From Methylorubrum extorquens (lineage in GTDB: Bacteria; Pseudomonadota; Alphaproteobacteria; Rhizobiales; Beijerinckiaceae), in assembly GCA_019695455.1 (NCBI GenBank), contig JAEUAC010000027.1, positions 1 to 32,869 of the forward strand: DNA of 32,869 bases, read 5' to 3'. The notes under the pieces were generated by a model. It was not told the DNA's origin and did not search any database. It saw only the letters and a program-made list of their open reading frames with translations. A program made the position numbers and the translations under genes. Shown here piece after piece: positions 1 to 32,869 of this stretch (position 1 is the stretch's first letter; every line of letters begins with the position of its first letter).

Positions 1-1014
1 CTCATGGCCGCGCTCGACGAGGCCGGGGCCACGCTGGTCGGCTTCACGGAGATGACCGCCCTCGCCTACGAGCCGTCCGGCGCCAATGCCGACAGGGGCC
101 GCCCGCTCAACCCGGCCGCGCCGGACCGGATCTGCGGCGGCTCGTCGTCCGGCTCCGCGGTCGCGGTCGCGGCGGGCCTCTGCGACGTCGCGATCGGCTC
201 GGACACGGCCGGCTCGCTCCGCATCCCGGCGCAGGCCTGCGGCGTCGCCGCCTGGAAGCCGAGCGCCGGCCTCGTGCCCGACGCGGGCGCCATGCCGCTC
301 GCGCCGAGCCTCGACGCGCTGGGGTTCCTCGCCCGCGACGTCGCGGTGCTCGACCGCGTCGCCGCGCTCTTCGCCCCCGACGCCGCGCCGGCCATCCGAT
401 CGGTCGCGATCGCGGCCGACATCCTGGCCGGGTGCGACCCGGCCGTGGCGTCCGCCTTCGACGCGGCCCGGCGCGCCCTCCCGGCGACCATCGACGTCGC
501 CCTGCAGCCGCTCCTCTCCGAATGCGACGCGCCCTGCCTCGTCATCCTGCAGGCCGAGGCCGCGCGCAGCCATGCGGGCCTCCTCGCCGGCGGCCGGCTC
601 GACCCGGTGCTCGCGCGCCGTCTGGCGAAGGGCGCCGACCTGCCCGCCGCGCAGGTCGAGGCGGCCTATGCGGCCCTGCGCCGCCTGCGGGCGGAGGATC
701 CGACCCGCCTCATGGGCGGGGCGGACGCGATCCTGCTGCCCGTCATGCGGATCCCGACGCCGCGGGTCGAGACCTGCGAGCCCGGCCAGGCCGCCTTCGA
801 TCCGAAGACGCTCTACGCCCTGTCGGCCCTGACCCGCTTCGCGAACCTGCTCGGCTGGCCCGCCGTCGCGATCCCGGTCGGACGCGACGACGGAGGGGCG
901 CCGCTCGCCGTGCAGCTGGTCGGCCGGCCGGGGAGCGACCGCGCCCTCCTGGCGCTCGCCGGCACCATGGCGGCCGCAAACGGATCGGGCCGCGACGGGG
1001 GAGACGCATCGTGA
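1..1014 (+). CDS. Amidase (amidase-signature family), 5' end cut by the window
   Basis: The reading frame is already open at base 1, so the ATG at 4 is probably internal; a full-length amidase would have roughly 90 more residues. The amidase signature is clear. GGSSSGSAVAVAAG carries the cis-Ser, followed by SDTAGSLRIPA with the nucleophile Ser. The Lys of the Ser-cisSer-Lys triad should lie upstream, outside the window. The family hydrolyses carboxamides to acid plus ammonia in the cytoplasm; the substrate cannot be read here. The TGA overlaps the GTG start of the CoA-transferase, so the two are translationally coupled. This is the first visible gene of an eight-gene operon with an importer, which suggests the amide is an imported compound or an intermediate of it. 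The family is certain; the substrate is unknown. Confidence 0.9.
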   Translation, partial: LMAALDEAGATLVGFTEMTALAYEPSGANADRGRPLNPAAPDRICGGSSSGSAVAVAAGLCDVAIGSDTAGSLRIPAQACGVAAWKPSAGLVPDAGAMPLAPSLDALGFLARDVAVLDRVAALFAPDAAPAIRSVAIAADILAGCDPAVASAFDAARRALPATIDVALQPLLSECDAPCLVILQAEAARSHAGLLAGGRLDPVLARRLAKGADLPAAQVEAAYAALRRLRAEDPTRLMGGADAILLPVMRIPTPRVETCEPGQAAFDPKTLYALSALTRFANLLGWPAVAIPVGRDDGGAPLAVQLVGRPGSDRALLALAGTMAAANGSGRDGGDAS

Positions 1015-2201
1015 CGACCGCGCGATCCAGGGCCCTCGAGGGCCTCGTCGTCCTCGACCTGACGCGCGTCCGCGCCGGCCCGACCTGCTGCCGCGTGCTG
1101 GCGGATTTCGGCGCGGACGTCGTCAAGGTGGAGGCCCCGCCGGGGATCGATCCGAACGAGGCCATGTCGGGGCCGCGGCACGGCTACGACATGCAGAACC
1201 TGCATCGGAACAAGCGGTCGCTGACGCTGAACCTGAAGCGCCCGGAGGGCCGGGACGTGTTCCTGGCGCTCGTGCGGACGGCGGACGTCGTCGTCGAGAA
1301 CTACCGCCCGGACGTGAAGGACCGGCTCGGCATCGGCTACGAGGCGCTGCGGGCCGAGAACCCGCGCGTGATCCTGTGCTCCATCTCGGGCTTCGGCCAG
1401 ACCGGCCCGTACCGGGACCGGGCCGGCTTCGACCAGATCGCGCAGGGCATGGGCGGCCTGATGGGCGTCACGGGCGAGCCGGGCCAGGGACCCATGCGGG
1501 CCGGCATCGCCATCGCGGATTCGAGCGCCGGCCTCTACGCGGCGACCGGCATCCTCGTGGCCCTGGCCGAGCGCGAGCGCTCCGGCGAGGGCCAGTGGGT
1601 CCAGACCTCGCTCTTGCAATCCCAGATCGCGCTCTGCGACTTCCAGGCGGCGCTCTATCTCGTCGACGGCAAGGTGCCCGCGCAGGCCGGCAACGACCAC
1701 CCGTACTCGACGCCCATGGGCGTCGTCGCGACGGCCGACGGCTTCATCAACATCGGCGTCGGGGGCGACGGCCAGTGGCAGGCCTTCTGCCGCGCCGTCG
1801 AGCGGCCCGACCTCGCGGCCGACCCGGTCTACGCGACGGGGACGGCCCGCTTCGAGAACCGGCCCAGGCTGCGGCCGATCCTGGCCGCGATCTTCCGCGA
1901 GAAGACCTCGGCCGAATGGCTCGACATCCTCGAGCGGAACCAGGTCCCGGCGGGGCCGATCTACGGCATGGACGAGGTCTTCGCCGATCCCCAGGTCCGG
2001 CATCTCGCCATGGCGGCGCCGGTCCGTCATCCTGTCCGCGGCGAGATCGCCGTGGTGGCCCAGCCCGTGACCCTATCCCGCACGCCCGCGAGCGTCGTCA
2101 GCGCGATCCCGGAACCGGGCGAGCACACGGACGAGATCCTGGCGGCCGCGGGATTCGGGCCGCAGGCGATCGCGCGGCTGCGCCGGGACGGAGTGGTATG
2201 A
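1011..2201 (+). CDS. CaiB/BaiF family (class III) CoA-transferase
   Basis: This is a 396-residue protein with GTG start at 1011, overlapping the amidase stop; the longer ORF from 432 is a shadow of the amidase. The N-terminus (GLVVLDLTRVRAGPTC..LADFGADVVKVE) is the CoA-binding Rossmann-like start of family III transferases. Asp141 in GFDQIAQGMGGLMG sits where the family carries its catalytic aspartate, which forms the mixed anhydride. The C-terminal part (EWLDILERNQVPAGPIY) is typical. Members move CoA between acyl-CoA and a free carboxylate. Placed after an amidase, it would activate the released acid as a CoA thioester. Its stop overlaps the next start (ATGA). Family assignment is firm; the acid is unknown. 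Confidence 0.93.
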   Translation: MTTARSRALEGLVVLDLTRVRAGPTCCRVLADFGADVVKVEAPPGIDPNEAMSGPRHGYDMQNLHRNKRSLTLNLKRPEGRDVFLALVRTADVVVENYRPDVKDRLGIGYEALRAENPRVILCSISGFGQTGPYRDRAGFDQIAQGMGGLMGVTGEPGQGPMRAGIAIADSSAGLYAATGILVALAERERSGEGQWVQTSLLQSQIALCDFQAALYLVDGKVPAQAGNDHPYSTPMGVVATADGFINIGVGGDGQWQAFCRAVERPDLAADPVYATGTARFENRPRLRPILAAIFREKTSAEWLDILERNQVPAGPIYGMDEVFADPQVRHLAMAAPVRHPVRGEIAVVAQPVTLSRTPASVVSAIPEPGEHTDEILAAAGFGPQAIARLRRDGVV

Positions 2202-3004
2202 CGAGCATGCAGGCAACGGCACCCGGGACGGTCCGCTACGAGGCGCGGGACGGCGTCGCGATCCTCACGATCGACAACGAGGCGCGGCGCAACGCCATGT
2301 CGCTCGCGATGTGGCGGAGCCTGCCTTCGCTCGCGGCGCAGGCCGACGCGGATCCCGCCGTGCGGGCCATCGTGCTGCAGGGCGCGGGCGACAAGGCCTT
2401 CTGCGCGGGCGCCGACATCTCCCAGTTCGGCGAGGCGCGATCGAGCGAGGCCGCGGTCGCGGCCTACGACGAGGCGGTGGCGCAGGGCGGCGGCGCGCTG
2501 GTGCGCGCCGCGAAGCCGAGCCTCGCCCTCATCCGGGGCGTCTGCTTCGGCGGCGGGCTCGGGCTCGCCATGGCGTGCGACATCCGGCTGGCCGCCGGCG
2601 GCTCGCGCTTCCGCATCCCGGCCGCCCGCCTCGGGCTCGGCTACGGCTACGAGGGCGTCCGCACGCTCGTCGGCCGCATCGGCTACCCGGCGACGGCCGA
2701 CCTCCTGGTCTCGGCCCGCATCGTCGAATCCGACGAGGCCGAGCGCCTGGGCATCGTGAACCGGGTCTGGCCCGCGGATCGCTTCGAGGCGGAATCCTCC
2801 GCCTATCTGGCGCAGGTCGGACGGAACGCGCCGCTGACGCTGAAGGCCACGAAGGGGGCGCTCGCCGCCCTCGCCCGGCCGGAGGCGGAGCGGGACCTCG
2901 ACGCCGTCGCGGCGCTCGTCGCGGCGTGTTTCGGCAGCCACGACTATCGCGAGGGGCAGGCCGCCTTCCGCGAGAAGAGAGACCCGGTCTTCCGGGGCGA
3001 GTAG
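2198..3004 (+). CDS. Crotonase-fold protein (enoyl-CoA hydratase/isomerase family) lacking both hydratase glutamates
   Basis: This is a 268-residue protein with ATG at 2198, coupled to the CoA-transferase by an ATGA overlap. The crotonase fold is clear: FCAGADISQFGEA, the first oxyanion-hole region, and FGGGLGLAMACDIRLA, the second. Rat mitochondrial enoyl-CoA hydratase uses Glu144 (GGGCE) and Glu164 (PE). The aligned positions here are Gly122 and Ala142 (SRFRIPAARLG), so classical syn-hydration is unlikely. Superfamily relatives without these Glu act as isomerases, decarboxylases, dehalogenases or C-C hydrolases. Given the upstream CoA-transferase, the substrate is most likely the CoA thioester made there. 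'Enoyl-CoA hydratase' should be read as a fold label only. Family membership is certain; the reaction is open. Confidence 0.9.
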   Translation: MTSMQATAPGTVRYEARDGVAILTIDNEARRNAMSLAMWRSLPSLAAQADADPAVRAIVLQGAGDKAFCAGADISQFGEARSSEAAVAAYDEAVAQGGGALVRAAKPSLALIRGVCFGGGLGLAMACDIRLAAGGSRFRIPAARLGLGYGYEGVRTLVGRIGYPATADLLVSARIVESDEAERLGIVNRVWPADRFEAESSAYLAQVGRNAPLTLKATKGALAALARPEAERDLDAVAALVAACFGSHDYREGQAAFREKRDPVFRGE

Positions 3005-3060
3005 CGCATGGCCGCCACCCCGCCCCGCGAAGCCGGCCACCACGGCCACGGAGATCGGAC

Positions 3061-4053
3061 ATGAAGCGTCGTCACGTTCTGGCAAGTCTCGCGGCCTCGG
3101 GCCTCGCGGCCTCGCTCGCCTTCGCGACGGGTGCCGTCGCGCAGGCGCCGGCGCCCCTGAACCCGCCCGTCACGCTGACGGTCGGGTACCAGAAGGTCGG
3201 GCACCTCGCGCCGATCACGCTGATCGAGGACGAGCTGAAGAAGGGCGGCGTCGACCTCAAGCTGGTCGAGTTCGCCCGCTACGCCGACGCCCGCACGGCG
3301 CTGCTCTCGGGCTCGCTCGACGCGGCCTCGGTCGGCCCGGCGGACCTCGCCATCGCGCTCGCGAACGGGGCGACGGGGATCGTCGGCATCATGGGCGTCG
3401 GCTCCTCGCCGAAATACGTGATCGGCAAGACGGGCACGAAGCTCGACAGCTGGGACGACCTGAAGGGCAAGAAGGTCGGCATCGCGCCGGGCTCGGCCGT
3501 GTGGTTCCAGTTCGCGGCGGCGCTGACGGAGCGCGGCATCCCCTATTCGAGCTTCAACGCCGTCAACATCCAGGGCGCCGGCACCAACTTCAACCAGGCG
3601 CTCCAGCGCGGCGACGTCGACGCGATCGTCACCTGGGAGCCCTTCGAGTCGATCCCGGTCATCCAGGGCTACGGCTTCTTCGCCAAGAACCTCGACTACA
3701 GCCGCTCGCAGGCGGTCGGCGCCGAGCTCGGCATGTTCGTGGCCACCAAGGCGGCCGCGACGGACAAGAAGGAGGCGCTGCAGCGCTTCGTGACGGCCTA
3801 TGTCGGCCGCATGAAGGCGCTGTCCGCCTCGCCCCCGGATTTCGCGGCCGCGATGGCGAAGCTCACGGGCCTCGAGCCGTCGCTCGCCGCCAAGGTCTCG
3901 GAGGTGATCCAGCTCGGGCCCGTCATCACGCCTGAGCAGATCAAGCGCCAGGCCAAGGCCTTCAACGAGCTCGGCGTCATCCAGAAGGACGTCTCGGGCG
4001 AGATCGACAAGTACTGGGCGCCGGAATTCGTCCAGCGCGCCACGGGCGGCTGA
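3061..4053 (+). CDS. ABC transporter substrate-binding protein, SsuA/TauA/NMT1-like
   Basis: This is a 330-residue secreted binding protein. The first ~30 residues form a signal peptide with an N-terminal double arginine (KRRHVLASLAASG) and a likely cut after AVAQA, so Sec or possibly Tat export. The mature part follows the NMT1/SsuA pattern: VGYQKVGHLAPITLIED, LLSGSLDAASVGPADLAIAL, then DDLKGKKVGIAPGSAVWF and DVDAIVTWEP. Relatives bind sulfonates, taurine, nitrate or pyrimidine precursors, and the ligand cannot be told apart here. An SD-like GGAG lies 7 nt before the ATG. It follows the crotonase gene after a 56-base gap and precedes its permease and ATPase. It probably captures the compound degraded by the surrounding enzymes. 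Confidence 0.92.
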   Translation: MKRRHVLASLAASGLAASLAFATGAVAQAPAPLNPPVTLTVGYQKVGHLAPITLIEDELKKGGVDLKLVEFARYADARTALLSGSLDAASVGPADLAIALANGATGIVGIMGVGSSPKYVIGKTGTKLDSWDDLKGKKVGIAPGSAVWFQFAAALTERGIPYSSFNAVNIQGAGTNFNQALQRGDVDAIVTWEPFESIPVIQGYGFFAKNLDYSRSQAVGAELGMFVATKAAATDKKEALQRFVTAYVGRMKALSASPPDFAAAMAKLTGLEPSLAAKVSEVIQLGPVITPEQIKRQAKAFNELGVIQKDVSGEIDKYWAPEFVQRATGG

Positions 4054-4062
4054 GCGCGACCG

Positions 4063-4941
4063 ATGTCCACCGTCGTCCTGTCCGCCGAGAAGAGCCAGCC
4101 CGCCCCGCGCGCGAGTCTCGGGGTGAGCCTCGGGCCCACCCTCGGCCGGGCCGGCCAGCTCGTGGCCGGGCTCGCCCTGCCGGTGGCGCTGGTCGCGATC
4201 TGGCAGCTGGCCTCGACGGACGGCTCGCTCTTCGGCGGCGCGCTGCCGAGCCCGGACCGCGTCTGGCGGGCCTGGCTCGTCTGGGCCTTCGGCAATCCCG
4301 GCATGGGGCTGAACCCCTATAGCGGGACCTGGTGGGACAACGTCGTCTTCTCGTCCATCCGGGTCGCCAAGGGCTTCGGGCTCGCCATCCTGGTCGGCGT
4401 GCCCCTCGGCATCATGATCGGCTGGTCGCGCGCGGTCGCGCTCGCGGTCGATCCGACCATCCAGATCCTGCGGCCGATCCCGATCACGGCCTGGCTGCCG
4501 ATCTCGCTCGCGATCTTCGGCATCCGCGACTTCGGCGCGATCTTCCTGATCCTGCTCGGCGCCTTCTACCCGATCGTCATCAACTCGATGCACGGGGCGC
4601 GCGGCATCGACCGCAACTGGATCCGGGCCGCCATGATGATGGGCGCCTCGCGCACCGCCATCCTGCGCCGCGTGGTGCTGCCGGCCGCCCTCCCGTCCAT
4701 CTTCACGGGGCTCCGCATCGGGCTCGGCATCGGCTGGACGGCCGTGATCGTGTCCGAGATGGTCGCCGTGAAGTCCGGCCTCGGCTACGTCCTGTGGGAC
4801 GCCTACTACGTCGGCCGCATGGAGGTCGTCATCGCCGACATGGTCTCGATCGGCGTGATGGGCTTCCTGTCCGACCGGCTGATCGTCCTTCTCGAGCATT
4901 GGGCGCTGCGCTGGCGCCGGCTCCAATCCTTCTCGGCCTGA
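4063..4941 (+). CDS. ABC transporter permease, SsuC/TauC-like
   Basis: This is a 292-residue inner-membrane protein with several hydrophobic helices, including one at about residue 35 (LVAGLALPVALVAIWQLA). The cytoplasmic EAA-type loop that contacts the ATPase is visible as IRAAMMMGASRTAILRRVVLPAALPS. Length and architecture match the BPD_transp_1 permeases of sulfonate/taurine/nitrate importers, which work as homodimers. The N-terminal ~30 residues before the first helix are long but not exceptional. The gene starts 9 nt after the binding-protein stop and is followed 8 nt later by the ATPase, giving a complete importer of the usual order SBP-permease-ATPase. Confidence 0.93.
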   Translation: MSTVVLSAEKSQPAPRASLGVSLGPTLGRAGQLVAGLALPVALVAIWQLASTDGSLFGGALPSPDRVWRAWLVWAFGNPGMGLNPYSGTWWDNVVFSSIRVAKGFGLAILVGVPLGIMIGWSRAVALAVDPTIQILRPIPITAWLPISLAIFGIRDFGAIFLILLGAFYPIVINSMHGARGIDRNWIRAAMMMGASRTAILRRVVLPAALPSIFTGLRIGLGIGWTAVIVSEMVAVKSGLGYVLWDAYYVGRMEVVIADMVSIGVMGFLSDRLIVLLEHWALRWRRLQSFSA

Positions 4942-4949
4942 GGCATCCG

Positions 4950-5711
4950 ATGGGCGCGATCTCGTTCTCGGCCGTCGACAAGACCTACGGCGGCCGCGCC
5001 GCGCCCGTCCGGGCGCTCGCCGCCGTCGACCTCGAGGTGGGGGACGGCGAGTTCGTGGCGCTCTTGGGCCCCTCCGGCTGCGGCAAGTCCACGCTCCTGA
5101 ACCTCCTCGCCGGGTTCGAGCCGCCGTCCGGCGGGCGCCTCCTCTTCGACGGCGGCCCCGTCGCGAAGCCCGGGCCCGACCGGGCCGTCGTGTTCCAGGA
5201 GGCGGCGCTCCTGCCCTGGCTCACCGTCTGGCAGAACGTGACCTTCGGCCCGCAGGTGCAGGGGCTGTCGCGCGGCGACTACGAGCCGCGCGCGGCCGAG
5301 ATGATCCGCCTCGTCGGGCTCGACGGCTTCCGCGACGCGCTGCCGGCGCAGCTCTCGGGCGGCATGCGCCAGCGCGTGGGCATCGCCCGCGCGCTCGTCA
5401 TGGACCCGAAGGCGCTCCTGATGGACGAGCCCTTCGGGGCGCTCGACGCGCAGACGCGCCTCACGATGCAGCAATTGCTGCTCGACGTCTGGCAGCGCCT
5501 GCGCACCACGGTCCTCTTCGTGACCCACGACATCGACGAGGCGATCCTGCTGGCCGACCGGGTCCTCGTCATGTCGGCGCGGCCGGGCCGGATCACGCGC
5601 GACATCCCCATCACGCTGCGCCGGCCGCGCTCGGTCGACGACCTCACGAACCCGGACTTCATCCGCTTCAAGGCCACCATCATGGCCGACATGCGGGCCA
5701 CCGGGCACTGA
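4950..5711 (+). CDS. ABC transporter ATP-binding protein, SsuB/TauB-like
   Basis: This is a 253-residue nucleotide-binding subunit with ATG at 4950; the ORF from 4332 is a shadow of the permease. Walker A is LLGPSGCGKST, the Q-loop region AVVFQEAALLPW, the ABC signature LSGGMRQRVGIARAL and Walker B LLMDEPFGALD; the switch His is in VTHDIDEAI. The FQEAALLPW and MDEPFGALD forms are characteristic of the nitrate/sulfonate/taurine importer ATPases, in agreement with the two preceding genes. All catalytic motifs are intact. It powers import across the inner membrane for the pathway encoded around it. Confidence 0.95.
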   Translation: MGAISFSAVDKTYGGRAAPVRALAAVDLEVGDGEFVALLGPSGCGKSTLLNLLAGFEPPSGGRLLFDGGPVAKPGPDRAVVFQEAALLPWLTVWQNVTFGPQVQGLSRGDYEPRAAEMIRLVGLDGFRDALPAQLSGGMRQRVGIARALVMDPKALLMDEPFGALDAQTRLTMQQLLLDVWQRLRTTVLFVTHDIDEAILLADRVLVMSARPGRITRDIPITLRRPRSVDDLTNPDFIRFKATIMADMRATGH

Positions 5712-5728
5712 CACGAGGACCTCGCCGC

Positions 5729-6604
5729 TTGGCCAATCCGCGCATCCCCTACCGGCTCTCGTCCGAGCGCCACCGCCTGCCCGCCCTCGGCGGCAAGCGC
5801 ATCCTCGCCCATCTCGTCGTGAACGTGGAGCACTGGCAGTTCGACCAGCCGATGCCGCGCACCATCATCACGCCGCCGCACGGCCGCGAGACCGTGCCGG
5901 ACGTGCCGAACTTCGCCTGGGCGGATTACGGCATGCGGGCCGGCCTGCCCCGCATCCTGCAGCTCTTCCGGGACCGCCACCTGCCCGCCTCGACGAGCTG
6001 CAACGCGGGCGTCGTGGAGGCCTATCCGCAGGCCGCGACCGCCATGCTGGAGGCCGGCTGGGAGTTCATCGGCCACGGCATGCACCAGAGAGCGATCAAC
6101 CACGCCGAGGGCGGCGAGGAGGCCGTGATCGCGGCCGCCCTCGACACGCTGGCGGCCTTCACGGGGAAGCGACCCACGGGCTGGCTCTCGCCGGGCCTGC
6201 GCGAGACGCTGGACACGCCCGAGATCCTGGTGCGGAACGGGATCGACCACGTCTTCGACTGGGTGGTGGACGACCTGCCGTCCTGGATGGAGACCCGCGA
6301 GGGCCCCCTCCTGGCGATGCCCTACAACGTCGAGATCAACGATTCGATCGTCTACGCGGTGGAGAAGCACGCGACCGGCGAGATGCTGCGCCGGCTGGAC
6401 CACACGCTGCGACGGTTCGAGGAGGAGGCCGACGACAACCCGCGGGTGCTCGCCATCGGCCTGCACCCGCACCTGATCGCCGTGCCGCACCGCATCCACG
6501 AACTCGTCGGCATGGTGGACCGGCTCCTCGCGTCCGACGACGTGATCGTGACGACGGGGCCGGCGATCCGGGACTGGTACGCGGCAGCCGAACCGAAAGG
6601 ATGA
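5729..6604 (+). CDS. CE4-fold (polysaccharide-deacetylase family) hydrolase, PuuE/allantoinase-like
   Basis: This 291-residue protein starts with TTG at 5729; GAGGA lies about 9 nt upstream and no closer in-frame ATG fits the conserved N-terminus. The NodB-type core is recognisable. VVNVEHW occupies the first motif, with Glu34-His35 instead of the usual Asp pair. FIGHGMHQ supplies His116 and His119, metal ligands of motif 2. WLSPGLRETLDT and GLHPHLIAVPHR resemble the later motifs of the PuuE branch. PuuE-type enzymes are cofactor-independent allantoinases, so this branch includes cyclic-amide hydrolases as well as sugar deacetylases. In an operon with an amidase and an importer, a C-N hydrolase of a small molecule is more likely than a cell-wall deacetylase. 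The substrate is not known. Confidence 0.85.
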   Translation: MANPRIPYRLSSERHRLPALGGKRILAHLVVNVEHWQFDQPMPRTIITPPHGRETVPDVPNFAWADYGMRAGLPRILQLFRDRHLPASTSCNAGVVEAYPQAATAMLEAGWEFIGHGMHQRAINHAEGGEEAVIAAALDTLAAFTGKRPTGWLSPGLRETLDTPEILVRNGIDHVFDWVVDDLPSWMETREGPLLAMPYNVEINDSIVYAVEKHATGEMLRRLDHTLRRFEEEADDNPRVLAIGLHPHLIAVPHRIHELVGMVDRLLASDDVIVTTGPAIRDWYAAAEPKG

Positions 6605-6608
6605 CGGG

Positions 6609-7376
6609 ATGGACCTCGGATTGAAGGGCAGGCGGGTCGTCGTCACGGGCGGCTCGGCCGGGATCGGGCTCGCCTGCGCCCGGGCCTACGCGCAGGAGGG
6701 CTGCGACGTCGTCCTCGCCTCGCGCGACCGGGCGAAGCTCGACGCGGCGGCGGCCACGCTCGCTCCCCACGGCGTCCGCGTCGACGTCTTCGCGGGCGAC
6801 CTCGGCGTCGCGGCCGACCGGGAACGGCTCGCGGCCGCGCATGGGGAGGCCGACATCCTGGTCAACAACGCGGGCGCGATCCCGGGCGGCGGCCTCCTCG
6901 ATTTCGACATGGGCGCCTGGGAGGCGGCCTGGGCCCTCAAGGTCATGGGCTACATCCACCTGACCCAGCTCTATCTCGGCGCCATGAAGGCGCGCGGCGC
7001 GGGCACGATCGTCAACGTGATCGGGGCCGCCGGCCGCTCGCCCCGCTACGACTACGTCTGCGGCGGCACGGGCAACGCGGCCCTGATGGCCTTCACGGGC
7101 GCGGTCGGCGGCCGCTCCCCCGCCTGGGGCGTGCGGGTCTTCGCCATCAACCCCGCCATGACGCGGACCGACCGGGCCGTGACCCTCTCCAAGGCGCGCG
7201 CCAAGGAGCGCTTCGGCGACGAATCGCGCTGGGAGGAGCTGCTCTCCGGCCTGCCCTTCGGCCGCGCCATCGAGCCGGCCGAGATCGCGAACGCGGCCGT
7301 GTTCCTGTCCTCGCCGGCCTGCGGCTACGTCAGCGGCGCGACGCTCGACGTGGACGGCGGCGGCGCCTTCGCCTGA
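6609..7376 (+). CDS. SDR-fold protein with degenerate catalytic site
   Basis: This is a 255-residue classical-SDR-sized protein, 4 nt after the CE4 hydrolase stop. The cofactor half is intact: TGGSAGIG at 13-20, LVNNAG at 84-89, and the C-terminal VSGATLDVDGGGAFA. The catalytic half is not. Where SDRs have Ser, and Tyr-x-x-x-Lys before AAL, this protein reads VNVIGAAG and GGTGNAALMAF. That places Gly139 for Ser, Gly152 for Tyr and Asn156 for Lys. Dehydrogenation by the standard mechanism is therefore doubtful; Tyr147 or Tyr149 (RYDYVCGG) could stand in. It ends the operon, followed by a 14-bp palindrome. It may be a divergent oxidoreductase, a lyase or isomerase using the SDR fold, or a non-enzymatic subunit. 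Confidence 0.88.
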   Translation: MDLGLKGRRVVVTGGSAGIGLACARAYAQEGCDVVLASRDRAKLDAAAATLAPHGVRVDVFAGDLGVAADRERLAAAHGEADILVNNAGAIPGGGLLDFDMGAWEAAWALKVMGYIHLTQLYLGAMKARGAGTIVNVIGAAGRSPRYDYVCGGTGNAALMAFTGAVGGRSPAWGVRVFAINPAMTRTDRAVTLSKARAKERFGDESRWEELLSGLPFGRAIEPAEIANAAVFLSSPACGYVSGATLDVDGGGAFA

Positions 7377-7378
7377 CG

Positions 7379-7392
7379 GGCCGCGCGCGGCC
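7379..7392. terminator. 14-bp perfect palindrome 2 nt after the SDR stop
   Basis: The sequence GGCCGCGCGCGGCC is its own reverse complement and begins 2 nt after the TGA of the operon's last gene. It lies in the 75-bp gap between convergent genes. No T tract follows. A longer pairing, gggccgcg with cgcggccc at 7425-7432, would enclose the same gap. A terminator role is inferred from position. Confidence 0.4.
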
Positions 7393-7451
7393 TGGCGGCG
7401 GGGAGCGGAGGGGAGCGGCGCGCCCGCGGCCCTTCGCCCTCCGGCCGGCGG

Positions 7452-9128
7452 TCAGGCCACGCCCGGATGCAGGAAGCGGTGGATCGCCTGGACGACGACC
7501 GAGCCCTCGCCGACGCCGGACGCCACGCGCTTGACCGATCCCGACCGCACGTCGCCGACCGCGTAGATGCCGGGCGTCGTCGTCGCGAAGGGCGAGGCGA
7601 GCGCCTGCCCGGCGCCGTCGTGGCCGGTGACGACGAAGCCGGCCGCGTCGAGCGGCAGGCAGCCGGACAGCCAGTCCGTGTTCGGGACGGCGCCGATCAT
7701 GACGAACAGGCCGCCGATCGCGTGCCGCTCGGTCGCGCCGGTGCGGCGGTCGCGCCAGGTCAGGCCGTGCAGGAAGCCGTCGCCGTCCAGGCCCGACACC
7801 TCCGTGAACGGGTGCACGGTGACCTGCGGCGAGGTCGTGATGCGCTGGACGAGGTAGTCCGACATGGTCGCCGCGAGACCCGCCCCGCGCACCAGGATGT
7901 GCACGTGCGACGCCGAGCGGGACAGGAACATGGCGGCCTGTCCGGCCGAGTTGCCGCCGCCGACGATCGCGACCGGCTGGCGCTCGCAGAGCTGCGCCTC
8001 CATGCCGGTCGCCGCGTAGTAGATGCCCTGCCCCTCGAAGCGGTCGTAATCGGGCAGGTCCAGCTTGCGGTAGCGGGCGCCCGTCGCGATCACGATGGCG
8101 GCGGCCCGGACCGTGCGCCCGTCCTCCAGGGCGAGCCGGTAGGGGCGGCCGTCGCATTCCACGGACGCGACCGCGCGCGAGATCGCCAGATGGGCGCCGA
8201 ACTTCTGGGCCTGGGTCTGCGCCCGCCCGGCGAGCGCCTGGCCCGAGATGCCGGTCGGGAAGCCGAGATAGTTCTCGATCCGGGACGACGTGCCGGCCTG
8301 CCCGCCCGGCGCCTCCTGCTCGATCACGATGGTCTCGAGGCCCTCGGAGGCCGCGTAGACGGCCGCCGCGAGCCCGGCCGGGCCGGCGCCGACCACGGCC
8401 ACGTCGTAGACCCGCGCCTCGTCGATCGGCTCCGTCAGGCCGAGGCGATCGGCGAGGTCGTAGATCGCGGGATTGCGCAGGACGACGGGGCCCGGCACGA
8501 CGACGGCCGGCAGGTCGCCCTCCCCGACCCTGAGCCGCCGCATCGTGTCGGGCGCCTCCGGGTCGAGGTCGGTCGCGATCACGCGGTGCGGATAGCCGTT
8601 GCGGGTCATGAACCGCTGCAGCCGCAGCGTGTCCGCGCAATGGCTCGGGCCGAGCAGCGTGACGCCGCCGTGCCCGTGCCGGATGAAGCCGACGCGCCGC
8701 AGGATGAAGGCCCGCATCACGATCTCGGCGATGTCCGGCTCGGCCGCCATCAGGCGCCGGAACTGCGGCCGTGAGATCCGCACCAGGCGCGTGTCGCGGC
8801 AGGTCAGCGTGCTGACCAGCGATTCCCGCCCGTTCAGGAAGTTCGTCTCGCCCGTGAACTGGCCGTTCCCGTGGGTCGCGAAGACCCGGCGCTCGCGGCT
8901 CGGCCCCTCGTCGAACACCTCGGCCTCGCCCTCCAGGATGAGGAAGAAGTCGGCCGCCCGGTCGCCGCGGCGATAGAGGTACTGGCCGGACGGCACGGTC
9001 TCGGTGACGCCGTAGGCCGCGATGCGGGCGACCAGATCCGCGCCGAGCCGCGGAAAGGTCTGCGTCTCGCGCTGGTAGGGATCGGACGGATCGATCGCGT
9101 CCAGGGCCGATCCGGGCGAAGCAACCAT
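7452..9128 (-). CDS. Cyclic-nucleotide-binding / glutaredoxin-like / thioredoxin-reductase-like flavoprotein
   Basis: The 558-residue protein starts at the ATG at 9128, which has GGAGG 7 nt upstream; the longer ORF to 9326 has no support. There are three parts. Residues ~25-145 form a cNMP-binding beta-roll ([31 protein letters not shown]). Residues ~155-235 form a glutaredoxin-like segment with one Cys ([17 protein letters not shown]). Residues ~250-558 form a TrxR-like FAD/NAD(P)H module: [32 protein letters not shown] and [23 protein letters not shown]. The redox CxxC of thioredoxin reductases is missing; the site reads [10 protein letters not shown]. It therefore cannot reduce thioredoxin in the usual way. 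It may be a nucleotide-gated NAD(P)H flavoprotein passing electrons to an unknown partner. It is monocistronic and diverges from the alpha/beta hydrolase. Confidence 0.9.
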
Positions 9129-9519
9129 GGGACATCCTCCAGACATGCGGTTCGGCCGGGCAGCATCGCGCATCGCGAGACCCGGGCCAAACCGGGATCG
9201 GCATCCGACCGGGCGCATCCGGCGATCGACTGACGCGCACTGCGCGCCGCGCTGCGCTTGTCTTGGCGAGATCGGGCCCGCGCTCGCGGATCGGCGCCCG
9301 TGCCGGCGGACGACGCGCCCGCGCACGCGGTCGCCGGCCCTGCCCGCGACGGATGCGTCCTCTCGGTCCGACTGGCCGACGACTTGCCTGGACTTTGGGC
9401 GCGACCCGCCCCGGCGACCGGGCTATGGGGCGCCGTTCCGATCGGAGAACGCGAACCCGACCGCCCGGTCGGCCGCGGGCCCGTCCCGGCGCCGTCGCCG
9501 CAGACCTGCTGGAGCCACC
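9129..9519. other. 391-bp divergent intergenic region, no gene seen
   Basis: This gap separates the divergent flavoprotein and alpha/beta-hydrolase genes. The ORFs crossing it encode arginine-rich, low-complexity peptides and look like GC-skew artefacts. On the left, GGAGG precedes the flavoprotein start; on the right, GGAG lies 5 nt before the hydrolase start. I found no convincing -35/-10 pair or long inverted repeat. It must contain both promoters. Confidence 0.5.
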
Positions 9520-10347
9520 ATGACCCACGTCACGACCGCCGACGGCACCCGGATCTTCGTCAAGGATTGGGGGCCCCGGGACGCGACGCCCGTCGTGTTC
9601 TCGCACGGATGGCCGCTCTCGTCGGACGCGTGGGACGGCCAGATGCTGTTCCTGCTGCAGCAGGGCCTGCGCGTCGTCGCGCACGACCGGCGCGGGCACG
9701 GCCGGTCGGACCAGCCGGCGACCGGCAACGACATGGACACCTACGCGGACGACCTCGCGGCCGTCATGGACGCGCTCGACATTCGGGGGGCCACCCTCGT
9801 CGGGCACTCGACCGGCGGCGGCGAGGTCGCGCGCTACATCGGCCGGCACGGCACGGGGCGGGTCGCCAAGGCCGTCCTCGTCGGGGCGGTGCCGCCCATC
9901 ATGGTGTCGAGCGCGGACTGGCCGGGCGGGCTCGCCCTCTCCGTCTTCGACGGCATCCGCAAGGGCGTGTTCGACAACCGCTCGCAATTCTACCTGGACC
10001 TCGCGGTGCCGTTCTACGGCATGAACCGGCCGGGCGCCGTCGTCAGCGAAGGCCTGAAGCACACCTTCTGGGGCCAGGGCATGATGGGCGGCATCGTCGG
10101 CCAATACGCCTGCATCCGCGAGTTCTCGGAGGTCGACTACACGGCGGACCTGCGCCGATTCGACGTGCCGACGCTCGTCATCCACGGCGACGACGACCAG
10201 ATCGTGCCGATCGGGCATGCGGGCCGGCTCACGGCCACGATCGTGAAGGGCGCGACGCTGAAGGTCTACGAGGGCGCACCGCACGGCCTCGCCTCCACGC
10301 ACCAGGACCGGCTGAACGCCGACCTCCTCGCCTTCGTCGCAGGCTGA
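9520..10347 (+). CDS. Alpha/beta hydrolase, cofactor-free (non-heme) chloroperoxidase type
   Basis: This is a 275-residue protein with ATG at 9520 and GGAG 5 nt upstream; the ORF start at 9127 is rejected because the extension is arginine-rich intergenic translation. N-terminal [36 protein letters not shown] is the hallmark of the non-heme chloroperoxidase/perhydrolase branch. The catalytic triad is visible: Ser97 in VGHSTGGGE, Asp in [11 protein letters not shown] and His in GAPHGLAST. These enzymes are esterases with incidental perhydrolase activity, usually cytoplasmic. No signal peptide is seen. It stands alone, convergent with the transporter ATPase gene 30 nt away. It shares its promoter region with the flavoprotein, so a common redox or stress signal is possible. 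Confidence 0.92.
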
Positions 10348-10377
10348 CGGCGGGGCCCGGGGCGGCGGCCGGCGGCC

Positions 10378-11361
10378 TCAGCCCGCGAAGTGGCAGGCGG
10401 CCTCCTGGCCGCCCGCGTCCCGGAGCAGCGGGCGCTCGCTGCGGCACGGGTCCGGCACGCGCGCGATCGGGCAGCGCGGGTGGAAGGCGCAGCCCGGCGG
10501 CGGATCGAGCGGCGACGGGATCTGGCCGACGGCCGGCGTGAACACGGCGCGCCCGGCCTCGAGCCGCGGCACGGCCGCCAGCAGCGAGCGCGTGTAGGGG
10601 TGCTGCGGGTCCTCGTAGACGGAGCGGGTCGGGCCGATCTCGACGATGCGGCCGAGATACATGACGGCGACCCGGTCGCAGAGGTGCCGGACGATCCCGA
10701 GATCGTGGGAGATGAAGAGGGTCGTGAGGTCGCCGCCGGCCCGCAGCCCGAGCAGCAGGTTCACGATCTGCGCCTGGATCGAGACGTCGAGCGAGGCGAC
10801 CGGCTCGTCGCAGACGAGCACGTCCGGCCGCATGGCGAGCGCCCGCGCGATGGCGACCCGCTGGCGCTGGCCGCCCGAGAACTGGTGCGGGAAGCGCCCG
10901 ACCATGTCCGGATCGAGCCCGACGGCCGCGAGCCGGTCCCGCGCGAAGACCGTGGCGTCCCGCCGGTCGACGAGGCCGTGGGCCAGCGGCCCCTCCGTCA
11001 GGGCCTCGCCGATGCGCATGCGCGGATCGAGTGACGAGAACGGGTCCTGGAACACGGTCTGGACGCGCGTCGTGACCTTGCGGCCGGCTGCCCTGACGGG
11101 CGCGCCGTCGATCTCGATCCGGCCGGCGCTCGGATCGAGGATGCCGGCGACGAGGCGCCCGAGCGTGGACTTGCCGCAGCCGGATTCGCCGACGAGCCCC
11201 AGCATCTCGCCGCGGCGGATCGCGAGCGAGACGTCCGACACGGCCTGGACGGGCCGGGTCTCGACGGAGGCCCCCAGCCGCGCCGCGATCCGGTCACCGA
11301 CCGACAGCGCGGGCCGGAAGAGCTTCGAGACGCCCGCGACGGAGACGAAGGCGTCGCTCAT
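10378..11361 (-). CDS. Dipeptide/oligopeptide-type ABC transporter ATP-binding protein, DppF-like
   Basis: This is a 327-residue nucleotide-binding subunit. Walker A is LVGESGCGKSTLG, the signature is FSGGQRQRVAIARALAMRP and Walker B is LVCDEPVASLD. The C-terminal oligopeptide/dipeptide domain is present (YEDPQHPYTRSLLAAVP), with the conserved Cys cluster GCAFHPRCP..DPC. Together with the next gene it forms the heterodimeric ATPase of a PepT-family importer. The ATG at 11361 overlaps the upstream ATPase stop by 4 nt, making it the last gene of a four-gene leftward operon. Ligands of this family range from peptides to nickel, opines and other small compounds, so 'dipeptide' is only a family label. 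Confidence 0.94.
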   Translation of the reverse strand: MSDAFVSVAGVSKLFRPALSVGDRIAARLGASVETRPVQAVSDVSLAIRRGEMLGLVGESGCGKSTLGRLVAGILDPSAGRIEIDGAPVRAAGRKVTTRVQTVFQDPFSSLDPRMRIGEALTEGPLAHGLVDRRDATVFARDRLAAVGLDPDMVGRFPHQFSGGQRQRVAIARALAMRPDVLVCDEPVASLDVSIQAQIVNLLLGLRAGGDLTTLFISHDLGIVRHLCDRVAVMYLGRIVEIGPTRSVYEDPQHPYTRSLLAAVPRLEAGRAVFTPAVGQIPSPLDPPPGCAFHPRCPIARVPDPCRSERPLLRDAGGQEAACHFAG

Positions 11362-12344
11362 GCGGCCTCCGCCGGATCGAGCGTGAGCGGAAAGTGGCAG
11401 CGCGCCCGGCGGAGCGGGCCGCCGGTCGGCTCCGGTGCCACGCGGCAGGTGGCCGGGACGGCGCGCGGGCAGCGGGGCTGGAAGGCGCAGCCCTCCGGGA
11501 TCCGCAGCAGAGAGGGCGCCTGCCCCGGGATGGGCCGGAGCGGCACGCCGGGCTCGGCCTGGGACGGGAGCGAGGCGAGGAGCCCCGCCGTGTAGGGATG
11601 GCGCGGCGCCGTGAGGACCAGCGCCGTCGGGCCCTCCTCCACGATGCGGCCGGCATACATGACGGCGAGCCGGTCCGAGAGCGCGGAGACGACGGCGAGG
11701 TCGTGCGAGATCCAGACGAGCGCGGTCCCGCTCTCCGCCACCAGGCTCCGCATCTCGGCCAGGATGCCGGCCTGGACGGAGACGTCGAGCGCGGTGGTCG
11801 GCTCGTCCGCGATGATGACGGCCGGACCGTGCAGCAGCGCCACCGCGATCGCGACGCGCTGGCGCATGCCGCCGGAGAACTGGTGCGGATAGGCGTCGAG
11901 CCGCGCCTCCGGCTCGGGCAGGCCGACGCGGCGGAGCACGTCGGCGGCGCGGGCCCGCGCGGCGCGCGCCGAGACGCGCTCGTGCGCGACCACGGCGAGG
12001 CGCATCTGCTCGCCGATCCGCAGCACGGGGTTGAGGGTCGTCGCGGGGTCCTGGAAGACCATGGCGATCTCCCGCCCCCGCACCCGGCGCAGCTCCCGCG
12101 GCGGCAGCCCCACGAGCTCCCGCCCGTTCAGCCGCACGGAGCCCCCGACGATGCGGCCGGGCGGATCGACGAGGCCGAGGAGCGAGAAGCCCGTGACGCT
12201 CTTGCCCGAGCAGGATTCGCCGACGAGCCCCAGCACCTCGCCGCGGTCCAGCGCGAAGGACACGCCGTCGACCGCCTTCGCGACGCCGGCGCGGGTCGCG
12301 AAATGGGTCGCGAGATCGCGGACGACGAGGACGGGCTCCGTCAC
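11358..12344 (-). CDS. Dipeptide/oligopeptide-type ABC transporter ATP-binding protein, DppD-like
   Basis: This is a 328-residue ATPase with GTG start at 12344, overlapping the permease stop (GTGA). Walker A is LVGESCSGKSVTG, the signature FSGGMRQRVAIAVALLHGP and Walker B IIADEPTTALD; the switch His lies in WISHDLAVVSALSD. The first variable position of Walker A is Cys where most homologues have Gly (GESGSGKS). The lysine and serine that hold phosphate and Mg are intact, so function is expected. The C-terminal oligopeptide domain has GCAFQPRCPRAVPATC. It pairs with the DppF-like subunit encoded next. Confidence 0.94.
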   Translation of the reverse strand: MTEPVLVVRDLATHFATRAGVAKAVDGVSFALDRGEVLGLVGESCSGKSVTGFSLLGLVDPPGRIVGGSVRLNGRELVGLPPRELRRVRGREIAMVFQDPATTLNPVLRIGEQMRLAVVAHERVSARAARARAADVLRRVGLPEPEARLDAYPHQFSGGMRQRVAIAVALLHGPAVIIADEPTTALDVSVQAGILAEMRSLVAESGTALVWISHDLAVVSALSDRLAVMYAGRIVEEGPTALVLTAPRHPYTAGLLASLPSQAEPGVPLRPIPGQAPSLLRIPEGCAFQPRCPRAVPATCRVAPEPTGGPLRRARCHFPLTLDPAEAA

Positions 12345-13216
12345 CGCTTCAGCCTCGGGTTGAACTGGTCGCGCACCTGGTCGCCGACGAGGTTGATGGC
12401 GACGATCAGCACGATGAGGGCGATGCCGGGATAGACCGAGATCCAGGTCCGGCCGCTCATCATGTACTGAAAGCCGTTGGCGATCAGCATGCCGAGCGAC
12501 GGCTCCGTCACGGGCAGGCCGAGGCCCAGGAAGGACAGCGTCGCCTCGAGCGCGATGGCGTTCGCGACCTGCACGGTCGCCACCACGACGAGCGGCGGCA
12601 GCGTGTTCGGCAGGAGGTGGCGGAACACGATGCGGCGCCCCGACAGCGGCGTCGCGGCCGCGGCCTCGATGTAGTCCTTGCGGCGCTCGGCGGAGGCGGC
12701 CCCGAAGGCCGTGCGGGCGAAGTAGGCGTATTGGGCCGCGACGAGCGCGGTCACGAGCTGCGCCTTGCCCTGCCCGAGCAGCGCCGACAGGACCAGCGCG
12801 AGGAGGATCGCCGGGAACGAGAGCTGCAGGTCGACGACCCGCATCACGATCGCCGCGACCCAGCCGCCCCGGTAGGCCGCGAGCAGCCCGAGGCTCGCGC
12901 CGATCGCGAGCGCGAAGGTGCCCGCCGCGAGCCCCATCTCGATGGAGATGCGCAGGCCGTAGAGGATGGCGGAGAGGAGGTCGCGCCCCTGCGCGTCCGT
13001 GCCGAGCCAGTGCGTGTAGCCCTCGGAGCCGACGAAGCCCGGCGGGCGCCGCGCGTCGGCCAGGCTCAGGTTGGCGATGTCGTAGGGGTCCTGCGGCGCG
13101 ATCCAGGGCGCCGCCAGCGCCAGCGTCACGATGGCGACCACGACGGCCAGCGCGACGACGGCGAGCGGGCTCTCGCGGTACTCGGCCCAGAACCGGCCCC
13201 AGGGCGTCTCGGTCAC
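12341..13216 (-). CDS. Dipeptide-type ABC transporter permease, DppC-like
   Basis: This 291-residue protein starts with GTG at 13216, overlapping the DppB-like stop; the track ORF reaching 14332 runs antisense-like through the upstream permease and is not real. N-terminal WAEYRESPLAVVALAVVVAIVTLALAAPWIAP is the first membrane helix with the OppC_N lead-in. WLGTDAQGRDLLSAILYGLRIS is the conserved periplasmic motif of DppC/OppC proteins. The EAA loop is YIEAAAATPLSGRRIVFRHLLPNTLPP. The C-terminus ends with a last helix and DQVRDQFNPRLKR. It pairs with the DppB-like permease as a heterodimeric channel. All four core genes are coupled by 4-nt overlaps. Confidence 0.95.
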   Translation of the reverse strand: MTETPWGRFWAEYRESPLAVVALAVVVAIVTLALAAPWIAPQDPYDIANLSLADARRPPGFVGSEGYTHWLGTDAQGRDLLSAILYGLRISIEMGLAAGTFALAIGASLGLLAAYRGGWVAAIVMRVVDLQLSFPAILLALVLSALLGQGKAQLVTALVAAQYAYFARTAFGAASAERRKDYIEAAAATPLSGRRIVFRHLLPNTLPPLVVVATVQVANAIALEATLSFLGLGLPVTEPSLGMLIANGFQYMMSGRTWISVYPGIALIVLIVAINLVGDQVRDQFNPRLKR

Positions 13217-14187
13217 GCGGGCGCTCCCCGGCCGAGCCGCGGATCGAGCGCCGCGTAGGCGAGGTCCACGAGGAGGTTGATGGTGACGAAGACGAGCGCG
13301 ATCAGGACGAGGTAGGCGACCATGACGGGCCGGTCGAGCGAGGTGATCGAATCGATGATCAGCTTGCCGAGCCCGGGCCAGGAGAAGATCGTCTCCGTCA
13401 CGACCGCGAAGGCGAGCGTGGAGCCGAACTCGAGCCCGAACACCGTCACGATCGGGATCGAGATCAGCTTGAGCACGTGCCGGCGCAGGATCGTCCATTC
13501 CGACAGGCCGGCCGCGCGGGCGAACTTGATCGTGTCGGTGCCCATCGTCTCCCGCGTCCCGGCGCGCGCGAGGCGGATCATGAGGGCGAGCTTGAAGAGC
13601 GACAGGTTCAGCGCCGGCAGGACCAGGTGCGAGAGGCCGTTCAGCGTGAGGACGCTCCATTCGACGCCGCCGACCGAGACCGTGGCGCCGCGCCCGCCCG
13701 CCGGGAGCCAGCCGAGCTCGACGGAGAAGACGAGGATCAGGATGAGGCCGATCCAGAAGGTCGGCACCGAGAAGCCGATGACGGAGACCGCCATCACGGC
13801 CTTCGCGACCGGGCTCGCGGGCCGGTAGCCGGCATAGATGCCGAGCGGCACGCCGATGCAGGTCGCGGCGAGCACGGCCGCGAGCGTCAGCTCCAGCGTC
13901 GCCGGCAGGCGGCTCAGGATCAGCTGCAGCACCGGCATGCCGAACACGAACGAGCGGCCGAAATCCCCGGACAGGAGGTTGCCCAGGAAGGTCGCGTATT
14001 GGCGCCAGAGCGGCTGGTCGAGCCCGTAGCGCGCGATGGTGGCGGCGCGGATGTCCTGCGTCGCGTCCGGCGAGAGCAGCACGTCGATCGGGTTGCCGAC
14101 CGCGTACACGCCGACGAAGACCAGAGCCGACATGACGAGCATGACGAGCGCGGCCCCGAACAGTCGCTGGATGAGAAAGCCGAGCAT
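13213..14187 (-). CDS. Dipeptide-type ABC transporter permease, DppB-like
   Basis: This is a 324-residue inner-membrane protein. I choose the ATG at 14187 (MLGFLIQRLFGAALVML), because DppB proteins begin with a basic-hydrophobic FLIQRL helix; the 14 residues added by the longer ORF start are unsupported. Family motifs include RYGLDQPLWRQYATFLGNLLSGDFGRS and the EAA loop RAAGLSEWTILRRHVLKLISIPIV. EFGSTLAFAVVTETIFSWPGLGKL is typical of the last third. It is the first gene of the leftward operon and diverges from the CE4 hydrolase gene across 134 bp that contain an imperfect inverted repeat. Its cognate binding protein is probably the one encoded at 15323. Confidence 0.95.
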   Translation of the reverse strand: MLGFLIQRLFGAALVMLVMSALVFVGVYAVGNPIDVLLSPDATQDIRAATIARYGLDQPLWRQYATFLGNLLSGDFGRSFVFGMPVLQLILSRLPATLELTLAAVLAATCIGVPLGIYAGYRPASPVAKAVMAVSVIGFSVPTFWIGLILILVFSVELGWLPAGGRGATVSVGGVEWSVLTLNGLSHLVLPALNLSLFKLALMIRLARAGTRETMGTDTIKFARAAGLSEWTILRRHVLKLISIPIVTVFGLEFGSTLAFAVVTETIFSWPGLGKLIIDSITSLDRPVMVAYLVLIALVFVTINLLVDLAYAALDPRLGRGAPA

Positions 14188-14236
14188 TCGACGCCTGTAG
14201 CAAGGTCCGTGCGGGCCGCGCACCTGCAAAAGCGGC

Positions 14237-14275
14237 GCAGGCCCGACCGCGTCCGGCGCCGATTGTCGGGCCCGC
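14237..14275. promoter_or_regulatory. Imperfect 11-bp inverted repeat centred in the divergent dppB-like / CE4 intergenic region
   Basis: GCAGGCCCGAC (14237-14247) and GTCGGGCCCGC (14265-14275) are inverted repeats with one mismatch and a 17-nt spacer. The centre of symmetry is within about 2 bp of the midpoint of the 134-bp divergent gap. The spacer contains CGGCGCCGAT, which recurs at 15248-15257 in the other regulatory gap of this module. A shared operator is inferred. Confidence 0.35.
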
Positions 14276-14321
14276 GGCGGCGTGCGAGGCGTGGGCTCCG
14301 ACGCGGACCACCGGGACGACC

Positions 14322-15224
14322 ATGAGCGACACGCCCCTCGAACCCTGGCAATGGCCGGAGGCGCAATGGCGCGGGATCGTGAACCACGTGCGGGCCGGCC
14401 GCGGCTACCGCCCGGCCTCCTGGCCCGGCGGGGCGCGCTGCGCGGTCGCGCTCTCCTTCGACAGCGACCACGAGACGAACGAGCTGCGCGACGGCGGCAC
14501 CTCCATCGGCCGGCTGTCCTGGGGCCAGTTCGGCAACCGCGTCGGCGTGCCCCGCATCCTGGCGCTCCTCGCGCGCCACGACGTCCGGGCGAGCTTCTAC
14601 GTGCCGGCGGTGGCGGCCCTCCTGCACCCGGACGAGCAGCGGCGCGTGGTGGCCGAGGGTCACGAGATCGGCATCCACGGCTGGATCCACGAGCTCAACT
14701 CCGTCCTGCCCTACGAGGCGGAACGCGACCTCATGTTCCGCTCGGCCGACACGCTCGAGAAGATCACGGGCGTGCGGCCGGTCGGCCTGCGGACGCCGTC
14801 GTGGGACTTCAGCCCCTCCACGCTGAAGATCGAGGGGGAACTCGGGCTTCTCTACGATTCGTCGCTCATGGCGGACGAGGATTGCTACGCGTTGCTGCTC
14901 GACGGGGTCGACACGGGGATCGTCGAGGTGCCGGTGGAATGGGTGCGCGACGACGCCGTCTACTTCATGATGAATCGCTTCCAGTCCCTCCGGCCGTACA
15001 CGCCGCCGGCCGACGTCCTCGACATCTTCCGGCGCGAGTTCGACGCGGCCTACGAGGAGGGCGGGCTGTTCCAGCTGACCATGCACCCGCACATCATCAC
15101 GCACCGGTCGCGCATCTGGATCCTCGACGAGCTGATCCGCCACGCGCGCGCCAAGGGCGACGTCTGGTTCGGCACCCATGCGGAGGTCGCCGCGCACGCG
15201 AAGGCCGCGGCGGTCGAACCCTGA
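14322..15224 (+). CDS. CE4-fold (polysaccharide-deacetylase family) hydrolase
   Basis: This is a 300-residue cytoplasmic protein; no signal peptide is seen. Motif 1 is ALSFDSDHET, with Asp47, Asp49 and His50, and motif 2 is GHEIGIHGWIHELNS, providing the His-x-x-x-His metal site. GLRTPSWDFSP matches motif 3, and LFQLTMHPHIITHRSRI carries the late His. The lack of a signal peptide and the operon context argue for a small-molecule C-N hydrolase of the PuuE-like, peptidoglycan-deacetylase-unlike branch. The context is a dipeptide-type importer, a creatininase-family protein and two oxidoreductases. It is a distant paralogue of the CE4 gene at 5729 and has a more canonical motif 1. The reaction is unknown. 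Confidence 0.9.
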   Translation: MSDTPLEPWQWPEAQWRGIVNHVRAGRGYRPASWPGGARCAVALSFDSDHETNELRDGGTSIGRLSWGQFGNRVGVPRILALLARHDVRASFYVPAVAALLHPDEQRRVVAEGHEIGIHGWIHELNSVLPYEAERDLMFRSADTLEKITGVRPVGLRTPSWDFSPSTLKIEGELGLLYDSSLMADEDCYALLLDGVDTGIVEVPVEWVRDDAVYFMMNRFQSLRPYTPPADVLDIFRREFDAAYEEGGLFQLTMHPHIITHRSRIWILDELIRHARAKGDVWFGTHAEVAAHAKAAAVEP

Positions 15225-15225
15225 C

Positions 15226-15258
15226 GATCGGCGCCCGCGGCTTGAGACGGCGCCGATC
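15226..15258. terminator. 10-bp perfect inverted repeat directly after the CE4 stop, overlapping the next promoter
   Basis: GATCGGCGCC (15226-15235) and GGCGCCGATC (15249-15258) pair perfectly around a 13-nt loop, beginning 1 nt after the TGA. There is no T tract. The right arm lies inside the spacer of the candidate promoter at 15242-15270 and the loop carries its -35 box. It could be a terminator hairpin, an operator, or both. Confidence 0.45.
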
Positions 15259-15270
15259 CGCCTCTAGCAT
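15242..15270 (+). promoter_or_regulatory. Candidate sigma70-type promoter for the dipeptide-type binding protein gene
   Basis: TTGAGA (15242-15247, 5 of 6 matches to TTGACA) is followed by 17 nt and TAGCAT (15265-15270, 4 of 6 matches to TATAAT). The spacing is optimal, and the site lies 52 bp before the binding-protein ATG. This would let the secreted binding protein be made in excess over the upstream hydrolase. It also places an inverted repeat between the boxes. Confidence 0.5.
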
Positions 15271-15322
15271 GATCCCGCGGCCGCCGATCCCTCGGCCCGG
15301 CCCACGCCCCTACGGATACGGA

Positions 15323-16912
15323 ATGCGCCGCCTCTCTCCGACCTTCGCGCTCGCCTTCGGCCTGTCCACGGCGCTCGCCGGGGCCGCGTCCGCCCAGAAC
15401 CTGACCATCGGCGTGCGGGCCGGCCCTGATTCGATCGACCCGCACTTCACGGCGTCGGGCACCCATGCGGAGGCGCTGAAGCACGTGTTCGACACGCTGG
15501 TCTGGTCGGGCGACCAGCTCCAGCTCGAGCCGGGGCTCGCCGAGAGCTGGCGGGCGGTCGATCCCACGACCTGGGAGTTCAAGCTGCGCCGGGGCGTGAA
15601 ATTCCACGACGGGTCCGACTTCACGGCCGAGGACGTCAAGTTCTCGATCGAGCGCATTCCGACCGTCTCGGGCCCGAACCCGACCACGATCTACGTGCGC
15701 CGCGTGAAGGAGACGAGGATCGTCGATCCCCATACGATCCAGATCGTGACCGAGGGCCCGGCGCCGACGCTGCCGAACGACTTCATCCGCCTGTTCATCG
15801 TGTCGTCGAAGGCCGCCGCGGGCCTCACGAAGGACAACGCCAACGAGGCCTTCAACACGGGCCGGGCGGCGATCGGCACGGGGCCGTTCAAGTTCGTGTC
15901 CTGGACGCCGAAGGACCAGCTCGTCCTCGAGCGGAACGACGCCTATTGGCGCGGCCCCGCCGCCTGGCAGCGCGTGGTCCGCAAGGAGATCCCGAACGAC
16001 GCCGCGCGCGTGGCGCAGCTGCGGGCGGGCCAGCTCGACATGATGGTGCGGACGCCCGCGACCGACGTGCCCGGCATGACGCGCGACCCGAAGCTCGCCG
16101 TCGTGAAGGTGGACACGGTCTACGTGTTCTACATGGAACTCGACATGCGGGATAAGCCGCCGCAGATCACGGCGAAGGACGGTTCGGCGCTGCCGAAGAA
16201 CCCGTTCCAGGACGCCAAGGTGCGCGAGGCCGTCGACCTCGCGATCGACCGCGACGCTTTGGCCGAGATCGCCATGGAAGGGCTCGGCAAGCCCGTGAAC
16301 CAGGTAGTGACGTCGAACATCTTCGGCTTCGACCCGGCCATCACGGTGCCGAAGGCCAACGTGCAGCGGGCCCGCGCCCTCATGGGCGAGGCCGGCTACC
16401 CGAACGGCTTCAAGGTCGTCCTCTCCTTCACCAACGACCGCCTGCCGGGCGACGGCGCCGTCGGGACGACGCTCGCCCAGATGCTGGCGCGGATCGGCAT
16501 CGACGTGCAGGCCGCCGGCCAGCCCGGCGCCGTTCTCTTCCCGGCCCGCACGCGCGGCGACCTCTCGATGGTCATGTCCGGCTGGGGGACGCTGACGGGC
16601 GAGGCCAACTACACCCTGTCCTCGCTGGCGCATTCCTACGCGCCGAACCTGCGCCTCGGCGCCTTCAACTGGCGCAACTACAAGAACGAGCAGGTGGACA
16701 AGCTGCTGGAGGACGCCGCGATCGAGATGGACGAGGGCAAGCGCCGCACGCAGCTCCAGCAGGCGGGCGCCCAGTTCCGCGCCGACCGCTCGCTCCTGCC
16801 GCTCGCCGCCGTCTCGTCCGCCTGGACGCTGCGCAAGGACAAGGTCTCGATGCCGAAGCCGCGCGTCGACGAGGACACCCTCGCCTACGACCTGAAGCCG
16901 GGCACGCCGTAG
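15323..16912 (+). CDS. ABC transporter substrate-binding protein, DppA/OppA family (SBP_bac_5)
   Basis: This is a 529-residue secreted protein with ATG at 15323; the ORF start at 14282 belongs to a shadow frame of the CE4 gene. The signal peptide MRRLSPTFALAFGLSTALAGAASA is cut before QNLTIGV. The family 5 pattern is clear: WEFKLRRGVKFHDGSDFTAEDVKFSIER, GTGPFKFVSWTPKDQLVLERNDAYW, and AVDLAIDRDALAEIAMEGLG. SBP_bac_5 proteins bind peptides, opines, nickel or other solutes, and the ligand is not predictable here. It is the only such binding protein in the window, so it most likely serves the leftward permease/ATPase operon at 10378-14187. It is separated from that operon by the CE4 gene. Confidence 0.94.
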   Translation: MRRLSPTFALAFGLSTALAGAASAQNLTIGVRAGPDSIDPHFTASGTHAEALKHVFDTLVWSGDQLQLEPGLAESWRAVDPTTWEFKLRRGVKFHDGSDFTAEDVKFSIERIPTVSGPNPTTIYVRRVKETRIVDPHTIQIVTEGPAPTLPNDFIRLFIVSSKAAAGLTKDNANEAFNTGRAAIGTGPFKFVSWTPKDQLVLERNDAYWRGPAAWQRVVRKEIPNDAARVAQLRAGQLDMMVRTPATDVPGMTRDPKLAVVKVDTVYVFYMELDMRDKPPQITAKDGSALPKNPFQDAKVREAVDLAIDRDALAEIAMEGLGKPVNQVVTSNIFGFDPAITVPKANVQRARALMGEAGYPNGFKVVLSFTNDRLPGDGAVGTTLAQMLARIGIDVQAAGQPGAVLFPARTRGDLSMVMSGWGTLTGEANYTLSSLAHSYAPNLRLGAFNWRNYKNEQVDKLLEDAAIEMDEGKRRTQLQQAGAQFRADRSLLPLAAVSSAWTLRKDKVSMPKPRVDEDTLAYDLKPGTP

Positions 16913-16934
16913 GCCGGGCGCGCGGGGCACGCCC

Positions 16935-17639
16935 ATGCGCATCGCGGACATGAGCTGGAGCGACGTCGCCGCGCAGGTCGCACGCGACGATCGCTGCGTG
17001 CTTCCGATCGGCTCGACGGAGCAGCATGCCGGGCTGTCGCTCTGCGTCGACTCGATCCTGGCGGAGCGCGTGGCCGTCGAGGCCGCCGAACCGCTCGGCG
17101 TGCCGGTCTACCCGGCGATGCCCTTCGGGCTCGCGCCCTATTTCGACGCCTTTCCCGGATCCGTCTCGCTCCGGGTCGAGACGCTGCTCGCGGTGGTGCG
17201 CGACGTCGTCGGCTCGCTCCACCGCTCCGGCTTCCGGCGCATCCTGATCGTGAACGGGCACGGCGGCAACGCGCCCGTGGGCGCGCTCGCCTCCGAGCTG
17301 ATGTCCGGACGGGACGACCTGTCGGTGAAGTTCCATTCCTGGTGGAACGCGCCCCGGACCTGGGAGGCCGTCCAGGCCATCGACCCGTCCGGCTCGCACG
17401 CCAACTGGATGGAGAACTATCCCTGGACGCGGCTGCGCGAGGAGCCCGTCCGCACCAAGCCCTCCGTCGACCGCGACCTCATGCGGGCCTCGAACCCGGC
17501 CGGCGTGCGGGCGCTGCTGGGGGACGGCAGCTTCGGCGGCGACAGCGTGAAGCCCGATGCCGACATGCTGGCGCTCTGGGCGGTCGGGGTCGCCGAGACG
17601 CGCGACGCCATCGAGGGACCATGGCCGGACCGATCCTGA
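16935..17639 (+). CDS. Creatininase-family amidohydrolase
   Basis: This is a 234-residue protein of the creatininase/arfB/mycofactocin-MftE fold. The metal-binding start LPIGSTEQHAGLSLCVDS offers Glu29, His31 and Asp39. The Glu-to-Asp distance is 10 residues, one less than in the common EQHGPHLPLxTD form. The second conserved block is ILIVNGHGGNAP, followed by SHANWMENYPW with a further His and Glu. Creatininase opens the cyclic amide creatinine; other members hydrolyse formamides or small lactams, so only a C-N hydrolase role can be claimed. It follows the binding protein by 22 nt and overlaps the next gene by 19 nt. Confidence 0.9.
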   Translation: MRIADMSWSDVAAQVARDDRCVLPIGSTEQHAGLSLCVDSILAERVAVEAAEPLGVPVYPAMPFGLAPYFDAFPGSVSLRVETLLAVVRDVVGSLHRSGFRRILIVNGHGGNAPVGALASELMSGRDDLSVKFHSWWNAPRTWEAVQAIDPSGSHANWMENYPWTRLREEPVRTKPSVDRDLMRASNPAGVRALLGDGSFGGDSVKPDADMLALWAVGVAETRDAIEGPWPDRS

Positions 17640-18637
17640 TCTGGGGCGCCGGCGCGATCGGCGGCACGCTCGGCGCCTATTGGGCGCGCGCCGGCCACGA
17701 CGTGCTGCTGGTCGACCGCGAGGCGGCGCACGTGGAGGCCTGCCGCACGACCGGGCTCGCGATCGAGGGGCCGGTCGAGAGCTTCGTGCAGGTCGTGCCG
17801 GCCGCGACGCCGGACGAGGTCGCGGGCGTGTACGGCCGCATCGTGCTCGCCGTGAAGGCCCACGGCACGGACGCGGCGCTGGACGCGCTCGCGCCCCATC
17901 TCGCGCCGGACGGCTACGTCCTGTCGGCGCAGAACGGCCTCAACGAGATCGCCATCGCCGACCGGGTCGGCGCGGCGCGCACGATGGGGTGCTTCGTCAA
18001 TTTCGGCGCCGACTGGCTCGGCCCCGGCCGCATCCTCTACGGCAACCGCGGCGCCGTGGTCGTGGGCGAGATCGACGGCGCGATCCGCGAGCGCACGCGG
18101 GCCGCCTTCGAGCTCCTGCGCATCCTCGAGCCCGACGCGATCCTGACCGACAACGTCTGGGGCTATCTCTGGGGCAAGCTCGCCTACGGGGCGATGCTGT
18201 TCGGGACCGCGCTCACGCCGGAATCCATGGCCGCCAACTTCGCCGATCCGGCCCGCCTCCCGGCCTGGCGCGCGCTCGGCCGAGAGGTCATGGCGGTCGC
18301 CGCCCGGCGCGGCGTCGTGCCGGTCGGCTTCGGCGCGTTCCGGCCGGAGGCCTTCGCGCCGGGCGCGTCCGACGCGGAGGCCGATGCCGTGATCGCCTGG
18401 CTCGCCGACTACACGAGCCGCACCGCGAAGACGCATTCCGGCATCCACCGCGACCTCGCCGTGCGCAGGCGCCCGACCGAGGTCGACGCGCAGATCGGCA
18501 TCGTCGGCGCGCTCGGCCGCGAGGCCGGCATCGCGACGCCGGCGCTGGATCGGCTGGTCGCGCTGATCCACGACATCGAGGCCGGCCGCCGGCCGCAATC
18601 GGCCGACACGCTCGCCGCCCTGATCGACCGATGCTGA
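17621..18637 (+). CDS. Ketopantoate reductase (PanE/ApbA) family oxidoreductase
   Basis: This is a 338-residue protein with ATG at 17621 inside the creatininase gene, overlapping it by 19 nt in another frame. N-terminal ILIWGAGAIGGTLGAYWARAG is the NADP-binding glycine-rich loop. LSAQNGLNE is the family QNG motif, and NVWGYLWGKLAYGA carries Lys186 at the position of the catalytic Lys of E. coli PanE. C-terminal THSGIHRDLAVRRRPTEVDAQIG matches the ApbA_C substrate segment. The family reduces 2-keto acids to 2-hydroxy acids with NADPH. Genuine pantothenate synthesis is unlikely, because the gene sits in a catabolic operon and the protein is ~35 residues longer than housekeeping PanE. A 2-hydroxy/2-keto acid step in the local pathway is inferred. 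Confidence 0.9.
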   Translation: MAGPILIWGAGAIGGTLGAYWARAGHDVLLVDREAAHVEACRTTGLAIEGPVESFVQVVPAATPDEVAGVYGRIVLAVKAHGTDAALDALAPHLAPDGYVLSAQNGLNEIAIADRVGAARTMGCFVNFGADWLGPGRILYGNRGAVVVGEIDGAIRERTRAAFELLRILEPDAILTDNVWGYLWGKLAYGAMLFGTALTPESMAANFADPARLPAWRALGREVMAVAARRGVVPVGFGAFRPEAFAPGASDAEADAVIAWLADYTSRTAKTHSGIHRDLAVRRRPTEVDAQIGIVGALGREAGIATPALDRLVALIHDIEAGRRPQSADTLAALIDRC

Positions 18638-19386
18638 TCCGGCTCGACGGCCGCGCCGCGCTGGTGACGGGCGCCGCGCAGGGCATCGGCCGGGCGGTCG
18701 CGGCCGCGCTCGTGGAGGCCGGCGCCCGGGTCCACCTGGCGGATCGGGACGCGGACGGCGTCGGGCGGGCCGGCGCCGAACTCGGCTGTCCCGTCCACGT
18801 CGCGGACCTCTCGGACCGGGCCGCCGCGGGCGCCGTCGTCCAGGCCATCCTCGCCGGGGAGGCGCGGCTCGACATCCTGGCGCTCGCGGCGGGCGGCGTC
18901 GCGGGCCAGGTCGGCGGCCCCATCGAGGACGTGACGGAGGAGAGCTGGCGCGTCCTGTTCGCGGCCAACGTGGACGGCGCGTTCTGGCTGGCCCAGGCGG
19001 CCGCCGGCGCCCTGAAGGCGAGCGGCTCGGGCCGGATCGTGACGATCGCGTCCGGGGCCGGCCTGCGGCCGAGCCTCACGGGCATCCAGGCCTACACGGC
19101 CGCCAAGCACGCGCTGGTCGGCCTGACGAAGCAGCTCTCCTGGGAGCTCGGGCCCCACGGCATCACCGTGAACGCGATCGCGCCGGGCTTCGTCCTGTCG
19201 AACCCGGCGACGCTCCGGCAATGGGAGAGCTACGGGCCCGACGGGCAGGCGAGCCTCGTCCAGTCGATCCACCTCCGCCGCCTAGGCTGCCCGGAGGACA
19301 TCGCCGCGACGGCCCTGTTCCTGGCGAGCGACGCGGCCGGCTGGATCTCCGGTCAGGTCATCGCCGTCGACGGCGGCCGTTCGTAG
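18631..19386 (+). CDS. SDR family oxidoreductase, canonical catalytic residues
   Basis: This is a 251-residue classical SDR with ATG at 18631, overlapping the ketopantoate-reductase-like gene by 7 nt. TGAAQGIG (13-20) binds cofactor. VHLADRD, with Asp after the second strand, suggests NAD(H) preference. The catalytic set is complete: Ser141 (TIASGAG), Tyr155 and Lys159 (AYTAAKHAL). The usual NNAG is replaced by LALAAGG. C-terminal FLASDAAGWISGQVIAVDGGRS is typical. It would oxidise or reduce a hydroxy/keto intermediate. It is the last gene of the rightward operon, with a terminator-like hairpin starting 1 nt after the stop. Compare the degenerate SDR ending module 1. Confidence 0.93.
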   Translation: MLIRLDGRAALVTGAAQGIGRAVAAALVEAGARVHLADRDADGVGRAGAELGCPVHVADLSDRAAAGAVVQAILAGEARLDILALAAGGVAGQVGGPIEDVTEESWRVLFAANVDGAFWLAQAAAGALKASGSGRIVTIASGAGLRPSLTGIQAYTAAKHALVGLTKQLSWELGPHGITVNAIAPGFVLSNPATLRQWESYGPDGQASLVQSIHLRRLGCPEDIAATALFLASDAAGWISGQVIAVDGGRS

Positions 19387-19387
19387 A

Positions 19388-19416
19388 GCGGACCCACCTC
19401 CCGTCGGGCGGTCCGC
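19388..19416 (+). terminator. 7-bp perfect hairpin 1 nt after the SDR stop
   Basis: GCGGACC (19388-19394) pairs with GGTCCGC (19410-19416) around a 15-nt loop, just after the TAG of the last gene in the rightward operon. No T tract follows. A terminator or mRNA 3'-end stabiliser is inferred from position. Confidence 0.4.
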
Positions 19417-19433
19417 GGCACTTCACCCACCGG

Positions 19434-19530
19434 CGTCATGCTGAGGAGCAGCGCGAAGCGATGCGTCTCGAAGCACGCGAGACCTGGGTGCGTGCTTCGA
19501 GACAGGCCTGCGGCCCTCGTCGGCATGACG
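19434..19530. repeat. REP-like extended palindromic intergenic element (~97 bp)
   Basis: Two nested inverted repeats share one centre. The outer arms are CGTCATGC (19434-19441) and GCATGACG (19523-19530). The inner arms are GTCTCGAAGCACGC (19465-19478) and GCGTGCTTCGAGAC (19490-19503), 14 bp perfect around an 11-nt loop. The left half resembles, from memory, the dispersed 'GTCATcCTGAGGagc...GTCTCGAAGGACGC' intergenic repeats of many alphaproteobacteria. It lies between convergent genes, so it may also end transcription from both sides. Family identity is from recognition, not from a search. Confidence 0.75.
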
Positions 19531-19578
19531 CGGTCGGGGCCCGAGTGGGCCCGGCCCAGAGCGACGATCGCCCGCCGA

Positions 19579-20802
19579 TCAGGTCGGCATGGCGCAGCCG
19601 CCCTGCCCTTCCGGCCGGAACGCCTCGTCGGCCGGCGTCGTCGCGAGCACGTTCAGGAGGTCCCACTCGCCCTTGTTCTGGCCGGGCGCCTTGGCCTGCA
19701 GGAGGTAGGACGGGTGCAGCTTGCGCCCGTCCGCCCGGATGCGGCCCGCCCCGAAGGCGTCGTCGTCGGTCGGCATCGCCTTCATGCGGGCGACGACGGC
19801 CCGGGCATCGGCCTTCGCGGCGGCGGGGCCCAGATCGGCCACGGCCTTCAGGTAATGCAGCGTCGCGCCGTAGCAGCCGGCCTGCACCATGTTGGGGTAG
19901 TGCTTCGGCACCTTCGGCTTGATGCGCTCCATGAAGGCGCGCGTCCGGTCGTTCAGGTCCCAGTAGAAGCTTTCCGTCATCATCAGGCCCTGGGCCATGT
20001 CCTGGCCAAGCGCGTGGACGTTGCTGTTGTAGAACAGGAGGGCGGCGATCTTCATGGTCTTGTTGACGCCGAATTCGTGCGCCTGCTTGATGCAGTTGAT
20101 GGTGTCGTTGCCGGAATTGGCCAGCCCCAGCACCTTGGCGCCCGAGGCCTGGGCGGCCAGGAGCTGGGCCGAGAAGTCGGTCGTGTCCGGGAACGGATAG
20201 GGGCGGCTGCCGAGCACCTTGCCGCCCGAGGCCTCGACCACGCGGGCCGTGTCCCGCTGCAATTGCTGGCCGAACGTGTAGTCGGCCGTGATGAAGAACC
20301 AGGTGTCGCCGCCCGCCTTGACCATGGCGCCGCCGGTGCTCTTCGACAGCATGTAGGTGTCGTAGGTCCAGTGGATCGTGTTCGGGCTGCATTGGGCGCC
20401 CGTGAGGTCGACGGTCGCGGCGCCCGAGTTCAGGTGCGTCTTGTTCTTCTCGCGGCAGATCTGGTTCACGGCGAGCGCGACCGAGCTGGTCGGCACGTCG
20501 ATGATCGCGTCGACGCCCTCCCGGTCGAGCCACTGGCGCGCGATGGAGGAGCCGATGTCCGGCTTGTTCTGGTGGTCGGCGTAGATCACCTCGACCTTGA
20601 AGCCGCGGTCGCCGAATTCCTGCACGGCCTGGCGCACGCAGGCGACGGACGTGAGGCCGGTATCGTCGCTGTAGATGCCGGACTGGTCGTTGAGCACGCC
20701 GAGCTTGATGGTGGGCGCCTGCGCCCGGGCGGGCCGGATCAGCGGGATCGCGGCGGTCGCGGCCGTGGTGGCGAGCAGATGTCGACGGTTGATGGGCAGC
20801 AT
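19579..20802 (-). CDS. ABC transporter substrate-binding protein, branched-chain amino acid/urea type (Peripla_BP_6), orphan
   Basis: The 407-residue protein starts at the ATG at 20802, with a strong GGAGGA 7 nt upstream; the 52-residue extension in the track is intergenic. The leader INRRHLLATTAATAAIPLIRPARAQA is a signal peptide with a twin-arginine-like start. The mature part follows LivJ/UrtA-like proteins: KLGVLNDQSGIYSDDTG, VEVIYADHQNKPDIGSSIARQWLD, then HWTYDTYMLS and FFITADYTFGQQL. Relatives bind amino acids, aromatic acids, urea or amides. No LivHMGF permease or ATPase gene is in the window, so it either uses a transporter encoded elsewhere or acts as a sensor-type binding protein. 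It may be co-transcribed with the upstream inhibitor-like gene across 185 bp, but hairpins lie between them. Confidence 0.92.
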   Translation of the reverse strand: MLPINRRHLLATTAATAAIPLIRPARAQAPTIKLGVLNDQSGIYSDDTGLTSVACVRQAVQEFGDRGFKVEVIYADHQNKPDIGSSIARQWLDREGVDAIIDVPTSSVALAVNQICREKNKTHLNSGAATVDLTGAQCSPNTIHWTYDTYMLSKSTGGAMVKAGGDTWFFITADYTFGQQLQRDTARVVEASGGKVLGSRPYPFPDTTDFSAQLLAAQASGAKVLGLANSGNDTINCIKQAHEFGVNKTMKIAALLFYNSNVHALGQDMAQGLMMTESFYWDLNDRTRAFMERIKPKVPKHYPNMVQAGCYGATLHYLKAVADLGPAAAKADARAVVARMKAMPTDDDAFGAGRIRADGRKLHPSYLLQAKAPGQNKGEWDLLNVLATTPADEAFRPEGQGGCAMPT

Positions 20803-20872
20803 CGGGTTTCCTCCGGATCTTCGGTATCTTGCTTGTTCTTGGTCGCGCCGGGCGATCGTCGTCGCCGGGCGC

Positions 20873-20885
20873 CGGTCCTGGACCG
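20873..20885. promoter_or_regulatory. 13-bp inverted repeat upstream of the LivJ-type gene
   Basis: CGGTCC-T-GGACCG is a perfect 6-1-6 inverted repeat 71 bp upstream of the binding-protein start. It is a possible operator. No clear -35/-10 pair was found beside it, so the regulatory role is only a suggestion. Confidence 0.25.
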
Positions 20886-20970
20886 ACGCCGCGCCAGCGT
20901 GACGGCCGCCGATGCGGAAGGCAACCCGGCCGGCGGGCGGGTCCGGCGCGGCTCCCATGCCCGGGTGGAT

Positions 20971-20987
20971 CGGCGCGATGCGCGCCG
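20971..20987 (-). terminator. 7-bp perfect hairpin directly after the inhibitor-like gene
   Basis: CGGCGCG and CGCGCCG flank a 3-nt loop, and on the minus strand the hairpin begins immediately after the TGA at 20988-20990. No T tract follows. This is another instance of stop-adjacent GC hairpins in this window. Confidence 0.4.
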
Positions 20988-21662
20988 TCAGGGCCGCGCC
21001 ATCTCGAGGGGGCGGCCGCCCTCGGCCTTGGCGAAGCTCGCGGGTCCGGACGGCTCGAGGCGCAGCGACGTCTCGGGCCGGCCGTAGAGCATGAGCGTGT
21101 CATCCTCGACGCGGGCGCTGTTCAGCCTGAGCCGCGCGACGGCCGGGTCGCAGGGCGTGCCGGTCCTCAGCGCGAGCTCCGTCGCGCCGCCCTTGGGGTC
21201 GCGGGAGAGGGTCAGCGGGCAGAGCGGCCGGCCGCCGGGCCGGCGCAGCACCCAGGCCCCGACGAGATCCGGTGCGAAGGGCGCGCGCTCGACGCCCGGC
21301 TTCGCCCGCACGAGGAAGTGCACCGGCTTCGTCTCGAACCGCGTCTTCAGGAGGGTGGTCTCGTCCTCCTGAAAGTCCAGCACCGTCGCGCCGCCGCCGT
21401 CGAGCAGCCTCACGCCGCCCTCGTAGAGCCACGCGACCGCCCGGCCGACGGCCGGAAGGCGGGCCGCGCAATCAGACGCCGGGGTCGCGCGCCAGCCGCC
21501 CTTCGCCGCCTCCGCCCCGAGCACGATCCGGCAGCCGGGCCGTCCGTCGTCGGTCGCGACCAGCCATTCGCCGATGCTGTCCTTCGCAAAATCGGGCAGG
21601 GGCGCCTCCGTCGCAGCAGCGGAGGCAAGGGCGGCGACGAGGCCGAGAGCCGGACGACGCAT
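20988..21662 (-). CDS. Secreted protein with two AprI/Inh-type protease-inhibitor-like repeats
   Basis: This is a 224-residue protein with an N-terminal hydrophobic leader (MRRPALGLVAALASAAATEA), so probably periplasmic. Two similar beta-rich units follow. Residues ~30-105 read IGEWLVATDDGRPGCRIVLG...SDCAARLP. Residues ~133-215 read VGAWVLRRPGGRPLCPLTLS...GTPCDPAVARL. Each has the W-x-L, single Cys pair and G-x-P pattern of the AprI/Inh metalloprotease inhibitor/Omp19 fold. Known Inh proteins have one such domain and block serralysin-type proteases or lysozyme-like attack. No metalloprotease gene is visible here. A duplicated-domain inhibitor is inferred; an envelope structural role is the alternative. 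It diverges from ycaC and lies upstream of the LivJ-type gene on the same strand. Confidence 0.75.
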   Translation of the reverse strand: MRRPALGLVAALASAAATEAPLPDFAKDSIGEWLVATDDGRPGCRIVLGAEAAKGGWRATPASDCAARLPAVGRAVAWLYEGGVRLLDGGGATVLDFQEDETTLLKTRFETKPVHFLVRAKPGVERAPFAPDLVGAWVLRRPGGRPLCPLTLSRDPKGGATELALRTGTPCDPAVARLRLNSARVEDDTLMLYGRPETSLRLEPSGPASFAKAEGGRPLEMARP

Positions 21663-21692
21663 GGGAAGGATCCTCGCGGCAGGGACACGGAC

Positions 21693-21725
21693 CGGCCGCG
21701 AGCTTCGGGCCGGCTCTCGCGGCCG
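21693..21725. promoter_or_regulatory. 10-bp perfect inverted repeat in the inhibitor-like gene leader, with an extra half-site
   Basis: CGGCCGCGAG (21693-21702) and CTCGCGGCCG (21716-21725) are perfect inverted repeats with a 13-nt spacer, 31-63 bp upstream of the inhibitor-like ATG. A third partial copy, CTCGCGGC, lies at 21673-21680. It may be an operator or a 5'-UTR hairpin. Confidence 0.35.
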
Positions 21726-21761
21726 TCAATCCGGGCGCGGTCCCGGACACCATGACGAGCG

Positions 21762-21781
21762 AAAACAGAAACTCTGGTTTT
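21762..21781. promoter_or_regulatory. AT-rich near-palindrome in the inhibitor-like / ycaC divergent region
   Basis: AAAACAGA-aac-TCTGGTTTT is an inverted repeat with one unpaired base. It sits in the only A/T-rich patch of the 214-bp divergent gap, about 96 bp before the ycaC start. A regulator site or promoter element is plausible. No standard hexamer pair is clear. Confidence 0.3.
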
Positions 21782-21876
21782 CCATCGTTTCCATTTACGG
21801 CCGGCACGTCCGGCCCGATGATCTCTCCACGGCCGCCGCGACATCGATCGCCGACGGGCCCAGCGGAGGACGGACG

Positions 21877-22521
21877 ATGCCCCAGCCCTACAATCGCCTC
21901 GACATCGATCAGGCAGCGGTTCTTCTCGTGGACCATCAGGCCGGCCTGATGTCGCTCGTGCGCGACATCGACCCGGACCGCTTCCGGAACAACGTGCTCG
22001 CGGTCGCGGACCTCGCGGCCTATTTCAAGCTTCCGACCATCCTGACGACGAGCTTCGAGGACGGTCCGAACGGCCCGCTCATGCCGGAGCTGAAGGCGAA
22101 GTTCCCGGACGCGCCCTACATCGCCCGGCCCGGCCAGATCAACGCCTGGGACAATCCCGACTTCGTCGCGGCCGTGAAGGCGACGGGCCGCAAGCAGCTG
22201 CTCATCGCGGGCGTCGTCACCGAGGTGTGCGTCGCCTTCGTGGCGCTCTCGGCGATCGCCGAGGGCTACGAGGTCTTCGCGATCACGGACGCGTCGGGCA
22301 CGTTCGCCCCGATCGTGCGGGAGACCGCCTGGACCCGGATGTCGGCGGCCGGCGTGCAGCTCGTGAACTGGTTCGCGGTCGCCTGCGAACTGCATCGCGA
22401 CTGGCGGCGGGACGTCGAAGGCCTCGCGACGCTGCTCGGCGACCACATCCCGGATTACCGCAACCTGATGACGAGCTATGCTGCCCAGAAGGGCGCCATC
22501 CCGCAGGCGGCCCGCGCCTGA
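21877..22521 (+). CDS. ycaC: YcaC-type isochorismatase-superfamily hydrolase
   Basis: This is a 214-residue protein with ATG at 21877 and GGAGGA 6 nt upstream; upstream ORF sequence is non-coding. The whole sequence reads like YcaC: YNRLDIDQAAVLLVDHQAGL, LVRDIDPDRFRNNVLA, LPTILTTSFEDGPNGPL, AGVVTEVCVAFVALSAI and the C-terminal NLMTSYAAQKG. Asp19 and Cys118 of the isochorismatase-like catalytic site are present; position 84, the basic triad position, is Arg. The physiological substrate of YcaC is unknown in any organism, so only cysteine-hydrolase membership can be claimed. It is followed by pirin 70 nt later, with a hairpin between. Confidence 0.93.
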   Translation: MPQPYNRLDIDQAAVLLVDHQAGLMSLVRDIDPDRFRNNVLAVADLAAYFKLPTILTTSFEDGPNGPLMPELKAKFPDAPYIARPGQINAWDNPDFVAAVKATGRKQLLIAGVVTEVCVAFVALSAIAEGYEVFAITDASGTFAPIVRETAWTRMSAAGVQLVNWFAVACELHRDWRRDVEGLATLLGDHIPDYRNLMTSYAAQKGAIPQAARA

Positions 22522-22532
22522 CGCACCCGCAC

Positions 22533-22563
22533 CCGCCGCGGCCCGGACACCCGGTCGCGGCGG
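22533..22563 (+). terminator. 8-bp perfect hairpin between ycaC and pirin
   Basis: CCGCCGCG (22533-22540) pairs with CGCGGCGG (22556-22563), 11 nt after the ycaC stop and 28 nt before the pirin ATG. No T tract follows. It may attenuate read-through into pirin or protect the ycaC 3' end. Confidence 0.4.
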
Positions 22564-22591
22564 CCTCGGCCTGCCACGAAGAGGATCCGTC

Positions 22592-23554
22592 ATGAGCTGG
22601 ACACCCTGCCCCGACCCGACGCCCGGCGACCGGAAGGCCGCGGACGCGATCGAGCTCCTGATCGTGCCGCGCGCCGTCGATCTCGGCGAGATGACCGTGC
22701 GGCGCGCGCTTCCCTCCATCAAGCGCCAGATGGTCGGGCCCTTCATCTTCTTCGACCAGATGGGTCCGGCCGAGTTCCTGACCGATCAGGGCATCGACGT
22801 GCGCCCCCACCCGCACATCAACCTCGCCACCGTGACCTACCTGTTCGAGGGCCAGATCCTGCACCGCGACAGCCTCGGCACGGAGCGGACCATCGAGCCC
22901 GGCGCCGTGAACTGGATGCGGGCGGGGCGCGGCATCGTGCATTCGGAGCGCACGAGCCCGGAGCGCAAGCACGCGGGCCAGAGGCTGTTCGGCATCCAGA
23001 CCTGGATGGCGCTGCCGACCGCCCAGGAGGAGAGCGACCCGGCCTTCGTCCACCACGGCGCCGACGCGCTGCCGATCGTCGAGGCGGACGGCATCCGGGC
23101 GCGCGTCATCTCGGGCGAGCTGCTCGGGGCGCGCTCGCCGCTCGTGAGCCCCTCCGAGACGGTCTACGCGCACCTGCAGCTGCGCGCCGGCGCCCGCCTG
23201 CCGGTCGAGCCCTCCTTCGACGAGCGCGCCGTCTACACGCTTGCGGGCGAGATCGACATCGCGGGCGACCGGTTCGGGCCGGGCCAGCTCCTCGTGCTGC
23301 GTCCCGGCGACCCGATCGTCGTCGGCGCCGTCAGCGATGCCGAGTTCATGCTGTTCGGCGGGGCGCCCATGGAGGGGCCGCGCTACATCTGGTGGAACTT
23401 CGTGTCGTCGCGCCTCGACCGCATCGAGCAGGCGAAGGAGGAATGGGCGAACGGCCGGTTCGACACGGTGCCGGGGGACGTGGAGGAGTTCATCCCCCTG
23501 CCCGACACGGCCGACAGCCCGCGGCGCGCGACGGGCGGCGTGTTCTACCCCTGA
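22592..23554 (+). CDS. Pirin family protein (bicupin)
   Basis: This is a 320-residue protein with ATG at 22592; the longer ORF start at 22478 lies in ycaC. The N-terminal cupin carries the pirin metal site. RPHPHINLATVTYLFEG gives two His, and MRAGRGIVHSERTS gives the third His and the Glu. VGPFIFFDQMGP and LFGIQTWMALP are further pirin signatures. The C-terminal cupin (VYTLAGEIDIAGDRFGPGQLLVLRPGD, then LFGGAPM) is also typical. Bacterial pirins bind Fe(II); some show quercetin 2,3-dioxygenase activity and others modulate metabolic enzymes, so the role here is open. It converges with the DUF4166 fusion gene across 28 bp that hold a 20-bp palindrome. Confidence 0.94.
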   Translation: MSWTPCPDPTPGDRKAADAIELLIVPRAVDLGEMTVRRALPSIKRQMVGPFIFFDQMGPAEFLTDQGIDVRPHPHINLATVTYLFEGQILHRDSLGTERTIEPGAVNWMRAGRGIVHSERTSPERKHAGQRLFGIQTWMALPTAQEESDPAFVHHGADALPIVEADGIRARVISGELLGARSPLVSPSETVYAHLQLRAGARLPVEPSFDERAVYTLAGEIDIAGDRFGPGQLLVLRPGDPIVVGAVSDAEFMLFGGAPMEGPRYIWWNFVSSRLDRIEQAKEEWANGRFDTVPGDVEEFIPLPDTADSPRRATGGVFYP

Positions 23555-23560
23555 CGCGCC

Positions 23561-23580
23561 CGGCGGGCCGCGGCCCGCCG
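23561..23580. terminator. 20-bp perfect palindrome between convergent genes
   Basis: CGGCGGGCCGCGGCCCGCCG is its own reverse complement and fills most of the 28-bp gap between the convergent pirin and DUF4166-fusion genes. In RNA it can form an 8-bp stem with a CGCG loop on either strand. Position and symmetry suggest a bidirectional terminator, though no T tract flanks it. Confidence 0.5.
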
Positions 23581-23582
23581 CG

Positions 23583-25250
23583 TCACGGCGACGACCGTCT
23601 CCCGCTCGCGCCGGGATCGGGCGGAGCGACGTCCAGCCAGCCGCGGTAATGCACGACCGGGCCGACGAGCGGCAGCGCGATCGGGACGTCGAAGCGGAAA
23701 TGGCCGTCCTCCTCCCACTCGCGCGCCTCCGAGCGGGGCGCGAGCGCGAGCGGCAGCGGCACGCCGGCGACCGACCATCGGCGCATCGCCATGCGCAGGC
23801 CGCTCCCCTCCGTCGCCAGGTCGAAGGCGAACCGGAACGGTCCGAACCGCTCGACGAGCCGCGAGCCGCCGCGCGAGAGCTCGCTCGTGAAGCGCCGTCC
23901 GGCGAAGTCGCGCGTCCAGCGCTCCACGCCGTCGCGCTCCGCGAACGCGACGTGCAGGGCGTGCTCGCCCGCGGCGGGGAAGCGGAACAGGGCGGCGACG
24001 AGCCGCGCGAGCGGATGGGCGCCGCGCAGGACAACGGCGCGGCCGGAGGCGCCCCCGTCCCGGAGCACGCCGTGCAGGGCCGCGAGCGTGGGTGCGAGGC
24101 CGTCGAAACGCTCGCCCATGACGCGCCGGTAGAGCGGATCGGGCTGGGGGACCTCGACGGTCTCGTGCCGGACGGAGAGGGCCGCGAAGCCCGGGGCGAA
24201 GTCGGCGAGCGCGAGGCTCTCGCCCGCGTCCCGCGCGCCGGGCGCGACCCGGCCGGCGAGCACACGCTCCGCCAGGACGGCCGCCGCCAGCGTCGGGATC
24301 TCGGGCCCGTGCCCGTCCGCCGCGATCAGCGTCCAGCGCCGCTCGACGCGACGCCCGTCGGCCCACCCGAAGAGCCGCACGACCATGCCGGACCGGTCGG
24401 AGCCCCACCGGGCCGTCAGCCGCTGGACCGGCAGGAGGAAACGCGACAGCCGGCGCAGCGAGGGGACGAGTCCCCACCGGACCGGCCAGCTCGCCAGCCA
24501 CAGGCCGACCGACTGGATCGCGAGCTCGGTCCCGGCCCGGAACACGACGGAGGGCCGGCCGGGCAGGCGGTCCGGCAGCAGGTCGAGATCCGGCACCTCC
24601 GCCAGCGCGACCCAGCGGCGGCCGAGCGAGGGTCCGTCCGAGAGCGCGAACCGCTCGCGCCGCAGCTCCTGCCAGCCGTGGCCGGCGACGACCCGCCGGC
24701 CGCGCCACAGGGCGACCGGCCGGCCGACATAGCCCAGGATGGCGGCCGCGACCGACGCGCCGGCCGTCGCCCGGTTGGAGGCGCTGATCGCGATCTCGAC
24801 CGCGCTCACGCGCTCCAGGCCGGCCGCGAGATGCCGCACGACGGCGCCCGACAGCGCGGGCACGCTCGAGCAGCCGGAGAGCACGACGGTTCCGGCGGCG
24901 CGGGCGGCGGCGTCGAGCGCGCCGATGCCGGCCACGAAGTCGCGGGCGTCGGCGAGGTCGAGATAGGGGATCGCGGCCGCGACGCAGGCGGCGGGCACCC
25001 GGGCTTCGCTGCCCTGGAAGGGGCCCGCGGCGTCGATCACGAGGTCCGGCCCCACCGTCGCGAGGAGCGACGCGACGCCGGCGTCGCGATCCGCCCGGAT
25101 CGGACGGCAGCCGGCGTGCCGGAGGCAGAAGGCGGCGGCCCGCGCGCGATGGCGGCCGGCGACCACGACGTCGTGGCCGGCCGCCGCGAGCCGGCGCGAC
25201 AGCCGGCCGCCGAACCCGCCATAGCCGCCGAAGACGAGGATCGTGCTCAT
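23583..25250 (-). CDS. Saccharopine-dehydrogenase-like NAD(P)-binding protein fused to DUF4166
   Basis: This 555-residue protein has two parts. Residues 1-~360 resemble the saccharopine-dehydrogenase-like Rossmann family: ILVFGGYGGFGGRLSRRLAAAGHDVVVAGR at the N-terminus, VIDAAGPFQG, and VLSGCSSVPALSGAVV. A middle hydrophobic stretch (AIQSVGLWLASWPVRWG) may contact a membrane. Residues ~380-545 match DUF4166: PLYRRVMGERFDGLAPTLAALHG, TRDFAGRRFTSELSR, and GHFRFDVPIALPLVGPVVHYRGWL. The reaction is unknown; a membrane-lipid or acyl substrate is possible, since DUF4166 often accompanies such dehydrogenases. It lies 40 nt downstream of the tetR gene on the same strand, so co-transcription is likely. 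Confidence 0.85.
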   Translation of the reverse strand: MSTILVFGGYGGFGGRLSRRLAAAGHDVVVAGRHRARAAAFCLRHAGCRPIRADRDAGVASLLATVGPDLVIDAAGPFQGSEARVPAACVAAAIPYLDLADARDFVAGIGALDAAARAAGTVVLSGCSSVPALSGAVVRHLAAGLERVSAVEIAISASNRATAGASVAAAILGYVGRPVALWRGRRVVAGHGWQELRRERFALSDGPSLGRRWVALAEVPDLDLLPDRLPGRPSVVFRAGTELAIQSVGLWLASWPVRWGLVPSLRRLSRFLLPVQRLTARWGSDRSGMVVRLFGWADGRRVERRWTLIAADGHGPEIPTLAAAVLAERVLAGRVAPGARDAGESLALADFAPGFAALSVRHETVEVPQPDPLYRRVMGERFDGLAPTLAALHGVLRDGGASGRAVVLRGAHPLARLVAALFRFPAAGEHALHVAFAERDGVERWTRDFAGRRFTSELSRGGSRLVERFGPFRFAFDLATEGSGLRMAMRRWSVAGVPLPLALAPRSEAREWEEDGHFRFDVPIALPLVGPVVHYRGWLDVAPPDPGASGRRSSP

Positions 25251-25290
25251 GGCCCCGCGGTCCCGGGCGAAGGCGGTCGCCTCTCCACCG

Positions 25291-25863
25291 TCAGGGCCGC
25301 CGGACGGTCAGGCCGTCGACGAAGATGTCGACCATGCGCTGCACGCTCTCCTGCCAGCCCGGCCGGTCCTGCAGGTAGCACATGCCCACGAGCGTCCTGA
25401 CGACGTCCTCGGGACCGACGTCGCGGCGGATCTCGCCCGCCGCCACGGCCCGGTCGAGGAGCGCGCCGACCGCGGCCGTCAGGCGCTCGAAGCTGGAGCG
25501 CGTCAGCTCGGATTGTCCGTCGACCACCAGCGCGAGGGCCGCCACCATGCCCTTCTTCGTGGCCACGAACTCGACGTTGGCCCGCAGCCAGTGTCGGAGC
25601 GCATCCGTCGCGCTCGCCTCCTTCAGGAGGTCCTGCGCGAGGTCGGAGAGCTGCTGCACCTCGCGCCGGTAGACCGCCTCGAACAGTTCCTGCCGCGTCG
25701 GGAAATGGCGATAGAGCGTGCCGATGCCGACGCCGGCCGTGCGGGCGACCGTCTCGAGGCTCGCGTCCGGGCCGCCGGCGCTGAACACGGCCTTTGCGGC
25801 CGCCAGCACCCGCTCGCGGTTGCGGACCGCGTCCGCGCGCGGCTTGCGCGCCCCGACCGGCAT
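25291..25863 (-). CDS. TetR family transcriptional regulator
   Basis: This is a 190-residue protein with start chosen at the ATG at 25863 (MPVGARKPRADAVRNRERVL), the usual TetR N-terminus. The track start at 25908 would translate the tandem repeat there as QVGQVGVG. The HTH is clear: ASLETVARTAGVGIGTLYRHFPTRQELFEAVY (residues ~33-65). The C-terminal ligand domain (DALRHWLRANVEFVATKKGMVAALALV) resembles the TetR_C SACE_7040-like group common in actinobacteria and alphaproteobacteria. It diverges from the aldehyde oxidoreductase operon and precedes the dehydrogenase/DUF4166 gene. By position it probably represses itself and the divergent operon through the inverted repeat at 25911-25925. Confidence 0.93.
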   Translation of the reverse strand: MPVGARKPRADAVRNRERVLAAAKAVFSAGGPDASLETVARTAGVGIGTLYRHFPTRQELFEAVYRREVQQLSDLAQDLLKEASATDALRHWLRANVEFVATKKGMVAALALVVDGQSELTRSSFERLTAAVGALLDRAVAAGEIRRDVGPEDVVRTLVGMCYLQDRPGWQESVQRMVDIFVDGLTVRRP

Positions 25864-25887
25864 GGCTCGTCCGCCCACGATCCCCAC

Positions 25888-25905
25888 TCCCACTTGTCCC
25901 ACTTG
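25888..25905. repeat. Tandem 9-bp direct repeat TCCCACTTG x2 in the tetR leader
   Basis: Two adjacent identical copies of TCCCACTTG (25888-25896 and 25897-25905) lie in the 5' region of tetR. They directly abut the candidate -35 box of the divergent operon. They are preceded by the partial copy TCCCCAC. An activator or repressor half-site array is possible. Confidence 0.45.
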
Positions 25906-25931
25906 CAAACCGGAGGCGCCCTCCGTATCTA
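25903..25931 (+). promoter_or_regulatory. Candidate promoter with TetR-type operator in its spacer, driving the aldehyde oxidoreductase operon
   Basis: TTGCAA (25903-25908, 4 of 6) is followed by 17 nt and TATCTA (25926-25931, 3 of 6). Bases 25911-25925 are the perfect inverted repeat CGGAGG-CGC-CCTCCG, so the palindrome fills the spacer. That is a classic place for a TetR-family repressor to block polymerase. The hexamers are weak matches. The start codon of the first gene is 126 bp downstream. Confidence 0.45.
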
Positions 25932-26057
25932 GCTTCCAGCCGTTCCAAACTGCCGGGACGCCGCCCGGCCGCCAGCCATGGCACGGACGTCGTCTGTTTT
26001 CGATCCCGTTCGCCGACGTCGCTCCCGACCGGCGGACAGCTCTGAGCGGAGCCCTGC

Positions 26058-26555
26058 ATGAGCCTCACCGCCACCTTCACCGTGAACGGGGTCCGACGAC
26101 AGGTTGACCTCCCCGACCCGCGCGTCACGCTGCTCGACCTGCTGCGCGAGCGGCTGGACCTCACCGGCACCAAGAAGGGCTGCGACCGCGGGCAATGCGG
26201 GGCCTGCACGATCCTGGTCAACGGGCGGCGCACCAATGCCTGCCTCGCGCTCGCGATCAGCCACGACGGCGCGGAGATCACGACCATCGAGGGGCTCGCG
26301 ACGGACGGCGTCCTGCATCCCGTGCAGGAGGCGTTCATCGCCCATGACGGGTTCCAGTGCGGGTTCTGCACGCCCGGCCAGATCATGAGCGCGGTCGGCC
26401 TCATCGCCGAGGGCCAGGCGGGGATGGACCCGGAGCGGGTGCGCGAGGGCATGAGCGGCAACCTCTGCCGCTGCGGTGCCTATGCGGGGATCACGGAGGC
26501 CGTGCTGGACGCCCAGGCCCGGCTCGACGCGCAGGACCGGAGCCAGGCGGCATGA
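26058..26555 (+). CDS. Aldehyde oxidoreductase small subunit, 2x[2Fe-2S] (PaoA/YagT-like)
   Basis: This is a 165-residue iron-sulfur subunit of the xanthine dehydrogenase family. The plant-type ferredoxin cluster uses Cys42, Cys47, Cys50 and Cys62 (GCDRGQCGACT..NAC). The second cluster uses Cys101, Cys104, Cys137 and Cys139 (QCGFCTPG and NLCRCGAY). All eight ligands are intact. E. coli PaoA has a Tat signal and works in the periplasm; this protein starts directly at the ferredoxin domain (MSLTATFTVNGV), so the complex is probably cytoplasmic. It passes electrons from the molybdenum site toward FAD. It is the first gene of a three-gene operon divergent from tetR. Confidence 0.94.
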   Translation: MSLTATFTVNGVRRQVDLPDPRVTLLDLLRERLDLTGTKKGCDRGQCGACTILVNGRRTNACLALAISHDGAEITTIEGLATDGVLHPVQEAFIAHDGFQCGFCTPGQIMSAVGLIAEGQAGMDPERVREGMSGNLCRCGAYAGITEAVLDAQARLDAQDRSQAA

Positions 26556-27610
26556 AGACCTTCGACTACGTCCGGCCCGCCTCCGTCGCCGAGGCCGTCG
26601 CGGCCGCGGCCGCGCCCGGCGCCGCCTTTCTCGCCGCGGGCACGAACCTGCTCGACCTCATGAAGGGCGGCATCGCCCGCCCCGACCGGCTCGTCGACGT
26701 GACGCGGCTGCCCGGGCTCGACCGCATCGAGCGGAGCCACGACGGCGGGTTCCGCATCGGCGCGACCGTCCGCAACGCGGACCTCGCCCACGACGCGGCC
26801 TTCGCCCGCGCCTGCCCGGCCGTGGCGGAGGCGCTGCTGTCCGGCGCGTCCGCCCAGCTGCGCAACGCCGCGACCACCGGCGGCAACCTCCTCCAGCGCA
26901 CGCGCTGCCCGTATTTCTACGACACGGCCAGCGCCTGCAACAAGCGCGAGCCCGGCTCCGGCTGCGACGCGCGCGAGGGCGAGAACCGCCTCCACGCGGT
27001 GCTCGGCTGGAGCGACAGCTGCATCGCCACGAACCCGTCCGACCTCTGCGTGCCGCTCGTCGCCCTGGACGCGATCGTCGAGATCGAGGGCCGGGCCGGC
27101 CGGCGCGAGATCCCGCTCGAGGCGTTCCACCGCCTGCCGGGCGACGCGCCGGAGCGCGACAGCGTGCTCGAACCGGGCGACCTGATCGTCGCCGTCCGCG
27201 TCCCGGCCGAGGCGGCCGCCTTCGCCGGCCATGCGCGCTACCTGAAGGTCCGGGAGCGCACCTCCTACGCCTTCGCGGTCGTGTCCGCCGCGGCCGGCCT
27301 GCGGCTCGAGGGGGGCCGGATCGCCGAGGCCCGCATCGCGCTCGGGGGCGTCGCCCTGAAGCCGTGGCGCGCCCGGGAGGCCGAGGCGACGCTCGCCGGA
27401 GCTCCGGCCGGTCCCGAGGCGTTCCGCCGGGCCGCCGACGTCGCGCTGGCCGAGGCCCGGCCCTCGGGCGACAACGCCTTCAAGATCGAGCTCGCGCGCC
27501 GGATCGTGGTGCGCGCGCTGACGCTCGCGGCCGCCGGCACGCCCGACCGGGTCGCGGCGCTGCCCGCCTCCGCCTTCGCCGCATCGACCGGAGCCACCCT
27601 CCATGTCTGA
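26552..27610 (+). CDS. Aldehyde oxidoreductase FAD subunit with extra [4Fe-4S] insertion (PaoB/YagS-like)
   Basis: This is a 352-residue CO-dehydrogenase-type flavoprotein, coupled to the small subunit by an ATGA overlap. FAD binding is seen in FLAAGTNLLDLMKGG and RNAATTGGNLLQ. After the latter comes the insertion that distinguishes PaoB from ordinary XDH subunits. RCPYFYD..ACNKREPGSGCDA...SDSCIAT holds Cys119, Cys129, Cys138 and Cys157, which in E. coli PaoB ligate a [4Fe-4S] cluster. This links the operon to the PaoABC branch rather than to CO or xanthine dehydrogenases. The start overlaps the small subunit and the end overlaps the large subunit by 8 nt, so a heterotrimer is expected. Confidence 0.94.
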   Translation: MKTFDYVRPASVAEAVAAAAAPGAAFLAAGTNLLDLMKGGIARPDRLVDVTRLPGLDRIERSHDGGFRIGATVRNADLAHDAAFARACPAVAEALLSGASAQLRNAATTGGNLLQRTRCPYFYDTASACNKREPGSGCDAREGENRLHAVLGWSDSCIATNPSDLCVPLVALDAIVEIEGRAGRREIPLEAFHRLPGDAPERDSVLEPGDLIVAVRVPAEAAAFAGHARYLKVRERTSYAFAVVSAAAGLRLEGGRIAEARIALGGVALKPWRAREAEATLAGAPAGPEAFRRAADVALAEARPSGDNAFKIELARRIVVRALTLAAAGTPDRVAALPASAFAASTGATLHV

Positions 27611-29857
27611 GATCGCCCTCAACCAGGCGCCCGCCCATCTCCGGCAGGGCTCCAACATCGGCCAGCCGCTGACCCGCCGCGAGGGGATCCTCAAGGTGAC
27701 CGGCGCCGCGACCTACGCGGCCGACAACAACCCGCCCGGGATGCTCTACGCCGTCCTCGCCGTGAGCAGCGTCGCGCGCGGCCGGGTGGCCTCGCTCGAC
27801 GTGGCGGCCGCCAGGGCGCATCCGGGGATCGTCGACGTCATGACGCCCGGGAACCGCCCGGCGCTCGCCCAGGACCCGGACGCGAAGGACCATCCCTTCA
27901 TGTTCCGCATGGAACTGCTGCAGAACGACCGGGTGCGCTACGCCAACCAGCCGATCGCGGTCGTGATCGGCGAGACGCTGGAGGCCGCGACCGAAGGCGC
28001 GACCCTCCTCGCGCCGACCTACGAGACCGAGACCGCCCGCACGGGGCTCGACGGCGGCGAGAGCTTCGCGCCGCCCGCCGTCGGCGTCGGCAATCCGGCC
28101 TCCGTGGACCGCGGCGACGTCGAGGCGGGCCTCGCGGCCGCGTCGCGCACGATCGACGCGACCTACGAGACGCCGGCGCAGTACCACAACGCCATGGAGC
28201 CGCACGCGATCGTGGCGTCCTGGACCGCGGACGGGCTGTCGATCGACACGCCGAGCCAGGGGCTCGCCATGGCGCAGGGGCGCATCGCCGGCCTCTTCGG
28301 CATCGCGCCGGACTCGATCCACATCCGGTCGCCCTATCTCGGCGGCGGGTTCGGCTCGAAGGGCCTGATCTCGGGCCCGCAGATCCTCGGCATCCTGGCC
28401 GCCAAGATGACGGGCCGGCCCGTGAAGCTCGTGCTGCGGCGCGAACAGATGTACGGGCCCGTCGGCCACCGGGCGCCCACGCGCCAGCGGCTGCGGCTCG
28501 GCGCGGATGCCGGAGGGGCGCTGACGGCGCTCGACCACCACACGAGGACGGCGTCGAGCACCTTCGACGACTTCTTCGAGCCCGCCTCCGACATCTCGCA
28601 CACGCTCTACGCGAGCCCGAACCTCGCCACCTCGCACGAGGCGGTGCGGCTCGACACGGGCACGCCCCTCTTCATGCGGGCGCCCGGCGAGGCGACGGGG
28701 TCGATCGCCCTCGAGAGCGCCATCGACGAGATGGCGGAGGCCTGCGGCATGGACCCGCTCGCCTTCCGCCTGAGGAACTACGCCGACGCGGAGCCGATCT
28801 CGGGCAAGCCGTTCTCGTCGAAGGCGCTGCGCGAATGCTACCGGCAGGGCGCCGAGCGCTTCGGCTGGTCGGCGCGCCCGCTCGCGCCCCGGCAGATGCG
28901 CGACGAGGCGGGACTGCTCGTCGGCTGGGGCATGGGCACGGCGACCTTCCCGGCGCTGATGTTCGCGGCCGAGGCGCGCGCCGTCATCCGCCGCGACGGG
29001 ACGGGTCTCATGGAGACGGGCGCCCACGACATGGGCCAGGGCGCCTGGACGGCGCTCGCCCAGATCGCGGCCGACGGGCTCGGCCTCGACATCGACCGCG
29101 TCGAGTTCAGGGCCGGCACCTCCGACCTGCCGGATGCGGGCATCGCCGGCGGCTCGGCCCATACGGCGACCGCCGGCACCGCGCTCCACAAGGCGGGCGA
29201 GGACGCGATCGCGAAGCTCGCGGCGCTGGCCCTCCGGGACGAGCGCTCGCCGCTCTACGGGGCCGGCAACGCGGGCGTCGTCGCCCGCGACGGTCGCCTG
29301 CACCGCCGCGACGACGAAAGCCGCAGCGAGAGCTACGCGGACATCCTGGCGCGGGCGGACGTCCCGTCCGTCGAGGGTCGCGGCAAGGGCGCGGCCGATC
29401 CGGCGGCGCAGGAGGCCTACGCCATGCACGCCCACGGCGCCGTGTTCGCGGAGGTGAAGGTCGATCCCGACCTCGGCCAGGTGCGGGCGACGCGGCTCGT
29501 CGGCGCCTTCGCCATCGGGCGGGTGATCAATCCCCGCATGGTGCGCAGCCAGATCTACGGCGGCATGATCTGGGGCGTGTCGTTCGCCCTGCACGAGAAG
29601 GCCATCGTCGACGCCCGCACGGGCCGGCCCATGAACCCGAACCTCGGCGAGTACCACATCCCCGTGAACGCCGACGTGCCGGCCCTCGAGGCGATCGTCG
29701 TCGACGAGCAGGACGCGCACGTGAACGCGCTCGGCATCAAGGCGTGGGCGAGATCGGCGTCACGGGGTCGGCGGGGGCCGTCGCCAACGCGATCTGGCAC
29801 GCGACCGGGACGCGCGTCCGCGAGTTCCCGGTCACGCTGGACCGCCTGCTCGGCTGA
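27603..29857 (+). pseudogene. Aldehyde oxidoreductase molybdenum-binding large subunit (PaoC/YagR-like), frameshifted near the C-terminus
   Basis: The frame from 27603 encodes a full-looking large subunit up to Lys713. It contains SPYLGGGFGSKG, MRAPGEATGSIALESAIDEMA, MGQGAWTALAQIAADGLG and SAHTATAGTALHKAG. Just after GIK the frame turns into arginine-rich nonsense and runs to 29909. The next frame carries the expected ending GVGEIGVTGSAGAVANAIWHATG...TLDRLLG with stop at 29857. Adding one G to 'aaggcgtggg' at 29741-29742 restores GIKGVGEIGVTG and a 751-residue protein. GVGE holds the family's essential catalytic Glu, here Glu717 after repair. As read, the protein loses that Glu and the last ~35 residues. 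It could be a true inactivating deletion, a programmed slip, or an assembly/sequencing error. The rest of the gene is undamaged, so any inactivation is recent. Confidence 0.88.
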
Positions 29858-29871
29858 CGACCAGCCCGCCG

Positions 29872-29904
29872 GATGCGGCTCCCCCCTGGAGCCGGCGCCG
29901 CATC
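29872..29904 (+). terminator. Nested stem-loop after the large-subunit gene
   Basis: GATGCGGC (29872-29879) pairs with GCCGCATC (29897-29904). Alternatively the inner GGCTCC (29877-29882) pairs with GGAGCC (29888-29893) around a C-rich loop. The structure begins 14 nt after the restored stop codon and 47 nt before the next ATG. It has no T tract. Confidence 0.4.
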
Positions 29905-29950
29905 GGTGACAGGATGGATCCCGACCCATGACGAGGATCGGGAGCATCCC

Positions 29951-30586
29951 ATGAGCGATGGCGGGCTGGACGCGAAGGCGCCGATCCGGACGGCGGACGA
30001 GCTTCGGCGGGAATACGGGCCCATCAACCCGCTCGCCGACAAGAAGGTGATGCCGTTCCTCGACACGTTCTGCCGGGACTTCATCGCGCTCTCGCCCTTC
30101 CTCGTCCTCGCCTCCAGCGACGGCGAGGGGCGGGCGGATGCGAGCCCGCGCGGCGACGCGCCCGGCTTCGTCGCCGTGCTCGACGACAGGACGCTCCTCA
30201 TCCCCGACCGGCTCGGCAACAAGCGCGTCGATTCGTTCGGCAACATCCTGGCCGCGCCGGGCGTCGGCCTCATCTTCATGGTGCCGGGCATCAACGAGAC
30301 GCTGCGCGTGAACGGCCGGGCCGCGATCACGCGGGACGCGGCCCTGCTGGCGCCGCTCGTCGCGGGCGGCAAGGTGCCGACCGTCGGCCTCCTCGTCCAC
30401 GTGGACGAGACCTTCTTCCATTGCGGCAAGGCGCTGATGCGCTCGAAGCTCTGGGACGCGGGCGCGCAGGTCCCCCGCGACGCCTTCCCGACGCTCGGCC
30501 GCATCATCGCCGAGCAGACCGCCTCCATCGACGTCGCGACCGCCGAGAAGACCATGGAGGAGGCCTACCGGCTCCGCCTCTACTGA
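29951..30586 (+). CDS. Pyridoxamine 5'-phosphate oxidase-like FMN-binding protein (MSMEG_1061 type)
   Basis: This is a 211-residue protein; I take the ATG at 29951 (MSDGGLDAKAPI) with GGGAG about 7 nt upstream, not the ORF start at 29873, which lies in a hairpin. The split-barrel flavin fold is indicated by FIALSPFLVLASSDGEGRADASPRGDAPGFV, followed by LLIPDRLGNKRVDSFGNILAAPGVGLIFMVPG. The NIxxxPxVGLxF pattern is the hallmark of the MSMEG_1061/PNPOx-like group. It ends with HVDETFFHCGKALMRSKLWD. Members bind FMN or F420; the true reaction is unknown and vitamin B6 synthesis is unlikely. It converges with cobN across 7 bp. Confidence 0.9.
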   Translation: MSDGGLDAKAPIRTADELRREYGPINPLADKKVMPFLDTFCRDFIALSPFLVLASSDGEGRADASPRGDAPGFVAVLDDRTLLIPDRLGNKRVDSFGNILAAPGVGLIFMVPGINETLRVNGRAAITRDAALLAPLVAGGKVPTVGLLVHVDETFFHCGKALMRSKLWDAGAQVPRDAFPTLGRIIAEQTASIDVATAEKTMEEAYRLRLY

Positions 30587-30593
30587 GGGCCGG

Positions 30594-32869
30594 TCAGGCG
30601 GACGCGGGCGCGGCCGACAGCTCGTCCAGGAGCCCGGCGGCGGCGTTTGAGCGGGGCGTCCACAGCCCGCGCCGGATCGCCTCCGCGAAGCGCTCCGCCA
30701 TCTCGCGCAGCGCCGCCGGGTTCGCGCCGGCGAGGAAGTCGCGCACCGCGTCGTCGGCCAGGTAGGCGGCGAAGACCTGGTCGAAATGGTGGTCGCGCAC
30801 GGCGTCCGTCGTCGCCGCGAAGCCGAACAGGTAGTCGAGCGTGGCGGCCATCTCGAAGGCGCCCTTGTAGCCGTGCCGCATGGCGCCCGCGATCCATTTC
30901 GGGTTGGCGGCCCGGCCGCGCACCACCCGGGCGATCTCCTCGCCGAGCGTGCGCGCCAGCGGCGTCTCCGGCCGGGAGGTGTCGAGATGGTAGATGCGGG
31001 GCGCCGCGCCCCGGGCGACCTCCACGGCGGCCGCGAGCCCGCCCATGAACTGGTAGTAGTCGTCCGAATCGAGCACGTCGTGCTCGCGGTTGTCCTGGGC
31101 CTGCACGACGGCCTCGACGCGGGCGAGGCTGCGCACGAGGCCGTCGCGCGCCTCCGCGCCGTCGAGGCCGCTCCCGTAGGCGAAGCCGCCCCAGGCGAGG
31201 TAGGCGTCCGCGAGGTCGCCGCGGCCGCTCCAGCCGCCCTCGTCGACGAGGGCCTGCAGGCCCGCCCCGTAGGCGCCGGGCTTGGAGCCGAAGACGCGGG
31301 TGCCGGCGAGGCGCGCGGCCACGTCGGCGCTCAGGCCCTCGGCCGCGAGGCGCGCCGAATCCGCCCGCGCGTGGGCCGCGAGCGGGTTGTCCTCGTCCGG
31401 CTCGGGGAGCGCCGCGATGGCCCGGACGGCCGTGTCGAAGAGGTCGACCTGGATCGGGAAGGCGTCGCGGAACAGGCCGGAGATGCGCAGCGTGACGTCC
31501 ACGCGCGGGCGCCGCAGCTCGTCCGTGCGCATCACCTGGAAGCCCGTGACGCGGCCGGAACCGGGCTCCCAGACGGGCCGCGCCCCGATCAGGGCCAGCG
31601 CCTGCGCGACGTCGTCGCCGCCCGTGCGCATGTTGGCCGTGCCCCAGACGGAGAGCGCCACCGCGCGGGGCCACTCGCCCTCCTCCTGCCAATGGCGCTC
31701 GACCAGCCGCTCGGCCGCCTCCCGGCCCGTGCGCCAGGCGGTCTCGCTCGGCACCGCCCGCATGTCGACGGCGAAGAAGTTGCGCCCCGTCGGCAGCACG
31801 TCCGGCCGGCCGCGGGTCGGCGCTCCCGACGGGCCCGGCGGCACGAAGCGCCCGTCGAGCGCGCCCAGCACGCCGGCGATCTCCGCCGCCCCGCAGGCCG
31901 CGAGGCGCGGCCGCAGCACGGCCTCCACCCAGCCGAGGACCGCGCGCGTCCGGGTCCAGGCCGGGGGCGCGTCCATCGCGCCCGCGACGAGGGCCAGCGC
32001 CAGGTCCTCGATCCGCTCCACGGCGTCGCCCGCGAGCCGCCACGGCGCGGCCGACCGGGCGGCGAGGACGGGCGGGCGCGGGCCCGTCCAGGGCGCCGCG
32101 AGGTCGGGCCCGAGCGGATCGAAGCCGTCGAGGCCGAGATCGGCCGCGATCGCCCGGTGGAGGGACGCGTCCTCCGGGCGGAGCTCCGACCGCGGCAGGC
32201 GCAGGATCGCGACGATCAGCGGATCGCGGACGGCCGCCTCCGGATCGCGGCCGAAGACGTGCAGCCCGTCGCGGATCTGCATCTCCTTCAGGTCGCAGAG
32301 ATGGGCGTCGATGCGGCGGAGCACCTCGCCCTCGTCCGTGTCCGGCCGGATGTCGAGGTCGGCGTCGAGCCGCAGCGCGCCGGCGCTCGCCGCGATCTCG
32401 CGACCGAGCCGCGCCGCGCGCGCCGGGTCGAGGTCGGAGGCGAGCGCGTATTCGTCCGCGAGCCGCTCGAGGAGCACGAGGTCGCCGTGCAGCTCGGCCC
32501 GGGCCAGCGGCGGCGTGAGGTGGTCGACGATCACGGCCGCCGTCCGGCGCTTGGCCTGCACGCCCTCCCCGGGATCGTTGACGATGAAGGGATAGACGTT
32601 CGGCAGCGGCCCGAGGATGGCGGCGGGGCCGCAGGCATCCGAGAGGCCGGCCGCCTTGCCGGGCAGCCATTCGAGGTTGCCGTGCTTGCCCACATGCACG
32701 ACGGCGTGGGCGTCGAAGGCCGTGCGGAGCCAGAGGTAGAACGCGACGTAGCCGTGCGGCGGCGCGAGGTCCGGCGCGTGGTAGGTCTCCTTCGGGTCGA
32801 TGTTGTAGCCGCGCGCCGGCTGCACGCCGATCGCGAGATGCCCGAAGACGTGGAGGCCGAGGCGGATCG
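30594..32869 (-). CDS. cobN: Cobaltochelatase subunit CobN, C-terminal part (5' end outside the window)
   Basis: The frame is open from base 32869 to the TGA at 30594, about 758 residues of a ~1250-residue protein. The GTG at 32825 is internal, since RLGLHVFGHLAIGVQPARGYNIDPKETYHAPDL runs across it. CobN/BchH-type motifs follow: VVHVGKHGNLEWLPGKAAGLSDACGP, LGPLPNVYPFIVNDPGEGVQAKRR, SDDYYQFMGGLAAAVE, and NPKWIAGAMRHGYKGAFEMAATLDYLFGFAA near the end. CobN is the large subunit of the ATP-dependent cobaltochelatase (with CobS and CobT) that inserts cobalt into hydrogenobyrinic acid a,c-diamide in aerobic B12 synthesis. The extended QPARGYNIDP and terminal motifs favour CobN over magnesium chelatase BchH. 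Upstream regulation, such as a cobalamin riboswitch, would lie outside the window. Confidence 0.95.
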   Translation of the reverse strand, partial: IRLGLHVFGHLAIGVQPARGYNIDPKETYHAPDLAPPHGYVAFYLWLRTAFDAHAVVHVGKHGNLEWLPGKAAGLSDACGPAAILGPLPNVYPFIVNDPGEGVQAKRRTAAVIVDHLTPPLARAELHGDLVLLERLADEYALASDLDPARAARLGREIAASAGALRLDADLDIRPDTDEGEVLRRIDAHLCDLKEMQIRDGLHVFGRDPEAAVRDPLIVAILRLPRSELRPEDASLHRAIAADLGLDGFDPLGPDLAAPWTGPRPPVLAARSAAPWRLAGDAVERIEDLALALVAGAMDAPPAWTRTRAVLGWVEAVLRPRLAACGAAEIAGVLGALDGRFVPPGPSGAPTRGRPDVLPTGRNFFAVDMRAVPSETAWRTGREAAERLVERHWQEEGEWPRAVALSVWGTANMRTGGDDVAQALALIGARPVWEPGSGRVTGFQVMRTDELRRPRVDVTLRISGLFRDAFPIQVDLFDTAVRAIAALPEPDEDNPLAAHARADSARLAAEGLSADVAARLAGTRVFGSKPGAYGAGLQALVDEGGWSGRGDLADAYLAWGGFAYGSGLDGAEARDGLVRSLARVEAVVQAQDNREHDVLDSDDYYQFMGGLAAAVEVARGAAPRIYHLDTSRPETPLARTLGEEIARVVRGRAANPKWIAGAMRHGYKGAFEMAATLDYLFGFAATTDAVRDHHFDQVFAAYLADDAVRDFLAGANPAALREMAERFAEAIRRGLWTPRSNAAAGLLDELSAAPASA

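Follow-up and report, generated by a model that had tools for sequence, protein, structure and literature searches.

What does a short-chain dehydrogenase/reductase (SDR) do when it has kept its cofactor site but lost the Ser, Tyr and Lys of the catalytic triad? A first-pass annotation of Methylorubrum extorquens DNA drew attention to such a protein, placed its gene at the end of a coupled operon, and suggested that it had been selected for an alternative function. The window analysed here is a whole contig (C460) of 32,869 nucleotides, and the features that bear on the question are collected in Table 1.

Table 1. Genes of the operon and functional sites of the SDR in the window
Feature	Position	Strand	Evidence
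Amidase-signature amidase, N-terminus cut by contig end	4..1014	+	full-length homologue in Azospirillum
CaiB-type CoA-transferase, nearest succinate-glutarate CoA-transferase	1011..2201	+	NF052585, 343.9 bits, below cut-off of 750
Enoyl-CoA hydratase, PRK06127 subfamily	2198..3004	+	NF004781, 349 bits, over cut-off of 291
SsuA-family substrate-binding protein	3061..4053	+	TIGR01728, 1.7e-30, below cut-off
ABC transporter permease	4063..4941	+	profile match; gene order in relatives
ABC transporter ATP-binding protein, taurine/nitrate/sulfonate-like	4950..5711	+	profile match; gene order in relatives
PuuE/polysaccharide-deacetylase-like hydrolase, proposed cyclic imide/amide hydrolase	5729..6604	+	TIGR03212; PuuE structures at E ~1e-19; adjacent in 13 genomes
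SDR with K-G-G-N active site, PRK06125/NF004779 subfamily	6609..7376	+	255 aa; NF004779 score; AF2 model
TGGSAGIG cofactor-binding loop, residues 13-20	6645..6668	+	alignment of 18 relatives
Arg39, end of beta-2, predicted NADPH-selecting basic residue	6723..6725	+	residue map, alignment
NNAG motif, residues 86-89	6864..6875	+	sequence; alignment with canonical SDR
Lys111 codon, classical tetrad Asn position (BacG Lys113, AerF Lys119)	6939..6941	+	alignment, residue map
Tyr115 codon, one helix turn past Lys111 (BacG Tyr117, AerF Tyr123)	6951..6953	+	residue map
Flagged segment, residues 138-161, including Gly139/Gly152/Asn156	7020..7090	+	K/N-group counts; pN below whole gene

The SDR gene is the last of eight same-strand genes joined by overlaps or short gaps. 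It starts 4 nt past the stop codon of the PuuE-like hydrolase gene, and the next gene downstream lies on the opposite strand, which bears out its placement at the end of a coupled operon. The amidase gene is cut at the contig end, so this assembly lacks the start of the operon along with any regulators. All eight genes occur in order in eight relatives (L139, L141, L144, L148, L151, L152, L154 and L155); one more (L147) has the operon minus only a detected hydratase, and in another (L146) the operon is cut by a contig end. The same eight genes, flanked by GntR and LysR regulators, are present on plasmid p3 of Azospirillum brasilense. An orthologue of the PuuE-like hydrolase (at least 70% identity) was found in 13 relatives and sits beside the SDR every time. 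The SDR is not confined to the operon, since about ten of its orthologues lie elsewhere. Their neighbors include no common partner; the exception is an enoyl-CoA hydratase adjoining the SDR in L145. Genes of the 5-oxoprolinase type (LamB/YcsF, CT_C_D, CT_A_B) lie roughly 4-6 kb upstream of non-operon SDR orthologues (L140:2296-4930 and the matching part of L143), an arrangement that is possibly coincidental. A limited literature search found no description of the eight-gene operon.

The SDR itself has an intact frame, and its AF2 model adopts the SDR fold with a mean pLDDT of 95.4. It has the Rossmann fold, the TGxxxGxG loop and the NNAG motif of classical SDRs; T13, G14, G18 and G20 are invariant in the alignment of 18 relatives, and the DVDGGG end is present in the frame together with TGGSAGIG and NNAG, all as first described. 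Arg39 is also invariant among the relatives, and the residue map places Arg there in AerF and BacG, two reductases discussed below. From this common Arg39, we infer that the window SDR may prefer NADPH.

The classical Asn-Ser-Tyr-Lys tetrad, with its YxxxK motif, is absent. Residues 138-161 read IGAAGRSPRYDYVCGGTGNAALMA. In an alignment against L002, a canonical SDR encoded by the same genome, Gly139 falls on the catalytic Ser, Gly152 on the Tyr and Asn156 on the Lys. This agrees with the register in which the first-pass annotation saw YxxxK replaced by GGTGN and Ser by Gly, which is correct. A fourth change had escaped it: the tetrad Asn is Lys111. All four positions are therefore altered, from N-S-Y-K to K-G-G-N, and Asn and Lys have exchanged places.

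These substitutions belong to a whole family. The family is already curated as NCBIfam NF004779 (PRK06125.1), filed only as 'short-chain dehydrogenase/reductase' with no reaction assigned to it, and the window SDR matches it over its full length (349.5 bits against a cut-off of 261, covering residues 1-253 of 255). Relatives above the cut-off have K111, G139 and N156. Compared with the rest of NF004779, the window copy falls in a subgroup often tied to the PuuE-like/amidase/CoA-transferase operon. K111, G139 and G152 are the same in all 18 aligned sequences, drawn from relatives at 37-80% identity, and Tyr115 and Asn156 are each kept in at least 90% of them. We also examined 166 non-redundant SDRs, a collection seeded with the window protein, whose proportions are therefore uninformative on abundance: K111 and N156 occur together in 71 and N156 without K111 in none, while the full K-G-G-N set is found in 63 and the full N-S-Y-K set in 60. 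The 71 proteins of the K/N group all have G139 and N156, and 63 have G152; residue 115 is Tyr in 62 and Phe in 5. Position 139, Gly throughout this group, is Ser in 70 of 71 classical proteins. A contig scan, diluted by the generic peptide DILVNNAG, returned mostly classical SDRs, which were of use for comparison. Among 299 genomes of a phylum survey, 14 encode an NF004779 member above cut-off, and a match at E <= 1e-60 turned up in 18; the 14 control genomes yielded neither. A limited literature search turned up no paper on this subfamily.

Other non-classical sets are conserved elsewhere among SDRs. Two of them, both distinct from the K/N group, occur among L039-L043, L047, L049-L051, L053, L055, L056, L079 and L099: an N-S-S-R set, in which Arg stands for the Lys and Ser for the Tyr, and a K-N-T-R set. 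The 5idx and 5va8 structures look Arg-type. A same-genus relative (L016:1501-2259) has Cys for Asn156; every other K111 protein in the set has Asn or Arg at that position. One locus (L027) carries three successive SDR frames with Lys111/Asn156-type residues in a single 3.8-kb stretch.

The closest solved sequence relative of the window SDR is 6jh7, identified as AerF of Microcystis, and BacG/YwfH (3u49) comes next, at 9e-49 against the family profile. The residue map places Lys, Tyr, Gly and Asn at matching positions in all three proteins (K111, Y115, G139 and N156 here). AerF (Microcystis aeruginosa; 6jh7/6jha/6jhb), which acts in aeruginosin Choi biosynthesis, is about 34% identical to the window SDR but has Ser at the Tyr position where the window SDR has Gly; its pathway is biosynthetic and its gene neighbors differ. 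BacG (Bacillus subtilis; 3u49/3u4c/3u4d), the bacilysin conjugate reductase, has the set as Lys113, Tyr117, Gly141 and Asn158, but is only about 25% identical, has Asn at the Tyr position, and acts on a prephenate-derived substrate. The structural paper on BacG by Rajavel et al. in 2013 reportedly assigned a catalytic tetrad of Lys113-Tyr117-Ser155-Asn158. All four residues stand at the stated numbers in the BacG sequence, which was confirmed against the PDB, and they align to Lys111-Tyr115-Gly153-Asn156 of the window SDR. Three of the four are kept: the Lys-Tyr-Asn part is shared, and Ser155 is replaced by Gly153, as it is by Gly161 in AerF. Both enzymes carry the substitutions seen here, and both are known as NADPH-dependent reductases of C=C bonds. 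BacG converts epoxy-H2HPP to epoxy-H4HPP in bacilysin synthesis (PMC9147277), and AerF is an NADPH-dependent C=C reductase according to 2020 work cited in PMC10143770. The AF2 model matches an AerF complex with a TM-score of 0.93 and on YwfH with 0.89, but other SDRs match it as well or better, so fold alone cannot decide the chemistry.

Which residues could replace the missing acid and base? The first-pass annotation had pointed to Tyr147 and Tyr149, a proposal that did not hold up. Tyr147 varies among close orthologues and was rejected; Tyr149 is kept throughout the orthologous group, yet BacG has Met at this position and AerF has Leu. The replacement catalytic residues are likely Lys111 and Tyr115, in the helix before the motif, together with Asn156.

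We consider it probable, though well short of assured, that the window SDR is an active NADPH-dependent conjugate (ene) reductase with a rebuilt catalytic apparatus, perhaps acting before the opening of a cyclic-imide or lactam ring. NADPH would bind the retained Rossmann site, as motifs and fold suggest, and the catalytic Asn-Ser-Tyr-Lys would be functionally exchanged for Lys111-Gly139-Gly152-Asn156 with Tyr115 added. By analogy with BacG and AerF, hydride would most likely pass to the beta-carbon of an alpha,beta-unsaturated carbonyl in a 1,4 conjugate, or 'ene', reduction; reduction of the carbonyl itself is disfavored by the absence of the Tyr acid. Lys111 and Tyr115 may stabilize the enolate and supply a proton, unless solvent provides it, and Asn156 may hold the cofactor ribose or a water.

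It is unlikely, in our estimation, that the protein instead works as a carbonyl reductase or alcohol dehydrogenase, with Tyr115 and Lys111 taking over the Tyr/Lys acid-base role and no C=C chemistry. The retained SDR fold and cofactor site and the conserved Tyr115 would suit such an enzyme, as would the finding that other SDR subfamilies in our searches have different non-classical sets. However, BacG and AerF, the only studied enzymes found with the K/Y/G/N set, both reduce C=C bonds. Moreover, an altered SDR tyrosine has been linked to ene reduction in isopiperitenone reductase (PMC4988501). This plant SDR ene reductase (Mentha) has lost the catalytic Tyr, as the window SDR has, but there only the Tyr is changed, to Glu, and Ser, Lys and Asn are retained.

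A lower probability still attaches to a catalytically dead NADPH-binding protein that serves as a redox sensor or regulator of the operon. Four changed tetrad positions beside intact cofactor motifs are what such a protein might display, but the replacement residues are fixed and common to two active enzymes. Additionally, the gene lies among catabolic enzymes, and the Azospirillum operon has its own separate regulators.

If the window SDR is an ene reductase, what might it reduce? Our guess, drawn from gene neighbors, is an unsaturated cyclic imide or lactam. In Aspergillus nicotinate breakdown, a PuuE-related cyclic imidase acts before an amidase (PMC9304392), and this order, together with a CoA-transferase whose nearest relatives use dicarboxylates, suggests such a substrate. 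The operon's hydrolase scores 107.5 bits against TIGR03212, far below the 424.6-bit cut-off for PuuE allantoinase. It is the putative counterpart of the PuuE-related imidase found with an amidase in HxnM/HxnN of Aspergillus and in the cyclic imide hydrolase system of Pseudomonas putida (PMC9304392); unlike those systems, the bacterial operon adds a CoA-transferase, an enoyl-CoA hydratase and an importer. Speculatively, an unsaturated cyclic imide or lactam would be imported and saturated by the SDR; ring opening by the PuuE-like enzyme and removal of ammonia by the amidase would follow. The CoA-transferase might then activate the resulting dicarboxylic acid, and the enoyl-CoA hydratase might carry the breakdown on. 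The fungal pathway also suggests another role, that of dehydrogenating a ring hydroxylactam to an imide that feeds the imidase. There, the SDR HxnW, the imidase HxnM and the amidase HxnN work one after another, and their enzyme classes resemble those of the operon, but HxnW keeps the classical Asn119-Ser147-Tyr162-Lys166 (PMC9304392) that the window SDR is without, and we regard this role as very improbable.

Is the unusual active site maintained by selection? Among 22 close sequences (60-80% identity), there is no variation at residues 111, 115, 139, 149, 152 and 156, and mean column conservation is 0.90 over residues 136-163 and 0.78 over the whole gene. All 26 orthologues at 61-80% identity have open frames. 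pN is below pS in all 21 pairwise comparisons, and residues 136-163 have a lower pN than the full gene (0.057 and 0.130, respectively, for L009). The 12-residue stretch 146-157 is matched in conservation by 30 of the 242 such windows in the protein, and thus the conservation of the motif is that of other core parts of the protein and is not exceptional. The collected homologues agree with the original view of a segment that is conserved and not decayed. The idea of a selected alternative function likewise gains support, because a large family shares the fixed substitutions and purifying selection acts more strongly on the motif region than on the gene overall. Decay of the gene, which the loss of the textbook catalytic residues might have suggested, is rejected as extremely improbable given the 26 open frames and low pN/pS, with a motif more constrained than the gene and an operon kept across genera and in a second order.

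Did the K/N proteins arise once? In a tree of 95 SDRs, they group together, including BacG and AerF (SH-aLRT 86). These two are only distantly related and sit on long branches, and a free quick-search tree built without the active-site columns placed them outside the family. However, with those columns removed, the tree constraining the K/N proteins together had the higher likelihood and was not rejected (p-AU 0.69). A single origin is favored by these sequence comparisons but is not proven.

In many genomes, the name given to these proteins implies carbonyl or alcohol chemistry. We raise tentatively, as a possibility with less than even prospects, that the Asn/Lys exchange in the tetrad defines the whole PRK06125 family as one large class of ene reductases with an SDR fold, and that the operon encodes a pathway, so far undescribed, in which unsaturated cyclic imides or lactams are reduced and opened. 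If K-G-G-N does mark ene reduction, a sequence rule would re-assign the entire family and provide flavin-free biocatalysts for C=C reduction. It would also hint at what the conserved catabolic operon of eight genes acts on.
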